A stretch of DNA of 64,000 bases from Bordetella sp. 02P26C-1 (GTDB taxonomy: Bacteria > Pseudomonadota > Gammaproteobacteria > Burkholderiales > Burkholderiaceae_B), in contig NZ_WSJB01000016.1 of the NCBI RefSeq assembly GCF_009763255.1, forward strand, positions 1 through 64,000, read 5' to 3'. Below are positions 1-64,000 of this stretch, piece after piece (position 1 is the first letter of the stretch; the number at the start of each line of letters is the position of its first letter). The translations under genes were made by a program, and so were the position numbers. The notes below the pieces were generated by a model, which was not told where the DNA came from, did not search any database, and was given only the letters and a program-made list of their open reading frames with translations.

Positions 1-110
1 GATAGAATCGATTGGGGACATCAGCATTGTTTCCTTTAGACAGGTTCTTCGCAAAAACAAGTCTAATGAATGCTGGTCGTCCCCCGTTTATGATGTAGAG
101 CCGCTTTTTG

Positions 111-1094
111 TTATCCAGCCAGTTTTGGGAGCGTTCTTGCTGTTTCACGCAAGTGTGGGTATCGATGTTGAGTGCGCCTGCTGTTTTCGCGACGGTGCGT
201 CGCCGGCGTTAACGCCATAACTTCTTTGAGATGGCGCACTTCGTCAGTGGGGCTGCGGCCGAACTGACGCTTGAACTCGCGGCTGAATTGCGAAGGGCTC
301 TCATAGCCCACCTGCTCGGCTGCACTGCCCGCGCTTATTCCATTGCGTATCATCATCATACGGGCTTGATGTAGGCGTATCGCTTTGATGTACTGAATGG
401 GCGAGGTCGCTGTAACGGCCTTGAAGTGCGCATGAAAGGCGGGTACGCTCAGGTGCGCTTCGCCAGCCAGGGTGGCGACATCCAGATCGAGATCGTACTG
501 GGTATGAATGCGCCTGAGTACCTTTGCGATACGGCCAAAATTTGTACCTTGCTGATAGGCCGCTCGCAGAGACCCGCCCTGTTCGCCGATGAGCACGCGA
601 TAAGTGATTTCGCGATATATGGACGGTCCGATCAATTTAGCTTCGAGCGGCGACGTGAGCGCTTCCAACAAGCGTAGCGTGGCGTCTTGCAGTTTGTCGT
701 CCAGCCTTGTGGCGTAGAGTGTAGCCGGTACCGAGTGGGGCGATTCTTCAGCTTCGATGGCCACGGACAACTCCGCTGTAATGCTCGGGTCAATACGTAA
801 GGCAATGCCCAACATCGGCTCTGCTTCGCTGGCCTGTGTCTCTGTAGTGAAGGGTAAAGGTACCGAAAGTACCAGATAGTGTTGCGCGTCATAGACGTAT
901 AACTTGCCCCCGTGCATGCCTTGTTTACGACCCTGCAGCACGATAACGATGCTCGGCTCATACAGAGCCTGAGTGTGTGTCAACGGGCGGTTGCTGCGCA
1001 TTATCGTGACGCCATTGAGCAGCGTCTCGGTGTAGCCCTCTGCAGGGGCGAGCTGCTTGGTCAATGCGACCATCCGCGCTAATTGGGTTGCCAT
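111..1094 (-). CDS. AraC family transcriptional regulator
   Basis: Predicted DNA-binding activator or repressor of the AraC family. The first ~160 residues look like the AraC_N cupin-like sensing domain, and residues ~190-300 carry the double helix-turn-helix, with the family signature GYESPSQFSREFKRQFG near residue 265. The ATG at 1094 is preceded by a GAGGGG ribosome-binding site. At 327 aa it is a usual length for this subgroup. It is divergent from the SDR gene at 1322, with ~230 bp between them, an arrangement typical of regulators of neighbouring SDR genes. The inducer is unknown. Family is secure; the target is inferred from position. Confidence 0.9.
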   Translation of the reverse strand: MATQLARMVALTKQLAPAEGYTETLLNGVTIMRSNRPLTHTQALYEPSIVIVLQGRKQGMHGGKLYVYDAQHYLVLSVPLPFTTETQASEAEPMLGIALRIDPSITAELSVAIEAEESPHSVPATLYATRLDDKLQDATLRLLEALTSPLEAKLIGPSIYREITYRVLIGEQGGSLRAAYQQGTNFGRIAKVLRRIHTQYDLDLDVATLAGEAHLSVPAFHAHFKAVTATSPIQYIKAIRLHQARMMMIRNGISAGSAAEQVGYESPSQFSREFKRQFGRSPTDEVRHLKEVMALTPATHRRENSRRTQHRYPHLRETARTLPKLAG

Positions 1095-1321
1095 ATTCCC
1101 CTCGTATTCGCGTCATTGGCAGGTGTAGAGGATGATAGCAAAGCGTCAAGGAATAGGCGTGCCTGGTACTTAAAAGCGAGCAGGAAAATAGGTTTAGGCA
1201 AACATCGAATAGAAACGAACCTTAGCGAGAGGGCCCCTTTTCCGTAGCATGACGGTCATGGCGCGACAGGCATCGTGCTTGATTCAGGACCGAACCGTCT
1301 AACTGCCAGAGAGGGCTACCC

Positions 1322-2053
1322 ATGAGTACTAAACCAGGAAAAATCATTCTGCTGACGGGCGCGAGCAGTGGCATAGGCGCGGCCTGCACCACCTATCTCG
1401 CGAGCCAAGGTCATCAACTCGTGATAGGGGCAAGGCGTAGCGATAGACTCGAACGTCTTGCCGCGGAGATACGCGCAAAGGGCGGCCGGGTCGACGTTCA
1501 CGCGCTTGACGTCACGCAACGTGCCAGTGTGCAGGCCTTTGCTGATGTGGCGCTCGCGCGCTACGGACACATCGATGTCATCATCAACAATGCCGGTGTG
1601 ATGCCGCTGTCGCCGATGAGCGCAATTAAGGTCGATGAATGGGACCAGATGATAGACGTGAATATTCGCGGCGTCCTGTATGGCGTTGCAGCCGTACTGC
1701 CGTCGATGACGGCGCGCGGCAGCGGGCAAATCATCAACATTTCGTCGATAGGTGGCTTGTCGGTCGTCCCGACGGCGGCGGTGTACTGCGCCACCAAGTA
1801 CGCGGTACGCGCCATCTCTGACGGATTGCGTCAGGAGAACGACAAGCTGCGAGTGACCTGCGTTTATCCAGGAGTCGTCGAGTCGGAGCTGGCTGACACC
1901 ATCACGGACGAGGTCGCCGCCCAAGCGATGAAGAAGTTTCGTGAAATTGCCTTGAAGCCCGAGGCCATTGCAGCCGCTATCGCGCATGTCATCAATCAGC
2001 CCGACGGCGTCGACACCAGCGACATCGTGGTGCGTCCCACCGCGAGCGCCTGA
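1322..2053 (+). CDS. SDR family NAD(P)-dependent oxidoreductase
   Basis: Classical short-chain dehydrogenase/reductase of 243 aa. It has the nucleotide-binding GASSGIG motif near the N-terminus, the NNAG motif around residue 90, catalytic Ser in the NISSIGG stretch and the active-site YCATK motif near residue 160. A GAGGG ribosome-binding site precedes the ATG. It is first in a tight series with the exported carboxymuconolactone-decarboxylase-like and NTF2-like genes, and divergent from the AraC regulator that probably controls it. The substrate cannot be read from sequence; reduction of a carbonyl by NAD(P)H is the family reaction. Confidence 0.9.
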   Translation: MSTKPGKIILLTGASSGIGAACTTYLASQGHQLVIGARRSDRLERLAAEIRAKGGRVDVHALDVTQRASVQAFADVALARYGHIDVIINNAGVMPLSPMSAIKVDEWDQMIDVNIRGVLYGVAAVLPSMTARGSGQIINISSIGGLSVVPTAAVYCATKYAVRAISDGLRQENDKLRVTCVYPGVVESELADTITDEVAAQAMKKFREIALKPEAIAAAIAHVINQPDGVDTSDIVVRPTASA

Positions 2054-2090
2054 CTGCACCGCTCGCCTACCTGACTGAAAAGGAAATCTT

Positions 2091-2575
2091 ATGAAAACAC
2101 TCAAGCTCGTGACGCGCAGCGTGCCGATGGCGCTGGCGATGGTTCTCACTCTGGCCACAACCGCGATGGCCGATACGGGCGATCTGCAAGCTCGACGCGA
2201 TCAGGGTAGTGCCGTGATAAAAAATTGAATCGAGGCAACAGCCAACCGGTGCTGGAGGCCATGAGAAGCGAATTCCCGTTTTTGGCCGATGCCACCGAGG
2301 CCTACGCCTTGGGTGATGTTTGGGGCCGCACAGTACTGGACGATCGCACCCGGCAGATTGCCGCAGTCGCTGCGTTCGCCGCGATGGGAGAGACCGGCAT
2401 GATGAGTGTGCACGCCGGGTATGCCCTAAACATTGGCGTTCCTGCTGAGGAGCTCAAAGAGGCGATCTATCTTGTGACAGTCACTTCAGGCTTCCCGCCG
2501 GCTATCGCCGCATCTCAGGCGCTGTCCAAAGTGATCGCACAGCATGCCGTCACGCCCGGAGGTAAGCAAAAATGA
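2091..2575 (+). pseudogene. Exported carboxymuconolactone decarboxylase-like protein, frameshifted
   Basis: ATG at 2091 with AAGGAA upstream opens a clear signal peptide (MKTLKLVTRSVPMALAMVL, ending near TAMA-DTGD). This frame stops at TGA 2226-2228 just after a run of six A (2219-2224). The CMD/AhpD-like body (GRTVLDDRTRQIAAVAAFAA, then HAGYALNIGV and EELKEAIYLV) continues in the frame that begins at 2225. One extra A would restore a single ~161-aa exported protein. CMD-domain proteins are often peroxidase or decarboxylase-like, but this one lacks the CxxC of AhpD. It could be a true pseudogene, a recent indel, a sequencing error or slippage on the A run. The downstream gene overlaps it by ATGA. 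Confidence 0.75.
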
Positions 2576-3099
2576 CTCCATGCCACGACGGATCGTTGCG
2601 GACTGGCGTCTCGCTGATTCGGGACTTTGCCGTAGGCGCGCTGGCATTGATAGTGGCTGCGGTGGGCCCGGGCGTGGCGCAAGCCACCTCGACGCCTTCA
2701 ACGCAGGAGAGTCGCAATGCGTCTTTGATCGCGGATTCATTCGACAAGTGGACCAGAGGCGAAGGCAGTATGTTTGATCTGCTGTCGGATGATGCGAATT
2801 GGGAAGTGGCAGGTGTCAGCCCGGTATCAAACGTATATGAGTCCAAGCGTGCCTTGGTCGAGCAGGCGGTGCAACCCATTCACGCCCAACTGTTGGGTTC
2901 GATCACGCCTAGAGTCAGGCATATCGTGGCGCAAGGCGACCAGGTCGTCGTCATTTGGGATGGCGTTGCCACCGCAAAGGACGGGACTTCCTACGAGAAC
3001 ACGTATGCGTGGTATCTGACGATGGCCAATGGTCAGGTCACCGGAGTCCTCGCGTTTCTCGATACCTGGAATCTCGACAGATTGATGCGCAAGCCCTGA
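2572..3099 (+). CDS. Exported NTF2-like (SnoaL-type) protein
   Basis: 175-aa protein with an N-terminal hydrophobic segment (DFAVGALALIVAAVGPGVAQA) consistent with a signal peptide, then a ~130-residue alpha+beta NTF2/SnoaL-like domain (FDKWTRGEGSMFDLLSDDANW at the start, VVVIWDGVA and YAWYLTMANGQV strands later). Members bind small ligands or act as isomerases or hydrolases; no specific catalytic residues can be assigned. The ATG overlaps the stop of the preceding CMD-like gene (ATGA), so the two are translationally coupled. Periplasmic location is inferred. Confidence 0.75.
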   Translation: MTPCHDGSLRTGVSLIRDFAVGALALIVAAVGPGVAQATSTPSTQESRNASLIADSFDKWTRGEGSMFDLLSDDANWEVAGVSPVSNVYESKRALVEQAVQPIHAQLLGSITPRVRHIVAQGDQVVVIWDGVATAKDGTSYENTYAWYLTMANGQVTGVLAFLDTWNLDRLMRKP

Positions 3100-3173
3100 A
3101 ACGAGCGCGCATATCGATATTTACTTTTTATTCGGATAGGGTGCTGCGACACGCACTCTGTATGGGAGTCGTC

Positions 3174-3449
3174 ATGAAAAATTTGAAAGCCTTTTTCCTC
3201 ACCGCCGTCATCAGCTTTGGATCGTACGCCCAGGCACAGCCCGGCGAATCGGACGATCGTGAGCCCCACCGCGCAAACGTCTGCAACGCAATCGAGGACG
3301 ATAGCGAACAACCGGTGATCCGAGCCTGCCAAAATGGGCCCGGCAAAACCACGAGTCAGGTACGCGAAGAGCTGTTGCAAGCTAAAGCGGCTGGACTGGT
3401 CACATTCGGCGAGTTGGACTACCCGCCCTCAGCGAAACCTATGCGCTGA
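3174..3449 (+). CDS. DUF4148 domain-containing exported protein
   Basis: Small 91-aa protein with a signal peptide (MKNLKAFFLTAVISFGSYAQAQ) and a C-terminal TTSQVREELLQAKAAG stretch followed by YPPS, the pattern of the DUF4148 family common in Burkholderiales and of unknown function. The ATG at 3174 is preceded by GGGAG and gives a proper signal peptide; the longer open frame upstream overlaps the previous gene and is rejected. A second DUF4148 protein lies at 20.2 kb. Confidence 0.75.
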   Translation: MKNLKAFFLTAVISFGSYAQAQPGESDDREPHRANVCNAIEDDSEQPVIRACQNGPGKTTSQVREELLQAKAAGLVTFGELDYPPSAKPMR

Positions 3450-3574
3450 TGCGGGCCGACGTGGGTCGGGAGCATGGCGCGGGGAGGCGGCCGTCGTTCT
3501 TTGCTTCCGGGCGCGCGCCAGAATATCAGGCCGCTCCTGGCCCCATTACAGCTCGCCCTCCTACAGGTCTTCAT

Positions 3575-3757
3575 GTCGCGTGCTGTGACCCGACAAATCG
3601 GGGTCTGACCGAGATTGCTCAAGCGTTGCAGCGCTTTCAAAAGCGCCCCGAGATCACATTGAGTACTGCCTAAGCCATGTATCAGCAGCACACCCGTGAT
3701 GGATGGCGCTTCATTGATCTTGGCGTCGGTCATGGATGTCCGCCACGCGGCTGATTA
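3575..3757 (-). pseudogene. Decayed 5' fragment of alpha/beta hydrolase (partial duplicate of the 13.0-13.9 kb gene)
   Basis: From the ATG at 3733 the minus strand reads MTDAKINEAPS, then TGVLLIHGLGSTQ and DLGALLKALQR, nearly the same as the first ~45 residues of the intact hydrolase starting at 13879. After that the DNA still matches (CGGGTCAC/CGGCACC region) but is out of frame, and the match fades before 3575. Similarity also runs about 24 bp upstream of the start codon (GGCTGATTAA shared), so a DNA segment was duplicated rather than an independent gene. The catalytic part of the enzyme is absent. Confidence 0.8.
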
Positions 3758-3830
3758 ACCAGCAGAACTGGCTCTGACCCAGAGAATTGGTTTGGATCAG
3801 AAGGAACGATCTCCGGTTCGAGCGCGCACT

Positions 3831-4748
3831 TCAATGATTGATGTCTTGGTTCCGTCTCAGCGCTTCGATTAGCAGTTGTGCTCCGTGTGAGAGCGACGCG
3901 CCTTTTCGCGTGACGAGCTCGTAGGGCTCACTGCGGGAGGCCAGCTCCAGCGAAAGGATGCATGTCATGTCGTGGCGCGCGAAAAACTGCGCGACGTCGA
4001 TGGACACGAGAGCGACGAATGACGGATTGCTGCGCAAAATCGCCAAAGTGGCGAACACGGAAGTCGTTTCGAGCAGATGCCTTGGGAAGGGAATTTCGGC
4101 GTCCCGAAACTCGCGCTCGAGAAGCAGGCGCATCGGCATGTTGGCGCGATACACCACCCAACGATATTGCGAGAGATCATGTAGCGTAAGGCGCTTCTCA
4201 CGCCTGAGTGGATGCTCCACGTTGGCAACCACCGCGAGTGTTTCGTCCTGTAGCTTGAGCGAATCGTAAATTTGTGGCGTTTGGCTGATTGTCGTACGGC
4301 AGATTGCGAGATCTAGACGGCCCACGTCGATCAGGCTTAGCAGGGCTGCGCTGGTGTCTTCCACGATCTCCACCGACAGCTCCGGGTTGAGCGCCGTGAT
4401 CGCATCGGTGAGGAGCGGCACGGCGCCCATGATGACCCCGACCGACACCCGCCCTCCCTGGATTCCCACCATCTCCTCGCGCATCTGCGATAGCTCGGTG
4501 TAGATCACGCGCGCATAACGGATCGCGCAATGCCCGGCCTCATTGGGTTCGAGCCCGCGATTGGTGCGCTTGAATAGTGGCGTGTTGAAGGTGGTTTCGA
4601 TTTCTTGTAATGCCTTGCTGGCGCCCGGCTGTGTCAGTGCCACTTGCTGCGCGGCTTTGAACAGGGATCCGTGGTCACCGAGCGCGATCAATAGCCGTAG
4701 TTGCTTCAGGTGCAGTCGGGAGACGATGGAATTGAGCGGTGGAATCAT
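3831..4748 (-). CDS. LysR family transcriptional regulator
   Basis: Winged helix-turn-helix at residues ~5-65 (LKQLRLLIALGDHGSLFKAA, then QPGASKALQEIE) followed by a LysR substrate-binding domain (~residues 90-300). The ATG at 4748 is chosen because the HTH begins in the usual place; a TTG 39 bp further upstream would add 13 residues. It is divergent from the catabolic operon beginning at 4931 with ~180 bp between, the standard arrangement for a LysR activator and its target. The inducer is presumably an intermediate of that pathway. It resembles the GbpR/galactose-binding-protein regulator type, but this is not certain. Confidence 0.9.
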   Translation of the reverse strand: MIPPLNSIVSRLHLKQLRLLIALGDHGSLFKAAQQVALTQPGASKALQEIETTFNTPLFKRTNRGLEPNEAGHCAIRYARVIYTELSQMREEMVGIQGGRVSVGVIMGAVPLLTDAITALNPELSVEIVEDTSAALLSLIDVGRLDLAICRTTISQTPQIYDSLKLQDETLAVVANVEHPLRREKRLTLHDLSQYRWVVYRANMPMRLLLEREFRDAEIPFPRHLLETTSVFATLAILRSNPSFVALVSIDVAQFFARHDMTCILSLELASRSEPYELVTRKGASLSHGAQLLIEALRRNQDINH

Positions 4749-4911
4749 GGGTTGAAGAAAAGTTATACCCGTATCAGATCTTCTCAATTACTGCGCGGCA
4801 ACCTTTTTCCTATACTGGGTCCACGCAGACATTTCAGGCGTCACAGAGCAGCATGAGTCCAAACGGTCGGGCAACCTACGCCACGGCGCTGTTTTCATCG
4901 ATTCATTCATT

Positions 4912-4926
4912 ATAACTAAAGCTTAT
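4912..4926. promoter_or_regulatory. Possible LysR box (T-N11-A palindrome)
   Basis: ATAACTAAAGCTTAT is an inverted repeat (ATAA/TTAT) with the T-N11-A form of LysR-type sites, directly ahead of the alcohol dehydrogenase ATG at 4931 and in the region shared with the divergent LysR gene. It is close to the start codon, so it may instead be a chance AT-rich stretch. No experimental support is available. Confidence 0.3.
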
Positions 4927-4930
4927 TGCC

Positions 4931-6070
4931 ATGCCTCTTATCAACTACATCACGCAGATTCAGTTCGACTTCGGTGCTGTCCGTTTGCTCAAGAGTGAGT
5001 GCGAACGCGTGGGCATACGCCGACCCTTGATCGTCACGGATAAGGGGGTGCGCGCTGCAGGCATTATCGATACCGTGCTCGAAGCGCTAGCCGGCGCCGT
5101 GCCCGCAACGATCTACGACGGCACACCGCCGAACCCGAACGAGGCAGCCGTGCGCGAGGCCGTGGCGGTGTATGAGGCCGGTGCGTGCGATGGCATCATC
5201 GCCGTGGGCGGTGGGTCCTCCATTGACCTGGCCAAGGGGGTGGCTGTTTGCGCAACCCACGACGGTCCGCTGCAGCGCTTCGCTGTGATCGAAGGCGGCG
5301 CGGCAAACATTACCGCGAAAACCGCGCCGGTCATCGCGGTCCCGACGACGGCGGGGACCGGTAGCGAGGTGGGCCGTGGCGCGATCCTGATTCTTGACGA
5401 TGGCCGCAAAGTGGGCGTGCTCTCGCCGTTCGTGGTGCCGCGCGTTGCGATCTGCGATCCTGAACTGACATTGGGCTTGCCGAGTGCGTTGACGGCGGCA
5501 ACGGGTATGGACGCCATCGCGCATTGCATCGAAACGTTCCTGGCCCCGTCATTCAATCCGCCTGCGGACGGAATCGCGCTAGATGGGTTATGGCGCGCCT
5601 GGCGGCATATCGAGCGTGCCACGCGAGAGCCAGGTGACCGTGTCGCGCGCATGAACATGATGAGCGCGTCGATGCAGGGCGCGCTCGCATTCCAGAAGGG
5701 TCTGGGTTGCGTGCACAGCCTGAGCCATTCGCTTGGTGGCATCAATCCGCGACTTCATCACGGCACGCTGAACGCGATCTTTCTGCCGGCTGTGCTCGCT
5801 TTTAACCAGGAAGCGCCTTCCGTGCGCGACGAGCACAAGCTCGATCGCATCGCGATGGCCATGGGTCTGAGCAATGGCAATGAGGTGGCTTCATCGGTGC
5901 GCGCGATGACGCTGCGCCTGGGCTTGCCCACTGGGCTTGCACAACTGGGCGTTACGCCCGCGATGTTTCCGGACATCATCACGGGCGCGCTCAAGGACCA
6001 TAGCCACAAGACCAATCCGCGCGAGGCGTCCGAGGCGGATTACCGCGCCATGCTTGAAGCCTCGCTTTGA
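4931..6070 (+). CDS. Iron-containing alcohol dehydrogenase
   Basis: 379-aa group III (Fe-dependent) alcohol dehydrogenase. The nucleotide-binding [13 protein letters not shown] motif is near residue 95 and [10 protein letters not shown] near 140. Metal-ligand motifs are seen around residues 190-285 (D in [11 protein letters not shown] with its His, then HSLSHSLGG and HHGTLNA). It interconverts an alcohol and an aldehyde or ketone with NAD(P)H. First gene of the six-gene catabolic operon, divergent from the LysR regulator. It resembles 4-hydroxybutyrate or lactaldehyde dehydrogenases; the substrate is not determined. Confidence 0.9.
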
Positions 6071-6170
6071 GGCGCGCGGGTGGCAGGGCCGGGATGCGCG
6101 GCGCTGGCGCGCACGTGCTTTTCGACGGTGGGCATTCGAAGGGGCGAGTTACCCCATTGAGGAAATGGAA

Positions 6171-7751
6171 ATGGACATCGCAGGAAATCTATTGATTGGC
6201 CAGAGCGCGCGACGCGGAACCAACGGGGTGTCGTATGCATTGGACGCGGCAAGCGGCGATCGCCTCGAACCCGGTTTCGGCGGCGCCACGCTTGAGGATG
6301 TGGACGACGCTTGCCAGCTCGCATGGTCCGCATTCGATCGCTTCCGCGAAACGAGTTTGCAGGCCCGGGCGGAATTCCTGGATACGATCGCCGCCAATAT
6401 TCTCGCGTTGGGCGACAGACTCATTGAGCGCTGCGTGGCCGAGTCGGGGTTGCCGCGCGCACGGATCGAAGGCGAGCGTGCACGCACGGTTGGGCAACTG
6501 CGCATCTTTGCGGACGTGGTGCGTACCGGCGACTTTCTTGAAGTGCGTGTGGATCCTGCGCAGCCAGAACGCAAGCCGCTGGCACGCCCCGATCTGCGCC
6601 TGCGGCATATTGCGCTCGGGCCGGTCGGGGTGTTTGGGGCCAGTAATTTTCCCCTCGCCTTTTCCGTTGCGGGTGGCGATACGGCAGCCGCCTTCGCCGC
6701 GGGTTGCCCGGTGATTGTCAAGGCGCACTCCGCGCATCCCGGCACATCCGAACTGGTGGGCCAGGCCATCCGTCAGGCCGTTGAGGACTGCGGTATGCCG
6801 GCGGGGACTTTCTCGCTGCTGTTTGGAAGCGGCCGCGAAATCGGGCAAGGTCTCGTGCGCGATCCGCGTATCAAGGCCGTGGGTTTCACGGGTTCGCGCG
6901 CTGCAGGAACGGATCTGATGGCTGTCGCCGCTGCGCGTCCCGAGCCGATTCCCGTATATGCGGAAATGAGCAGCATCAATCCGGTGCTTCTGTTTCCTCA
7001 TGCGCTAGAGCGGCGTGGCGAAGCCATTGCCCAGGCATTCGTGCAATCGCTGACGCTGGGCGCTGGTCAATTTTGCACGAACCCCGGGTTGATCCTGGCA
7101 GTGCGAGGGCCAGCGCTCGACCGGTTCGTGGCTGCGGCATCGGAAGCATTGGTTCGTACGCCGGCCGCAACGATGCTCACACCGGGCATTCACCGCGCCT
7201 TCGAAGCTGGCATAGCGAACTTCTCTGCGCATCCGCAGGTGCAAACGGTGGCGCGCGCGCAGCCGGCTGCCGGCGCGAACCAGGGACAGGGCGCGCTCTT
7301 TTCGACCACCGTCGAGGCGTTTCGCGAGCACGCCCTTTTGCGGGAAGAGATTTTCGGCGCGGCTTCACTGATCGTAAGTTGTCCCGATCTGCAAGCCATG
7401 CAAGAACTGATGGAATCGTTGGAGGGACAACTGACGGCGGCACTGCATCTTGATGAGGCGGATTATCCGGCAGCGCGGTCGTTCCTGCCAGTTCTGGAGC
7501 GGCGTGCGGGGCGGTTGCTTGTCAATGGTTTTGGCACGGGGGTGGAAGTCTCGCATGCGATGGTGCACGGCGGACCCTATCCATCCACGGCCGATGGTCG
7601 CTCGACTTCGGTGGGAACCCTCGCCATTCGCCGTTATTTGCGGCCGGTCTGCTATCAGGACATGCCCGAGGCATTGTTGCCCGAGGCGCTAAAGGCAGCT
7701 AATCCTTGGCACGTCGCTCGTCTCGTCGATGGAAAGATCGAGCTTGCGTAG
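6171..7751 (+). CDS. Aldehyde dehydrogenase, 2,5-dioxovalerate (ketoglutarate semialdehyde) dehydrogenase type
   Basis: 526-aa NADP-type aldehyde dehydrogenase. It shows the family features [15 protein letters not shown] (residues ~150), [22 protein letters not shown], catalytic Glu in YAEMSSINP and catalytic Cys in [10 protein letters not shown]. The phrases ASNFPLAFS and AHPGTSE are typical of the alpha-ketoglutaric semialdehyde dehydrogenase branch, the last step of non-phosphorylating pentonate and hexarate routes to 2-oxoglutarate. Start 6171 is chosen because AGGA (6160-6163) is well spaced; ATG 6165 is an alternative. The open frame extends far upstream over the previous gene but without coding likeness. 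Confidence 0.88.
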
Positions 7752-7814
7752 CGTTAGTGGCCCTGCCACACAGTAAATACGCTGGCGCGCACGCCAGCAA
7801 GAGGAGGCTATGAC

Positions 7815-8606
7815 ATGGAGAGAGGGACATCAAAAGAGGGCGTGACGTTTAACCGGGTAGCAATCGTGACCGGTGCGAGCACGGGAATCGGTCGAGCCAC
7901 TACGCGTGCATTGCTCGACGATGGATGGTGCGTAGCGCTGGCCAGCCGCCGCGAAGACGCGCTTAATGAAGTGGTGCATGAGTATTGCGAAGCCGGGGGC
8001 GAGAAGGCTCGGGCAATCGCGGTGCCCACTGACGTTTGCGACCCGGCATCGGTGCAGCAACTGTTCGATGTTACGCGGCAGACGTTCGGCCGACTTGACC
8101 TCCTTTTTAATAACGCGGGCCTGGGCGTGGAAGGGGTGTCGGTAGAGGCATTGTCCATCGATCGGTGGAAGCAGTTAATGGATGTCAACGTGACGGGGAC
8201 GCTGCTTTGCACGCAGGCTGCGTTTCGACAGATGCGCGCACAAAGCCCTAGCGGCGGGCGCATTATCAATAACGGCTCGCTCTCCGCGCACGCGCCCCGA
8301 TTGCATTCAGCCGATTACACCGCCAGCAAACACGCGGTCCTCGGCTTGACCAAGGCTTGCGCGCTGGACGGACGCCAATACGGCATAGCGGTTTGTCAGA
8401 TTGATTTCGGCAACGCGCAGACTGACATGACCGCAAAGATGGGCGCCGGCACACTTCAAGCGAACGGTGAACGTGCGCTTGAGCCGGTGATGGATGTGTC
8501 GCACGCGGCGCGTTCGGTCGCCTACATGGCAAGCCTGCCTTTGGACGCCAACGTTCAGTTCATGACGGTCATGGCGACCGCAATGCCTTTTATAGGGCGT
8601 GGTTAG
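7815..8606 (+). CDS. SDR family oxidoreductase
   Basis: 263-aa classical SDR: TGASTGIGRA nucleotide-binding loop, FNNAGLG, catalytic NNGSLSAH serine region and YTASK active-site motif at ~residue 170. GAGGAGG (7801-7807) is a strong ribosome-binding site for the ATG at 7815; an ATG at 7810 is out of frame and stops at once. It sits between the aldehyde dehydrogenase and the transporter, so probably oxidises the sugar, polyol or hydroxyacid taken up by the latter. Substrate unknown. Confidence 0.9.
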   Translation: MERGTSKEGVTFNRVAIVTGASTGIGRATTRALLDDGWCVALASRREDALNEVVHEYCEAGGEKARAIAVPTDVCDPASVQQLFDVTRQTFGRLDLLFNNAGLGVEGVSVEALSIDRWKQLMDVNVTGTLLCTQAAFRQMRAQSPSGGRIINNGSLSAHAPRLHSADYTASKHAVLGLTKACALDGRQYGIAVCQIDFGNAQTDMTAKMGAGTLQANGERALEPVMDVSHAARSVAYMASLPLDANVQFMTVMATAMPFIGRG

Positions 8607-8675
8607 CGCGAGCAGGTGTAGCCGTTGGACGTGGGTTGTTATAAGCAGCACTACAAGACAAATGGGAGACACAAA

Positions 8676-10007
8676 ATGCAAGCATCATTGGTGGCGGGTG
8701 AACAGCCCGTCGATCAGCTCGACGAGGCCAGAATTCTTAACAAGGTCAGTTGGCGTATTGTTCCGTTAATTCTCGCCTGTTTCGTCGTCGCTTACCTGGA
8801 CCGAGTAAATGTCAGCTTCGCCAAACTGCAGATGCAGTCGGATATCGGCCTGAGTGAAGCTGCCTATGGTCTCGGTGCCAGTGCTTTTTTTGCCGGCTAC
8901 CTGCTATTCGAAATTCCGAGCAATGCCATTCTGGTGAAGGTGGGTCCGCGTCTCTGGATCGCGCGGATCATGGTTACGTGGGGCATCGTCTCGGCCGCGA
9001 TGATGTTCGTGCGCTCGGAAAATTCGTACTACTTCTTGCGTTTCCTGCTGGGTGTACTGGAGGCAGGTTTCGTGCCGGGCGTGCTCTATTACTTCACACG
9101 GTGGTTTCCCGCCGAGCGACGTGGACGAATCAACAATCTGTTTTTCGGCAGTATCGCGTTGTGCGGCATTATCGCGGGGCCGGTTTCAGGCGCGATTCTC
9201 AAGTTCTTCGATGGGGTGCAGGGCTTGCCGGGTTGGCAATGGTTGTTTCTGCTGGAAGGTGTGCCGTCGATCTTGCTCGGCGTGATCGTGCTGCTGGTGC
9301 TTGACGATCGCGTCGAGGATGCGAAGTGGCTGACACAAGACGAGAAACGGCGCCTGAGTGAGATCCTGGCGCGCGATCCCCAAGTCAACAGCACGCATTC
9401 GTTCGCCGCGGCGCTGAAGCGGCCAGTCACGTACCTGTTCTCGCTGATTTATTTCGGGCTGTGCATGGGCATCTATGGGTTTTTGTTCTGGATGCCACAG
9501 CTAATCAAGACAGCGGGCACCGATGATCCGTTCATGATCGGCCTGATTACGTCGCTGCCGTACGTCGTCGCGTTGGTGGGCACGATTTTGTTGGGCAGGA
9601 CCTCGGACCGTACGGGTGAGCGCCGCTGGCACCTGACCGGATGCGCATTAGCGGCGGCAATCGGCTATGTGCTCAGCGCGGCGTACGGAAATAACACGAT
9701 GATTCTCGTCATTGGCATGATGATCGCGGCAACCGGCGTGATCGCATCCTTTGGCATTTTCTGGATTTTCCCGGCGCGCGTATTGACGGGGGCGGCCGCC
9801 GCTGCGGGTGTGGCGCTCATTAACTCGATCGGTCAGATCGGCGGGCTCATCGCACCGTATATGGTGGGGAAGGTCAAGGAGGCAACAGGCAGCGCATCAA
9901 TGGGTCTCTATACGATCGCACTGACCTGCGCGGTGACGGCTTTACTCATTGCCTATGCGATACCACGCAACATTCGCTTCCGCGATGGCGGCACGCAGCG
10001 ACGATAG
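8676..10007 (+). CDS. MFS transporter, anion:cation symporter (ACS) family
   Basis: Inner-membrane transporter with ~12 predicted helices. The N-terminal YLDRVNVSFAKLQMQSDIG stretch, GYLLFEIPSNAIL and RWFPAERRGRINN are typical of the ACS family that imports sugar acids and other organic anions (tartrate, glucarate, galactonate, phthalate). ATG 8676 follows GGGAG; the open frame extends 17 codons upstream without support. It lies in the middle of the catabolic operon and probably brings in its substrate. Confidence 0.9.
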   Translation: MQASLVAGEQPVDQLDEARILNKVSWRIVPLILACFVVAYLDRVNVSFAKLQMQSDIGLSEAAYGLGASAFFAGYLLFEIPSNAILVKVGPRLWIARIMVTWGIVSAAMMFVRSENSYYFLRFLLGVLEAGFVPGVLYYFTRWFPAERRGRINNLFFGSIALCGIIAGPVSGAILKFFDGVQGLPGWQWLFLLEGVPSILLGVIVLLVLDDRVEDAKWLTQDEKRRLSEILARDPQVNSTHSFAAALKRPVTYLFSLIYFGLCMGIYGFLFWMPQLIKTAGTDDPFMIGLITSLPYVVALVGTILLGRTSDRTGERRWHLTGCALAAAIGYVLSAAYGNNTMILVIGMMIAATGVIASFGIFWIFPARVLTGAAAAAGVALINSIGQIGGLIAPYMVGKVKEATGSASMGLYTIALTCAVTALLIAYAIPRNIRFRDGGTQRR

Positions 10008-10037
10008 ATACCGACGCCTTCTATTGATGATCATCTT

Positions 10038-10991
10038 ATGAGCAAGCAACCCTTGATTCTTGTTCGACCCTATACGCCGACCGATATGGCGATTCTTGAA
10101 CAATCGTATGACGTACACCGTTTGTGGGAAGCATCCGACAAGGTAAGCTTCCTTCGGGCTGTCGGGCCAGGTGTGCGCGTGCTGGCGACGGATGGAGAGC
10201 ACGGCGCCGACGCGGCGACAATGGATTTGCTCCCGGATCTCGAGCTTATCGCGAGCTTTGGCGTCGGGCTTGACGCAATCGACCTCGCGCACGCACGGCA
10301 CCGCAATATCCGGGTGACTCACACGCCAGATGTGTTAACCGAAGATGTCGCGGACATGGCGGTTGGCTTGTTGCTCGCATGCGCTCGCCGTATTCCGCAG
10401 TGTGATAGCTACGTGAGGCAAGGGCGCTGGCCCGAGGGAGGCCCGGGGCTGACAACCCGCGTATGGGGCAAGCGTGTCGGCATATTGGGGCTCGGCCGCG
10501 TGGGGCGCGCAGTGGCAAGGCGAGCTGAGGCATTCAGGCTTGATGTCGCATATCACGATCGATGCCGTTTCGACGATGTGCCATATCGCTATTTTGACGA
10601 TGTGGTCGCGCTGGCTGCTGAAGTGGACTTCTTTGTGATCTGTGCGTCCGCTGATGCTGACACGCGCGGGCTGATCGGAAAAGCTGTGCTCGACGCCTTG
10701 GGACGCGACGGAATGTTAGTGAATGTGGGCCGGGGTGCAATCGTGGACGAGCCTGTCTTGCTAACGTACCTGCGAGAGCGTCTGCTCGCCGGAGCCGCGC
10801 TTGACGTCTTTCACAACGAACCCGATATCGCGCAGGAGTTCCGCGAGCTGGACAATGTGATTCTGCAACCGCATCAAGCGAGTGCAACGAGAGAAACGCG
10901 CACCGCCATGGGGGCTCTCGTACGCGAAAACTTGAGTGCTTACTTCGCAGGTCGCCCGTTGCTTACGGAAGTTGCCGTAGCAACGAGGTAG
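10038..10991 (+). CDS. D-isomer-specific 2-hydroxyacid dehydrogenase
   Basis: 317-aa NAD(P)-dependent reductase of the hydroxypyruvate/glyoxylate reductase (GhrB-like) group. It has FGVGLDAIDL in the substrate domain, the Rossmann GLGRVGRAVARR motif at ~155, and the catalytic triad Arg (NVGRGAIVDE), Glu (NEPDI) and His (QPHQAS). Cytosolic interconversion of a 2-oxoacid and a D-2-hydroxyacid fits its place in a sugar-acid operon, 30 bp after the transporter. Confidence 0.9.
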   Translation: MSKQPLILVRPYTPTDMAILEQSYDVHRLWEASDKVSFLRAVGPGVRVLATDGEHGADAATMDLLPDLELIASFGVGLDAIDLAHARHRNIRVTHTPDVLTEDVADMAVGLLLACARRIPQCDSYVRQGRWPEGGPGLTTRVWGKRVGILGLGRVGRAVARRAEAFRLDVAYHDRCRFDDVPYRYFDDVVALAAEVDFFVICASADADTRGLIGKAVLDALGRDGMLVNVGRGAIVDEPVLLTYLRERLLAGAALDVFHNEPDIAQEFRELDNVILQPHQASATRETRTAMGALVRENLSAYFAGRPLLTEVAVATR

Positions 10992-11113
10992 GCGCGGCGG
11001 GCACGCGCGTGGCCACGCCACGCTTATGCGCTCGGAAATCAAGAGCCGTACCAATGCATCGGGTGTCGCGCCTCAATCCGATCGACTGAAAATTTTGAAG
11101 GAACGTGCGTACC

Positions 11114-12922
11114 ATGACGACAGGAAAACATCTGTCGGCTGCCACGGGGAGTCGTCCCCGCCTGCGTAGCCGCCGCTGGTTTGACGATCCCGCCGATCCA
11201 GGCATGACCGCTCTGTACATCGAGAGGTACATGAACTTTGGTATCACCCGCGCGGAACTGCAGTCGGGCAAACCGATTATTGGCATCGCGCAAACCGGTT
11301 CGGACCTTGCGCCATGTAACAGGCATCATCTCGACCTGGCCAAGCGAGTCAGGGACGGCATCCGTGACGCAGGTGGAATTCCCCTCGAATTTCCTGTACA
11401 TCCGATCCAGGAAACCGGCAAGCGCCCGACGGCCGCGATCGATCGCAACCTCGCGTATCTTGGTCTAGTCGAAATACTGCACGGCTATCCCATCGACGGG
11501 GTGGTGCTCACGACCGGCTGCGATAAGACCACGCCGGCCTGTCTGATGGCGGCGGCTACCGTGAATATTCCATCGATCGTGCTTTCGGGTGGACCGATGC
11601 TCGACGGTTGGTACCAGGGGCGTCTGGCGGGCTCTGGCACAGTCGTGTGGGATGCGCGCAAGAGGTTCGCCACGGGCGAGATCGACTATGACGCGTTTAT
11701 GAACATGGTGGCTTCCTCCGCACCGTCGGTGGGCCACTGCAATACGATGGGCACCGCGCTGTCGATGAATTCGCTCGCCGAGGCCCTGGGCATGTCTCTA
11801 CCTGGGTGTGCCGCGATTCCCGCGCCTTATCGCGAGCGAGGGTGGATGGCATATCACACAGGGCAGAGGATCGTCGAGATGGTGGCCGAGAATCTGCGGC
11901 CGTCCGACATTATGACCCAGGCCGCGTTCGAAAATGCGGTCGTCGCCGCAGCGGCGCTCGGCGCATCGTCGAACTGTCCGATTCACGTAGTCGCAATTGC
12001 GAGGCACATGGGGGTAGACCACACGCTTGACGATTGGCAGCGCCTTGGGCCGGAGATTCCGCTACTTGTCGACTGCCAGCCGGCCGGTCGGTTTCTTGGC
12101 GAGGCGTTTCATCGCGCGGGAGGTGTGCCGGCGGTCATGAAGGAACTGATGTTGGCGGGACGTTTACATACCGAGGTCAGAACGGTCACGGGGCGTACGC
12201 TGGCCGAAGACCTTGCGGCAGTGCCAGAGCCCGACCGTACGGTCATTCGTGCCTTCGGCAATCCGTTGAAAGAGGCGGCCGGGTACGTCGTCATGTCGGG
12301 CAACTTTTTCGACAGTGCCGTGATGAAGATTAGCGTGATCGATTCCGCTTTCCGCAAGCAATTTCTGTCTGATCCAGACAACCCGGATGTGTTCGAGGGT
12401 CGTGCTGTCGTGTTCGAGGGGCCAGAGGATTATCATGCGCGAATCGACGATCCGGAATTTAATATCGACGATCGCTCCGTTCTTGTTATCCGTAACTGCG
12501 GACCGGTCGGTTATCCGGGCGGCGCGGAAGTCGTCAATATGCAGCCACCCGCCGAATTACTCAAGCGCGGAGTCAAAACATTGCCGACAATCGGCGATGG
12601 CAGGCAGAGCGGCACCTCGGCGAGCCCATCGATCCTCAACGTTTCGCCGGAGGCGGCTGTCGGCGGAGGTATTGCGCTGCTCAAGACGGGCGACAAGATT
12701 CGCATTGATCTGAAATCGCGCAAAGTGGACGTGATTTTGCCGGAGGATGAGCTTGCCCGCAGGCGCGACGCGTGGGTCGCGCCGACGTTGCAGAACCAGA
12801 CTCCGTGGGAGGAGATTTATCGCAGCCTGGTCGGGCAGCACGGCAGCGGCGCATGCCTGGAGCCAGCCACGCTGTATGTGAACATCTTGGAAACACGGGG
12901 TGAGTCGCGTCATAATCATTGA
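11114..12922 (+). CDS. IlvD/Edd family dehydratase (sugar-acid dehydratase)
   Basis: ~602-aa Fe-S dehydratase. Candidate cluster cysteines are in TTGCDKTTPA, GHCNTMGTA and the NCPIHV stretch; the C-terminal DGRQSGTSASPS motif, with its Ser, is the active-site region of this family. Length and the two N-terminal motifs fit arabinonate/xylonate-type dehydratases, which remove water from aldonates to give 2-keto-3-deoxy acids. With the KGSA-type aldehyde dehydrogenase in the same operon this suggests a non-phosphorylating (Weimberg-like) route. ATG 11114 follows GAAGGA; a GTG at 11105 is too close to it. Confidence 0.88.
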   Translation: MTTGKHLSAATGSRPRLRSRRWFDDPADPGMTALYIERYMNFGITRAELQSGKPIIGIAQTGSDLAPCNRHHLDLAKRVRDGIRDAGGIPLEFPVHPIQETGKRPTAAIDRNLAYLGLVEILHGYPIDGVVLTTGCDKTTPACLMAAATVNIPSIVLSGGPMLDGWYQGRLAGSGTVVWDARKRFATGEIDYDAFMNMVASSAPSVGHCNTMGTALSMNSLAEALGMSLPGCAAIPAPYRERGWMAYHTGQRIVEMVAENLRPSDIMTQAAFENAVVAAAALGASSNCPIHVVAIARHMGVDHTLDDWQRLGPEIPLLVDCQPAGRFLGEAFHRAGGVPAVMKELMLAGRLHTEVRTVTGRTLAEDLAAVPEPDRTVIRAFGNPLKEAAGYVVMSGNFFDSAVMKISVIDSAFRKQFLSDPDNPDVFEGRAVVFEGPEDYHARIDDPEFNIDDRSVLVIRNCGPVGYPGGAEVVNMQPPAELLKRGVKTLPTIGDGRQSGTSASPSILNVSPEAAVGGGIALLKTGDKIRIDLKSRKVDVILPEDELARRRDAWVAPTLQNQTPWEEIYRSLVGQHGSGACLEPATLYVNILETRGESRHNH

Positions 12923-12993
12923 CGCATTGACCAGCGCGTGCAACAAGGCGCGAACGGATCTACAACGCGATCCGCTAGCAGCAGCCCGAGCAA

Positions 12994-13015
12994 GCTCGCG
13001 ATGCCATGCGCGAGC
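12994..13015. terminator. Possible hairpin terminator between convergent genes
   Basis: GCTCGCG-N8-CGCGAGC forms a 7-bp perfect stem between the end of the dehydratase and the end of the convergent hydrolase gene. There is no strong T run on either side, so rho-independent termination is uncertain. Confidence 0.35.
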
Positions 13016-13048
13016 ATATCTATAACTCCAGAATGCGCACGCTAGATG

Positions 13049-13879
13049 CTAGTTTTTCTCCGTCGGCGACGCGGAAGGCCGCGCCGGCGCGAGGCCGAGG
13101 TGGTCCAACACACTCTTGACCACCTGGTTACGATCGTTGTCGACGCAGATCATGTGGTAGCTGTTCTCCAGCACTTCCAGTTGCTTGGGGGCATGGGTGA
13201 GCTGGGACATCAGGAACTGCGCGGATTTGAGCGACGTGAGTTCATCTTCGCGCGCATGCACGACCAAGGTCGGACACTGAATATGGTCCAGGTTGCGGGT
13301 GACCCATGCTCGCAACCGATCCACCTGCCTTACCGCTGCCAAGGGCACCCAGCCATAATGAAAGCTCTCGCCGGCGTCGAGCTTCTTTTTGACGATGGCA
13401 CGCAGCAAGTTGTTTTTGATGCCGAACGGTTCTTCTTCCATGATCTTGATGCGGCGGCAGAAATAATCCAGCCGGCTAAGCGCATGGCGCACGCCGCGGT
13501 ACCAGGGGGTAGACCACCCGTCGATATAGATGGGTGCGGCGAGCACGGCCAGCTTGCCGCGCTGGTGACGCACGCGCTTGGCGAGTTCGACCGCCAAGAG
13601 CGAACCCATGCACATTCCCACGATATGTACGGTCTCGTGGGTTTGCAGCATTTCCTGATACTTGTGGTGTACCGCCGTGAGCCAGTCTTCCGCGCTGACG
13701 TGTAGTAGGTCTTCTGGCCGGGTGCCGTGACCGGGCAGGGTCGGAGCCTGTACGTGTGTGCCCGCGCGTTGTAACGCCTTTAGCAGCGCGCCCAGATCAT
13801 ATTGCGTGCCGCCCAAGCCATGGATCAACAGCACGCCCGTAGCCGGCGAGGGCGTCTCATCGGTCTTGGCGTCGGTCAT
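13049..13879 (-). CDS. Alpha/beta hydrolase (carboxylesterase/lysophospholipase-like)
   Basis: 276-aa alpha/beta hydrolase. The oxyanion-hole motif LLIHGLGGTQYD is at ~17-28 and LPGHGTRPEDL follows. The nucleophile position holds Cys-Met-Gly in GMCMGSLLA, where the family usually has GxSxG, so the nucleophile appears to be Cys or the site is degenerate. Acid and His are probably in VVHAREDELTS and ENSYHMICVD. It overlaps the 3' end of the MASE1 gene by 23 bp and is co-transcribed. Its upstream-proximal part was copied to 3.6 kb. Substrate unknown. Confidence 0.85.
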   Translation of the reverse strand: MTDAKTDETPSPATGVLLIHGLGGTQYDLGALLKALQRAGTHVQAPTLPGHGTRPEDLLHVSAEDWLTAVHHKYQEMLQTHETVHIVGMCMGSLLAVELAKRVRHQRGKLAVLAAPIYIDGWSTPWYRGVRHALSRLDYFCRRIKIMEEEPFGIKNNLLRAIVKKKLDAGESFHYGWVPLAAVRQVDRLRAWVTRNLDHIQCPTLVVHAREDELTSLKSAQFLMSQLTHAPKQLEVLENSYHMICVDNDRNQVVKSVLDHLGLAPARPSASPTEKN

Positions 13880-15161
13880 GGGATTCTGTCACTCGGCTGA
13901 TTAAACCCGCCACGCGATACACGGAGTTATTGCTATCGGCGATGGCTGATCCAACATGGGAAATCGTGATCCAATCACCATCAGCATCGGCGAATCGATA
14001 GCGTTCGACAGGCAAGACAATCGGCGCCAGGGGATTCGAAAGTCGCTCTTGCAGCGCGGTCTGCAGAGCGGGCCGGTCGGCTTCATGGACACGCGCCATC
14101 AGGCTGTCGAGCGTTTGAATGCTCGCCCGTGGGATGCCCAGAACTGTCTCTACATCTCCCTCCCAAGAGAGAGTTCCTGCAGCCGGATCATAGACATACA
14201 TGAGGTGTTGGCTGCCCACGAGCGCTGCTTCTATTTCAACGCTTCTGGCGTGCATGGCGTCATACGCCTTGCGGCTATGGGCGATCAATGCGGACATGAT
14301 TAGTCCCAGAATCGCTGCCGCTCCGATGTAGACCTGTGCCTCGATCAGGCTGGTATCTCGGTAGGTATTCATGATCCCGAACGGACCCTCGCCCTGATTG
14401 GTCTGGTCTATCGCGATCAGAGCAAGAATCAGAATCCCGACCGTGGCACCGCTTTGATTCCATGTGAGCGCCAGCAGTACGACAAAAAGCAACGGCAGAT
14501 AGGATAGTTCGTAGCGTGCGCTGCCCAATACCGCGATAGCGGTCGGACCATCGAACGCAATCGTGGCGGTCACCACCAACAACACGAGCCAAACGGCGCC
14601 AATCCAAAATCTGCGCAGGCTGGCGTCGCCAGATATCTTGGCCTGGAATCGCGACCACGTGACCACCAACGGTGCGCCCACCAGACAGCCGACCATTTCG
14701 GCGACGGTCCAGACGGCCCACGAGGTCGTCGGCGTGAAGCCCGCCAGGGTCAGGCCTCCAATGCAAAGGCATAAACCGACGACGCCGGAGACGACAATCG
14801 CTCCAAAGAACCACACTAAGTTGCGCGGCGTCGCGAGCCCCTCCGCGCGATGCTTGACGCCCCAGCGCCAGAGTGCGGCGCCGCAGGGCAAGGTGATCAT
14901 GTCGACCACGGAATAGAGCGCCGATACACTGATGGGACGATCACTGAACAGGCCCGCGGCAAAATGCAAGGCGCCCGCCAGCAATATCCACATAGGCCAC
15001 TCGCGTCTGCGGCTGACCATCAGCGTACCAAACGCGATTCCACCCGCCGGCCACAGCATATTAGAATAGCCGCGAGGGTCTAAAAGCGTCATGCAGTAGA
15101 ACGCAAGCGCACCATAAACGCTCACAAAAAGGAGAATACGTAGTGCGCGAGTGTCGTTCAT
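13857..15161 (-). CDS. MASE1 membrane-sensor protein with C-terminal PAS domain, no output domain
   Basis: 434 aa. The N-terminal ~300 residues are hydrophobic with about eight predicted helices and the MASE1 pattern (LWPAGGIAFG, PMWILLAGALHFAAG, VWTVAEMVGCLVGAPLV). Residues ~310-430 form a PAS_3-like fold (YDPAAGTLSWEGDVE, VHEADRPALQ, then DGDWITISHVG). Proteins of this type normally end in a GGDEF, EAL or kinase module; none follows here. It is followed by an overlapping hydrolase gene, so signal output, if any, would be through a partner. Divergent from the BvgA-like gene. Confidence 0.8.
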   Translation of the reverse strand: MNDTRALRILLFVSVYGALAFYCMTLLDPRGYSNMLWPAGGIAFGTLMVSRRREWPMWILLAGALHFAAGLFSDRPISVSALYSVVDMITLPCGAALWRWGVKHRAEGLATPRNLVWFFGAIVVSGVVGLCLCIGGLTLAGFTPTTSWAVWTVAEMVGCLVGAPLVVTWSRFQAKISGDASLRRFWIGAVWLVLLVVTATIAFDGPTAIAVLGSARYELSYLPLLFVVLLALTWNQSGATVGILILALIAIDQTNQGEGPFGIMNTYRDTSLIEAQVYIGAAAILGLIMSALIAHSRKAYDAMHARSVEIEAALVGSQHLMYVYDPAAGTLSWEGDVETVLGIPRASIQTLDSLMARVHEADRPALQTALQERLSNPLAPIVLPVERYRFADADGDWITISHVGSAIADSNNSVYRVAGLISRVTESHDRRQDR

Positions 15162-15280
15162 AAGGTGCAGCTCGAGGAAAGTATAGAAAGTCTCACGTTA
15201 TATCCGCCAAAATAATTACCTTCAATTAGTCTTTACGCGAACGGCTGAGATAGCATGAGGTAAGGAAACATGCATTTCGA

Positions 15281-15294
15281 TCAGACGAGTCTGC
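15281..15294. promoter_or_regulatory. Palindrome AGAC-N2-GTCT upstream of the BvgA-like gene
   Basis: TCAGACGAGTCTGC contains the core AGAC-GA-GTCT (15283-15292) within the ~290-bp divergent region between the MASE1 gene and the response regulator at 15456. The same core with different central bases occurs ahead of the fimbrial subunit genes (25798-25811, 27856-27869; one mismatch at 26376-26389). NarL/FixJ-type regulators bind inverted heptads of this layout, so it may be an autoregulatory site. Inference only. Confidence 0.45.
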
Positions 15295-15455
15295 ATCAAA
15301 TGGTCCAGTTGTTCGATATAAGACCTTGCGACGAGGGACGGGCAGACACGCCGCCTCCGAGGGTAAATTGAATGCATTTATTATTGAACTACGGCAGTAC
15401 GCAGCAACCCTGGCAAGGGCCTAGCTGTGCTCTGGGCGATTAACACATGGAATAG

Positions 15456-16121
15456 ATGATGAGCCTGTCGGCCTTAGATATTGTGATCGCGGACGACCAT
15501 CCGATTGTTCGCGTCGGAGTAAAAGCGTTTCTAGCGGAACAGCCCATACGTTTCCGGTTGGTTGGCGAGGCGTCATCAGGTGGGGAGTTGCTCGACGTTT
15601 TGCACAGTACGGAGCACGTCGACGTCGTCATCACGGACTTTGCCATGGACGATGGTGGGCAGGACGGGCTGCGATTGCTGCGCCGCCTGCGTCAGCTGTA
15701 CCCATCCATCCGAATCGTCGTATTGACTATGCTGACCAATGCCGCGCTGATCCGAAGCGTTCAAGCCCTGGGCGTACGCTGCATCGTGGGCAAGCGCGGA
15801 CTACATGAGCACCTGGCGCTCGCGATCGAAGCCGCCATCAAGGATCGTCCTTTTCTGTCTCCCGAGTTGGCGACTCTGCTCGAGGAAACCAGCGAAGCGC
15901 AAATCAACTCTGACTGCGAAGATGCGCAATCGGTGCTGTCGCCCCGGCAAATCGAGACGCTGCGATTCCTGCGCAGCGGTATGAAAGTGTCAGAAATCGC
16001 CGCAGTGCTAAACCGCAGCAAGAAAACCATTAGTGCACAAAAAAAAGCTGCTATGGCGAAATTGGGCCTCACGAATGACGCCCAGCTGTACGAATATCTG
16101 CAGAATAATTTCGAGCGCTAA
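15456..16121 (+). CDS. BvgA/RcsB-like LuxR-family response regulator
   Basis: 221-aa NarL/FixJ-type response regulator. Receiver domain at residues ~8-125 with acidic pair in IADDHPIVRVG, phospho-acceptor Asp61 in VVITDFAMDD and conserved Lys113 in VGKRG. LuxR-type HTH at ~155-215 (LSPRQIETLRFLRSGM, then SEIAAVLNRSKKTISAQKK). It resembles BvgA/RcsB/EvgA. The convergent hybrid kinase gene overlaps its stop by 4 bp and is the likely phosphodonor. Predicted targets include the DUF1120 fimbrial locus because of shared upstream palindromes. Confidence 0.9.
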   Translation: MMSLSALDIVIADDHPIVRVGVKAFLAEQPIRFRLVGEASSGGELLDVLHSTEHVDVVITDFAMDDGGQDGLRLLRRLRQLYPSIRIVVLTMLTNAALIRSVQALGVRCIVGKRGLHEHLALAIEAAIKDRPFLSPELATLLEETSEAQINSDCEDAQSVLSPRQIETLRFLRSGMKVSEIAAVLNRSKKTISAQKKAAMAKLGLTNDAQLYEYLQNNFER

Positions 16122-19100
16122 TTCAAACTGCCCGCGGATGCCGTCACTCGCGCAATTAGCTCCGATAAGCTTTGATTGAACGCGATGACCGCCGCGATCG
16201 CGTCATGGTGGTCTTTGTCCAAGGCGCGTTCGACATTCTCCGCCTGGTCGGTCAGCTCGTTCAAACCTAGTATCGCCAATGGGCCAGCTTGCCTATGCAC
16301 CCATCTGCGCATCGCGTGGCGGTCGTCGGCGGCTAAATGTTTCTCCAGAACGGATTGATCCGCGCGAATTGCCTCGACAAACTCCAATACCGTCTCTCGT
16401 GGTAAAGTCACCGAGTCGCTGACACGAATGTTTGATGCGATGGCGGATGGCTGAGCCGCGAGCTTATTGAACGCATCGCTAAAGTCCTTGATTTTGGCTG
16501 GCTTCAACAAGAGCGCAGTGCTTGCTTTGCTGCCTGCCGGGGTCTCTGGTACGGGTAGGGGGGTCGCCGACAACAACAAGACCGGCAGCTGCCGCAAGGC
16601 CGGTACGTCCGATTCGCGCAGACGCTTCAAGAGGGCCAGCCCGCCTAGTCTCGGCATATGACCGTCGGTAATCAGCACATCAAATTTGCCACCACGGATC
16701 AAAAACTGCCATGCTTGCTCGCCGTCCTCACACGCGGTTACATTGCAGCCGAGCTTTTGCAATTGGCTCACGAGCAGGCGTCGACTGACATCGTGATCTT
16801 CCGCGACTAGTACATCGTAGGCGTAATTTTTTACCTCGGTCTGGGTTGCTGGCGCTGCCATCGAGTCGCTGTCATGTCCTTGCAGACAGGCTAAGAGCTC
16901 TCGCCATTGCAATAGTGACTCATCGATATGGAGGGTGACTGCCTCGGCCCGATCCGACGCGCGAACAACGAGGGCCGACTCTCCCGCGTGACAGGCGAAC
17001 TCAATCCAAGACGCGTCGTGAAGCGCCTCAGCGCGCGATCGACCACGCACCCGCGACGTGCACCCCAGTACCTCCATACAACGATGCAGCAGTTGATCTG
17101 TCTCTGCATCGTCTATCGCAAAGTAGATCTCGGCATAGGGCACGCTGTCGATCAATGCGCGCTTTTCAATCGGTAAGTTCAGCGTTAAGGTCGCCTGCGC
17201 CCCGCATGCCTGCGGCCCCGCGCGCAACGTGATCTCGCCACCCATCGCATCAGCAATTCTGCGGCAAATCGACAGACCAAGCCCGGTGCCGCTAGGAGCA
17301 TCGCCAGCATCGTGCCCATGAGGGCCCTGCGTATACGGTGCAAAGAGTTCCTCGGCGGTCGCGTCGCCCAGGCCTATGCCCGTATCGGTGACCATGACCC
17401 GTACGGTGGTCATGTCGGCTCCAGCCAAGGCGGCTGCACCAGTGATACTCACTGCCACCTCGCCTTCATTGGTGAACTTGATCGCGTTGCTAACCAAGTT
17501 CGATAGGATCTGGCGCAGACGTAGTGCATCGGCGCGCACCAGCCAGGGCACACCTTGGTCCACGCGTAGTGTCAGCGACAGGCCCTTGGAAACCGCCGAG
17601 GCATTAAATAGCAGGACGACATCAGCCGCTATCGCCCGCAGGTCGACCGGCTGAATATCGAGCTGCAGGTGGCCCGCCTCAATCTTCGAGATGTCCAAAA
17701 TCTCGTCGAGCAGACGCCGCAAATTGCTCGCCGAATCGTCGATGGTTGCCAACATAGACGCCTGCTCGGGCGGGAGCTCGCTGCGACGGATGAGCTCCAG
17801 CATGCCTATCACCCCATTTAATGGCGTGCGTATCTCGTGGCTCATCGTCGCCAAGAAGTGGGCCTTGCTTTGAGCGGCTTGCTCGGCAGCGTCCCGGGCC
17901 CGTTGCAACTCCACCGACTGAAGCTTGATGTCCGAAATATCCACCCAATAGCCGCACCAGACAACCGCGCCGTCTACAGAACGGGTAGGTACGGCGTTGC
18001 CCCTGATCCAACGGGGGGCTTGCCCGTCGCGGCGCACGCGAAATTCCAGCAAGAACGGCTCGAACTTTTCTACCGCCTGTTTTTGGGCTGCTAGAAAGGA
18101 ATCCAAATCGCGTTCATCAATGCTCTCGAGGAACAGCCAGGGATTGGCGCGCATTGTTTCCGGCTCCAGACCCCATATGTCCGCAGAATTGCCGCTGACG
18201 TAATCGAATGCCAGATCGTCTGCGCCTTCTTTGCGCGCTTGAAATACCACCGCGGGCAGATGTCGCGTGACGGCATTGAGCTTTGCCTCTGCCTCGCGCC
18301 TTTGCAAGGCCTCTCGGCGATACTTCACAAAGGCGAAAAAGAGCGCGCTGAGAATTAATGCAGCGGCCAGCCCCGCAGGCAGCAAGGTCTCCGCAACACG
18401 GCGCCAGTTGACCTTTGACGGGTCGTAGACGACTGCCGTCCAGGAATTCAGAATTTGCCGCCTTGTGGTGTCGGGAATGGCATCCAGCGTGCGATCCACC
18501 AACGGCATGAGCCACGCGTAGCGTTCCGAGACAGCGACGCTCAATGGCAAGACGGTGCCCGCTTGGCCGGCGATCTGGAGCGAAAACTGATAACGCCCTC
18601 GAATCAGCGCATCAACGACCGCCACGTTGCCTACGTAAGCATCTGCGTGGCCGTCTCGGACCAGATCCAAGCCCTCGATGGCGTTTGCGACGCCATATAT
18701 GCTGGCCCCGGGAACCAAGTTGCGAAGTTTCTGCTGGGTGAGCTCCGGCGCGGCAGTCAAAATGACTTTGCCAGCCAATGCGCTGGCCATGTCCGGGCCA
18801 TTAGGATGCGACCGGGTGACAAACACCTCGGGCAACATCAAATACGGTTCACTGAAGAGGAATCGACGTCCGGCCGAATGAAACGGGCTCATGAGCGGAA
18901 TCAGATCGATCTCGTTCTTGAGCATGAGCGACTGCAGGTCCATCAAGCTGTCCGCCTTAACGAGCTCGAACCGCATGCCCAGCGTTTCGGTCAGTATTCT
19001 TAAGTACTCTCCCGCGATTCCGCTTACTTCGTCACCGTCTAGAAACGAAAGCGGTCGCCAATCTGGTACATAGCCGACACGAATAACCGGCATGTCGCGC

Positions 19101-19258
19101 AGCCGGTTACGATCGGCCGCCGACAGGTGGATCGTACTATTCAGTGTCTCTAGACCATGGCTGGTGGGCTCCCTGTCCGGCTGGGAAGCCCGTACCAGCA
19201 CCACCGCGGCGACGGCGCAAATACTGATTATTATTGACCATAGCAGTGAACGATTCAT
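16118..19258 (-). CDS. BvgS-like unorthodox hybrid sensor histidine kinase
   Basis: 1046-aa inner-membrane phosphorelay kinase. Order: N-terminal signal/TM (~7-25), one periplasmic Venus-flytrap (SBP_bac_3) domain (~55-275), TM helix (~290-311), PAS domain (~325-445), HisKA with H473 (ATMSHEIRTPLNGVIGM), HATPase (NLVSNAIKF, DTGIGLG, GTGLGLS), receiver with D864 (VLITDGHMPRLGG) and HPt with H987 (RRWVHRQAG). This is the BvgS/EvgS layout, except that those have two flytrap domains and this has one. All phosphotransfer residues are present. Its gene is convergent with the BvgA-like gene, not in an operon with it as bvgAS is. Confidence 0.92.
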   Translation of the reverse strand: MNRSLLWSIIISICAVAAVVLVRASQPDREPTSHGLETLNSTIHLSAADRNRLRDMPVIRVGYVPDWRPLSFLDGDEVSGIAGEYLRILTETLGMRFELVKADSLMDLQSLMLKNEIDLIPLMSPFHSAGRRFLFSEPYLMLPEVFVTRSHPNGPDMASALAGKVILTAAPELTQQKLRNLVPGASIYGVANAIEGLDLVRDGHADAYVGNVAVVDALIRGRYQFSLQIAGQAGTVLPLSVAVSERYAWLMPLVDRTLDAIPDTTRRQILNSWTAVVYDPSKVNWRRVAETLLPAGLAAALILSALFFAFVKYRREALQRREAEAKLNAVTRHLPAVVFQARKEGADDLAFDYVSGNSADIWGLEPETMRANPWLFLESIDERDLDSFLAAQKQAVEKFEPFLLEFRVRRDGQAPRWIRGNAVPTRSVDGAVVWCGYWVDISDIKLQSVELQRARDAAEQAAQSKAHFLATMSHEIRTPLNGVIGMLELIRRSELPPEQASMLATIDDSASNLRRLLDEILDISKIEAGHLQLDIQPVDLRAIAADVVLLFNASAVSKGLSLTLRVDQGVPWLVRADALRLRQILSNLVSNAIKFTNEGEVAVSITGAAALAGADMTTVRVMVTDTGIGLGDATAEELFAPYTQGPHGHDAGDAPSGTGLGLSICRRIADAMGGEITLRAGPQACGAQATLTLNLPIEKRALIDSVPYAEIYFAIDDAETDQLLHRCMEVLGCTSRVRGRSRAEALHDASWIEFACHAGESALVVRASDRAEAVTLHIDESLLQWRELLACLQGHDSDSMAAPATQTEVKNYAYDVLVAEDHDVSRRLLVSQLQKLGCNVTACEDGEQAWQFLIRGGKFDVLITDGHMPRLGGLALLKRLRESDVPALRQLPVLLLSATPLPVPETPAGSKASTALLLKPAKIKDFSDAFNKLAAQPSAIASNIRVSDSVTLPRETVLEFVEAIRADQSVLEKHLAADDRHAMRRWVHRQAGPLAILGLNELTDQAENVERALDKDHHDAIAAVIAFNQSLSELIARVTASAGSLN

Positions 19259-19333
19259 CTACGTGATGCAGCCGAAAAGGGGCGCGCGCGGAATACGGGT
19301 CGGATACTGCTAATGGGCTGTCACCGCCGCGTT

Positions 19334-19513
19334 CTAAAGTAAAGCCGTACAAATTACAAATAAAAATACTGGGGTCAAGATCGACAGCCAGCCAATCAGC
19401 TCAAGCGTGTAGCGCAGATGCGATAGTTTTCTCCTGGTCCGGTGCCGGACTGTGAAAAAATATAGCGCGGCACCGACCGCCAATATCAACAGTACGCAAA
19501 AAGCGATCAACAT
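19334..19513 (-). CDS. Small two-helix membrane protein (59 aa)
   Basis: ATG at 19513 and TAG at 19334-19336 give a 59-aa protein too short for most ORF lists. It starts MLIAFCVLLILAVGAALYF, has a basic middle (VRHRTRRKLSHLRY), and a second hydrophobic helix (IGWLSILTPVFLFVICTAL). This pattern implies two transmembrane segments with a positively charged cytoplasmic loop. It lies between the BvgS-like kinase gene and the HTH gene, all on the minus strand, and could modulate the kinase. No family recognised. Confidence 0.5.
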   Translation of the reverse strand: MLIAFCVLLILAVGAALYFFTVRHRTRRKLSHLRYTLELIGWLSILTPVFLFVICTALL

Positions 19514-19609
19514 GATGCGGCGCTCCAGGCCTTATACCACTCATCACTGGTCATGAGAAGTCTGGCGTCCATGGGCCTTGCCCACGGATCCATACCAAGC
19601 GACAAGGGT

Positions 19610-20038
19610 TCAGCCCAGCTGCTCCGCGCTCAAGCCTAAAAGCGAAGCGATGAAGATTTTTATTTCCTTGCTGACGCTGGCGAAGTTCGATTCCAAAGCG
19701 TGATAGGTGTCGACATTGATTTTTGCGCGTTTGGCCACTTCTGCTTTCGATAACCACAGATATTCTCGCCACGCTCGGGGCAGGGACCATCCATGGCGCA
19801 CGGCTAAATAATGAACTTCCTTCGGAATCACTCCACCACGCGGAATGTCGCCGGGGCGAGCTCCGCGTACCAGCCTGCCAAGCTGAATCTGCGCCTTTTG
19901 TGTCAGCAGACCTTCTAGCGGTATAGGGCGTTCGGAATGGACCGACTTGGTCAAGGCGAAGTCCCCTGCTCGCAACGACGGGTATTTGCCATGCAAACTA
20001 CCGGGCCCAGAATGAAGGGGCGGATTCATTACTCTCAT
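19610..20038 (-). CDS. Helix-turn-helix (XRE-like) protein
   Basis: 142 aa. A near-perfect Shine-Dalgarno (GGAGGTGA) precedes the ATG at 20038. The C-terminal ~65 residues (WLSKAEVAKRAKINVDTYHA, followed by ALESN and LLGLSAEQLG) have the XRE-type HTH pattern; the N-terminal half is basic and shows no recognised domain. Orientation and proximity to the BvgS-like and small membrane genes suggest a regulatory role, but no target is evident. Confidence 0.65.
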   Translation of the reverse strand: MRVMNPPLHSGPGSLHGKYPSLRAGDFALTKSVHSERPIPLEGLLTQKAQIQLGRLVRGARPGDIPRGGVIPKEVHYLAVRHGWSLPRAWREYLWLSKAEVAKRAKINVDTYHALESNFASVSKEIKIFIASLLGLSAEQLG

Positions 20039-20211
20039 TTAGTCACCTCCGTTCGTTGAATTCAATGGCTGAGGAAGCCACCTCTCAACGATATCCACCG
20101 CCTAGTACCCCATAGAATAGGATTTGTCTGAAAACGAGAGCCCGATCGCGCGTGGAGAACCTGGAGGTGGTACTAAAAATGTTGTTGTCGCCCATACGGA
20201 CGACAGACGAA

Positions 20212-20230
20212 CGCGGCGCTTAGCGCCGCG
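20212..20230. terminator. Hairpin downstream of DUF4148 gene
   Basis: CGCGGCGC-TTA-GCGCCGCG is an 8-bp perfect GC-rich stem, 20 bp past the stop of the gene ending at 20249. On the minus strand it is followed by a moderately T-rich stretch. It probably ends the redox operon. Confidence 0.45.
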
Positions 20231-20248
20231 GGTAGGCCAGAACCCCGG

Positions 20249-20524
20249 CTAAGCATTGCCTTTCGAGGACTGCTGTTGCATACGCAGCTGCTGATAGCGC
20301 GCGAACTTGTCGCGATATTCGCGGCTTTCGATGTCGGGCGTCTGCTCGCTGTGCCATTCGTCCGCCAAGCCAGCGGAGCGCCATGCAGCGAGATCGGCTA
20401 GCACTTCCGATCGCGTCATCGTGGACTGCGTGAGAGGCACATAAGTCTGTTCCTCGGCGTGCGCCGCAGTGCCGATAGTGAGGGTGGATAGTGTCATCGC
20501 GACGATAGCGAGTTTTTTCTTCAT
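20249..20524 (-). CDS. DUF4148 domain-containing exported protein
   Basis: 91-aa protein: signal peptide (MKKKLAIVAMTLSTLTIGTAA, cleaved near AHA-EEQ), then LTQSTMTRSEVLADLAAW and a YRDKFARYQQLR end, the DUF4148 pattern. ATG 20524 is chosen; a TTG two codons upstream is unlikely. Last of four minus-strand genes with the MXKDX protein, the molybdopterin enzyme and cytochrome b. Function unknown; periplasmic. Confidence 0.8.
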   Translation of the reverse strand: MKKKLAIVAMTLSTLTIGTAAHAEEQTYVPLTQSTMTRSEVLADLAAWRSAGLADEWHSEQTPDIESREYRDKFARYQQLRMQQQSSKGNA

Positions 20525-20622
20525 GGGCAATCTTGATAAAAATAGGTCTATCTTGGGTTGTTCTGCAACTAATCGCCCAGGCGCCTGTTGGTACGAACGT
20601 CTGGGCGAGGTGCCTTCGAGGA

Positions 20623-20895
20623 TTATTTCTTCATTCCGTCTTGAGACATTGCTCCTTCTTTCTTCATCGAATCTTTGGACATTTCGCCCTTGGACATACC
20701 GCTTTTCGACATGCGGTCTTTGGACATGCTGTCCTTATTCATCTCGCCCTTTTTCATGCCGTCCTTTGACATGCCTGCGTGTTGAGACATGCCGCCTTTG
20801 GACATCCCGTCCTTATGCATTCCGTCGGCGGCAAACGCGCTGCCGGCGGCCATGGCCATGCACAACGAGACTGCAAAAATTGCGCTTTTTTTCAT
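20623..20895 (-). CDS. Pentapeptide MXKDX repeat protein
   Basis: 90-aa exported protein. After a signal peptide (MKKSAIFAVSLCMAMAAGSA) almost the whole mature chain consists of pentads such as GMSKD, GMKKG, EMNKD, SMSKD, RMSKS: about a dozen repeats with Met at every fifth position and alternating Lys/Asp. This is the MXKDX family known from Burkholderiales and relatives, of unknown role. Regular methionines and neighbouring redox genes make a metal-binding or methionine-oxidation-sink role conceivable (inference). The start at 20895 gives a correct signal peptide. Confidence 0.85.
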   Translation of the reverse strand: MKKSAIFAVSLCMAMAAGSAFAADGMHKDGMSKGGMSQHAGMSKDGMKKGEMNKDSMSKDRMSKSGMSKGEMSKDSMKKEGAMSQDGMKK

Positions 20896-20942
20896 GGTGA
20901 AAGCTCCAGTGTGTTGCGGCGCTGCCGCGGGTTGAAAATTTG

Positions 20943-21734
20943 TCAGCTGCCGCCGAACCAGTTGTAGCCTTGGTCTTCCCAATACCCGCCCGGATACGTG
21001 TTCGTCACGTAAATGGCCTGGATATGCTTGGGGTTCTTGTAGCCAAGCTTGGTTGGCATACGCAGCTTCATGGGAAACCCGTATTCGCGTGGCAGAGGCT
21101 GCCCGTCATAGGTCAGGGCGAGCAAAGTCTGCGGGTGCAGGGCGGTAGGCATATCGATGCTGGTGTAATAGTCATCAGCGCACTTGAAGCCCACATATTT
21201 GGCCTGCAGATCGGCGCCCACGGTGCGTAGAAAATCCGAGAACCGCACGCCGCCCCACTTGCCGATAGCGCTCCAGCCCTCTACGCAAATATGGCGCGTG
21301 ACCTGATCTACTTGGGACATGGCGCGTAGTTGCGCCAGCCGCCACGGCCGCTTGTCGGCAATCAGGCCGGACAGCTCCAGGCGATAGTCGGCTTCGTTGA
21401 CTTGTGGTGCGTCCTCGATTCCGTAGTAGGCGTTAAAGGGAAACGGCCGCGTGATCATCGAATCGGGATAGGGGGGAGCCAAGCGATTGGGATCGAAGAT
21501 CCAGCCCTGCACCCGGTCGTTAAAGCGGGACACGGTCACCAGCGCCTGCTCGACACTGTCTTCATCGCTCAGGCTGCAACCCGATAAGAGAGCCAGCCCA
21601 CCCATGCTCAGCGTGCGTTGCAAGAAGGCGCGGCGCGTGGGTTGCTCGATGCGTCGGGAAAGCAGCTTGCGCGCCTCTTTCAAGATCGCTGGGGCGTCCA
21701 GGCCGAGTGAGGTGGGGCGTTTGCGTATGCCCAT
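20943..21734 (-). CDS. Tat-exported molybdopterin-dependent oxidoreductase (sulfite oxidase/MsrP-like)
   Basis: 263-aa protein with a Tat-type signal (RRAFLQRT at ~34) followed by a hydrophobic stretch and a lipobox-like LLSGC. The Moco-binding domain shows the conserved cysteine in HICVEGWSAIGKW and the GFPMKLRMPTKLGYKNPKHI region of the sulfite-oxidase fold. MsrP-type enzymes repair oxidised periplasmic methionines. It is 12 bp downstream of a cytochrome b gene likely to supply electrons, and upstream of a methionine-rich repeat protein. Substrate not proven. Confidence 0.88.
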   Translation of the reverse strand: MGIRKRPTSLGLDAPAILKEARKLLSRRIEQPTRRAFLQRTLSMGGLALLSGCSLSDEDSVEQALVTVSRFNDRVQGWIFDPNRLAPPYPDSMITRPFPFNAYYGIEDAPQVNEADYRLELSGLIADKRPWRLAQLRAMSQVDQVTRHICVEGWSAIGKWGGVRFSDFLRTVGADLQAKYVGFKCADDYYTSIDMPTALHPQTLLALTYDGQPLPREYGFPMKLRMPTKLGYKNPKHIQAIYVTNTYPGGYWEDQGYNWFGGS

Positions 21735-21746
21735 TGAATGGTTCTC

Positions 21747-22379
21747 CTACCTGCCGCGGATCATGGCCGCCAGGGTGCGCGGCACCAGGGCCACCATCAG
21801 CACGTGGACCACGATGAATGCGCTTAACAACGCCATGGCAATGAAGTGAATGTGTCGCGCGGCGTCGTAGCCGCCCAGTAGCGTGCGCAATGTGGCGAAC
21901 TGCACCGATTTCCAAAGCACGAGCCCCGATAGCACCAGCACGGCGATATCAAACATGGCGAATAAATAGGCCAGACGCTGCACAGCGTTGTAATGCCGTA
22001 GGTCGGCATGCGACAGTCGGCCACGCAGCGCAGCGGTAAGATCTATCGCGAAGGCACGAAGCGACAAGGGAAAGAAACGGCGGATCAGCCGACCGCTACC
22101 TAGGTTCATGGCCAGATAAAACAGGCCGTTGGCAGTCAGCAACCACATGCCAGCAAAGTGCCACTGCAAGGCACCTCCCAGCCAACCTCCGAGGGTCATG
22201 CCCGCAGCAAAGCGAAAATCGTATAACGGTGACGCGTTATAGATACGCCATCCGCTGGTGATCATGATCGATACCGCCAGCGCGTTTAGCCAGTGTGTGA
22301 AACGTAGCCAGACAGGATGGATGGTCCGCGTGCCCGCGGCCAGGCCCGTCTGTGAGTGAGGATGCAGTGGAGTAGCCAT
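21747..22379 (-). CDS. Cytochrome b561-type membrane subunit
   Basis: ~210-aa integral membrane protein with about four helices. Histidines placed for b haem binding occur in IHPVWLRFTHWLNALAV, LQWHFAGMWLL and ARHIHFIAMALLSAFIVVHV. It resembles the di-haem cytochrome b partner of molybdopterin enzymes. ATG 22379 is preferred to a GTG 39 bp upstream. Together with the next gene it forms a quinol-to-periplasm electron path. Divergent from the two-component genes at 22502. Confidence 0.85.
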   Translation of the reverse strand: MATPLHPHSQTGLAAGTRTIHPVWLRFTHWLNALAVSIMITSGWRIYNASPLYDFRFAAGMTLGGWLGGALQWHFAGMWLLTANGLFYLAMNLGSGRLIRRFFPLSLRAFAIDLTAALRGRLSHADLRHYNAVQRLAYLFAMFDIAVLVLSGLVLWKSVQFATLRTLLGGYDAARHIHFIAMALLSAFIVVHVLMVALVPRTLAAMIRGR

Positions 22380-22501
22380 GGAGGCATTTTGGCCCGCGCT
22401 TGATCGCGAAGTCCTCACGTAAATTTAAATTAAATGTGATAACTCCTCGGCCGCAATTGGCGACAATAATAGGCATCCCGTTCGTTTGAATTGCCACCAT
22501 C

Positions 22502-23215
22502 ATGTCCAAGCGCATACTGATAGTCGAAGACGATGCTCACATCGCAGACCTGCTCCAACTGCACCTGCGCGACGAAGGTTATGCGGTCACGCACGCAGCC
22601 GATGGCGACGCTGGCCTGCGCCAGCTGGAATCGGGACACTGGGATGCGCTGGTCCTGGACCTGATGTTGCCCGGCATTGATGGGCTTGAGATATGCAAGC
22701 GCGCTCGTGCCGCGGCACGCTATACGCCCATCATTATCGCTAGCGCACGCTCCAGCGAGGTGCATCGTATTCTTGGCCTGGAACTCGGCGCTGACGACTA
22801 CCTTGCCAAGCCGTTCTCGATGCTGGAGCTGGTGGCCCGCATCAAGGCGCTGCTGCGCCGGGCGAACGCGTTGGAGCGTAATGCCCGCCTGGATGCCGGT
22901 CGTCTGGAAGTGGCGGACTTATCGATCGATCCTATCGCGCGTGATGCGGTCGTCAGTGGACGACTACTTGATCTGACGCCGCGTGAATTCGATCTGCTGT
23001 ATTTGTTTGCGCGGCATCCGGGCAAGGTTTTCTCGCGAATGGACCTGCTCAACCAGGTATGGGGCTATCAGCACGAAGGCTACGAGCACACCGTGAACAC
23101 CCACATAAATAGGCTGCGCGCCAAGATTGAAGCATATCCATCAACGCCCAGCCGCATCCTGACAGTTTGGGGTCGCGGCTATAAATTTGCTGCGCCGGAC
23201 GATGGAGAATCTTGA
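22502..23215 (+). CDS. OmpR/PhoB-family response regulator
   Basis: 237 aa. Receiver domain (~1-120): acidic residues in ILIVEDDAHIADLL, phospho-acceptor Asp in ALVLDLMLPGIDG and Lys in LAKPFS. C-terminal winged helix (~140-232): LTPREFDLLYLFARHPGKVF and TVNTHINRLRAKIE. The stop overlaps the start of the kinase gene (TGATG). Divergent from the cytochrome b/molybdopterin operon by ~120 bp, which it may control. Confidence 0.93.
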   Translation: MSKRILIVEDDAHIADLLQLHLRDEGYAVTHAADGDAGLRQLESGHWDALVLDLMLPGIDGLEICKRARAAARYTPIIIASARSSEVHRILGLELGADDYLAKPFSMLELVARIKALLRRANALERNARLDAGRLEVADLSIDPIARDAVVSGRLLDLTPREFDLLYLFARHPGKVFSRMDLLNQVWGYQHEGYEHTVNTHINRLRAKIEAYPSTPSRILTVWGRGYKFAAPDDGES

Positions 23216-24696
23216 TGAAAAGACTGACGTTGACCCAGCGGCTCTCGGTTGTGTTCGCGCTGTTGTTGTTGGCATGCTGCGGCGCTACGGCATGGCTGTA
23301 CGTGGCTGCTAATGACCAGTATCAGCAAGAGGTCGTGCAACAGTTGTCGAGCGATCTGGCTCGGCACATTGCAGACAGTCGCGCGCTCATGGACGCCGAG
23401 GGATGGAAGCCGGAGTCCGTGCGCACGTTGTTCGCCCAACTAATGGCCGTCAATCCCTCTGTCGAAGTCTATCTGCTGGGCAGCGACGGCCATATCGAGG
23501 CCGAGGCAGCGCCTCCCGGGCGCATTAAACAGAGCAAAGTCGATCTGGAACCGGTGCGACGATTTCTGGACGGCGACCCCTTGCCCATCCTGGGGGTGGA
23601 TCCTCGGCACTCAACGCTGCGCAAAGTGTTCAGCGCCGCGCCGATCCGTGTCGACGGACAAGGTCGCGGTTATGTTTATGTCGTGCTGCAAGGAGAAGCC
23701 CATGACGCCCTGGCCGCGAAGCTGTCGGGCAGCGCCGTCCTACGCACGACGCTGCTGTCGATTTTGCTGGTTGGACTGCTGGGGTTGGCCGCCGGCTTGG
23801 TGGCATTTGCGTTGATCACGCGGCCCCTGCGTGCACTGACGCACACCGTGCGCAATTTTGATGGCGATGGTGCCGCCGCTGCCGCGCTGTACCGAGCCGG
23901 TGATACCGAAGGGCGCGCCGATGAAATTGCAGTGCTGAGACGCGCCTTCGCACAGATGGGGCAGCGTATTGCCGAGCAGTGGCGCGAACTGACACGCCAG
24001 GACCAGCAACGGCGCGACCTGGTCGCCAACATTTCGCACGATCTCCGTACGCCGCTGACATCGCTGCACGGCTACCTGGAGACCTTGCGATTTAAAGACG
24101 ATGCACTGCGCCGCGACGAGCGTCGCCGCTACCTGGATATCGCCCTGGGGCAGAGCCGCAAGGTCAGCCGCCTGGCGCAGGAACTGTTCGAACTGGCGCG
24201 TCTCGAGTCCGGCTTGGTGCAGCCGGATCTCGAAACCTTTGCACTGCAGGAGTTGGTGCAGGATGTCATCCAGAAGTTTGAACTGGCAGCCGAAGCGCGC
24301 CGCCAGCGTTTGATTACGGAATTTCCGCGCGATCTGCAGCCCGTGCGTGCCGATCTGGGCATGATCGAGCGGGTGCTGACCAATCTGCTCGACAATGCGA
24401 TCCGGCACAGTCCTCCGGGCACCTGTATCCAGGTACGGCTGGGCAGCGCGGGGCAGGCAGTGGAAGTGCGCGTCAGTGACAATGGCCCGGGTATCCCGAC
24501 GGCGCTGCGCGAGGGCTTGTTCACGCGGGCGTCGGCGCTGGGTCAGCAACACCGCGAGAGCGGTGGGCTCGGGCTGGTAATCGTGCAGCGCATCTTGCAG
24601 CTGCATCGCAGTGAGATCCGGCTGCTCGATGAACCGGGTCAGGGTGCGGTGTTCTGGTTCGCGCTACCGACGACACACTCACCGTCTTCGGCTTAG
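23215..24696 (+). CDS. Sensor histidine kinase of OmpR-type pair
   Basis: 493 aa. TM1 ~12-33, periplasmic sensor ~35-175, TM2 ~180-205, HAMP with the long acidic insert ~205-265, HisKA with the phospho-His in NISHDLRTPLTSLHGYL, then HATPase with N box (NLLDNAIRH), G1 (DNGPGIP) and G2 (GGLGLVI). ATG 23215 overlaps the regulator's stop by one base, so the pair is coupled. Its stop overlaps that of convergent pagP by 4 bp. Confidence 0.93.
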   Translation: MKRLTLTQRLSVVFALLLLACCGATAWLYVAANDQYQQEVVQQLSSDLARHIADSRALMDAEGWKPESVRTLFAQLMAVNPSVEVYLLGSDGHIEAEAAPPGRIKQSKVDLEPVRRFLDGDPLPILGVDPRHSTLRKVFSAAPIRVDGQGRGYVYVVLQGEAHDALAAKLSGSAVLRTTLLSILLVGLLGLAAGLVAFALITRPLRALTHTVRNFDGDGAAAAALYRAGDTEGRADEIAVLRRAFAQMGQRIAEQWRELTRQDQQRRDLVANISHDLRTPLTSLHGYLETLRFKDDALRRDERRRYLDIALGQSRKVSRLAQELFELARLESGLVQPDLETFALQELVQDVIQKFELAAEARRQRLITEFPRDLQPVRADLGMIERVLTNLLDNAIRHSPPGTCIQVRLGSAGQAVEVRVSDNGPGIPTALREGLFTRASALGQQHRESGGLGLVIVQRILQLHRSEIRLLDEPGQGAVFWFALPTTHSPSSA

Positions 24697-25244
24697 AAAG
24701 ACCATCTCCCGAAGGCAAAGAGGACATTGCCAGCACCCGCACCGCCGGGAATATACGTCGCGTACAACGCCGCATCTCGATAGCCGACGGATACCAGCGG
24801 CAATACGCCGGGAAAGGGGATATAGCTGAAGATATCCTTTCGGGCCGTGAGGAACACCGTGTATCCAGCACCCAGGCGCCAGTTATGTGGCAAGTGGGCA
24901 AGCTTTAGAAAGCCGTACCCGGCAATTGGTTGTACGTTGCGATGCGAATCGAGAAACGCCATGGCGTACAGCCCCTGCCAATCACCGTCCTGATCGTAAA
25001 TGCTTCGTCCGTACCCGCCGCCCCAAGCGGTCTCATTGAAGCTGCGTATCTTTTTGGCGCTGTAGGTGGACCGGTTATGCCAAGCCCAGCCGCTCATGTA
25101 CAGATCATTAGAGCCCGTTGTCCAGATGTTCTCGAGATGGTCGCCGGTGCGTTGGAACCAGTTCGTCGACGCGTCTTGCGCCTGGCTGGAAACTGGGATC
25201 AGGGCCCACGCCCCGATCAGAAATCCAATCAGTGCTTTTCTCAC
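24693..25244 (-). CDS. pagP: Lipid A palmitoyltransferase PagP
   Basis: Outer-membrane beta-barrel enzyme that transfers palmitate from phospholipid to lipid A, raising resistance to cationic peptides. After a signal peptide (RKALIGFLIGAWALIPVSSQA) come family stretches WAWHNRSTYS, NETAWGGGYGRS, GDWQGLYAMAFLDSHRNVQP and GAGAGNVLFAFGRWSF. The active-site His is in WHNR and the Ser lies in the family-conserved positions. A GTG at 25244 is chosen because AGGA precedes it by the right distance; a TTG at 25259 is the alternative. Confidence 0.9.
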   Translation of the reverse strand: MRKALIGFLIGAWALIPVSSQAQDASTNWFQRTGDHLENIWTTGSNDLYMSGWAWHNRSTYSAKKIRSFNETAWGGGYGRSIYDQDGDWQGLYAMAFLDSHRNVQPIAGYGFLKLAHLPHNWRLGAGYTVFLTARKDIFSYIPFPGVLPLVSVGYRDAALYATYIPGGAGAGNVLFAFGRWSF

Positions 25245-25660
25245 GAAAGGGTTCCTCAAAAAGACGATGCGAACGCGATCTGGCCCGCCCGGTGGGCCGT
25301 CACACTGCCGCGCAAGTTAATGTGTAGTTGCAATAGGGAGTCGACCCACCCATTGCAGTTCTGGAGATGGGTGATTGTTTTGGCCGGGCATCATGCTCGC
25401 AGAGCGTGCAGTCCAAGTGATGAGATCAGGCTCATCGTGCGGAGCTGCCGGTCATATGCGAATCAAGCTCGTCGGCCATAGACGATAGCCATGTGTTTAT
25501 CGAGGTCAGAGTTCCTCGGCGGCCGCCGTCGCCTACCCCGCCGCCGCCTCGACTATCGCACTATGACGCGCCGCGCCCGACGAACAGTTAAAAAGATTAT
25601 CGACGGTACTGGTTAACTACATATAAAACAGCTCAAAGATTGCCAGGCCGAGAGGAAAAA
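25245..25660. other. Intergenic stretch without a gene
   Basis: About 400 bp between pagP and the first decayed fimbrial fragment. No supported gene in any frame. It holds the imperfect palindrome TGAGATCAGGCTCA (25421-25434, inside GATGAG-N6-CTCATC), distantly like the palindromes ahead of the fimbrial genes. Confidence 0.5.
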
Positions 25661-25664
25661 ATTT

Positions 25665-25800
25665 CGATTCATAGTTTGTTCACACCGAAGCGATATAACG
25701 CCGTCAGGGTCATGCCGTCATCAATGCACAGTTGGGGTTGTCTAGGTTTGGGAATGGCTTCAGGCGACATGGTCGCAGCGTATACCGTTCAAGTCGATGA
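25665..25800 (+). pseudogene. Decayed DUF1120 fimbrial subunit fragment 1
   Basis: An open stretch reads SLFTPKRYNAVRV and then CLGLGMASGDMVAAYTVQVD. These line up with the intact subunits: TLFLIKPTDARSG and LYGLGQAGGVNVGAYTVTFV. No start, signal peptide or C-terminus remains. It is best read as a relic of a further tandem copy of the subunit gene. Similarity is moderate, so the boundaries are approximate. Confidence 0.55.
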
Positions 25801-25812
25801 GACTAGTCTCAT
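25797..25812. promoter_or_regulatory. Perfect 16-bp palindrome (AGAC-N2-GTCT type)
   Basis: ATGAGACTAGTCTCAT is a perfect palindrome. The same spacing and core recurs at 27856-27869 and 15281-15294 and, with one core mismatch, at 26376-26389. It lies just after fragment 1 and ~120 bp ahead of fragment 2, in the position expected of the latter's operator. Confidence 0.5.
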
Positions 25813-25924
25813 TACGACATGGGGCTCCTATTTAGTAGGGCGCTGTTTGTCTGGCCGCTTGGGTTGATCGGCCAAGCTTTCCGATGCGGTATTTATCTAT
25901 GGAGCAGAGAGAGGCGAGTCTTAT

Positions 25925-26225
25925 TGAGCGCCTGCCTTGATCTGGCGAGCATGACGTCATGCTGGGGCGTATTCCCGCAAGCCAACTGAACGGAGACAAG
26001 TCAACGAGTGAAGGTGCGGGTGGATCGCGGGATAGAGTCGAGATTACCTGCCCCGCACTCACGGTCGTTAGTTTAAGGCCATTGATGAACGAAGCGGCAC
26101 GGCAGCTGTGGACGATGTGTCGGTGCCCCAGGCCTGCTTTGGCTTGGGCAAGGCTGGTGCCGTCAACATAGGCCGATACCACGTCATGTTTTTAGGTTCG
26201 CACGTCGATGGAATATTGGCCGATG
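25925..26225 (+). pseudogene. Decayed DUF1120 fimbrial subunit fragment 2
   Basis: Frame pieces read ACLDLASM, then GRIPASQLNGDKSTSEGAG with RVEITCPALTVVSL, then FGLGKAGAVNIGRYHVMFL in another frame. They match, in order, the intact subunits' ACDISMPG, GRIASGSLNQDKVTELG with VSCDAPTLFLI, and FGLGKSGSVNIGAYSINL. At least two frameshifts and the loss of both ends show it is non-functional. A second relic of the tandem subunit array. Confidence 0.65.
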
Positions 26226-26283
26226 TGTCGCGCATTGAACCGGGCAAGGGAGTGTCAAAGCATGATACTACTTGCAGCTTGGC

Positions 26284-26368
26284 GAGCCTATCCGGAATTT
26301 GTGGGCGAGGCATATCCATGCGATTTACCTCTCATGATATGCCTCGCCCACAAATTCCGGATAGGCTC
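26284..26368. repeat. Perfect 33-bp inverted repeat with 19-bp loop
   Basis: Left arm 26284-26316 begins GAGCCTATCCGG; right arm 26336-26368 is its exact reverse complement ending CCGGATAGGCTC. The loop is 26317-26335. It sits between pseudogene fragment 2 and the promoter of the first intact subunit gene. The ends resemble terminal repeats of IS5-type elements, so it may be a MITE-like remnant. Alternatively it is a strong hairpin insulating the fimbrial promoter from upstream transcription. No target-site duplication is evident. Confidence 0.9.
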
Positions 26369-26370
26369 CT

Positions 26371-26492
26371 CAAAATGAGACTCGTCCCATTTGAGACGAG
26401 CTCCCGCTTCGAGAAAAATGCTCACGTGCCGACGTTGTTGTATCAACAGGCATATTCACAAACTCTCTAGGAATTTACATGAAACGTACTTT
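26371..26492 (+). repeat. Duplicated promoter-leader, copy 1
   Basis: This ~120-bp segment aligns along its length with 27851-27971. The last 78 bp (26415-26492), covering the leader, the AGGAA ribosome-binding site, the ATG and the first codons, are identical in both copies. The upstream ~44 bp, containing the palindromes, has diverged by substitution at matching positions. This shows segmental duplication of promoter plus gene. Confidence 0.9.
26375..26405. promoter_or_regulatory. Tandem heptad palindromes ahead of subunit gene 1
   Basis: TGAGACT-CGTCCCA (26376-26389) followed, 16 bp on, by TGAGACG-AGCTCCC (26392-26405): two dyads on one face spacing, ~75-100 bp ahead of the ATG at 26479. 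Layout resembles multi-dimer binding by NarL/BvgA-type regulators; the downstream promoter lacks good consensus boxes, as expected for an activated promoter. Inferred. Confidence 0.45.
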
Positions 26493-27117
26493 GCTGTCTC
26501 TCGCACTCGCTGCTACAGCGCTCTCGCCCATGTTGGCCACGGCGGCGTCATCGGTTCAGATGAAGGTAGCGGGCACCATTTATCCTGCCGCCTGCGATAT
26601 TAGTATGCCCGGTGGCACAACGATTGATTATGGAAGAATCGCCTCCGCCACACTGAACAAAGACACTGTGACGAAAATCGGCGATGATGTCCGAGCGAAG
26701 GTTGCAGTTACTTGCAACGCTCCGACACTTTTTGCGATTAAGTCCTCCGACGCACGTGCTGCGACCAAAATTGCAGTAGCGGGCTCGAGCCCTGCCACCC
26801 TTTTTGGCTTGGGCAAGTCGGGGAGCGTGAACATAGGAGCCTATAGCATCAATCTTGTCGATCCTATTGACGACGCCGGGAAAAGGCCGCGCGTGTTAAG
26901 CACGCCAGTCGGTAGTACAGTGGCGACCGCTACGGCCCTAGTCACTCCCGGCGAACTGGTGTCATTCGGCGAGGAGAGCGGCGTAAAGTATGCTGCTCAT
27001 AAAAGCGTTACTGCCGATATGAAATTTACGACTTATATCGAGAAGGCTAGTGCGTTGCCGCTGAAGGGCGATATCAAGCTCGATGGCCTGGCGACTTTCG
27101 AGCTCGTTTACATGTAA
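26479..27117 (+). CDS. DUF1120 fimbrial subunit-like protein, copy 1
   Basis: 212-aa exported protein. Signal peptide MKRTLLSLALAATALSPMLA is cleaved near TAA-SSVQ. The mature part carries two cysteines (AACDIS, VTCNAP), as in pilins with one disulfide, and ends in FELVYM, a beta strand suited to chaperone donor-strand pairing. DUF1120 proteins accompany chaperone-usher genes and are taken as pilus or adhesin subunits. Paralogue of the gene at 27958. RBS AGGAA, spacing 7. Separated from the chaperone-usher genes by an IS relic and the second copy. Confidence 0.82.
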   Translation: MKRTLLSLALAATALSPMLATAASSVQMKVAGTIYPAACDISMPGGTTIDYGRIASATLNKDTVTKIGDDVRAKVAVTCNAPTLFAIKSSDARAATKIAVAGSSPATLFGLGKSGSVNIGAYSINLVDPIDDAGKRPRVLSTPVGSTVATATALVTPGELVSFGEESGVKYAAHKSVTADMKFTTYIEKASALPLKGDIKLDGLATFELVYM

Positions 27118-27164
27118 GCCTCTGCCGAGGGTATCGTGCCGTGAGGTTGGCGCGTATTGCTGAT

Positions 27165-27838
27165 GGCATTCGGGCCGCCTCCTCCCTCTTGATCGAGATC
27201 ACGAGGGCCATTGTCTGCTTGAATGCGAAGCGCCAACATGCAGCGCTAGGCCGCAATGCGCGTCATTACCTGCACGACGTCCTGACCTGTCAACGATTGC
27301 CCCGCTTCAATGGCAAGGCACTCTCGGGTGAAGTTGTCCAAGACGGTCAAGGCGCGAAACCGCTGGCCGTTGAACAGCGCATCCGAGACGAAGTCCATGC
27401 TCCAGCTCTGATCGGGTGCGGTCAGCTTGGGGCGCTACAAGCGGTGGGCTCCGGCTTTACGACGATATGGTCGTTTGCTGCGCAAATTCAATCCTTCTTC
27501 CTTGTATAGGCGGTAGATACGCTTGTGATTGACGCACCCACCATCGCGACGACTCAGCACATAGATACGCCAGAAACCGTATCGCACGAATGTGCGGCGA
27601 TCTCATGCATACGGGCTTTGAGTGGGGCGTAAAGGACTTTGGGCTTGAGGTTTTGATACCAACCGGCCCGGCTCTGCTGACAGAACTGGCCTGCCCGATT
27701 CACACTTACGCGGTAGCGTTCAATCAAGTGGCCGAAGAGCTGCTCGCACTGCGTCGGCCTTAGAGCTTTTTTCAGTACATCCTGCAGCATGACCTTGTCC
27801 AGAGACAGATCGGCGACAAGCCTGGGTTGAGGTCATCC
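27165..27838 (-). mobile_element. IS3-family (IS407-like) transposase relic
   Basis: Reading the minus strand from 27838: LVADLSLDKVMLQDVLKKAL (end of orfA-type region and start of OrfB), RYRVSVNRAGQFCQQSRAGW, a frameshift, IYVLSRRDGG with HKRIYRLYKEEGLNLRSKRP, a stop in the middle, then LTAPDQSWSMDFVSDAL (first catalytic Asp), RALTVLDNFTRECLAIEAG and finally ADNGP (second catalytic Asp). These are the order and motifs of IS3-family OrfB. The C-terminal Glu region and both terminal repeats are missing. Several stops and a frameshift: inactive. It lies between the two paralogous subunit genes in opposite orientation. Confidence 0.85.
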
Positions 27839-27850
27839 ATCTGCAGGGTT

Positions 27851-27971
27851 CAAAACAAGACACGTCTTATTCGAAACGACATCCCGCTTGGAGAAAATGC
27901 TCACGTGCCGACGTTGTTGTATCAACAGGCATATTCACAAACTCTCTAGGAATTTACATGAAACGTACTTT
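27851..27971 (+). repeat. Duplicated promoter-leader, copy 2
   Basis: Partner of 26371-26492; 27894-27971 is identical to 26415-26492. The repeat edge is next to the IS3 relic, so the element may have inserted just upstream of copy 2 or taken part in the duplication. Confidence 0.9.
27855..27870. promoter_or_regulatory. AGAC-N2-GTCT palindrome ahead of subunit gene 2
   Basis: CAAGACACGTCTTA (27856-27869) keeps the AGAC-N2-GTCT core, although outer bases differ from copy 1 (TGAGAC to CAAGAC, with compensating CCCA to CTTA). Such paired changes keep dyad symmetry and suggest selection on protein binding. ~90 bp ahead of the ATG at 27958. Confidence 0.5.
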
Positions 27972-28593
27972 CTTATCTCTCGCGCTTGCCGCGACAGCGC
28001 TTTCGCCCATGTTGGCCACGGCGGCGTCATCCGTTCAGATGAAGGTCACTGGCACCATCTTTCCTGCCTCTTGCCAGATTACTATGCCTGGTGGCACGAC
28101 GGTGGACTATGGGAGGATCGCCTCCGGCTCGTTAAATCAGGACAAGGTGACGGAGCTTGGCAACGATGTTCGCGCGAACATTCAAGTCTCGTGCGATGCG
28201 CCGACGCTGTTTTTGATAAAGCCCACTGACGCGCGATCAGGGACTGCGATCACGAGTACCGGCAAATCGAGCATCGACTTGTACGGGTTGGGCCAGGCCG
28301 GCGGCGTCAATGTCGGCGCTTATACCGTCACCTTTGTCAACCCGAAAGGCGATGGCAAGGCGATCAATGTCCTCCGACTGGATTCACCCGAGAAAACCCC
28401 GGCCAAACTCGCGGAAGTCGCAGCCAACAAATTTTCCGCGTTTGGGGACGGCAGCGGTAGCGAAGTGGTGCCATATAAGCTCGTCACTACCGACGTGAAA
28501 ATCGCCACCTATATCGAAAAGGCCAGTGCTTTGCCTCTGAAGGGCGAAATCAAGCTCGATGGTCTGACGACCTTCGAACTTGTCTATCTGTAA
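27958..28593 (+). CDS. DUF1120 fimbrial subunit-like protein, copy 2
   Basis: 211-aa paralogue of the product at 26479. The signal peptides and first ~35 residues are nearly identical, the middle differs strongly (FGLGKSG-type motif present as YGLGQAGGVNVGAYTV), and the C-termini match again (YIEKASALPLKGEIKLDG, then FELVYL). Cysteines in ASCQIT and VSCDAP. Conserved ends with a variable centre resemble antigenically variable pilins. The closest subunit gene to the chaperone-usher operon, 215 bp upstream of the chaperone ATG. Confidence 0.82.
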   Translation: MKRTFLSLALAATALSPMLATAASSVQMKVTGTIFPASCQITMPGGTTVDYGRIASGSLNQDKVTELGNDVRANIQVSCDAPTLFLIKPTDARSGTAITSTGKSSIDLYGLGQAGGVNVGAYTVTFVNPKGDGKAINVLRLDSPEKTPAKLAEVAANKFSAFGDGSGSEVVPYKLVTTDVKIATYIEKASALPLKGEIKLDGLTTFELVYL

Positions 28594-28808
28594 GCGGGTC
28601 CCGACGCCTGCGGGCAGCGAGGTTGCTACGGTCAACGCTCGTTGAACCCGTGGAACCGGTTTCCCAATTTCGTATCTCGATGGCCTTTATCAAGGCTGGC
28701 GGAGCCATGTGCGCACCAATTTCGGCTCGTTGAAGATTGTGCGCCCGGGCTCCGCGAGATCGCTCTTGCAACCTATCCCGGTTGGTCCGGGATTCGGCGA
28801 CTAAAAAA

Positions 28809-29546
28809 ATGAATACATCATGCAAATCGATACTACCACTGGCAGTACTGCAAGCGTCGATGGCGATGCTCGCCATGACGTTCGGTGCGCCGCAAGCGCA
28901 GGCCGCAGGCATGCGCCCCGAAACCTCTGTGGTCATTGTCAGCGAAGGCGCTGGCGAGGCCAGCATGACTGTTCAAAATACGGATGCTACCCCAGCGCTG
29001 CTTTACACCTCTATTCAGGGCATCCCTGAAGACGATGAAGACTTGTTGATCGTCACACCCCCCGTTGCACGGGTTGAAGGCGGGCAATCCCAACTGGTGC
29101 GCTTCATCGTGAGCTCTCCAGCGCCGTTAAAAACCGAACGTCTGCGGCGCGTGATCTTCGACGGCATTCCTCCTAAAGACAGTGAAGCCGGTGTCAGGAT
29201 CAACGTGAACTTTCGGCAGAACCTGCCCGTGATCGTAAGACCCGCCGGCCTGGCAGTGGACTCGGAGCCTTGGAAGCGCCTGCAATGGACTTCAGACGGA
29301 AACTCGTTGACCGTAAAAAATCCGAGCCCGTACGTCGTTAGGCTAAGTCCCGGCGCCTCGTTGGAACCCTCGGGTGCGAAGTTGGATTTAGGTCGTACCT
29401 ATATCCTGCCAAATCAGTCATTCAGCTATCCCTTGCCCAGCGAGCAGGGCGGACAACTGGCGAGCGTGCGATTTACCCCCGCCACGACTTACGGTTTTTC
29501 GGTCGGCACCTATGACGCCAAGCTGACTACGTCAGCGTCCCACTGA
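28809..29546 (+). CDS. Periplasmic fimbrial chaperone (PapD-like)
   Basis: 245 aa. Signal peptide (residues ~1-32, ending AQAAG), then two immunoglobulin-like domains. The N-terminal strand GMRPETSVVIVSEGAGEA holds the conserved Arg, and LLYTSIQGIPEDDEDLLIVTPP plus RRVIFDGIPPK are the usual FGS-chaperone landmarks. It caps subunits and delivers them to the usher. ATG 28809 gives the proper signal peptide; the frame opens earlier without an alternative signal. 11 bp ahead of the usher gene. Confidence 0.85.
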   Translation: MNTSCKSILPLAVLQASMAMLAMTFGAPQAQAAGMRPETSVVIVSEGAGEASMTVQNTDATPALLYTSIQGIPEDDEDLLIVTPPVARVEGGQSQLVRFIVSSPAPLKTERLRRVIFDGIPPKDSEAGVRINVNFRQNLPVIVRPAGLAVDSEPWKRLQWTSDGNSLTVKNPSPYVVRLSPGASLEPSGAKLDLGRTYILPNQSFSYPLPSEQGGQLASVRFTPATTYGFSVGTYDAKLTTSASH

Positions 29547-29557
29547 CGATAACCGAC

Positions 29558-32074
29558 ATGGGACATCTGTTCGATCTGCACCCTAGAGTGCGCGCCATCA
29601 AGCCGAACGTTGGCCGTTGCAAGCAAGGCCAATCATGGCGACGTGCGCGCGCGCGTACGATGGGGTCGTTGTCCGCGAGTCTGTTGGTGTTGAGTTGCAG
29701 TGCCGGCCTCGTGCACGCGACTCCCGCTACGGTGGAATTCGACGCGGACGCGCTCAAAAGTCGCGGGCTGAGCACAGAGGTAGGCGAGTACTTTAAATAC
29801 GGGGCGCGCTTTCGAGCGGGTGTTTCCAATGTGACCGTGTTCGTCAACGATCGGCGCATCGGTACAGTGAAGGCACGCTTCGATGAGCACGGAGACGTTT
29901 GCCTCGATCAGGAGTTTCTGAATAGTGCAGGCCTACGCTTACGCTCCCCGTCATCAGCCGATAAGAACGTCACATGTACGGAGTTTTTGAATCAGTATCC
30001 GACGTCGATCGTCGAGCCCAATCCTGGGCGCGAGGAGGTTCGGCTGATCGTACCGACCGAGTCTATTCGATCCGAGTTGGAGCCACACCGCAGCTACGCG
30101 ACAGGCGGTACGGCGGCGATGCTGAACTACGACGCCCTGGTGACCCATAGTCAATTTCGGGGTGGAGCTCAACAGTTTAGATACTTGCAATCCGAGGTAG
30201 GCTTGAACGCGGGCGATTGGGTGTTGCGCAGTCGCCAAAGTTATGTCGAGAGCTCGGGCCGCACGCGTTTCGACCATGTGTATGCATATGGGCAGAAGAC
30301 CTTTACCGATCTGGGCCAGATTTTCCAGGCAGGCCAGATCTCCATCGCGAATTCCTTGTTTTCCGGCGACAGCATCACTGGGGTGCAGTTCATACCCGAG
30401 CAGGCGTTGCAGGAAAGCCGGCGTGCGCGGCCTGCGTTAGTCAACGGAATCGCCAATTCGCCGGCGCGCATCGAGGTGCGGCAGAACGATACGCTGATCT
30501 ATTCCACCGTGGTTCCCCAGGGGCCTTTCTCCCTGACGGATATCCCCGTCCTGAACCGGTCGAGCGATCTGCATGTCTCCGTCATCGAAAACAATGGTGC
30601 TAGAAGAACCTTTGTTGTTCCCGCAGCCGAACTGACCTCGGGAAACCTTGGGGGCGTGCCTGGCTACTCGGTTGCGCTGGGGCAGTATCGGCCCTATGGC
30701 TCGGGGTCGAACACGCGCAAGCCCTTGCTGGCTACCGGAACGGGGACATGGTCGCTGGATAACAAAACCGATATCACCGCAGGCGTCATGGCCGCGTCGG
30801 ATTATTACGCAGCCGGCGTTGCCGCCAATCGCGTTCTAACGCCTGGAACGAATATCAGCGCGAGGCAGGTGACGTCCTACGCGACAGACAAGCATGTGGG
30901 TGGCGCGCAGACGAGCGTTTCGCTCAGCACGCAAATCACGCGGAGCATTTCGGCCGGGCTGGGCGGCACCATTCAAACGTCCGGTTACCGTGATTTATCG
31001 GACGTGGTCACGGATCAGGGCGCGGGCAAATGGTTTCTGTCCCGCAATCGTACGCAATTTACCGGCTCGTTGGGCTGGTCCGACGAAACTTTCGGCAGTG
31101 TGACGGGATCGTATTCGAGATCGACGACCTTCGATGGTCATCAGACGCAATTCATCACCGGCTCTTGGACCAAAGCTTTCAAAGCCGCAACGGTATCGCT
31201 CAATCTTCAGCATAGTACGGGCGGGCGATTCGCGAGCGGCAATACCGCTTTACTCTCTGTGAGCATTCCATTCGGTGCACGCTCGGTACGCACGTATGTG
31301 GACCATACTGATGGCCGGACCCGTACTGGCGCCGACGTTAGCGAGCAGGTCAATGACTATGTCGGCTATTCGCTTGCGGTTGAACGCGACCAATCGGATA
31401 GATCCACCAATATATCGGGCAATCTGAATCTGCTGCCGCGCTACTTCCAAGCCAACCTCGGTGTGGCCAGAAACGGCAACACCAGCACGATGTATAGCGG
31501 CCAGGTGCGTGGCGGCGTCGCGGTGCATTCTTCAGGTGTGACGCTATCGCCATATCCGATCTATGACACATTCGCGATTGCGAAAGTTGGCAACCTGTCG
31601 GGAGTGAAAATCGCCACTTCGCAAGGCCCTGTCTGGACCGATATGAAAGGGCAAGCGGTCGTTCCCAATCTGGCGCCGTTCCAAACCAGCCGCCTGCAAG
31701 TGTCGACCACGTCGCTGCCGCGAAACGTCGATTTGAACAATGGTTTTCGCGAACTTGAGGCAGCGAGAGGAACGGTGCAGCATGTCGACTTCGATGTGAT
31801 CAGCACTCGGCGCGTACTGCTGAATACTAGCATGTCCAACGGAGGCGTGCTGGCGAAAGGTACCTCGATCGTTGATGCCAAAGGGAACTTTGTGACGACC
31901 GTACTCAACAACGGCAAGATTTTTCTTTCCGATGCCAATGCGTCTGCCACACTGCACGCCGAGCTACCGGACGCGAAACAGTGCGAGCTCGTATTTGATC
32001 TCGACGCAAAGCCGAATATGGACAAGTACTTCGAAACCGCGGAAGCGGTCTGCCGCTTACCCGCGCAAGGATAA
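29558..32074 (+). CDS. Outer-membrane usher protein (FimD/PapC family)
   Basis: 838-aa assembly pore of chaperone-usher pili. A long basic lead is followed by a signal segment (MGSLSASLLVLSCSAGLVHA at ~35-54), so M35 (29660) is an alternative start. The N-terminal domain begins VEFDADALKSRGLS; the barrel has alternating strands such as GQISIANSLFSGDSITGVQF and PQGPFSLTDIPVLNRSSDLHV; the C-terminal domain has the cysteine pair CELVFDLDAK / VCRLPAQG. It works with the chaperone upstream and subunit downstream. Confidence 0.92.
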   Translation: MGHLFDLHPRVRAIKPNVGRCKQGQSWRRARARTMGSLSASLLVLSCSAGLVHATPATVEFDADALKSRGLSTEVGEYFKYGARFRAGVSNVTVFVNDRRIGTVKARFDEHGDVCLDQEFLNSAGLRLRSPSSADKNVTCTEFLNQYPTSIVEPNPGREEVRLIVPTESIRSELEPHRSYATGGTAAMLNYDALVTHSQFRGGAQQFRYLQSEVGLNAGDWVLRSRQSYVESSGRTRFDHVYAYGQKTFTDLGQIFQAGQISIANSLFSGDSITGVQFIPEQALQESRRARPALVNGIANSPARIEVRQNDTLIYSTVVPQGPFSLTDIPVLNRSSDLHVSVIENNGARRTFVVPAAELTSGNLGGVPGYSVALGQYRPYGSGSNTRKPLLATGTGTWSLDNKTDITAGVMAASDYYAAGVAANRVLTPGTNISARQVTSYATDKHVGGAQTSVSLSTQITRSISAGLGGTIQTSGYRDLSDVVTDQGAGKWFLSRNRTQFTGSLGWSDETFGSVTGSYSRSTTFDGHQTQFITGSWTKAFKAATVSLNLQHSTGGRFASGNTALLSVSIPFGARSVRTYVDHTDGRTRTGADVSEQVNDYVGYSLAVERDQSDRSTNISGNLNLLPRYFQANLGVARNGNTSTMYSGQVRGGVAVHSSGVTLSPYPIYDTFAIAKVGNLSGVKIATSQGPVWTDMKGQAVVPNLAPFQTSRLQVSTTSLPRNVDLNNGFRELEAARGTVQHVDFDVISTRRVLLNTSMSNGGVLAKGTSIVDAKGNFVTTVLNNGKIFLSDANASATLHAELPDAKQCELVFDLDAKPNMDKYFETAEAVCRLPAQG

Positions 32075-32078
32075 TGAC

Positions 32079-32639
32079 ATGGGAATTTTTCACGTTCTGA
32101 CACGCGGTGCGCCCCACGTAGGTACCAGCGTACCAAAGTTTGCGTTGCTGGCGGTACTATGTGCTACCAGCGTTTCAAGCTTGGCGCAGTCGTCGTCCTG
32201 CTCGTTGGACATGAGCGATCGGGTCCTCGATTATGGCTCGATTGCTCGCGTAGAGCTGCTAAGCCGCGAGCATCAAGGCAAGGCGGCGCTTGGTGAGCGC
32301 ATAGTGACATTATCGGCTCGATGCGAGACGCCGCAACTGATTGGAATATCCTATAACTCGGCGTCGGCCGCAACGGCCGAGAGCAAGGTCAATGTGAACC
32401 TGCGCATCTTGAGCGCACAGCTGGATGGCAAGTCTATTTCGTTGGTGTCAAACCAGGACCCGGACAAAATCCTCACGAAACTGACCGCGGGAGATCGTGT
32501 CCAGCCTCAATATCTGGAGGCCGGAAAGAATCTCAGTATTCAGCTTCAGCTCAACACTGAAGTCAGTACGGCACCGGCTCCGGCAAATCGCTCGAACAAG
32601 TGGGAAGATACGTCCGTGTTTCAGCTCTTTACCCCTTAG
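32079..32639 (+). CDS. Fimbrial minor subunit/adhesin-like exported protein
   Basis: 186 aa, ATG 32079 with AAGGAT upstream, 4 bp after the usher stop. Signal peptide ends near SSLAQ-SSSC. The mature protein has two cysteines (SSCSLDM, SARCETP) and the pattern DYGSIARVELLS, matching DYGRIASATLN in the DUF1120 subunits, and ends in VFQLFTP, a donor-strand-like terminus. It is probably a second DUF1120-type subunit, tip or anchor. The longer open frame upstream overlaps the usher and is rejected. Confidence 0.78.
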   Translation: MGIFHVLTRGAPHVGTSVPKFALLAVLCATSVSSLAQSSSCSLDMSDRVLDYGSIARVELLSREHQGKAALGERIVTLSARCETPQLIGISYNSASAATAESKVNVNLRILSAQLDGKSISLVSNQDPDKILTKLTAGDRVQPQYLEAGKNLSIQLQLNTEVSTAPAPANRSNKWEDTSVFQLFTP

Positions 32640-32660
32640 TTTGACGCGGCCGCACGGTCG

Positions 32661-32696
32661 ACGGCCCCGCGACGCTCTAACGCATCCCGGGGCCGT
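32661..32696. terminator. Hairpin between convergent fimbrial operon and porin gene
   Basis: ACGGCCCCG (32661-32669) and CGGGGCCGT (32688-32696) form a 9-bp perfect stem with an 18-nt loop, 22 bp after the fimbrial operon's last stop and 20 bp from the stop of the convergent porin gene. Likely a bidirectional terminator; T runs are weak. Confidence 0.5.
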
Positions 32697-32715
32697 ATCG
32701 CTTTCGGTGCAACGA

Positions 32716-33480
32716 TCAATCCTTGCTCAAAAGCGATCGCAACGTCGTGGACCAGGACAGTTCCAGCACCACACGACTATGGCACGCGTTGGCGGGCGCA
32801 CAGTCGGCCCGGCCCAGCGTGGTGGTGTAGTACTTCAACCCGGCCTTCAGGTCCGGCGTAATGTGATAATCAATCCCAGCGTCAAACCATTTGTAGCTGT
32901 TTGGGGCGTCGTGACCGGTGAATCGGGCAAGGCCGACGGAGCCAGACAGTGACCATTTTGTGTTTAGTGGTTTGTCCAGCGTCAGCTCATACACGTTTTC
33001 TTTGGTATGAGCGTTGTAGTAGTTGGGAGAGTGGTAATAATTCAGTGCTGCGGTAATCCCCAAGGGCAAGTCCGTTTCCGCGCCCGCCTTGTATTCCCAA
33101 TAATCCGAACTCGCGTTGTGCGTGAAGTGGACGCGTAGCGCATTGAAGTCAAATCGAAATGGCCCATATGAGGGGCTAACGCCGGCTAACAGATCCGTCT
33201 CGGCCGTGGTCGGATCGTGCTTGCCATAGTCGCGGTTCATCCAGATCGCGCCGGCATATAGCGGTCCCAGGCTAGCGACCGCCTGCGCCGTCATGCCGGG
33301 TTTTCCGCGCGTCTGAGATTGCCCGCGAAACATGCTGTCGCTGCCGAAATCCGCCCCGATGGCAAGATCGGGCGTCCAATATGAAGGGGGCTGCGTGTCC
33401 TCGCGTTGCGACTGGGCATGAGCATATGATGAGACGCCCAGAGCGAGCCCTAACGCCATCGCAATGTAGCTACTGCGCAT
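32716..33480 (-). CDS. TorF-family putative porin
   Basis: 254-aa outer-membrane beta-barrel. Signal peptide (MRSSYIAMALGLALGVSSYA) then repeated amphipathic strands. The opening IGADFGSDSMFRGQSQT and AVASLGPLYAGAIWMNRDYG are typical of the TorF/TIGR02001 group of small porins. Aromatic C-terminal strands (KYYTTTLGRAD, VVLELSWSTTL). ATG 33480 is preceded by AGGAGAG. Two cysteines late in the chain may pair. Downstream of the NCS1 permease and probably an outer-membrane channel for the same solute (inference). Confidence 0.82.
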   Translation of the reverse strand: MRSSYIAMALGLALGVSSYAHAQSQREDTQPPSYWTPDLAIGADFGSDSMFRGQSQTRGKPGMTAQAVASLGPLYAGAIWMNRDYGKHDPTTAETDLLAGVSPSYGPFRFDFNALRVHFTHNASSDYWEYKAGAETDLPLGITAALNYYHSPNYYNAHTKENVYELTLDKPLNTKWSLSGSVGLARFTGHDAPNSYKWFDAGIDYHITPDLKAGLKYYTTTLGRADCAPANACHSRVVLELSWSTTLRSLLSKD

Positions 33481-33570
33481 ATTCACTCTCCTGCAGGGTG
33501 AGGGACACCATACCGGCACCGAAATCCGGCGGGTTACCCGAGATATGAACTTGTTTGGCGTTGCGAAGGC

Positions 33571-35082
33571 CTATGGCGCGACAGCTTTGTGAACGTGGCC
33601 ACGAGTGCGCTCTCCCGGCGCGCGGATAAAGCGTCCTCCTCGCGGGCCGTAGACCGCGGCCGGTTCCGGGCATACCCAGAGCGCAAGCAGATAGAGCACC
33701 CCGCCGGTCACGAACGACACGGGCACGCTGAGATCGAGATCGCCGAACAGGCTGCCCAGCGGACCTACGAACTGCCCCGGCAGATTCACCATCGACAGAC
33801 CGATAAACGCTGCAGGCAGCCACGCGCAGATCGCGCGCAAGTTCCACCCATGCGTGAACCAATAATGACCGCCGCGTCCGCCACGGTTAAAGACTTGCAG
33901 GTCATCAGCCAGATAAAAACCGCGTCGTTGCAGATAGCCGATCACCATGATGGCGATCCACGGGCAGCTGAAGGTGCAAATCAAGGTCGAGAACGTCGAG
34001 ACGCTTTGCACCAGGTTAAAGGCAAAGCGGCCGAGAAAGATGAACCCGATCGCGAGGACGCCGATGAACACCGTCGCGCGGACGCGATCAAACACCTTGG
34101 GGAAAATGCTGGACATGTCGAGCCCGGTGCCATAGAGCGCCGTAGTGCCCGTGGACATTCCACCGATGATCGCGATCAGGCAAACCGGCAGCAGAAACCA
34201 CGTGGGGGATACCGCCAAAAGGCCGCCCACATAGTCGTCGGCTTGGATGAAACTTGGCGCAGTCGTAGAGATGATCGTGGCCGTCGCCAGGCCGAAAAAG
34301 AATGGCACGAATGTCGCGATCTGCGCGGCATAGACGGAGGCCATGAGTCGCCTGCGCGGCGTGTTCTCCGGCACATAGCGCGTCCAGTCGCCCAGCGTCG
34401 AAGCAAATGACACTGGGTTGCTCATGGCCACGAGCACGGATGCGATGAAGGCGCCCCAAAAGCCCGGCGTGCCCAGCTGCAGCACACCGGCGTAATGCGT
34501 ATCCAGGACATCATAAAAAGCGAAAGCGCCCAACAGGAACAACAGGCTCGCTGTCCACACGGCGATCTTGTTCACCCATAACATGAAGCGAAAACCATAG
34601 ACGCACACCACGAGCACGAGGACCGCAAAGATCAGGTAAGCAGAACCCAGCGTCCAGTTATTGACCGGCAGGCCGGTCAGCGTGTGAGCACCGCCCACGA
34701 GCGCGTCGCCTGAACTCCAGACGGCCAGCGAAAAGAAAGCGATGGACGTCAACAATGCGAGAAACGAGCCCACGATCCGCCCGTGGATGCCAAAGTGCGC
34801 GCCAGAGGAAACGGGGTCGCTGGTGCCATTGCGGGGGCCAAACAGACTCATGGGCGCGAGAATGAACGTGCCGGCGAATACACCCGCCACGATCGCCCAT
34901 AAGCCCGCCTGAAACGACAAGCCTAACAACACGGGAAATGCTCCCAGGACCGAGGTCGAAAACGTATTACACCCGCCAAACAGCAAGCGAAAGACGTCAC
35001 GAGGACGGGCATAACGCGAAGCGTCCGGGATGCGCTCGAAGCCAAAGGTCTCGATCTGCGTGATAGGCGCTTTTTTCGGCAT
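33571..35082 (-). CDS. NCS1-family nucleobase/cation symporter-like permease
   Basis: 503-aa inner-membrane transporter with ~12 helices. FGGCNTFSTSVLGAFPVLLGLSF-type helix 1 region, GPRNGTSDPVSSGAHFGIHG and LGDWTRYVPE are NCS1 (cytosine/allantoin/thiamine) landmarks. In this cluster of guanidino and amine catabolism a nitrogenous substrate is likely, but specificity cannot be read. Between a LysR gene and the porin gene, all on the minus strand. Confidence 0.85.
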   Translation of the reverse strand: MPKKAPITQIETFGFERIPDASRYARPRDVFRLLFGGCNTFSTSVLGAFPVLLGLSFQAGLWAIVAGVFAGTFILAPMSLFGPRNGTSDPVSSGAHFGIHGRIVGSFLALLTSIAFFSLAVWSSGDALVGGAHTLTGLPVNNWTLGSAYLIFAVLVLVVCVYGFRFMLWVNKIAVWTASLLFLLGAFAFYDVLDTHYAGVLQLGTPGFWGAFIASVLVAMSNPVSFASTLGDWTRYVPENTPRRRLMASVYAAQIATFVPFFFGLATATIISTTAPSFIQADDYVGGLLAVSPTWFLLPVCLIAIIGGMSTGTTALYGTGLDMSSIFPKVFDRVRATVFIGVLAIGFIFLGRFAFNLVQSVSTFSTLICTFSCPWIAIMVIGYLQRRGFYLADDLQVFNRGGRGGHYWFTHGWNLRAICAWLPAAFIGLSMVNLPGQFVGPLGSLFGDLDLSVPVSFVTGGVLYLLALWVCPEPAAVYGPRGGRFIRAPGERTRGHVHKAVAP

Positions 35083-35207
35083 GGTGTCTCACTCCTGTAC
35101 TGATGACTGACTTTGACGGCTTTGTGTTTGCCAGAGCGCTTTGACGTCGCGCTATTCGCAGTCGGATGCAGTCTATACGGCCGCACTGGCGTGCAGCATC
35201 GTGCATG

Positions 35208-36167
35208 TCAGATGTTGACGTTGCCGTCTGTCGATGTATCGCGCGAGGAGGAAGCTGCGCTCCCGCGCTGTTTGCCATAAGCTTCTAGCAAGTCTTCGCA
35301 AAACGCCTGGACAATCGGGTTGTCGCGCTGTCTGGGTCGCGATGCCAGCTGATGCGGCACGTCGAAGCCAAACGCCGTTTCGTTAAGCACGCGGATCAGT
35401 CCCCGCTGCTCGAACGCGTGGGCATGGTGCTTGGGCAAGTAACCGATGTGCCTGCCCGAGAGGATCAGTACGGTCGCCGCATCGACGTTGTCGGCGGTCG
35501 CCGTCACCTGGCGTTCGCTAATGCTGGCGATTTCTTCTGGTACAGGATAAGTGCGCCACACCCAATGATGTGCGCGTAGATGCTCGATCTGGACCTGCCC
35601 GCGGTGATGAAAAAGCGGGTGGCCGCGGCCACAGCAAATGACCTGACGCTCGTCGAACAGCTTGCTGTACGCGATTCCGTCTGCGCGATGGGAAAAATAG
35701 CCGATGGCCAAATCCAGCTGTTGGTTCAAAATCTGCGTTTCTAGTTCCGTCGAGGTTGCCACCCGCATATGAAACCGCACCGCTTCATCACGCTGCCGAA
35801 ACGTTGCGATTGCCTTGGCCAGACGCGCGTTTTCGTCAAGCGATGCATGGCCGATCATACCAATGGAGAGCGTGCCCACGAGCTTGCGGTCAATGTGCTG
35901 AACTTGCGCGACGAACTGCGCGGTCTGCGCTAGGAGCGCGCGCGCGAGCACGACGAAGCGTTCGCCCTTGGGTGTCAAGCGAAAACCACCGCGACCGCGT
36001 TCGCATAACGCGAAACCTATGCGGGTCTCTAGTACGGACAATTGCGAGCTGATGGTGGACTGGCGTGCGCCGACTGTAGCCTCGGCCGCAGTCACACCGC
36101 GCGCATCGACGACGGCGAGGAACACGCGCACCAGGCGCAAATCGAGATCGGACAGACTGGTCAGCAT
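35208..36167 (-). CDS. LysR family transcriptional regulator
   Basis: 319 aa. Winged HTH (LDLRLVRVFLAVVDARG, then RQSTISSQLSVLETRIG) and LysR substrate-binding domain (~95-300). ATG 36167 places the HTH at the usual position; a TTG three codons upstream is possible. Between the permease and the FAD oxidase genes and on the same strand, so it probably regulates the amine-catabolic cluster. Confidence 0.9.
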   Translation of the reverse strand: MLTSLSDLDLRLVRVFLAVVDARGVTAAEATVGARQSTISSQLSVLETRIGFALCERGRGGFRLTPKGERFVVLARALLAQTAQFVAQVQHIDRKLVGTLSIGMIGHASLDENARLAKAIATFRQRDEAVRFHMRVATSTELETQILNQQLDLAIGYFSHRADGIAYSKLFDERQVICCGRGHPLFHHRGQVQIEHLRAHHWVWRTYPVPEEIASISERQVTATADNVDAATVLILSGRHIGYLPKHHAHAFEQRGLIRVLNETAFGFDVPHQLASRPRQRDNPIVQAFCEDLLEAYGKQRGSAASSSRDTSTDGNVNI

Positions 36168-36219
36168 GTTGAGCAATGCGCCGCTTGCGTCCTGGCAGCG
36201 GCTATAAAACGATCGGACC

Positions 36220-37701
36220 TCACATCGGGAAACCTAATGCTTTGATGGCCTTGATCCATGCGCGCTTCCAGCCGCCTTGCTGATCCGCGCCGTCTAGCGC
36301 GTGGAAAGTGACCTTTGCCGCCAGCCAGCGCAGGGGCTCGGGGGGGATATAGGTGGGACCCAGCCGGGATATGTCCAAGTCGCGCTCAGGGGCGTCGCGG
36401 TCGAACAATAGATTCAGGCCCATCGAGGCGCCAAACCGGCTCGCCGCGACGCCGAAACCGGTATAGCCAGCCACGAATACTGCCTTGCCACCGAGGTAGC
36501 GTTTGGCGAAGACCGAGCCACGTGAGCAATAATCGATAGGGCCGCCCCAGGCATGCGAGAAACGGACATCGGAGAGCTGAGGGAACGTCTTGTAGAACGC
36601 CTGTGCGAGCCGGTAGTAGGTTTCCCGCCGGGCGTCTTGCCGAGGATTGTTGTCGCCGTCGAAGTGATAGCTCACTAGTCCGCCAAAGATGATGTTGTTG
36701 CTCTTGGTCAGACGGAAATAATTCAGCTGCGTACGCGTGTCGTAGATGCCTTGCCGGTTCTTCCAGCCGAGGCGAGATAGTTGCTCGTCGGTGAGCGGCT
36801 CGGTCGCCAGCACATGGTCGCGCACTTGCACGACGCGCCTGTTGATATCGGAAATGCCCACCTTCGCGGTGCCGCTACCCAGTAGTATTCGGGGCGCTGT
36901 TATCGTGCCGGAAGGCGTCTTGACGCGAACGCGCTGCCCCTCGTCGACAAAGGAGACGAGCGGGGTGTGCTCATAGATGCTTACTCCCAGAAAGAGTGCA
37001 GCGCGCTTTAAGCCCCATGCGAGCTTGGCCGGGTGCACGATGCCGCTGCGATTGTGTGACCAAAGCGCGCCCGCAAAGAGCGGAGAATTCAACTGCTCTC
37101 GCGTCGCGCGTTCATCCAGCAACTCGACGTTGTGCCCGTATTGGGTGTGCAACTCGTAATCGGCCCGCAGATGCGCGAGATGTTCGGGGTCTACCGCGAC
37201 AGTCATTTCGCCGTTCCACTCCACATCGGCATCGATACCGTAGCGCTTTAGCGTTTTCTCGAAACCATCCAGATTGCGCTGACCGAATTCCTCGAGCTTT
37301 GCGATGTCCTTGGGAAATACACGGACGGCATTGGGCAAGCCGTGCATGACCGAGGTCGAAACAATGCCACCGGCCCGCCCCGAAGCACCGTGCGCAACGC
37401 GGTCGGCTTCGATGATGACCACATTGAGCTGCGGCATCTGCTCTTTAGCCTGTACCGCCGCCCACAGCCCGGTAAAGCCGCCGCCTACGATCAGAAGGTC
37501 GGCAGTGATTTCTCCTGTGAGTTTCGGTTGGGCAGGGGGCTGCTCTGGATTGTCTAGCCAGTAGGGAGACAGCTTGGTGCGAGCTAGGGCTTCTCGCACG
37601 CTCAACGTGGGGCGCTTGGCGCGGAATACGGGCGGCGCATTGTGCGTTGAGCCTGCTGGCGTGTCCGGCTCAGCGCGTACCGTTTGGCGAGATAGTGTCA
37701 T
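36220..37701 (-). CDS. FAD-dependent oxidoreductase (DAO family, amine oxidase/PuuB-like)
   Basis: 493 aa. FAD-binding dinucleotide motif DLLIVGGGFTGLWAAVQAKE at ~70, acidic end of strand 2 in VVIIEADRVAHGASGRAGG, and the DAO C-terminal GYTGFGVAASRFGA. ~60 residues precede the FAD domain. Members oxidise amino groups (gamma-glutamylputrescine, sarcosine, D-amino acids) with O2. With a guanidinobutyrase and an aminoaldehyde-type dehydrogenase nearby, an amine or guanidine-amine substrate is likely. Its gene is ~90 bp from the cupin gene upstream. Confidence 0.87.
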   Translation of the reverse strand: MTLSRQTVRAEPDTPAGSTHNAPPVFRAKRPTLSVREALARTKLSPYWLDNPEQPPAQPKLTGEITADLLIVGGGFTGLWAAVQAKEQMPQLNVVIIEADRVAHGASGRAGGIVSTSVMHGLPNAVRVFPKDIAKLEEFGQRNLDGFEKTLKRYGIDADVEWNGEMTVAVDPEHLAHLRADYELHTQYGHNVELLDERATREQLNSPLFAGALWSHNRSGIVHPAKLAWGLKRAALFLGVSIYEHTPLVSFVDEGQRVRVKTPSGTITAPRILLGSGTAKVGISDINRRVVQVRDHVLATEPLTDEQLSRLGWKNRQGIYDTRTQLNYFRLTKSNNIIFGGLVSYHFDGDNNPRQDARRETYYRLAQAFYKTFPQLSDVRFSHAWGGPIDYCSRGSVFAKRYLGGKAVFVAGYTGFGVAASRFGASMGLNLLFDRDAPERDLDISRLGPTYIPPEPLRWLAAKVTFHALDGADQQGGWKRAWIKAIKALGFPM

Positions 37702-37788
37702 AGCGGATCGAGGCGTTAAACGAGAAGGGTGAAGTCGTCGTGCGGGGTTGGGATGTATGGCAGTAATAGATGCGGTAGCGCTTCAACC

Positions 37789-38130
37789 TCAAGGCATGAG
37801 CAGCACGTAGAGCTTTTTGGCGTCGGAGATCGTTTCCCAGCGTCCCGCAAAGCCCCGCGGCAGCAGGTAGCCCTGGCCTGCGGAAAATTCGATACGTCCG
37901 CCCTCGGTGTCGGTCAATGCGATCTTTCCTTCAACCAGCCATACGGCTTCATCCGCGCTCGTCTCGGGAAAGTCGAGCATGCCGACCTTGCCTTCCCACC
38001 AACCCACCACGTAGGACTTATTGGTACCCTGTGTAATACACCAATCGCCTTCTTCCATGCCGTAGTTCAGTCTGGTGAAATCGCCCATGCCGGGGCCCAG
38101 TACCTTGATGTCGTGGACGGTCTTGCTCAT
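37789..38130 (-). CDS. Cupin (DUF861/EutQ-like) domain protein
   Basis: 113-aa single-domain cupin: GVEGKI-type turn is present as WLVEGKIALTDTEGG and LPRGFAGRWET closes the barrel, the pattern of the cupin_3/DUF861 family often linked to amine oxidases and aminotransferases. ATG 38130 with AAGGAA upstream. First gene of the minus-strand catabolic group, divergent from the LuxR-type regulator. Catalytic role uncertain. Confidence 0.8.
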   Translation of the reverse strand: MSKTVHDIKVLGPGMGDFTRLNYGMEEGDWCITQGTNKSYVVGWWEGKVGMLDFPETSADEAVWLVEGKIALTDTEGGRIEFSAGQGYLLPRGFAGRWETISDAKKLYVLLMP

Positions 38131-38343
38131 GAATCGCACTTCCTTTGTGTCGCTCGCTGCTGAGGGCGAGCCACGTTAAATTCATTGTTGTGGATCAAGC
38201 ATAGTGCCAGCCCCCGTGCGGGAATGTGCCCTCCCTCAAGGGGGGCAAAGGGCAATTGGGGGATGGCGTCCGTGCCGTCGCCACGCGGTCATTGGTTGCG
38301 TCGTGGCTCTGCTATGATGAATCGCACTTCTGAAAGGCCTGGC

Positions 38344-39168
38344 ATGCTGATATCTATCCCGCAGCAGGAGTCGCCGAGTTTCCCGCTGTCTTTCGAAAAG
38401 CTCGGCAAGGTCATCGATAGCGTGGGTACACAAAACTTTGTGTCCTGCCTGACCGCGCTGCTACACGATATCGTGCCCTTGAATGCGGTGCATATCGAAC
38501 GATCCTGCGTAGACGCGAACCAGCCGACAGGCTTTCGCTGCGAGTGGGTTGGCAGCGGCGGCGTCGATATGGACTTGAGTTCGATTTCAAAAGCGATGAC
38601 GCTTTACTACGATCGCTTTTACGCCATCGATCCGCTGTTCTCGGGTATCCGCGGCCAGCTCGGCACCGTATTGGTCGTGAGGGATATCGGGGCGATTCCC
38701 GCCGGGGAATTCCGCAAACTGCTGTTCGATGACGCGCATATCGCGCATGAGTGCGTGTTGGCGCATGGTACCCGCTACGTGCAGCATTCGATCGCAATCG
38801 AGCGTGCGTTGAACACGCCGGCGTTTACGCTGACCGAGCTCGGCCGGTTTCGCAAAGTGGGAGAGTTCTTGTTTCCTTTGCTGGCATTGCATGTCTCGAC
38901 CAGCGCCGCCAGACGCGTCGCCCAAACCGACGTCAGTGTGCATCCGCTTGCGCAATTCAATGCCCGTATCCAGGATGAGGAAATAGGATTGTCTCGCCGA
39001 GAGTACGAGACCTGTGTGCATCTCATCAGTGGCAAGACAGTGCCCGAGTCCGCGGCCATACTCGGCGTGCGACCGTCGACGGCGGAATCCTATATGAAGC
39101 GGGCGTTCGCCAAGCTCGGCGTGCGGACCAAGCGCGAGCTCATCATGTGGGGAGCCGCGCGCGATTAG
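38344..39168 (+). CDS. LuxR-family HTH regulator
   Basis: 274 aa. C-terminal LuxR-type HTH (LSRREYETCVHLISGKTV, then VRPSTAESYMKRAFAKLGV). The N-terminal ~190 residues show no receiver or clear autoinducer-binding motif (WYDPLF-like stretch YYDRFYAIDPLF is present). ATG 38344 with AAGG at correct spacing is preferred to upstream ATGs at 38314/38317. It lies between the divergent cupin operon and guanidinobutyrase operon, and likely controls both. Confidence 0.85.
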   Translation: MLISIPQQESPSFPLSFEKLGKVIDSVGTQNFVSCLTALLHDIVPLNAVHIERSCVDANQPTGFRCEWVGSGGVDMDLSSISKAMTLYYDRFYAIDPLFSGIRGQLGTVLVVRDIGAIPAGEFRKLLFDDAHIAHECVLAHGTRYVQHSIAIERALNTPAFTLTELGRFRKVGEFLFPLLALHVSTSAARRVAQTDVSVHPLAQFNARIQDEEIGLSRREYETCVHLISGKTVPESAAILGVRPSTAESYMKRAFAKLGVRTKRELIMWGAARD

Positions 39169-39313
39169 TCCGGCCACGGACGATGTATGGTGGCATTCAC
39201 ATCGATCCTCATCAATGTAAACATCCTAACCTTGCGATCCAGGCAGCTCCCCAGACGCATACGATGTGCCCCAAACACTATGCAATAGTGCAACATGATC
39301 GGAGGCTATTCCT

Positions 39314-40264
39314 ATGCACCACCCGTTTAACCGTCCGCTAGGCGGCGACGACATGCCGCGCTTTGGCGGCATTGCCACCATGATGCGCCTTCCTCTAGTC
39401 CATAGCGCAGAGGGCTTGGATGCCTGCTTTGTGGGCGTGCCATTGGACCTGGGGACGTCGAATCGGTCTGGTACACGCTTTGGACCGCGCCAGATTCGTA
39501 CCGAGTCCGTATTGCTACGTCCTTACAATATGGCCACCCGGGCGGCGCCATTCGATTCGCTACAAGTGGCCGACATTGGCGACGTTGCGATCAATCCGTA
39601 CGACTTGAAAGACTCTATCCGTCTGATCGAGCAAGCGTACGACGACATCGTCGCCCATGGATGCCGCCCGATCACGCTGGGTGGCGACCATACGATCGCC
39701 TGGCCCATTCTGCGTGCCTTGCACAAGCGCTATGGCAAAGTGGCGGTCGTTCACGTCGATGCGCACGCCGATGTCAATGACACGATGTCGGGCGAAAAGA
39801 TCGCACATGGCACGCCGTTTCGCCGCGCCGTCGAGGACGGCTTGCTCGATTGCGCCAAAGTCACCCAGATCGGTCTGCGCGGCACGGGCTACCATGCCGA
39901 GGACTTCGATTGGTGCAGACAGCAAGGTTTTACGGTCGTGCAGGCCGAATCATGCTGGAACCGTTCGCTCGTAGCGCTGATGGACGCGGTGCGGATGCGT
40001 GTCGGTGACACCCCGGTGTACCTGAGTTTTGACATCGACGGCCTGGATCCCGCGTTCGCGCCCGGTACCGGCACACCCGAGATTGGCGGGCTGACCGTTC
40101 ATCAAGCGCTGCAGATCATCCGTGGCATGAAAGGTCTGAACATTGTTGGCGCCGATATGGTCGAAGTCTCTCCGCCATACGATCAGGCTGGCACCACCGC
40201 GCTGGTGGCCGCGAATCTTGCGTTCGAGATGCTGTGCGTGATGCCGGGCGTTCATTACCGCTAA
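39314..40264 (+). CDS. gbuA: Guanidinobutyrase/agmatinase-family ureohydrolase
   Basis: 316-aa Mn-dependent ureohydrolase. Metal ligands are seen in LGGDHTIAWP (His), VHVDAHADVND (Asp, His, Asp) and SFDIDGLDPAFAPG (two Asp). The N-terminal MPRFGGIATMMRLP and RSGTRFGPRQIR closely match guanidinobutyrase GbuA of Pseudomonas as I know it, favouring 4-guanidinobutyrate to GABA plus urea over agmatinase activity. GGAGG precedes the ATG. 13 bp ahead of the aldehyde dehydrogenase. Confidence 0.87.
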   Translation: MHHPFNRPLGGDDMPRFGGIATMMRLPLVHSAEGLDACFVGVPLDLGTSNRSGTRFGPRQIRTESVLLRPYNMATRAAPFDSLQVADIGDVAINPYDLKDSIRLIEQAYDDIVAHGCRPITLGGDHTIAWPILRALHKRYGKVAVVHVDAHADVNDTMSGEKIAHGTPFRRAVEDGLLDCAKVTQIGLRGTGYHAEDFDWCRQQGFTVVQAESCWNRSLVALMDAVRMRVGDTPVYLSFDIDGLDPAFAPGTGTPEIGGLTVHQALQIIRGMKGLNIVGADMVEVSPPYDQAGTTALVAANLAFEMLCVMPGVHYR

Positions 40265-40277
40265 TCCGAGACAATTC

Positions 40278-41759
40278 ATGACGACGATATTCGAACCGCG
40301 TGCTGATGACGGCGCCTTTGTCCTGCCGGGCGCCACGATCGCCGGGGTCGCCCAACGCGCCGTCGATGTGCGCGACACTACTCCTATCTACAACGCGGCG
40401 ACGGGTGTAGTGATAGGCTGGCAGGAGCACGCGAATGTCGCGCAAATCGATGACGCGGTGCGCGCCGCGCGAACCGCGTTGCCGAGATGGCGGGCCACGA
40501 CGCCGGCATCGCGTGGCCAGATTCTAAAAAGGATTGCTGAACTGATCGAGCACAGTCGCGATCGGCTGGTCGGTGCCCAAATGCGTGTGAGCGGCAAGCC
40601 GCCGCTGGAGGCCGAGCAGGACGTCAGCGATGCGGTTGCCACATTCGACTACTACGCGGCGCTATGCGATGACGTCGGGCTCTTCGCGCCACAGACGGTC
40701 AGCTTGCCCGATAAGACGGTGGCGGGTCAGCGATACTATGATGCTGTGGGCGTGGCCGCGCTCATCGTTCCGTGGAATTTTCCCATGGTGACCACGGCAT
40801 GGAAGATGGCGCCGGCCTTGGCGGCGGGTTGCACCGTGGTGCTCAAGCCTTCTGAGCTGACGTCGCCGGTGGAGCACATGCTGGTGGGCCTGCTCGCCGA
40901 GGCCGGCGTGCCCGACGGCGTGGTCAATATGGTCAACGGCGGTGCGGCGGTGGGAACACAGCTAGTCGAGCATCCCTTGGTCGATAAGGTCTCTTTCACG
41001 GGGAGCACGGAAGTCGGCAAGCGCGTGATGCGCGCAGCGGCCAACGACATGAAGCGCACGACGTTGGAGCTGGGAGGTAAATCCGCGCTCATTGTGCGCG
41101 CCGATGCCGATCTCGACAGCGCGGTGTCGCTAGCGGTCAGTGGGGCGTTTGGCAATGCCGGGCAGATGTGTTCGGCGACGGCACGCATTCTGGTGCAGGA
41201 CCAGGTGTACAACGAATTCTTGGCCAAATTGGAGGCTGCGGTGGGCGCGCTGATGGTGGCGCCGCCCATGCGTGCGGGAGTGTCGATGGGGCCGTTGGTG
41301 TCCGCGTCTCACTTGGTGCGAGTACGGGCCATGTTGGATGCCGGGATCAGCGACGGCGCGGCGGTGGCGTTTTCCGGTCGATTAGATGAAAGCTGCGGCA
41401 AGGGTTTTTTCCTGCCTCCGATGGTAGTGACCGACCCCGATGTCGACAACGTACTCTGGACGGACGAAGTGTTTGGCCCGGTTGCCTGCGTCAAGTCCTT
41501 TCACACTGACGACGAAGCCATCCAAATCGCCAACAGTACGCGCTATGGCCTGGTGGCAACCGTACTGACGGCGGATGCCTCGGCGGCCAAGCGCTATCAA
41601 TATTCGCTGCGCGCGGGGTTGGTGTGGATCAATACGCCCCAGCTCATCTTTCCGCAACTGTGTTGGGGAGGCCTCGGGCTGAGCGGCATCGGCCGGGAAC
41701 TGGGCGTAGAGGGGCTGCGCAGCTACCAGGAACTGCGGCACACGCTAAGCGCTATTTGA
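40278..41759 (+). CDS. Aldehyde dehydrogenase (aminoaldehyde/betaine-aldehyde type)
   Basis: 493-aa NAD(P)-dependent aldehyde dehydrogenase. Catalytic Glu in TLELGGKSA, catalytic Cys in GNAGQMCSATARI, coenzyme motifs PWNFPMVTTAWK and FTGSTEVGKRV, and the terminal WGGLGLSGIGRELG. Resembles gamma-aminobutyraldehyde and guanidinobutyraldehyde dehydrogenases, which would produce guanidinobutyrate or GABA, fitting the ureohydrolase just upstream and the FAD amine oxidase nearby. Confidence 0.9.
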   Translation: MTTIFEPRADDGAFVLPGATIAGVAQRAVDVRDTTPIYNAATGVVIGWQEHANVAQIDDAVRAARTALPRWRATTPASRGQILKRIAELIEHSRDRLVGAQMRVSGKPPLEAEQDVSDAVATFDYYAALCDDVGLFAPQTVSLPDKTVAGQRYYDAVGVAALIVPWNFPMVTTAWKMAPALAAGCTVVLKPSELTSPVEHMLVGLLAEAGVPDGVVNMVNGGAAVGTQLVEHPLVDKVSFTGSTEVGKRVMRAAANDMKRTTLELGGKSALIVRADADLDSAVSLAVSGAFGNAGQMCSATARILVQDQVYNEFLAKLEAAVGALMVAPPMRAGVSMGPLVSASHLVRVRAMLDAGISDGAAVAFSGRLDESCGKGFFLPPMVVTDPDVDNVLWTDEVFGPVACVKSFHTDDEAIQIANSTRYGLVATVLTADASAAKRYQYSLRAGLVWINTPQLIFPQLCWGGLGLSGIGRELGVEGLRSYQELRHTLSAI

Positions 41760-41826
41760 TGTATTTGAAGTGCGGGGCGAGATATCGCCTCGTTGGCCTA
41801 TGTCGGCCAGACAAGGCAGAGAGAGA

Positions 41827-41902
41827 TGGCTCCCCGAGCTGGGTTCGAACCAGCGACCTGCGGATTAACAGTCCGTCGCTCTACCGACTGAGCTATCGGG
41901 GA
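41827..41902 (-). tRNA. tRNA-Asn (GTT anticodon)
   Basis: 76 nt including a genome-encoded CCA. On the minus strand it starts TCCCCGATAGCTCAGT, has anticodon loop CTGTTAA (anticodon GTT) and TPsiC arm GGTTCGAACC, and ends TCGGGGAGCCA. Acceptor stem of 7 perfect pairs. Between the aldehyde dehydrogenase and gspC; no integrase or attachment duplicate is seen beside it. Confidence 0.97.
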
Positions 41903-41995
41903 TCATAGGTGCCTGATTCGTTTTTCAGCGTGGCGCCAAAAAACGAAGCGCAGATTCTACAAAAAAAATCGAAGTCGTGCTGGCAAAAACCGAAA

Positions 41996-42454
41996 TTATT
42001 TTGGCAGCACGATAAAACCATTGTTGCCGGCTGGCGGTTTGGCAGGGGGTAGCAGGGTTTCTTGCGCGCCGTCTTGATCCACGGTTACCCCAGTCGGCGA
42101 TATGGCGACCAGCGTCACGCCCGGGGCCAAGGTATCGTTGACGCGATATGCACGGGGCGGCTGACCGTTGACGGAAAGTACCGCTGCGCCGTGCTTTCCA
42201 TTGCCGCTGGCGATCAGGCCAGACACGGTGATACGCACCCTCAACGCTTCGCCGCCGAACCAGCGCGCCACGGCGGTCGTGTCCGCGATCTCATCCGGTG
42301 TCGTTTGCAACACCTGCGGCGCGAGCCGGGGGGCGGGTGCCCATAGCAACGAGCCCCAGACACCGACACCGATTGCGCATAGCGCCATACCCGCAAGGCG
42401 GGCCCACGCCCATCCCATTGCCGTGCTCAGACCGAAAGGCCGCAATCGGCTCAT
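41996..42454 (-). CDS. gspC: Type II secretion system protein C
   Basis: Inner-membrane T2SS subunit linking the inner assembly to the secretin. One N-terminal helix (ARLAGMALCAIGVGVWGSLLW) then a periplasmic HR domain (RITVSGLIASGNGKHGAAVLS and VNGQPPRAYRVND). At ~152 aa it lacks the C-terminal PDZ or coiled-coil found in longer GspC. ATG 42454 is used; a TTG at 42478 is possible. Divergent from gspG with ~150 bp between, a probable two-way promoter region. Confidence 0.85.
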   Translation of the reverse strand: MSRLRPFGLSTAMGWAWARLAGMALCAIGVGVWGSLLWAPAPRLAPQVLQTTPDEIADTTAVARWFGGEALRVRITVSGLIASGNGKHGAAVLSVNGQPPRAYRVNDTLAPGVTLVAISPTGVTVDQDGAQETLLPPAKPPAGNNGFIVLPK

Positions 42455-42606
42455 AACGTTGGAACTAGTTGCACTCAATTTTCACTTATCCAGATAGGAA
42501 TGTGTCGGTAGAGGGGTGCATCAGTCTTATATACTTCCTAACCGATCGATACATACAGTCATTCTAGGCCATCGTACCGGAACTTCAACGCAACCAGGCG
42601 TATTCG

Positions 42607-43035
42607 ATGCAACACCGTCAACATCCTAAGCAGTGCCGGGCACGGAGACGCGAGACGGGGTTCTCGCTCATCGAAGTCATGATCGTGGTCGTGATCATGG
42701 GGGTGCTGGCCACGTTGATTGTGCCGAGCCTGATTGACCGTCCGGACCAGGCGCGGGTCGTGGCGGCGCGCCATGATGTGTCGGCCATCATGCAGGCGCT
42801 CAAGCTTTACCGCCTGGATCACGGCCGCTACCCCACGGCCGAGGAGGGACTGGCCGTGCTGGCGCGGCAGGGCGGGCAGGGGCGTGTGTACATGGATCGC
42901 TTGCCTCTCGATCCCTTCGGTCACCCTTATCAGTATCTAAACCCTGGCGTCTACGGCGAAGTAGACGTGTTTTCCCTGGGCGCCGATGGCAAGCCCGGGG
43001 GCGAGGGCATCAATGCCGATATCGGCAGCTGGTAG
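42607..43035 (+). CDS. gspG: T2SS major pseudopilin GspG
   Basis: 142 aa. Type IV-pilin-like prepilin site: ...ET-GFSLIEVMIVVVIMGVLAT with the conserved Glu+5, then the GspG signature PLDPFGHPYQYLNPG and GADGKPGGEG with calcium-binding Asp. Cleaved by a prepilin peptidase not encoded here. First of the 11-gene plus-strand T2SS operon. Confidence 0.93.
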   Translation: MQHRQHPKQCRARRRETGFSLIEVMIVVVIMGVLATLIVPSLIDRPDQARVVAARHDVSAIMQALKLYRLDHGRYPTAEEGLAVLARQGGQGRVYMDRLPLDPFGHPYQYLNPGVYGEVDVFSLGADGKPGGEGINADIGSW

Positions 43036-43537
43036 GCGCTCGTGGCGTGCCGTTCAGCACGGGTTCTCGCTGTTAGAGATGCTGGTCACGGTCGCGGTCA
43101 TCGCCATCGCGACGACCATGGTCGGCGTGAATGTCTGGCCGGACAGCGATTTGCGCGCGTTGCGGCAGGATGGCCAGCGGCTGGCGCAGCTGTTCGCGGC
43201 GGCACACGCCGAAGCCCGTCGGGACGGGGCCGAGATTCTCTGGAAGGTCGATGGGCAAGGTTACGCTTTCCTTGTCAAACCGCGACAGCGCGTTTTGCCG
43301 GCGGCCTTGCAGCGTTCCGAACCCGTAGCTGCCACGCGCCCATTTGCCGATCCGAGTCCGTTGCGGCCGCGCACATGGTCCTCGCCGAATGCGGTCACGG
43401 TCGACGTAGAGCCAGCGGGCGCCATCTCATTCAACGCAGAGTGGACGTCGGGTCCGCAGGCTGTCGAGCTCTATGACGGCGCGCACCGGGTCCGTATTGA
43501 GCGCGCTGGTCCGGGCCAGTATCGGGTGCAGTCGTGA
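43013..43537 (+). CDS. gspH: T2SS minor pseudopilin GspH
   Basis: ~174 aa. Prepilin motif HGFSLLEMLVTVAVIAI after a short basic leader, then GspH-like body (LRQDGQRLAQLFAAAHAEAR). ATG 43013 overlaps the end of gspG by 23 bp; ATG 42986 is an alternative. The stop overlaps the GTG of gspI. Confidence 0.88.
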   Translation: MPISAAGRRSWRAVQHGFSLLEMLVTVAVIAIATTMVGVNVWPDSDLRALRQDGQRLAQLFAAAHAEARRDGAEILWKVDGQGYAFLVKPRQRVLPAALQRSEPVAATRPFADPSPLRPRTWSSPNAVTVDVEPAGAISFNAEWTSGPQAVELYDGAHRVRIERAGPGQYRVQS

Positions 43538-43905
43538 GACCACGCGCGCGGCAACAAGGGTTCAGCCTGTTGGAAGTGTTGATCGCGCTCACCATCGTCA
43601 GCGTCGCCCTGGCTGCCGCCGTCAGGGCAGTGGGAGTCGCATCCAACAATGCGCGGGGAATTCAGCAAAGCAGCCTGGGTATCCAGGCGGCCGAAAACGT
43701 CTTGAACGAGCTGCGCCTGGCGCGTGCTTTCCCCACTGCGGGGCGCGCAACGCAGCCATGTCCGCAGGGTCCGTTGAATCTGGTCTGCGAGCAGGAATAC
43801 CAGAACACCGGCAACAGCCGACTCAGGCTAGTGACGGTCCGTGCACGGTTGCCCGAAGGGCCCGTGGTCGCCGAAGTGCATGGCTTGCTGTCGGGGCTGC
43901 CATGA
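43534..43905 (+). CDS. gspI: T2SS minor pseudopilin GspI
   Basis: 123 aa, GTG start overlapping gspH by 4 bp. Prepilin motif QQGFSLLEVLIALTIVSVAL and the GspI-type AAENVLNELRLAR stretch. With J and K it forms the pseudopilus tip. Confidence 0.9.
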   Translation: MRPRARQQGFSLLEVLIALTIVSVALAAAVRAVGVASNNARGIQQSSLGIQAAENVLNELRLARAFPTAGRATQPCPQGPLNLVCEQEYQNTGNSRLRLVTVRARLPEGPVVAEVHGLLSGLP

Positions 43906-44510
43906 GGAAACCGCACGCGCGTCAGGAGGGTTTTACGCTCATCGAAGTCATGGTCGCGTTAGCGCTGATGGCTCTACTCAGTGTCATCTCGTGGCGTGCT
44001 TTGGATTCGGTCGAGCGGGCCAACGCCCATCTGGTGGCCAACGCCGATGATGCCTTGGCCTTGGTGCGCATGATGGAGCAACTCGAAACCGATATCGCGC
44101 TGCACGCCGGACCTGCCATTTTGTCCTCGCATCCCGTTTGGAACCCGGCAGCCAAGAATGGCGCGCTGTTGCCATCGGGGATTCACTGGGGCGATTCGCA
44201 ACTGGCTATCGTGCGATCCGCCCAGGACGGTCAGTGGCAGAGCGTGGTGTGGAAAGCGACCGACGGCTCGCTACAACGGTGGTCGGGTGTGGCTGCACGT
44301 ACATTGCCGCTGCCGGCGGCTTCAAGCCGTGAATCTATGCTGGCCAGCGTGCATGATTTCTCCGCTCGCATGTGGATCCCAGGACAAGGTTGGACCGCCC
44401 CGGATCGCGCCTCGATCGCGGATCGGTCGGCCAGCGGATTAGAAATCACCATCGGACGCGAAGTGAACGGCAAGACCGAGCGCTATCGCAAAGTGATGGT
44501 CTTGCCATGA
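43902..44510 (+). CDS. gspJ: T2SS minor pseudopilin GspJ
   Basis: 202 aa. Prepilin motif QEGFTLIEVMVALALMALL followed by GspJ-like SWRALDSVERAN and LVRMMEQLETDIA. ATG 43902 overlaps the gspI stop by 4 bp; the open frame extends much further upstream but only as a shadow of gspH/I. Confidence 0.9.
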   Translation: MRKPHARQEGFTLIEVMVALALMALLSVISWRALDSVERANAHLVANADDALALVRMMEQLETDIALHAGPAILSSHPVWNPAAKNGALLPSGIHWGDSQLAIVRSAQDGQWQSVVWKATDGSLQRWSGVAARTLPLPAASSRESMLASVHDFSARMWIPGQGWTAPDRASIADRSASGLEITIGREVNGKTERYRKVMVLP

Positions 44511-45442
44511 TGTGGATCTCGCTGAAAACCCCGGCGCGCCGAAGCCAGCGACAGTCGCCCGCCGCAGAACGGGGCATGGCGGTCATCGCCGCGCTGGTGG
44601 TGGTGGCGGCGGCATCGGTGGCGGCCGCTGCGATTCTCGACAGGCAGGCGTTGCTGATCGACACCCTGACGGTAGAACGCGACCGCGCCGAGGCCCAGAG
44701 TGTGTTGCGTGGTGGCATTGAATGGGCACGCGTGATTTTGCACAGCGATGCTCGCGGCAGCGCCATTACGCATAGCAGTGCGATGTGGGCACAACCCATC
44801 GTGGGGCTGGACATTCAGAGCCCGGATAAGGCGCGCGCCGGGCAGTTCTCGGGCGTTATTGAAGACGAGCAGGGCAAGGTGAACCTGTGGCGGCTGGCCG
44901 CGCAGGGTACGGTGCAACGTCAGGATCTGGTCGTGTTGCAACGCGTGCTGCGCGCATTGGACTTGCCCGACTCACTGGCCCGATCGATTGCCCAGCGTGT
45001 GGCTGACGCGCAAGGCGCTGCCGGCCGGCCCGCGAGTGCGCCCGGGTTGGCGGGAATGTCGGATCTGCTTGGCATGGAAGGCATCACGCCAGACGTGCTG
45101 CGCGCGTTATCGCCGCACGTCACCATCGTTCCGGCCAGAACCGGTATCAACGTCAACACCGCCAGCGCGGTGGTGCTAAGCGCCGTTGTTCCGGGGCTCT
45201 CTCTCGCACAGGCGCGCGATCTGGTGCGCGAGCGCGACCGGGGGCAGTGGTTTACGGATAGCGAGGACTTTCTGGATCGCTTGCCTGTCGAGAACGCTGT
45301 CCCCGCGCAGCCGGTTCACGTGCGCAGCGAGTGGTTTCTCGTTTCTGGGGAAGTCATCAGTCGCGGCGTGGCGCAGTCGATGCAGGCCCTGCTTCGGCGC
45401 GAGGGCAATGCGGCGCCAGTGATTGTTTGGGTGAGAGGCTGA
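44507..45442 (+). CDS. gspK: T2SS minor pseudopilin GspK
   Basis: ~311 aa. Basic leader and RGMAVIAALVVVAAASVAAAA helix (the Gly-Met prepilin site without Glu+5, as usual for GspK), then the large helical insertion with NVNTASAVVLSAVVPGLSLAQA (helix-hairpin-helix-like repeat typical of GspK). ATG 44507 overlaps the gspJ stop (ATGATG). Confidence 0.92.
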   Translation: MMWISLKTPARRSQRQSPAAERGMAVIAALVVVAAASVAAAAILDRQALLIDTLTVERDRAEAQSVLRGGIEWARVILHSDARGSAITHSSAMWAQPIVGLDIQSPDKARAGQFSGVIEDEQGKVNLWRLAAQGTVQRQDLVVLQRVLRALDLPDSLARSIAQRVADAQGAAGRPASAPGLAGMSDLLGMEGITPDVLRALSPHVTIVPARTGINVNTASAVVLSAVVPGLSLAQARDLVRERDRGQWFTDSEDFLDRLPVENAVPAQPVHVRSEWFLVSGEVISRGVAQSMQALLRREGNAAPVIVWVRG

Positions 45443-45467
45443 TATCAAACCAACACTACGAATCTCT

Positions 45468-46469
45468 TTGCCACCTTTGGCCTCGGTGATACCGCAATCG
45501 GTGGTCGCCTTTGCGTGCTTCAGTCGCAAGGGGCAAATTCTGCGCACGGGTGAGTTGCCTGTCGAGCAGCTCGTGTCTGTTTTGTCGGTTCATCATGTCG
45601 ATGCCATTCTGCATCCCGACGATGCGATTGTGATGACTTTGTCGTTGCCTCCTTTGCCGGGACGGCGGTTGACGGCCGCCGTGGTGAGTAGTGTCGAACC
45701 CCTGACGCTTAGCGATGTGTCGGAGCTTTGCATCGCGCACGGCCCGCGCGCTGTCGACGGCAAGGTGTGTGTGGCCTGGGCCGAGCGCGCGCGCATCGCG
45801 CGCGTGTGGCATTGTCTGGCCGACGCCGGGTTGAAGGTCGATCGGTTGGTGCCTCATGCCTTGGCATTACCCCCGGGGGATGCACAGCCCGCCCAGCCGT
45901 TGGCGTTGCCCGTCGATGAACGGTGGCAGGCTCGGCTTCCGTCCTGGTCCCTGGCGCAACCGGATTGCCGTCCGGCCAATCCGTCGCATCCTTGGCGCGC
46001 CGCCGCTTTCTGGATTGGCGCGGCTGTATTGATTTGGCTGTTGGGGTTGAACTTCTACGCGGCGAAAGTGCGTGGCGAAACACGGGCTATTCACGAGGCG
46101 ATGGACGAAGCCGTACGGACGGCGTTTCCATCGATCCAAGTCGTGATCGATCCGGTGCGACAAGCTCAGAACATGCGGGATCAGCTTCGTATGAACGAGG
46201 GAGCAGCAACCAATGACGATTTCATGTCGTTATTGACCGATAGTGCAGCGGCGATGGAATTCGCAGCGGGACAGGTGGCGTCGCTACGCTACGACGCCGG
46301 CATGTTGACCGTGGTGTTGGTCGACGGCGACGCACCTCCCGTGAACGAGGCTTCGGTCAAGCAAGCCTTTGCTGCCCGAGGCCTGGAGTTGGTTCGCCGG
46401 GACAAGACACAGAACGCCTGGCAGGTCCGTCGCGCCGGCATGGCGCTACGCAGCGAGGAGCGCTCTTGA
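45468..46469 (+). CDS. gspL: T2SS cyto-membrane protein GspL
   Basis: ~333 aa. N-terminal actin-like cytoplasmic domain that binds GspE, one TM (AAAFWIGAAVLIWLLGLNFY at ~185-205), periplasmic ferredoxin-like domain. The first standard start is the TTG at 45468, which has no ribosome-binding site. AGAGG (45434-45438) is spaced for a start at ATC 45444, which adds IKPTLRIS in frame. See findings. Confidence 0.85.
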   Translation: MPPLASVIPQSVVAFACFSRKGQILRTGELPVEQLVSVLSVHHVDAILHPDDAIVMTLSLPPLPGRRLTAAVVSSVEPLTLSDVSELCIAHGPRAVDGKVCVAWAERARIARVWHCLADAGLKVDRLVPHALALPPGDAQPAQPLALPVDERWQARLPSWSLAQPDCRPANPSHPWRAAAFWIGAAVLIWLLGLNFYAAKVRGETRAIHEAMDEAVRTAFPSIQVVIDPVRQAQNMRDQLRMNEGAATNDDFMSLLTDSAAAMEFAAGQVASLRYDAGMLTVVLVDGDAPPVNEASVKQAFAARGLELVRRDKTQNAWQVRRAGMALRSEERS

Positions 46470-47062
46470 GTACGCCATTCGAATCCCCAACGTCGCATGC
46501 GCACCGACAGGGCAGACAGGTGGTTCAACGCCTGCGTCAGCAGCTCTCGGCGTGGTGGCGCGTGCGCACGCCCCGTGAACAAAGACTGCTGCGCGTCGCG
46601 CTGGCGGTGCTCATCGGCGCGCTCGTTTGGAGTTGGGCGATACAGCCAGCTTGGCGCACCATCTCGCTATCGCGCGCGGAATTGCCGCAGCTGCAGGCAC
46701 AGGCGGCTCGCGTCGAAGGACTGATCCGTGAAACGCGTGCGCTCAAGAGTCAACGAACCGGCGGTGCTGACTACGCGCACCTGACCGAGGAATTGACCTC
46801 ATCGCTCGGCCGCGCGGGACTCGCGCCGGTCGCGCGCGTGACCGTGGGACCTGACAGCAATGCAGGTGCGGCAACAGAATGGACCGTGACCTTCAATCAG
46901 GCTGATGTGGCGCGCGTCATGCAATGGTTGGCGGATCTGCCCCATGTGTTGCATGTTCAGCCTCAGTACGTCGAGCTGGAGCGCTCCACGATCGGCGGTC
47001 GGCAACGCGCAGGTAGCGTGAACGGGATGTTGCGCATTGCCATGCCGAAGGAGGCCTCATGA
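46466..47062 (+). CDS. gspM: T2SS protein GspM
   Basis: 198 aa. TTG start at 46466 overlapping gspL's stop, with GAGGAG well placed. One TM helix (LLRVALAVLIGALVWSWAI) preceded by WWRVRTPREQRLL, the usual GspM opening, then a periplasmic ferredoxin-like domain. Dimerises with GspL. Confidence 0.88.
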   Translation: MSTPFESPTSHAHRQGRQVVQRLRQQLSAWWRVRTPREQRLLRVALAVLIGALVWSWAIQPAWRTISLSRAELPQLQAQAARVEGLIRETRALKSQRTGGADYAHLTEELTSSLGRAGLAPVARVTVGPDSNAGAATEWTVTFNQADVARVMQWLADLPHVLHVQPQYVELERSTIGGRQRAGSVNGMLRIAMPKEAS

Positions 47063-47811
47063 TCGGTTTACGTCGAGTGTGGCTAGGGCTGGCATTAGTC
47101 GCATTGGCATTGATCAGTGCACTGATCGTCGCGCCGGCACGGTGGATCCTGTTGGCGATCCCTGTGGATGCACCGTTAAGCGTGGTGGCGGCTCGCGGCA
47201 CGCTCTGGGCGGGAAGCGCCAACGTGATCATTGGGTCGGCGAGTCATCGCCGTATGCTGCCCGATCCTCTGGCGTGGGAAGTGACCTGGCTCCCCGTGCC
47301 TCGCCTGCGCGTGACGCATGCGTGGCTGGGCGGGCCCGTCGAGATCTCGCCTGGCTGGCTGGGGTTCAAGATCACGGGGCAAACATTGCAGATGCCCGCT
47401 TCCGTACTGGGCGCGGTGGATGCCCGCCTGGCGGCGATCGCCCCGGGTGGGGATCTGCGGGCGTCGTGGCCGCCGCTGACATTCGATTTTCGCGGACGGT
47501 TAACGGCTCCATCGCCATTGCACATGGATTGGCGGCAGGCGACTTCCGCGTTGAGCACGGTTCGTCCCTTGGGAAGTTATCGGCTGACTGCTACGCCTGA
47601 TGACGCCGACGGAATGCGTCTGCAGTTAAAGACGCTGCAGGGCCCTTTAATGCTTGAGGGGGCGGGCAGTATGACCGCTACCACTACCCAATTCGATGGG
47701 GTTGCTCGGGTCGAGCCCAACGCCTCCTCAGATATCCGTACACGCCTGACCGACTTGCTGGCCGCCATCGGCCCTGGAAAGAATGATCAAACGCTCTTCA
47801 GCATACGCTAG
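47059..47811 (+). CDS. gspN: T2SS protein GspN
   Basis: 250 aa. N-terminal TM (VWLGLALVALALISALIVAPA) and a periplasmic beta-rich part (APLSVVAARGTLWAGSA, then WLGGPVEISPGWLGFKI) typical of GspN, an accessory subunit. ATG overlaps gspM by 4 bp; its end overlaps the chosen gspD start by 29 bp. Confidence 0.87.
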   Translation: MIGLRRVWLGLALVALALISALIVAPARWILLAIPVDAPLSVVAARGTLWAGSANVIIGSASHRRMLPDPLAWEVTWLPVPRLRVTHAWLGGPVEISPGWLGFKITGQTLQMPASVLGAVDARLAAIAPGGDLRASWPPLTFDFRGRLTAPSPLHMDWRQATSALSTVRPLGSYRLTATPDDADGMRLQLKTLQGPLMLEGAGSMTATTTQFDGVARVEPNASSDIRTRLTDLLAAIGPGKNDQTLFSIR

Positions 47812-50284
47812 CGCTTCTCTCACCGGTACCGTCATGGAACATTCTTCTGCCGCTTTGCCCACGTACACTGGTCTGCGCCTCGCTTTCATGTTGGCGATGG
47901 CAGGTGCCATCGCGGGTTGCGCCGCTCCGTCCGGCACAGTCGGTGACAACAAGGAGACGACACCGTTAATCGTGTACACCTCGACGGGGTCGGCATGGCG
48001 GGAAGTGCCCGCTACGCCAACGGAGCCAGCGCCAAATCGCAGCCGTGCGGACACGCCGCCCAGGCGTTCCTATGAACCGGCGCCGCCACGCAGCGTACGA
48101 CCGCAGGCCATGGCGCCCAGCAGCCCCGGCACAAGTGCTGGCGCGGCAGACGGCGACACCATGCTGAACTTCAATGATGTCGATTTGCAAAGCGTCATTC
48201 GAGCGCTGGCGCACTTCACCGGCCGAAACTTTGTGGTCGATCCTCGCGTCAAGGGCAAGCTGACCTTGGTGTCGGAACAGCCGGTGAATCGCGCTACGGC
48301 ATACTCAATGCTATTGAGCGCGCTGCGTATGCAGGGATATTCGGTGGTGGAGTCTGACGGCGTCACGCGTGTTGTGCCGGAAGCCGAGGCCAAGGTGCAA
48401 GGCATGTCGGTGACCAGTGGCCCAACCACTGCGCCTCAGCCGCACAGTGGAGAGCTGATTACCCGCGTTTTTCAGCTGCGTTATGAAAACGCCGCCAATC
48501 TGATGCCGGTGCTGCGGCCTATGATCGCACCGAATAATGCCATCAATGTTTATCCAGCCAACAACACATTGGTGATCACCGATTATGCCGACAACCTCAG
48601 TCGGATCGCCGATGTGATTGCCAGCATTGATACGCCCGATTCGTTCAGCACCGATATCGTGCCGGTCCAGCACGGCATCGCCTCGGATGTCGCTGGGCTG
48701 GTGTCGCAAATGCTGAATGCTCCCGGCTCGCCTCGTGGGTCTCAACCCATTAGCGTCGTGGCCGATCCGCGCAGCAACTCCATCTTGTTGCGTGCGAGTA
48801 GTCCGGAAAAATTGGCCCAGGCGCGCACGCTCATCTATCGTATCGATAGCCCTGACACGCGCGCGGGCAATCTGCATGTGGTGTATCTGCGCAATGCCCA
48901 GGCCAGCCAGCTTGCCGAGGTGTTGCGAGGTGTCTTGAGCGGACAGAACGCCGAGCGCGGAGCGCAGTCGGGCGAGATAGCGATGAATCCGGCGACCAGC
49001 GGATCGCCGTCATCGCCCGCGCCCACGTCGATGGCGGGCCTGGACCGGAATGCCTCGCTTTCTGACTCTGGCTCTAGCCTCGCCAATATGGGCATGGAGT
49101 CGTCCGTCAGCACACGGCCGGTGGCATTCACCGCTGGCGGCGCCACGGTGCAAGCCGATCCCACCACCAACACGCTGCTGATTTCCGCACCGCCGCCGCT
49201 GTACCGCAGCTTGCGCGAAGTCATCGACCAGCTCGATCAACGGCGTGCGCAAGTGCTGGTGGAAAGCTTGATTGTCGAGGTGACCGACGAGAACAAGGCG
49301 ATGTTTGGCGTGCAGTGGATGACTGGCGGCAACGGTCTCGGTTCGGACGGATCGACCTTTCTCGGCGGTACCAATTGGGATGGCAGCGGTCTGAATCCGA
49401 ACGGCGCGACCACGATCGATGCGCTGGCGCAGGGGTTGACGTTAGGCGTGGTCAAGGGATCGGTGAACGTGCTTGGCAAAGAGATCATCAACCTCAGTGT
49501 GCTGGCCCGCGCGTTGGAGTCCACTGGGGGCGCGAATATTCTGTCCACGCCGAACCTGTTGACGCTGGATAACGAAGCGGCCAGCATCATGGTGGGGCGC
49601 ACGGTGCCCTTCGTGACGGGACGCTACACCACCTCGGGCGATGGCGCGAGCAATCCCTTTCAGACGGTGTCGCGCGAAGATGTCGGCCTCACGCTGCGCA
49701 TTCGTCCACAGATCTCAGAGGGCGGCACGGTCAAGCTCGCACTCTATCAAGAGGTGAGCAGTATCGACACCGCCGCATCGACTACCGCCGGTGGGCTGGT
49801 CACCCGCAAGCGGGCGCTCGAGACGAACGTGCTGGTCGATGATAGCCAGATCATCGTGTTGGGGGGATTGATCGAGGACTCGATTGCCGATACCACCAAC
49901 GCCGTGCCCATTCTGAGCAAGATTCCTCTGTTGGGCAGCCTCTTTCGCTATGAGAGCCGCAGCCGTACCAAGACCAACCTGATGGTGTTCTTGCGGCCGC
50001 ATATTTTACGCAGTTCGCAAGACAATGCCAGCATTACGCTGGACCGCTACAACCATATGCGTGCCATGCAGAATGGTCTGCCGGAGCGTTCTACGTGGTT
50101 TGCACCCAACCTGGGTTCGAGCGTGCTGCCGGAGATCACGCGCAACCCTGGTACGGGCTTGTTGGATTTGCGTAGTGAAGACGCTGCGCCCGCGACACCG
50201 CCAGAACCCGCGGTCAAGGTTCAGCCCATACCGCCTGTCAGCGCCAATGTGCCGCGCGCGGCTAACGGGAGCGAACCCCTGTGA
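47783..50284 (+). CDS. gspD: T2SS secretin GspD
   Basis: 833 aa at the upstream start. A lipobox-like [10 protein letters not shown] (~37-46) suggests a lipidated secretin; ATG 47834 would give a shorter, more usual signal. N0-N3 domains ([58 protein letters not shown]) and the secretin domain ([31 protein letters not shown]) are all present. Forms the outer-membrane channel. Placed after gspN, not first as in many T2SS operons. Confidence 0.93.
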
Positions 50285-51702
50285 AGCCGCGCATTCCTTA
50301 TGCCTGGGCGCGGGCGCAGCGCGTGCTGCTGGAAACGTCGACGGCAGCGGGAGTTCGGCTGACGATCTCGGAACTGACGCCCGCCTGGGCGCTTGCCGAG
50401 ATTCGCCGTTGCCATGGTGAACTGCCTCACCAGGTGGTGGCGGACACCGAGTTGGATCTTATGTTGACTGCCGCTTATGCCAAGACGGGCGACGCGGCCA
50501 CCATCGTGGACGAGGCGGCCAGCGAAGTGGATCTGGATCGACTCATGCAGGAAATCCCCGCAGTCGAGGACCTGCTTGATTCGCAAGACGATGCGCCGAT
50601 CATCCGCATGATCAACGCGCTATTTACGCAGGCTAGCCGCGACGGTGCGAGCGATATCCACCTCGAAATCTTCGAGACGCATTCGATGGTACGTTACCGC
50701 GTTGACGGTATGCTGCGCGATATCGTCAGTCCGCAACGCGCGCTACACAATGCGCTGGTGTCGCGCATCAAGATCATGGCTCACCTCGACATTGCTGAAA
50801 AGCGATTGCCCCAGGATGGCCGTATCGCGTTACGCGTCGGCGGCCGTCCCATCGATGTACGGGTCTCGACATTGCCGACGGGGCACGGCGAGCGCGCCGT
50901 GCTGCGCTTGCTGGAAAAAGGCAAGGGGCAAAACGACCTCGATCATCTCGGCATGGCCGAGGACGTGCGTGCGCAACTCGATGCGTTGATTCATCGTCCG
51001 CATGGGATTGTGCTGGTCACTGGCCCCACAGGTAGCGGCAAGAGTACGACCCTATACGCGGCCATAGGACGACTCGATACCAATACGACCAACATCCTCA
51101 CCGTCGAGGACCCGATTGAATATGACTTGCCCGGTGTCGGGCAAACGCAGGTCAATAGCAAAATCAACCTGAGTTTCGCCACGGCATTGCGCGCCATTCT
51201 GCGACAGGATCCGGATGTCATCATGATCGGGGAAATCCGCGATCTGGAGACCGCGCGCATCGCAGTGCAGGCGTCGCTTACCGGGCACTTGGTGCTGGCT
51301 ACCTTGCACACCAATGACGCGGTCTCCGCGGTGACACGCTTGATCGATATGGGGGTGGAGCCCTTTCTACTGGCCTCGACCCTGCAAGGCGTGCTGGCAC
51401 AACGCCTCGTGCGCAAGCTTTGCCCGCAATGCAAGACGCGTTGCGATGTCACGGGTAGCTGGTTGCATCAGGGCTGCCCGGCATGCAATCACACGGGCTT
51501 CAGTGGCCGCACGGGCATACACGAGTTGTTTTGCGTGGACGATGCGGCCCGCGCCTTGATCCATGATGGCAGTGACGAACAGGCCTTACGGCAGGCAGCC
51601 TTGCATAGTGGCATGCGCAGCCTGCATGAAGACGGGTGGCGCTGGGTGGAGCAAGGCGTGACCACCGTGGCCGAGATATCACGCGTGACGAATGAATCCT
51701 AA
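50281..51702 (+). CDS. gspE: T2SS ATPase GspE
   Basis: 473 aa, GTG start overlapping gspD by 4 bp. Walker [14 protein letters not shown], Asp box [16 protein letters not shown], Walker [15 protein letters not shown], His box [14 protein letters not shown] and a C-terminal zinc module with two CxxC pairs (CPQC, CPAC). The N-terminal domain is short. Cytoplasmic motor of the pseudopilus. Confidence 0.95.
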
Positions 51703-51722
51703 TCCAGCGTTTACGAGACAGC

Positions 51723-52934
51723 ATGCCAGCGTTCCGATATGAAGCCAGCGACGTTCAAGGACGCGTTCAGAACGGCCTCATCGAGGCGGAAAACGAACGC
51801 ATGGCCAGACAGGCCTTGCGAGGGCGCGGACTCTTGCCTCTGACCTTAAAAGCCGCGCATCCCGCAGCTTCTTCAAAGAGCGCGTTACGTACACACCGGC
51901 GGATCAAGGACGCCGAACTGTGCTGGATGACGCGGCAGCTGGCGAGCTTGCTGGGCGCGGGGCTGCCGCTGGATACCGCGCTGAGTGCCACACTGGAACA
52001 AGCGCAAGGCCGCCATTTGACCGACGTGTTGGCCAGTGTCCGGGCCGATGTGCGCTCGGGACACCGGCTCGGGCAGGCGTTCGCCGCGCATCCGGTCGAG
52101 TTCCCCGCCATCTATCGCGCCCTCATCGATGCGGGCGAAGCATCGGGCGATTTGTCGCGGGTCATGGAGAATCTCGCGGACTATCTGGAGTCGCGCAGCA
52201 GCCTGCGTAACAAGGTGCTCACGGCGTTTATCTATCCCGCCATTGTGACGCTGGTATCGATCGGGATCGTGGTGTTTTTGTTGAGTTATGTCGTCCCACA
52301 GGTGGTGGGCGCATTCAGTCAAACGAATCAGACATTGCCGCTATTGACGCGCTTTATGCTGGCCGCGAGCGATGCTGTGCGGGAATGGGGGCCGCAGGCA
52401 GCGCTGGGCGTGGCGATCGCGCTCGGGCTGTGGCGTTGGCAGCTACGGCGGCCACAGGTCAAGCTATCTTGGCATGCCACCATTCTGAGATTGCCCGTGG
52501 TGGGTTATTTTGTCTCTGGCGTGAATACGGCGCGCTATGCGGCGACACTGGCGATCCTGACGGGCGGCGGCGTGCCGCTCCTGGCCGCACTGGAAGCCGC
52601 CGGCCGCACGCTGAGCAATGCAAAGCTGCGACAGGCCGCCGATGACGCCACGCAACGTGTGCGGGCAGGGAGTCCGCTGGCGGCCGCATTACAAGCGCAG
52701 CGGACGTTTCCCGCGCTCTTGACCTATCTCGTCAGTAGCGGTGAGCGCACGGGGGAGCTGCCGGCCATGTTGCAGCGTGCCTCGCAGACCTTGTCGGCAC
52801 AGTTAGAGAGACGCGCGATGGCCATGACCGCGCTGCTCGAGCCATTGATGATTCTGATCATGGGCGCGATCGTGCTTGTCATCGTGCTAGCGGTGATGAT
52901 GCCGATCATCGAGATCAATCAGATGAGTTTCTAA
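51723..52934 (+). CDS. gspF: T2SS inner-membrane platform protein GspF
   Basis: 403 aa with two T2SSF domains (LCWMTRQLASLLGAGLPLDT ~65; TARYAATLAILTGGGVPLL ~265) and three TM helices including VTLVSIGIVVFLLSYVVPQV and LMILIMGAIVLVIVLAVMMP. Last gene of the operon; its stop is 4 bp from that of the convergent FGE gene. Confidence 0.95.
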   Translation: MPAFRYEASDVQGRVQNGLIEAENERMARQALRGRGLLPLTLKAAHPAASSKSALRTHRRIKDAELCWMTRQLASLLGAGLPLDTALSATLEQAQGRHLTDVLASVRADVRSGHRLGQAFAAHPVEFPAIYRALIDAGEASGDLSRVMENLADYLESRSSLRNKVLTAFIYPAIVTLVSIGIVVFLLSYVVPQVVGAFSQTNQTLPLLTRFMLAASDAVREWGPQAALGVAIALGLWRWQLRRPQVKLSWHATILRLPVVGYFVSGVNTARYAATLAILTGGGVPLLAALEAAGRTLSNAKLRQAADDATQRVRAGSPLAAALQAQRTFPALLTYLVSSGERTGELPAMLQRASQTLSAQLERRAMAMTALLEPLMILIMGAIVLVIVLAVMMPIIEINQMSF

Positions 52935-52938
52935 AAGA

Positions 52939-54081
52939 TCAGCGCGATGGCGATGCGCTGGGAGGTTTGGCATCGCTCACGAGGCGAAATCCCACGTGCG
53001 ACATCGGGCTATAAGGGTCGGCGCCTTGGCGCGCACTTGGCCGATACGACAGGCAGTAGTTGTCGTTGCAGAGAAAGGACCCACCGCGGATGACCCGTTT
53101 TGGCGCAGTAGCAGGGACGCCGGGATCAGACGGATCGAAGGATTGCGTGGGGCCTTTAGGATTGTCGATGTCGGTCTTTTGACGAGCCTGGCTCGCAAAG
53201 TAATCGGCGCGATACCAGTCGGCGACCCATTGCCAGGCATTGCCCGTCATATCGTGCAGCCCGTAACCATTCGCGGGGAAGGTTTCCGCCGGCACCGTCG
53301 CGTTGGCGCCGCCCGCAGCGGGGCTGACCACGGGAAAGCGCTGTGCTTTCGTATCCCAGTAGTTCGCCATACGTTGGCCCTCGGGTTCCAGCTCATCGCC
53401 CCACACATAAGTCGCCTGTTCGAGTCCGCCGCGCGCGGCATACTCCCATTCCGCTTCGGTGGGCAGGCGTTTGCCCGCCCACTTGGCATAGGCCGATGCG
53501 TCGACATAGCTCACCTGGACCACGGGATGGTCGCCCTTGCCGGCGATGCTGCTGCCGGGCCCTTGTGGCTGACGCCAGTTTGCACCGGGGATGTAGCGCC
53601 ACCAGCTTGCATAATTGGCCAGATTCACGGGCGCCTGAGTGCCAACAAAGACCATGGCACCGGGTACCAGCACGCCCACCGGCGGGCGAGGTGTGCCGGG
53701 TGGCAGTTGGACTCGCACGGTCTCCCAATCCGGCACTTGCTCGGCCGTGGTGACATACCCGGTCTCGCGCACGAACCGCGCAAACTGGTCGTTCGTCACA
53801 TGCGTGACGTCCATCCAAAATCCGTTGACGCGAACGGGGTGTGCCGGACGTTCATTGGGTTGCGCAAGCTTGCTATCGCTACCCATTAAAAATCTGCCCG
53901 GCGGCACCCAGGCCATGTTTATCGGCCCGTTGATGCCATCCCCGATGGTGATGGTGTGAGGGACAGGCACGCTGTTCGCGTCGCGGCTCCAAAGCGCCGT
54001 CCCCGCCCATGCCAGCGCCGCCAGAACCACGCCCACGCCCGCCACGCTGGCAGCGAGCTTGCCTCGTTTAGTAAACGCCAT
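52939..54081 (-). CDS. Membrane-anchored formylglycine-generating enzyme (FGE)
   Basis: 380 aa. N-terminal helix (KLAASVAGVGVVLAALAWAG) likely anchors it with the catalytic domain outside the cytoplasm. The FGE-sulfatase fold spans ~50-370 (WVPPGRFLMGSD; KRLPTEAEWEYAARGG; DMTGNAWQWVADWY). The paired active-site cysteines C338 and C343 in GGSFLCNDNYCLSYRPSAR are both present, marking a true copper-type FGE rather than a mere fold relative. Its start overlaps the sulfatase gene's stop by 14 bp, so it very likely converts that sulfatase's Cys to formylglycine. Confidence 0.9.
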   Translation of the reverse strand: MAFTKRGKLAASVAGVGVVLAALAWAGTALWSRDANSVPVPHTITIGDGINGPINMAWVPPGRFLMGSDSKLAQPNERPAHPVRVNGFWMDVTHVTNDQFARFVRETGYVTTAEQVPDWETVRVQLPPGTPRPPVGVLVPGAMVFVGTQAPVNLANYASWWRYIPGANWRQPQGPGSSIAGKGDHPVVQVSYVDASAYAKWAGKRLPTEAEWEYAARGGLEQATYVWGDELEPEGQRMANYWDTKAQRFPVVSPAAGGANATVPAETFPANGYGLHDMTGNAWQWVADWYRADYFASQARQKTDIDNPKGPTQSFDPSDPGVPATAPKRVIRGGSFLCNDNYCLSYRPSARQGADPYSPMSHVGFRLVSDAKPPSASPSR

Positions 54082-56251
54082 ACGAAGGCGGGCAGGTGGT
54101 GTTCAGGTTATTTTGGACAATCGTCTCGTCCACATGGTTGGTCAGCCCGTCGAGCATGCCATTGACGAAAAAGTCGTAGACACTGGACAGGCCCCAGTTT
54201 TGCGCGATCTTGCGCCAGTTCTCCAGGTCCTGGGCATTGACGACGCCGTCGCGGTTGCCATCACCGGGGCATGCTGGCTCCGAGGCCAGCATGCGATCCA
54301 TGGTCGCGCGCAGCTCGTCATAGATGGCCAACGTGTTGGCATCAGGATTGTTCACCAACAGATTCCGATCCGGCGTATCGAGCAGCGGCACGGGGACTGC
54401 TTGGTTGATCTCGTACAGCTCATCGACCACGTCGGTCTTGCGGCCCTGGGTTGTCGGATCGAAATTCTGGGTGGTGTTGCGCACGAGTTTGTACTGATCG
54501 TTGCGCACCGCGATGGAGGTCTCCGGCATGATGTCCACCATGTCGCGGCCGGCGTTGTAGAGCGCGCGATTGACGTCTGCGCACATCTTATAACCCTCAC
54601 CATCGTTTGGAATCACCGATGCGTCGGTATAACCCGGGCCCCAATAGACGCCCTGATTGTCTTCGCACACACCTTTGCTCGTTGGAATTTGCGTGCAGGT
54701 CGTGTTGATCACGCACGGCGCGTTTCGGCCACCATTGGCCTGATAGTTCACGCCGCCCATCGTAAAGTTGATATTGCGCAAGCTCGATTGCTCGGGATTG
54801 CTCAGGTATGGCAGTAGCGCAACGGAGTCCACGGTGCGCGGTACTTCCTTATGCACATCCAGGCCCGCGATTTCACCGAAGAACTGATACAGATCCACCG
54901 CATTGACCATGTGGTCCACTTGGCGGCCGGGCTGCACGACTTGAGGGCCGGCGACGATCAGCGGATCCCACACCCCGGTTTGATATGCGGTGCCCTTGGC
55001 TTGCGATCCCACAAAAGGCAGCTTCACGGCCGATCCCAACGTGCCGTTATCGCCCACGATGACGATCACCGTGTTCGAGGCATTCGGATCGTAGATCAAG
55101 CTGCCATCCGGAGCGCGGCTCGCCAGACCGGTTTCGACCAAGATGCGGCCGAACTCCTTATCCATGGCCTCGGTCATCTGGTTCTGCAGCTGGCGACCGG
55201 TCGCGGTTGCCTGGCAGCTCCACCCATCAGACGCGAAATCCTCGGGGCCATCGACCAGCGACCCAGGGGGTTGTTGCCACGGCGTATGCGCGGCGCTGAA
55301 GCTGACCGTGGCCATCCACGGTTTGGCGCCGGACCGGGACTTGATCCATTCGATGGCGGCATCGGCTTCGGTGGTGGTGCGATACTGGCGCGAGCGTGGA
55401 TCGCTCAGCGGCACTTGTTCCAGATGGTCGCCATCAATGATGACCAGCGGGGACACGTAGTAGCCGTTTTCGCGATTGAAATTCAGGTTCGACGGCGGCG
55501 TGCCGCAGGTTTCATCTGGCACAAAGATCCCGCCCGAACTCAGACACTGCAGCCCTGCGGCATCTTGGGATAAGGCGGTACGCGTGATTTCGCGGCAACT
55601 GTTGTCGGCCTGATAGCAGGCGCCAGAGTCCGTGCCGCCCGCATGTTTGCCGGGAACAAATCCGCAGGAATACGTGCTCTCCGCGGCGATCCCGCCCGCC
55701 GTCGTATCGATCGACCCCGGCAAACCGCCAATCCACCCATAGAAGTAATCCCAGCCCAAGACGCGAGGCGTCATGTTTTCGGCTTCGTTATTCTCGGGCC
55801 CCGCCAAATGAAACTTGCCGAACATGCCGTTCTCATACCCGGCGCGTTTAAGCAGTTTCGGCACCGTCACGTCATAAGGCGAGACTTGTGAGTTCGCCAA
55901 ATCATTCGGGCCGATGGCCTGATAGATATTCGTGCGGAACGGATAGCGCCCGACAAAAAAGGAAGCGCGCCCAGGGGAGCATTCCGGCATGGACCACGTG
56001 TTATGAAACCGCAGTCCTGCATTGGCAACCGCACCGATATTGGGCAGCTTTGGCGGCGTGGCGCCACCGTATCCAAACGCGGCCATCTGATCGATGCCGA
56101 CGTCGTCCATGATCATGAACAGAATGTTGGACGCCTGAGGCGGGCTCGGCGCGGGATCTGACTCATGATGGGAGCCACCGCCATCGCATCCGGCAAGAGC
56201 GAGCGCAATCAATCCTGCCAGCGGCAGTGAACATAGCCTATTTTTCAACAT
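54068..56251 (-). CDS. Lipoprotein sulfatase with dockerin-like C-terminus
   Basis: 727 aa. Signal with lipobox LALAGC (C22). Alkaline-phosphatase-fold sulfatase: metal site NILFMIMDDVGID at ~42-54, formylglycine motif C91-S-P-G-R (PECSPGRASFFVGRYP), GMFGKFHLAGP, and IVIVGDNGTLGS. Cys at the motif means it depends on FGE, encoded next. Residues ~661-720 carry two EF-hand/dockerin-like repeats (GDGNRDGVVNAQDLENW; NGMLDGLTNHVDE). Several extra cysteines may form disulfides. Likely periplasmic or surface-exposed; substrate unknown. Confidence 0.88.
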   Translation of the reverse strand: MLKNRLCSLPLAGLIALALAGCDGGGSHHESDPAPSPPQASNILFMIMDDVGIDQMAAFGYGGATPPKLPNIGAVANAGLRFHNTWSMPECSPGRASFFVGRYPFRTNIYQAIGPNDLANSQVSPYDVTVPKLLKRAGYENGMFGKFHLAGPENNEAENMTPRVLGWDYFYGWIGGLPGSIDTTAGGIAAESTYSCGFVPGKHAGGTDSGACYQADNSCREITRTALSQDAAGLQCLSSGGIFVPDETCGTPPSNLNFNRENGYYVSPLVIIDGDHLEQVPLSDPRSRQYRTTTEADAAIEWIKSRSGAKPWMATVSFSAAHTPWQQPPGSLVDGPEDFASDGWSCQATATGRQLQNQMTEAMDKEFGRILVETGLASRAPDGSLIYDPNASNTVIVIVGDNGTLGSAVKLPFVGSQAKGTAYQTGVWDPLIVAGPQVVQPGRQVDHMVNAVDLYQFFGEIAGLDVHKEVPRTVDSVALLPYLSNPEQSSLRNINFTMGGVNYQANGGRNAPCVINTTCTQIPTSKGVCEDNQGVYWGPGYTDASVIPNDGEGYKMCADVNRALYNAGRDMVDIMPETSIAVRNDQYKLVRNTTQNFDPTTQGRKTDVVDELYEINQAVPVPLLDTPDRNLLVNNPDANTLAIYDELRATMDRMLASEPACPGDGNRDGVVNAQDLENWRKIAQNWGLSSVYDFFVNGMLDGLTNHVDETIVQNNLNTTCPPSYGVY

Positions 56252-56503
56252 GCCCTCTATCGGCTAGAACTGCACAATATCCGGGCCGACGCCTGCTTCC
56301 GACGACTTCCCCTGTTTATTTTTTGAATCAATTTGGAGCAGAAGTTTACCGGAGGGGGGGCAATAAGGCACGTCAAAAAAGGTTTTTTCTTGGGAGCGCC
56401 AGGCTATACCCAGGTCTAGTCCCGCACGGGCGCCCGGCATTTGAAGGCGTTGCAGGGCATTGCCTGCGCGAGCTGCCACTACGCAGCCAGCGCAGTGCCG
56501 ACA

Positions 56504-56950
56504 TTACCCCTGATTCGAAAACTCACGCATGATGCGCGCAAACTCGTCGGCCGCGTTATTGATCATGCGGATATAGCGCACGAATAAACCGCTGGGCAGT
56601 TGCGGGTCCGTTGCCGAAATCAGGAACTCGGTCGTCACAATGATGTTGTCATTGGCACTGTTGGCATGGATCTTCGCGCCCTTGCAGCGGCCATTCACCA
56701 TGGAGATAGCTTGCAGAGCGGCAGCGAATTCTTCGTCGCTTTCCAACGGCCAGAAATTCGGAAACACCAGGCGCACGAAATCGGGGTCGTCGGCATCGGC
56801 GATCAGGATGTAGTTGCGGCCTTCGACCTTGAAGATCAGGTCGGCCGTCTGCGCGGAGTCATCCCATTGGGCCTGCCCACGGTTAAAGCCCTCGCTGTCG
56901 AGCAAGGTCTGGAAATACTGGGTCAAGCCCTCGGCAATACTGCGGCTCAT
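56504..56950 (-). CDS. YbjN-like / secretion-chaperone-fold small protein
   Basis: 148 aa, soluble. An alpha/beta pattern starting with a helix (AEGLTQYFQTLLDSEGF), then strands (DLIFKVEGRNYILIADADD), a helix (DEEFAAALQAISMVNGRC), long strand pair (IHANSANDNIIVTTEFLI) and C-terminal helix resembles the YbjN/type III chaperone fold. Third gene of an operon with the FtsH-like protease and the membrane protein, 30 bp downstream of the latter. Possible adaptor or chaperone for that complex (inference). Confidence 0.6.
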   Translation of the reverse strand: MSRSIAEGLTQYFQTLLDSEGFNRGQAQWDDSAQTADLIFKVEGRNYILIADADDPDFVRLVFPNFWPLESDEEFAAALQAISMVNGRCKGAKIHANSANDNIIVTTEFLISATDPQLPSGLFVRYIRMINNAADEFARIMREFSNQG

Positions 56951-56980
56951 ACTGGGTGCTCCTGTGAAAAAAGCGGGGTT

Positions 56981-58864
56981 CTAGAGTGTGTCTGGCTTTT
57001 CGACGGGGCGTATCACGCGAACCGCGAACATCAGCATCGCGATCAAAAATACCAGAAACAATAGTTGGGAAGAGGACGCAAGCGCGCTGTCTCGCCACTG
57101 ATTCAGACAGTCGGAACTGGGAGGCTGCTGCTGCACGACCTCGGTGCGAGCGCAATCCAGTGTGGTGATTGGCGTTTCGGGCGTTGCGGTGGGTGCATTC
57201 GCGTCAAGTTTCCCGCGCTCAAGCCAATACAGATAGGAAAAAGCATCCGTACCCGCCTGCAGATCGCGATGGTCCTGAATTCGCCCGCCGATCTCCAGCA
57301 GCACAAAGCTGGCCGTTACGCCCAGTGCGGCATTTCGCAGGCGCTGATGGCTTTCCAGACGGATGTGTTGCGCCTTGCTGACTTCGGCGGCGACATGGCG
57401 GCGGCGCGCGCGCACGGTGCTTTCGTAGCTGTTGACCATGTCTTTCATGGCAAAGGCGGCATCCAGCTTGCGCGCGACGCTTTCGGGCGTGAGCGCGGGC
57501 GGCTCGCCGCGGCCCAGACGTCCGATCTGCACATCCATATTGGCCTTCATCAGGTCGGCCAGCTTGCTATCGAGTACGGTCTCAATCTTGTCATTGATAC
57601 TCAGCGCCACGCGTTCGGGCAGGGTCATGCGCCGGGTCGAGAACGCATAGACTGCGCCCGCCGCACTCGCCAAAGCGATGGCCAATGTCGCGCCATCCGG
57701 CAGAAAGTGCGTACGCCAGTGCGTCAGCCCTGCTAGCCAAGGCGCCAGCATGCCTGGGGTAAAGTCCAGTCCCGGGTGCAATGACAGCAGCAGCAATGCC
57801 GCGAATGCACCAAAGGCCAGCGTGTGCCCGCAGCGGGTGAGGGCAGCGATATGTTTGCTGATCCACACGGGCAAAGTGAAATTCCAGCGATACCACAGGA
57901 GGTCGCCCAGATCGCGCGCAGGCGAGCGGTTACCTTCGCTGAGTCTGCGCCGAAGTTCTCCGGGCAAGTTTTGCATCTCCGCCGGGATCACGGGCGCTGC
58001 CTCACGTACTTCGTCCAGTAGCCGCCATAACGCGCGCGTCAGGTAGGCGCGTTGCGTGGTCGATAGCGGCAGCACGCCTACCTGACCGAACAGAGCGCGC
58101 AGGTCTTCCAACCGGTTGATATATAGCGCGAGATTGGCCTTGCTGCCCGTGATTTTGGCGATCAAGGCGGCGCGTAGCAGGATTCCATAGCGCGCGCCCT
58201 CGGTGCAAAAGCACGGGTCAGAACTCAAGATGTCGCGCGACAAACTGGCCACTAAGGATACGCAGTCATTGGTCTCTTTGGGCGGCGCAGACAGTATCAG
58301 CAACTTCAAGAGGTCTTCGTTCAACGCCGAACTGCTGGCAATCTTGAAGGAGTATCCGGCGAGGTTGTTATCGATGTTGAAACTGTTGTAGGAATCCGCG
58401 CTTTTGAAATCGTTGAGTCCTGGATGCTGCGTTTCTCTGGTGACCCGCGCAGGAGTCGGCGCAATGGATTTGTGGCTCTCAGGCGAAGTCGGCGCGTTCA
58501 GATCCGTTCGCGCGGGGCGACGCACCACCACCCGGCCACGGGCGGCGGCCCGCGAAGGCAGCAGGTTCGCTACCGCCGGCCGGTTATTCACCAGAGATGC
58601 CGCTCGCGTGGGTTTAGACCGGTTCTCTCGTGTCTCGGGCGGCGGTGTCGCGGCGGCTGGCTCGGCAGGCTGTGCGGCCACATCGGCTGGCGTAGGCGAC
58701 AAAGCCACGGCAAAGTCCATCTGCCCCGCGTTCGCACCCGTTTCAAAGTAGCAATAGACGCGTTCCTGATAATGGCTATTGGACGCGACCTCCGCATACC
58801 ACGCTTCCAAGGTCGCCAGCCACTGAGCGACGGCCTGCGCTTCTGTCTTGAGATGATCGCTCAT
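56981..58864 (-). CDS. Uncharacterised membrane protein of the FtsH-like operon
   Basis: 627 aa, no family recognised. Short N-terminal conserved-looking segment (~1-55), a Pro/Ala/Arg-rich linker (~58-150), a soluble helical part with several cysteines (~165-340), then four predicted TM helices (near 355-378, 400-420, 520-540 and 600-620) around a coiled, charged cytoplasmic-type region (LPERVALSINDKIETVLDSK; ESVARKLDAAFAMKDMVNSY). Its ATG overlaps the stop of the FtsH-like gene (4 bp). It may provide the membrane anchor that the soluble protease lacks. Confidence 0.75.
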   Translation of the reverse strand: MSDHLKTEAQAVAQWLATLEAWYAEVASNSHYQERVYCYFETGANAGQMDFAVALSPTPADVAAQPAEPAAATPPPETRENRSKPTRAASLVNNRPAVANLLPSRAAARGRVVVRRPARTDLNAPTSPESHKSIAPTPARVTRETQHPGLNDFKSADSYNSFNIDNNLAGYSFKIASSSALNEDLLKLLILSAPPKETNDCVSLVASLSRDILSSDPCFCTEGARYGILLRAALIAKITGSKANLALYINRLEDLRALFGQVGVLPLSTTQRAYLTRALWRLLDEVREAAPVIPAEMQNLPGELRRRLSEGNRSPARDLGDLLWYRWNFTLPVWISKHIAALTRCGHTLAFGAFAALLLLSLHPGLDFTPGMLAPWLAGLTHWRTHFLPDGATLAIALASAAGAVYAFSTRRMTLPERVALSINDKIETVLDSKLADLMKANMDVQIGRLGRGEPPALTPESVARKLDAAFAMKDMVNSYESTVRARRRHVAAEVSKAQHIRLESHQRLRNAALGVTASFVLLEIGGRIQDHRDLQAGTDAFSYLYWLERGKLDANAPTATPETPITTLDCARTEVVQQQPPSSDCLNQWRDSALASSSQLLFLVFLIAMLMFAVRVIRPVEKPDTL

Positions 58865-61131
58865 GACGACTGGGATTCGATGAAGGTCAATAGCGCTTCG
58901 CGATCCAGCACATGGTCAGCCTGCAGCCGTTCACTGATCGCAACCAGCACATCGCGTTGCGATTCCAACATGGATTTGGCGCGCGCATATTGATCGGCGA
59001 TCAAGGCTTGCGCCTCGGACTCATCCGGAGAGCTCGTGTGCCAGTTGGGGTGGGATGTACTGAATCCGTAAACCCCAAGTGCGGCTTCGGCGAGCCGGCG
59101 CGCGCCGGCCAGATCATTCGTCGATGTGTAGCCGCCGGCACCGGTGCTGACTTCGTCCTCGCCGAACATAATCGCCTCGGCCGCACGTCCGGCCAGCGTG
59201 ACGCAGATTCGATCGAGCAATTCGCTGCGCGTCAGATTGCGGTCGGCGCTCTTGATGCCCACAAAGCCCAACGCGCCCTGATCGTCCGAGACGACCGAGG
59301 CGATTTGCACGTGTTCCCGCAAGCTGGGAATCAACAATCCCAATAACGCATGGCCTGCCTCGTGATAGGCCGTGCGCGCGAGCTGCGGGCCATGCAGGGG
59401 CTTACGTGCGGCTTGAGGTGGAATGCTAAAGATTTCGTCTTGAATATCATCGACCGTGATCGCGCGGTTGCCGTCCATGCGCGCACGACGACGTGCGCCG
59501 CGTACCAGCAGTTCCACATCGGCGCCGGTCAATCCCAGCGAAAGACCGGCGCATCGCTCCAGGTCTTCCGATGAGATCTCATAAGCATAAGGACGCAGCT
59601 TGGCGAGATAGATCGCCTTCAAAGCAGGCACGTCGGGACGACTGATGGGAATGACCCGATCCAGCCGGCCCGCGCGCTTGAGCGCCGCGTCCACATTATC
59701 CGCATGGTTCGTCGCGCCAATCACGATGACCTGATCGCGGTCGTCAAAGCCATCGAGTTCGCTGAGCACCGCATTCAAGAATGCCGTATTCCACGATTCG
59801 TTTTGTCCGGAGAACTTCTCGCGGTTGCCCAGGCTGTCGATTTCATCGATGAACAGGATGCTGGGTGCTTGCTGACGAGCCGCGGCAAACGTTGCCGACA
59901 TCAGCTGAATGCACTCATCAAGACCGTTGCCCACCATCCAGTCCTTGACGGGTGCGACCGAGGTAAACGCGATACCGCATTCGAGCGCAATAGCGCGCGC
60001 CAGCGTTGTCTTGCCCGTGCCCGGCGGTCCGGCGAACAAGGCACCGCGATCGACTTCCTTCCATTTGATCTTGCTGCGCATGGCGAGCTGTACATCGTTA
60101 AAGAGCTGACGCGCCCAGCGCTTTGCCGATTCGACACCATGCAGATCGTCCAGGCGTACGGACGCGCCCGCCGACTGCACCTGTATGCGCTGATCGCCCA
60201 ACTGGCGCAGGCCCGCAAGCCAGTCGTTTTGATCAGACAGCGTATTGACGCATAACAGTTCTTGTGGCCCGATTGCGCTGGCCCAGGCCGATGACACCGC
60301 ACTGACATCCACATCGGGATATCGGCTCTTTGCATACTCGATCAAACGCTCAGCATTCATCATTGGAATACTGAGATAGCCATCGCTACGCACCAGCGAG
60401 CGGAACTCGCGCGGCAGTTGATTGCGCGATGTGCAGAACAGAATCATGCCGAACGCGCGCTGTTCGGCCATGCGGATCACCAGATCCTGGAAATTGGACG
60501 ACACGCGCGTGTCGAGCTGATAGGTGTTTAATGCCGGGCACAGGTTGGCCAGCGCGTTGCGCAAGTTCTTCGCGTAATGCGGAAACGGGTTTTCGACGAT
60601 GAATACCGGCAGCAGCGCGTTAACGCTCAGGCGTTCCTGAATTTGCTGCGCGACCGGCATAACGAAAAATTCCCACACGTCTTGCGTATTGGGATCCATC
60701 GGTTCGTTGGTGTCGTGTACTGATGCAGGGTCGTCGGGCGCCCGGCTTAACCCTGGCAATGCATTGCGGCGCAGCCGCGCCATCAGGTGCTCGGAGACGG
60801 CGCGTGGCGAACCCGGCGCAGCGACGGTCACGGCGGGCGAGCTGTCGGTTTCGGTGGTAGACGGCGCGGTCAGCGGCGGAGGAGGCGTATGGGTCGCAGG
60901 TGTATCGGTCTGTTTGCGACGGGCCGCGAGCTGACGCAGCAACGTTGACTGGACTTCACTCGGCTGCCGTGCAGGCTGCGCCTGTGGCGTTCTGTCGCGG
61001 GGAGAGGCGGGTGAATCGTCAGATGCGGGCGGCTCCGCGGGGCGAAGGGGCGCGGCTGGCGCCGATTTACCCGTTGGCTTGGCTCCCGTGCCGCGAAGCC
61101 AGTCAGTGATGCGACCCAAACAACCTCCCAT
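58861..61131 (-). CDS. Soluble FtsH-like AAA+ ATPase with M41 metallopeptidase domain
   Basis: 756 aa. Low-complexity Pro/Ser/Thr-rich region ~15-145; an unfamiliar domain ~150-315; AAA+ core ~325-520 with Walker A GPPGTGKTT (~368), Walker B SILFIDEIDS (~425-432), sensor-1 ATN and arginine-finger region RAGRLDR; AAA lid; M41 peptidase with zinc motif HEAGH (~590) and third ligand Asp in TSTNDLAGARR (~673). The usual FtsH N-terminal TM pair is absent and no hydrophobic helix replaces it. All catalytic residues are kept, so it should be an active ATP-dependent protease. Distinct from housekeeping FtsH; heads a three-gene operon. Confidence 0.85.
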   Translation of the reverse strand: MGGCLGRITDWLRGTGAKPTGKSAPAAPLRPAEPPASDDSPASPRDRTPQAQPARQPSEVQSTLLRQLAARRKQTDTPATHTPPPPLTAPSTTETDSSPAVTVAAPGSPRAVSEHLMARLRRNALPGLSRAPDDPASVHDTNEPMDPNTQDVWEFFVMPVAQQIQERLSVNALLPVFIVENPFPHYAKNLRNALANLCPALNTYQLDTRVSSNFQDLVIRMAEQRAFGMILFCTSRNQLPREFRSLVRSDGYLSIPMMNAERLIEYAKSRYPDVDVSAVSSAWASAIGPQELLCVNTLSDQNDWLAGLRQLGDQRIQVQSAGASVRLDDLHGVESAKRWARQLFNDVQLAMRSKIKWKEVDRGALFAGPPGTGKTTLARAIALECGIAFTSVAPVKDWMVGNGLDECIQLMSATFAAARQQAPSILFIDEIDSLGNREKFSGQNESWNTAFLNAVLSELDGFDDRDQVIVIGATNHADNVDAALKRAGRLDRVIPISRPDVPALKAIYLAKLRPYAYEISSEDLERCAGLSLGLTGADVELLVRGARRRARMDGNRAITVDDIQDEIFSIPPQAARKPLHGPQLARTAYHEAGHALLGLLIPSLREHVQIASVVSDDQGALGFVGIKSADRNLTRSELLDRICVTLAGRAAEAIMFGEDEVSTGAGGYTSTNDLAGARRLAEAALGVYGFSTSHPNWHTSSPDESEAQALIADQYARAKSMLESQRDVLVAISERLQADHVLDREALLTFIESQSS

Positions 61132-61310
61132 TCTGGTGATTCCTGCATCGTCGGGGCCTCAACATAAGGCTGAGATGCGTCGACGTTGCGTAACATCCGT
61201 TACACGAGGGGGCTATTAAACCTTAAAACCGTTATGCCGCAAAGGCACGCCAATCAAGCGGCGCGCATGACGACTTGTACAATGGCCGCCCACTCAACAA
61301 GGGTCTAGGC

Positions 61311-61604
61311 ATGGTTAGTCAGCTAGTGGAAGTAGGGTCGTGGCTGCTGGAGAATCCCGCGCGTCTGCTCGTCCTGATCTCGATGATCGTGACGTGGTGT
61401 GTGGGAGTGGCGGAATATAACGGGCGCCGCTCCGGGGGTTCGGGTTGGCTGACGCTGGCGCGTCTGGTAACTGGTGCTGTCTTTACGCTGTTTACGGCTA
61501 TTGTGGCCGGGTTCTACGGCGGAGTGGGCGCTTTTTTCGGTTATCTCGCGATCCAGGTCATGGTATCCATCGTCACTCCCATTGTCTGGCTCGAAAAGAT
61601 GTAG
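61311..61604 (+). CDS. Small membrane protein of unknown function
   Basis: 97 aa, three hydrophobic segments (ARLLVLISMIVTWCVGVAEY; LARLVTGAVFTLFTAIVAGF; GAFFGYLAIQVMVSIVTPIV). ATG 61311 with AGGG upstream; the frame opens at a TTG 36 bp earlier without support. No family recognised. Divergent from the FtsH-like operon with ~180 bp between. Confidence 0.6.
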   Translation: MVSQLVEVGSWLLENPARLLVLISMIVTWCVGVAEYNGRRSGGSGWLTLARLVTGAVFTLFTAIVAGFYGGVGAFFGYLAIQVMVSIVTPIVWLEKM

Positions 61605-61827
61605 GACAGGGCATGGCGCACCGATGTCGATTCGCGGTGCGCGGGGCGCTGTTATTGACGTCGCACCATCCAAGCCTCACAGCTGGCTTTAAGCTGCATC
61701 CCTTTACAATCGCCGTGTCCTCGCCCGCTCCGGGCGTGTCTCCCACTGATATTGCCGAACGCCTGTGACCACCTGGGCATAATGCGCTTCACCATCGGCC
61801 GCGGCAGTCTTTCTTCATAATGGATCG

Positions 61828-63027
61828 ATGACTTCTCTGCGAATCTTGACCGTCATTCTCGCCTGTCTGGCGATGTTGGGGCCCTTTGCGACTGACGCCT
61901 ATCTGCCTTCCTTCATCAGCATCGGCAACGAGTTTTCGGCGAGTCCGTCGATGGTGCAGCAAACGCTTAGCCTGTATCTGATTGGGTTCGCGGTCATGAG
62001 TCTGTTTTGGGGCACCTTGTCCGACAGTTTCGGTCGCCGCCCCATCATCATCCTCTCGCTCGTGCTATTTGGCATCGGCTCGATCGGCTCGGCGTTCGCA
62101 CCGTCATTCGGCTGGCTGTTGTTCTTTCGCGTGCTGCAAGGTTGCTCGGCCGGAGCCGGACGAGTGGTCGGCCAGGCACTGGTGCGTGACCGGTTCAGTG
62201 GGGCCGATGCACAGCGGCTATTCGCGAATATCACGATGGTCTTTAGCCTCGCGCCGGCCCTCGCCCCAGTGGTTGGAGGCTATCTGGATGCGTATGCCGG
62301 GTGGCGGTCAACTTTTATCCTGTTGGTCGTCTTGACCGTGGTGCTGCTCGCCGTTTGCTGGCGTCATTTGCCCGAAAGCCTGCCGCCCGAGGCGCGTCAG
62401 CCGTTGCGCCTGGGACCGATATTTCGCAACTATCTGCAGGCCTTGCGTCATCCGCAATTTCTCTTAGCCGTATTAGGCGTGGGCTTTGCGTTCTCCGGCT
62501 TTGCGCTGTATATCGCTTCGGCGGCCCGTTTCATCATGGGCATACTGCAGCTGCCGGAGACGGCATTCGGCTGGCTGTTTATCCCCTTCATTCTCGGGAT
62601 GGTGGGCGGCTCCATGCTGAATTCCAAGTTGGCGGGGCGTGTCCCGGCCGGCGCGATGATCCGGTGTGGGTTGATCGTGATGGCCTGTGGCGCGTTGTTC
62701 AACCTGGTCTACAACAGCTTTTGGCAGGCCACCGTGCCCTGGGCAGTAATGCCGATATTTGTTTACGCGCTGGGGATGTCCATGGCGCTGCCGAGTATGA
62801 CCGTCATGGTGCTTGGCATCTTTCCGCATATGCGCGGCTTGGCGTCGTCCTTGCAAAGCGCGGCCCAAATGACGATTTTCGCCACGGTATCGGGCGTCAT
62901 CGCGCCCTTGCTGTTCGAGAGCGCGCTGTTGCTCGCCAGCGGCATGGTTGGCAGCGCCGTGCTCTGTATCGGATTTTGGACGGCGAGCAGGCACGTGGCA
63001 CATCGATCCCTAGCCGCAAAGAAATAA
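61828..63027 (+). CDS. Bcr/CflA-family multidrug MFS exporter
   Basis: 399 aa, 12 predicted helices. DAYLPSFISIGNEFSASPSM, GTLSDSFGRRPIIILSL (MFS motif A) and RVLQGCSAGAGRVVGQALVRD (motif C-like) are typical of Bcr/CflA drug:H+ antiporters (bicyclomycin, sulfonamide, chloramphenicol resistance). Stands alone; actual substrates unknown. Confidence 0.9.
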   Translation: MTSLRILTVILACLAMLGPFATDAYLPSFISIGNEFSASPSMVQQTLSLYLIGFAVMSLFWGTLSDSFGRRPIIILSLVLFGIGSIGSAFAPSFGWLLFFRVLQGCSAGAGRVVGQALVRDRFSGADAQRLFANITMVFSLAPALAPVVGGYLDAYAGWRSTFILLVVLTVVLLAVCWRHLPESLPPEARQPLRLGPIFRNYLQALRHPQFLLAVLGVGFAFSGFALYIASAARFIMGILQLPETAFGWLFIPFILGMVGGSMLNSKLAGRVPAGAMIRCGLIVMACGALFNLVYNSFWQATVPWAVMPIFVYALGMSMALPSMTVMVLGIFPHMRGLASSLQSAAQMTIFATVSGVIAPLLFESALLLASGMVGSAVLCIGFWTASRHVAHRSLAAKK

Positions 63028-63186
63028 GCAGCCGCGATCGGTATGATCGAAGCTTAAGTGCACCGCCGTGGTTCATGCGCCGCGACACCGCGTTGTGCTG
63101 GACAGTGCTATTTTTAATGCTTGAATAAAGAATTCAAATCCGCGGCCGTCGTCAACGGCGGCCCGTTTCCATAAAAAGGAGTGAGT

Positions 63187-63978
63187 ATGGACCTGGGAAT
63201 CGCAGGCAAGACGGCCTTGGTAGGGGGAGCGAGCAAAGGCCTGGGCTATGGGTGCGCGCTGGCGTTGGTGCGTGAAGGCGTCAACGTCGTCATTGTCGCC
63301 CGGGGCGCCGAGGCACTGGAGTCGGCGCGGGCTCAGCTTTTGCAGGAACGCGCCAATCCCGATTCGTTCGTGAAGGCGGTGGCCGTGGATATCACCACGC
63401 AGCAAGGCCGCGAAGCCGTATTCTCCGAGTGCCGCGACTACGACATTGTCGTCACCAATGCCGGCGGCCCGCCGCCAGGCGATTTTCGTGACTGGGACCG
63501 CGATCAATGGATCAAGGCGGTGGACGCCAACATGCTGACACCGATCGAGCTCATCAAGGCGACCGTGGACAGCATGGCAGAGCGGGGTTTCGGTCGCATC
63601 GTGAACATCACCTCCAGCGCCGTGAAGGCACCCATCGATATCCTGGGGTTATCCAATGGCGCGCGTAGCGGTTTGACCGGCTTTGTCGCTGGCGTGGCCC
63701 GCAGCGGCATCGCGGCAAAGGGCGTGACCATCAACAACCTGCTGCCCGGTTCATTCGATACCGACCGCTTGCGCTCGAACATCGCGCTGACCGCGTCGAA
63801 AACGGGCAAGAATGTCGAGACGGTCCGCGATGCGCGCACGGCGACCATCCCGGCGCGGCGCTTGGGTAATGCCGAAGAGTTCGGCGCGATCTGCGCGTTT
63901 CTGTGCAGCGTGCAGGCGGGGTATATCACCGGGCAAAACGTGCTGGCCGATGGCGGCGCGTATCCGGGGACTTTCTAG
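63187..63978 (+). CDS. Atypical SDR (FabG-like) lacking the YxxxK motif
   Basis: 263 aa. Rossmann motif GGASKGLGYG, TNAGGPPPGDF in place of NNAG, Ser region NITSSAVKAP and the SDR C-terminal ITGQNVLADGG. The position of the active-site YxASK reads LSNGAR, so both Tyr and Lys are replaced. This matches a known FabG-like subgroup with an imperfect catalytic tetrad. ATG 63187 follows AAGGAG by 6 bp; GTG 63181 overlaps that site and is rejected. Function uncertain, possibly still an oxidoreductase by another mechanism. Confidence 0.85.
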   Translation: MDLGIAGKTALVGGASKGLGYGCALALVREGVNVVIVARGAEALESARAQLLQERANPDSFVKAVAVDITTQQGREAVFSECRDYDIVVTNAGGPPPGDFRDWDRDQWIKAVDANMLTPIELIKATVDSMAERGFGRIVNITSSAVKAPIDILGLSNGARSGLTGFVAGVARSGIAAKGVTINNLLPGSFDTDRLRSNIALTASKTGKNVETVRDARTATIPARRLGNAEEFGAICAFLCSVQAGYITGQNVLADGGAYPGTF

Positions 63979-64000
63979 TATCGGCTCGCTTTATTCAACG

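Follow-up and report, generated by a model that had tools for sequence, protein, structure and literature searches.

A predicted AAA+–M41 protease without a built-in membrane anchor, encoded with an unclassified membrane protein in an operon of Bordetella sp. 02P26C-1

Among the described systems closest to the locus considered here are the FtsH and Yme1 proteases (TIGR01241, M41), which combine an AAA+ module and an M41 peptidase in a single chain and act on membrane substrates; HflKC are regulators of FtsH. AAA and protease activities also meet in the IetAS defence system, made of an AAA ATPase and an S8 protease. The passages of PMC9020784 used here describe the FtsH proteases as membrane-anchored, and those of PMC7159879 place FtsH-type double-AAA proteins, in which the first AAA copy is inactive, in predicted conflict systems together with MoxR and vWA partners. 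The YbjN family (PF10722), to which AmyR of Erwinia belongs, is treated in the AmyR structure paper (PMC5398634), and the part of it considered here describes a class I T3S-chaperone-like fold for the family, stating that YbjN proteins work through protein-protein interactions, without enzymatic action.

The window, that is, the whole stretch of DNA analysed, comprises 64,000 nucleotides of Bordetella sp. 02P26C-1 (contig NZ_WSJB01000016.1), and an operon of three genes was found on its minus strand, at positions 56504..61131:

58861..61131, minus strand: gene 1, predicted anchor-less AAA+–M41 ATP-dependent metalloprotease, 756 aa
56981..58864, minus strand: gene 2, predicted membrane protein without known family, 627 aa; shares 4 bp at its start with the end of gene 1
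56504..56950, minus strand: gene 3, YbjN-like protein, 148 aa

A gap of 30 bp separates genes 2 and 3, and the tight operon described in the initial annotation was found at the coordinates given there. Its downstream neighbours are a sulfatase gene and an FGE-type gene (Pfam), and upstream lie a short ORF without family and, recognised by eye, MFS and SDR genes. The host genome (4.10 Mb, 41 contigs) contains one other M41 gene, encoding an ordinary FtsH with hydrophobic stretches at its N-terminus (by eye); as this gene is located on a separate contig, the operon represents an extra system. Judged by sequence, the protease it encodes is of a familiar type (AAA+–M41), and the accompanying membrane protein is unclassified. 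The reading that we prefer, with moderate confidence, is that the three products could constitute a split FtsH-like membrane proteolysis machine, whose anchor and adaptor would be separate proteins.

The architecture of gene 1 can be summarised as follows:

61090..61122, minus strand: residues 4-14, conserved N-terminal stretch of the LGRITDWIRG type (alignment, 6 relatives)
60712..61089, minus strand: residues 15-140, Pro/Ala-rich, of variable length, first two thirds poorly conserved
60166..60714, minus strand: residues 140-322, N-domain, common to the anchor-less clade by profile comparison
59422..60162, minus strand: residues 324-570, active AAA+ module (Pfam and alignment to FtsH)
60007-60030, minus strand: Walker A, GPPGTGKT
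58864..59400, minus strand: residues 578-756, M41 peptidase domain (Pfam and alignment to FtsH)
59350-59364, minus strand: HEAGH
59113-59115, minus strand: D673, third zinc ligand, preceded by a short GAGG-type insertion also present in the clade

Gene 1 matches AAA (2.9e-31) and Peptidase_M41 (2.6e-22) in Pfam and, aligned to FtsH, it keeps the Walker A (residues 368-375), the Walker B (425-432), N475 and R486/R489/R492 of the AAA+ part, the arginine finger being preserved, as well as the HEAGH motif (590-594) and the distal zinc ligand D673 of the protease, in agreement with the earlier claim that the AAA+ and M41 catalytic residues are preserved. Its score against the curated FtsH model TIGR01241 is 224 bits, for a cut-off of 600. 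A decaying FtsH copy was considered and rejected, since the intact catalytic residues and the low dN/dS of gene 1 (0.10-0.15, Nei–Gojobori) argue against it. Gene 2 gives 0.12-0.45 and gene 3 gives 0.05-0.19, all these values being rough, with undefined-dS pairs omitted and dS above 1 in many others; all three genes are under purifying selection. At the N-terminus, residues 4-14 possibly form an amphipathic helix, and residues 15-140 (4% invariant between positions 51 and 100) are presumably disordered.

Unlike FtsH and Yme1, gene 1 has neither predicted N-terminal TM helices nor a periplasmic domain, and it carries an extra conserved N-domain. No hydrophobic 19-residue window exceeds 1.6 in the whole protein or 1.8 upstream of the AAA module, and no window above 1.8 was found in this upstream region in gene 1 of any of the six loci known (described below), whereas 23 of 24 comparison FtsH-type proteins present one or two; the 24th groups with an anchor-less clade. 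This clade emerged from a tree of 52 AAA–M41 regions, in which the 02P26C-1 family groups with anchor-less proteins: in two trees, a 24-leaf clade received supports of 0.992 and 100, and a 29-leaf clade 0.793 and 87, figures that are approximate after rerooting and refer to members picked partly by their likeness to gene 1. The host FtsH (L001), L033 and L041, whose Walker A is unlike the search pattern, lie outside the tree. None of the 29 clade members, of which L057 and L099 are short, has a hydrophobic window above 1.8 upstream of AAA; each of the remaining 23 proteins shows one or two. The absence of TM helices in the clade is tied to this threshold and region; at 1.6 over whole proteins, one window each appears in Azospirillum, Neorhizobium and L052. 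Two further features are common to the clade members that were aligned (six of them in the alignment to FtsH), namely a linker before Walker A (L..D and then W..VD) and the short insertion ahead of the zinc aspartate. Thirteen of the 14 plasmid matches examined belong to named alphaproteobacteria and bear the label 'AAA family ATPase', and the 14th, a Neorhizobium gene split in two, was left out of the tree. On these sequence comparisons, the missing anchor is a property of the whole AAA+–M41 clade, here met mainly in alphaproteobacteria, with L054 and L044 assignable no more closely than to the same phylum. The initial annotation was therefore right in that gene 1 shows no TM window, and its notion of an anchor lost by this particular protein gives way to a clade-wide trait. 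The anchor-less class is mostly annotated merely as 'AAA family ATPase', and no paper describing it was present among the literature matches listed, judged by titles and abstract openings in a search that left out preprints and most subscription papers. The existence of a catalytically intact M41 clade without an anchor turns the targeting of a protease whose anchor is not built in into a testable matter.

Overall conservation of the N-domain is close to that of the AAA module, although it contains the 50-residue window with the highest conservation in the protein (residues 201-250, 90% invariant). The set used for its comparison consisted of the 16 loci, out of 22 candidates, that passed the motif filter (L054, L058, L060, L062, L065 and L092 were dropped), with L099 contributing just 58 N-domain residues; five of the six dropped loci (all except L092), plus L057, were added to the tree. 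With hhalign, the N-domain matched the clade at E 1.2e-5 (0.29 when reversed), a value reached by none of 60 block shuffles (best 0.003), and an earlier comparison based on a smaller set had matched the relatives at E 1.4e-3 and had given no convincing match with FtsH. By this profile evidence, the N-domain is common to the anchor-less clade. In the class of genome G970, probably Alphaproteobacteria, seven of 190 genomes (G970 included) match a profile made of the N-domain plus the linker at E <=1e-15.

The pooled N-domain profile was also reminiscent of the active AAA of the clade (E 1.9e-4, reversed 0.16; 0 of 60 shuffles, best 0.083), the likeness being centred on sensor 1 and the next strand. 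The value was 0.016 (reversed 0.54) when the same profile was compared with the AAA of anchored FtsH, and 0.24 when the N-domain of the 02P26C-1 family alone was compared with the active AAA. Pfam gave no AAA match in the N-domain, and the best PDB matches, two of them with complete alignments, fall on the Walker A end and not on the N-domain. The idea of a degenerate AAA+ domain is thus a lead that falls short of a result. The novel domain proposed earlier is indeed an extra, conserved one; it is, however, common to the clade, and its pooled profile weakly resembles AAA+. A double AAA with an inactive first copy, as proposed here, would bring gene 1 close to the FtsH proteins of the MoxR–vWA ternary systems, with which it was compared by description, but neither MoxR nor vWA was detected by Pfam in the three operon genes or the three neighbours scanned. 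Whether degenerate AAA+ domains could act as partner-docking rings is a second testable question raised by these proteins.

Gene 2 is characterised by the following predicted features:

57767..57823, minus strand: predicted TM helix 1 (residues 348-366)
57638..57694, minus strand: predicted TM helix 2 (residues 391-409)
57335..57637, minus strand: predicted cytosolic segment (residues 410-510), conserved, K/R-rich
57278..57334, minus strand: predicted TM helix 3 (residues 511-529), weakly hydrophobic (1.2)
57068..57277, minus strand: predicted periplasmic loop (residues 530-599), with C571 and C586 invariant in six of six members
57011..57067, minus strand: predicted TM helix 4 (residues 600-618)

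The four hydrophobic peaks (1.70, 1.53, 1.20 and 2.55) are found at matching places in all six members, and gene 2 has, as far as profile searches go, no convincing family match, known unrelated families included: Pfam, NCBIfam and PADLOC gave no match at E <=1, its profile found nothing in the PDB at E <=1, and the sole match in PHROGs was at E 0.22. The earlier description of a membrane protein with four TM helices and no known family has held up. Pfam matches of two of the six members to Peripla_BP_3 (E <=10, best 0.034) were taken as chance. In the 02P26C-1 protein, K and R together number 8 in the 46 residues before TM1, 1 in the 24 of loop 1, 19 in the 101 of loop 2 and 5 in the 70 of loop 3, a pattern consistent with both termini being inside. 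Loop 3, the predicted periplasmic one, contains exactly two cysteines in each of the six members. Invariance reaches 54-72% in residues 401-550 and 6-16% in residues 51-200; the poor conservation of this latter region, as well as the weakness of TM helix 3, are observations that speak against a split machine. Alternatively, gene 2 could be a dedicated substrate of the protease and not its anchor, so that the operon would be a conditional switch that works by degradation and has the gene 2 level as its output. That genes 1 and 2 have coupled reading frames in all six loci, and that gene 2 evolves faster than its partners, would fit such a switch, but the invariance of residues 401-550, similar to that of gene 3 (48-68%), suggests an interaction surface. 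A substrate might display such a surface too, and we consider this explanation quite improbable.

As for gene 3, its relatives are 73-76% identical to the 02P26C-1 member. Five of the six members match PF10722 (E <=10), the best at 8.7e-5, and one member also matches DUF7713 (0.0019). The 02P26C-1 protein itself has no Pfam match, PF10722 included, a miss that is likewise at odds with a split machine. The YbjN-like character attributed earlier to the third protein finds some support in its relatives and none in the 02P26C-1 member itself. In the PDB, gene 3 alone found nothing at E <=1, and its profile produced two weak matches (0.45 and 0.66).

Scanning 84,980 species genomes by pattern, a method that reaches close relatives only, revealed five further loci, three in Achromobacter, one in an Alcaligenaceae MAG and one in Bordetella genomosp. 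12, all with genes 1, 2 and 3. Gene order and the 4-bp overlap are kept in the six loci, 02P26C-1 included, across four genera. In a survey of 268 genomes of the family, which covered the gene 1 N-domain and gene 2, the latter was found in six genomes (4 of 43 genera) and the N-domain in exactly the same six, both being absent from eight other genomes of the same genus. The five matches outside 02P26C-1 are the five loci of the scan (100% identity over 4.9-5.0 kb), and the known loci are therefore six, not eleven. With gene 3 adjoining gene 2 in all six, the co-occurrence on which the initial annotation had made its proposal depend was found, and one anchor-less lineage is thus met only together with its own membrane protein. 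More broadly, gene 3 matched only 02P26C-1 among 200 genomes of the order (E <=1e-6), as did the N-domain among 399 genomes of the order and 274 of the class (E <=0.001). Pattern-based scans of IMG/VR viral contigs found no relative of the N-domain or of gene 2, and neither gene 2 nor the N-domain alone had a relative on plasmids at E <=0.01. Twenty-eight phage records match gene 1 at E <=1e-20; in the 15 of these listed, the similarity lies in the AAA–M41 part (30-33% identity). One of three gene 2 matches among 101 genomes, that in G004 (E 2.9e-4, in the variable region and with one stop), was deemed spurious, and it was absent from the 268-genome results. Chance co-inheritance of three genes with no joint function, within a small lineage, could be considered in view of the small number of known loci (six, half of them from a single genus and with a common downstream stretch); it was rejected as highly improbable, given the exact co-occurrence in four genera with otherwise dissimilar flanks and the conserved overlap and order.

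The reading as a split machine is based on this conserved order and overlap, on the co-occurrence of the gene 1 N-domain with gene 2 and on the purifying selection; on the intact catalytic residues of a protein without TM helices encoded beside one for which four are predicted; and on the presence of an ordinary FtsH elsewhere in the genome and of a YbjN-like gene 3. In this proposal, gene 1 would be an AAA+ unfoldase and zinc protease, soluble by itself and presumably hexameric like FtsH, and its N-domain, perhaps a degenerate AAA+ ring, would offer a docking surface for the partners. The membrane anchor, residing in another gene in contrast to FtsH and Yme1, would be gene 2, probably a periplasmic sensor as well, with both ends and a conserved segment predicted on the cytosolic side and, in the predicted periplasmic loop, an invariant pair of cysteines between which a redox-sensitive disulfide might form. 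Gene 2 might be altered by a signal from the envelope or from infection, whereupon the protease would be recruited or released at the inner membrane. A specific substrate would be handed over by gene 3, a putative substrate adaptor or chaperone without enzymatic activity, as its family suggests; membrane substrates, as for FtsH and Yme1, are likely. The assembly of all three products into one complex, and the roles named in the initial annotation (stress, secretion quality control or phage defence), are conjectural.

The relatives of gene 1 share with it the absence of a TM window (at 1.8), the N-domain, the linker and the insertion, and differ in their surroundings. When the ORFs around anchor-less relatives were searched in 14 plasmid and 11 genome regions, gene 2 had one match, at E 0.68, and gene 3 none at E <=1 (in region L105, no ORF carried both motifs). 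It follows that the protease class does not need genes 2 and 3 and that these partners are lineage-specific; the same absence counts against a split machine.

The flanks of the operon show no similarity between genera, although for the Alcaligenaceae MAG the comparison is limited to one side, with 700 bases. A downstream stretch is common to the three Achromobacter loci, and in L003 it includes a BamE-like ORF with a score under the Pfam cut-off. A tyrosine integrase adjoins the operon in one Achromobacter, and the same ORF is present in a second. In two Achromobacter, the upstream integrase island shows 99.1% identity (7,988 aligned positions), whereas the dS of gene 1 is 0.46, which indicates that the island moved recently without the operon; a recent transfer of the operon with this island was thus rejected.

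These data bear on another explanation, namely that the operon is an anti-phage (conflict) system in which gene 1 would be a regulated proteolytic switch or effector, gene 2 would sense or perturb the membrane and gene 3 would be a chaperone setting the threshold. Its patchy spread (six of the 268 family genomes and four of the 43 genera, with no occurrence in the eight other genomes of the genus), the dissimilar flanks across genera and the Achromobacter integrase could be expected from such a system, and FtsH-type double-AAA proteins do figure in predicted conflict systems in the passages of PMC7159879 considered. Five of the 14 plasmid regions of gene 1 relatives contain defence-type genes (a DNA methyltransferase, a restriction enzyme, TIR, a Kiwa-like gene, or an S8 peptidase beside an ATP-binding protein, which by our reading is IetAS-like), and TnsA-like genes occur in two regions, one plasmid and one genome, the latter under the Pfam cut-off. 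These 14 regions were hand-picked among the matches listed and the PLSDB gene tables are incomplete, and the frequent plasmid location of the relatives partly reflects that a plasmid collection was searched. Moreover, the plasmid relatives of gene 3 come from two Deinococcus plasmids, and a distant one sits within a helicase–nuclease–WYL–McrC stretch. Against a defence role, PADLOC matched gene 1 exclusively in its AAA domain and genes 2 and 3 not at all. The similarity of that domain to IetAS (3.1e-21) comes with an M41 domain fused to the AAA, no S8 protease and other partners. The low dN/dS, the neighbouring sulfatase, FGE-type, MFS and SDR genes, and an operon that did not recently travel with the Achromobacter island also argue against it. 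A role in phage defence is thinkable for the anchor-less class, to which the 02P26C-1 neighbourhood lends no support; for the operon itself we regard it as somewhat unlikely.

A more detailed version of the split machine would combine a soluble tandem-AAA M41 protease (a pseudo-AAA plus an active ring), a four-helix membrane receptor whose periplasmic part holds a redox switch, and a substrate adaptor of the YbjN type, gated by a signal from the envelope or from phage, as the lineage-specific form of a large unnamed anchor-less M41 class, some of whose members are borne on plasmids or Tn7-like elements; that all these parts would hold jointly seems unlikely. Within the wider class, an annotated metallophosphoesterase accompanies the protease in eight of the 14 plasmid regions.

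L093-L097 (surrounding regions L100-L104) make up another set of AAA+–M41 proteins that lack an anchor, and their open frames are roughly 910-930 aa long. In the tree of AAA–M41 regions, these proteins are placed within the 29-leaf clade and outside the 24-leaf clade.

In two regions, one from a plasmid (L062) and one from a genome (L107), TnsA-like and transposase/integrase-core genes were found close to anchor-less AAA+–M41 genes; in L107 the matches were under Pfam's cut-offs:

L062:9784-10623, TnsA-like and transposase/integrase-core genes
L107:9147-11779, TnsA-like and transposase/integrase-core genes

The anchor-less AAA+–M41 genes there look as if they were cargo of Tn7-like elements.

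A metallophosphoesterase gene is often located near the anchor-less genes of alphaproteobacterial plasmids, being present in 8 of the 14 annotated regions that were inspected (L057, L058, L059, L060, L062, L066, L067 and L068), and a PF10108 3'-5' exonuclease gene comes next in L060 and L107.

A distant relative of gene 3 is carried by a Deinococcus plasmid:

L070:3956-4396, distant gene 3 relative

It has UvrD-helicase/PD-(D/E)XK nuclease genes on one side and a gene for a WYL regulator on the other; AAA ATPase–McrC genes lie farther along the same stretch.

Two other features belong to the window itself:

43122-43213, tRNA called by ARAGORN, which gives it four anticodon bases (gcgc) and no definite type
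52939-56251, sulfatase gene adjoining an FGE-type gene

The tRNA call is probably a false positive. The sulfatase and FGE-type genes were matched adjacent to each other in two other genomes of the same genus.
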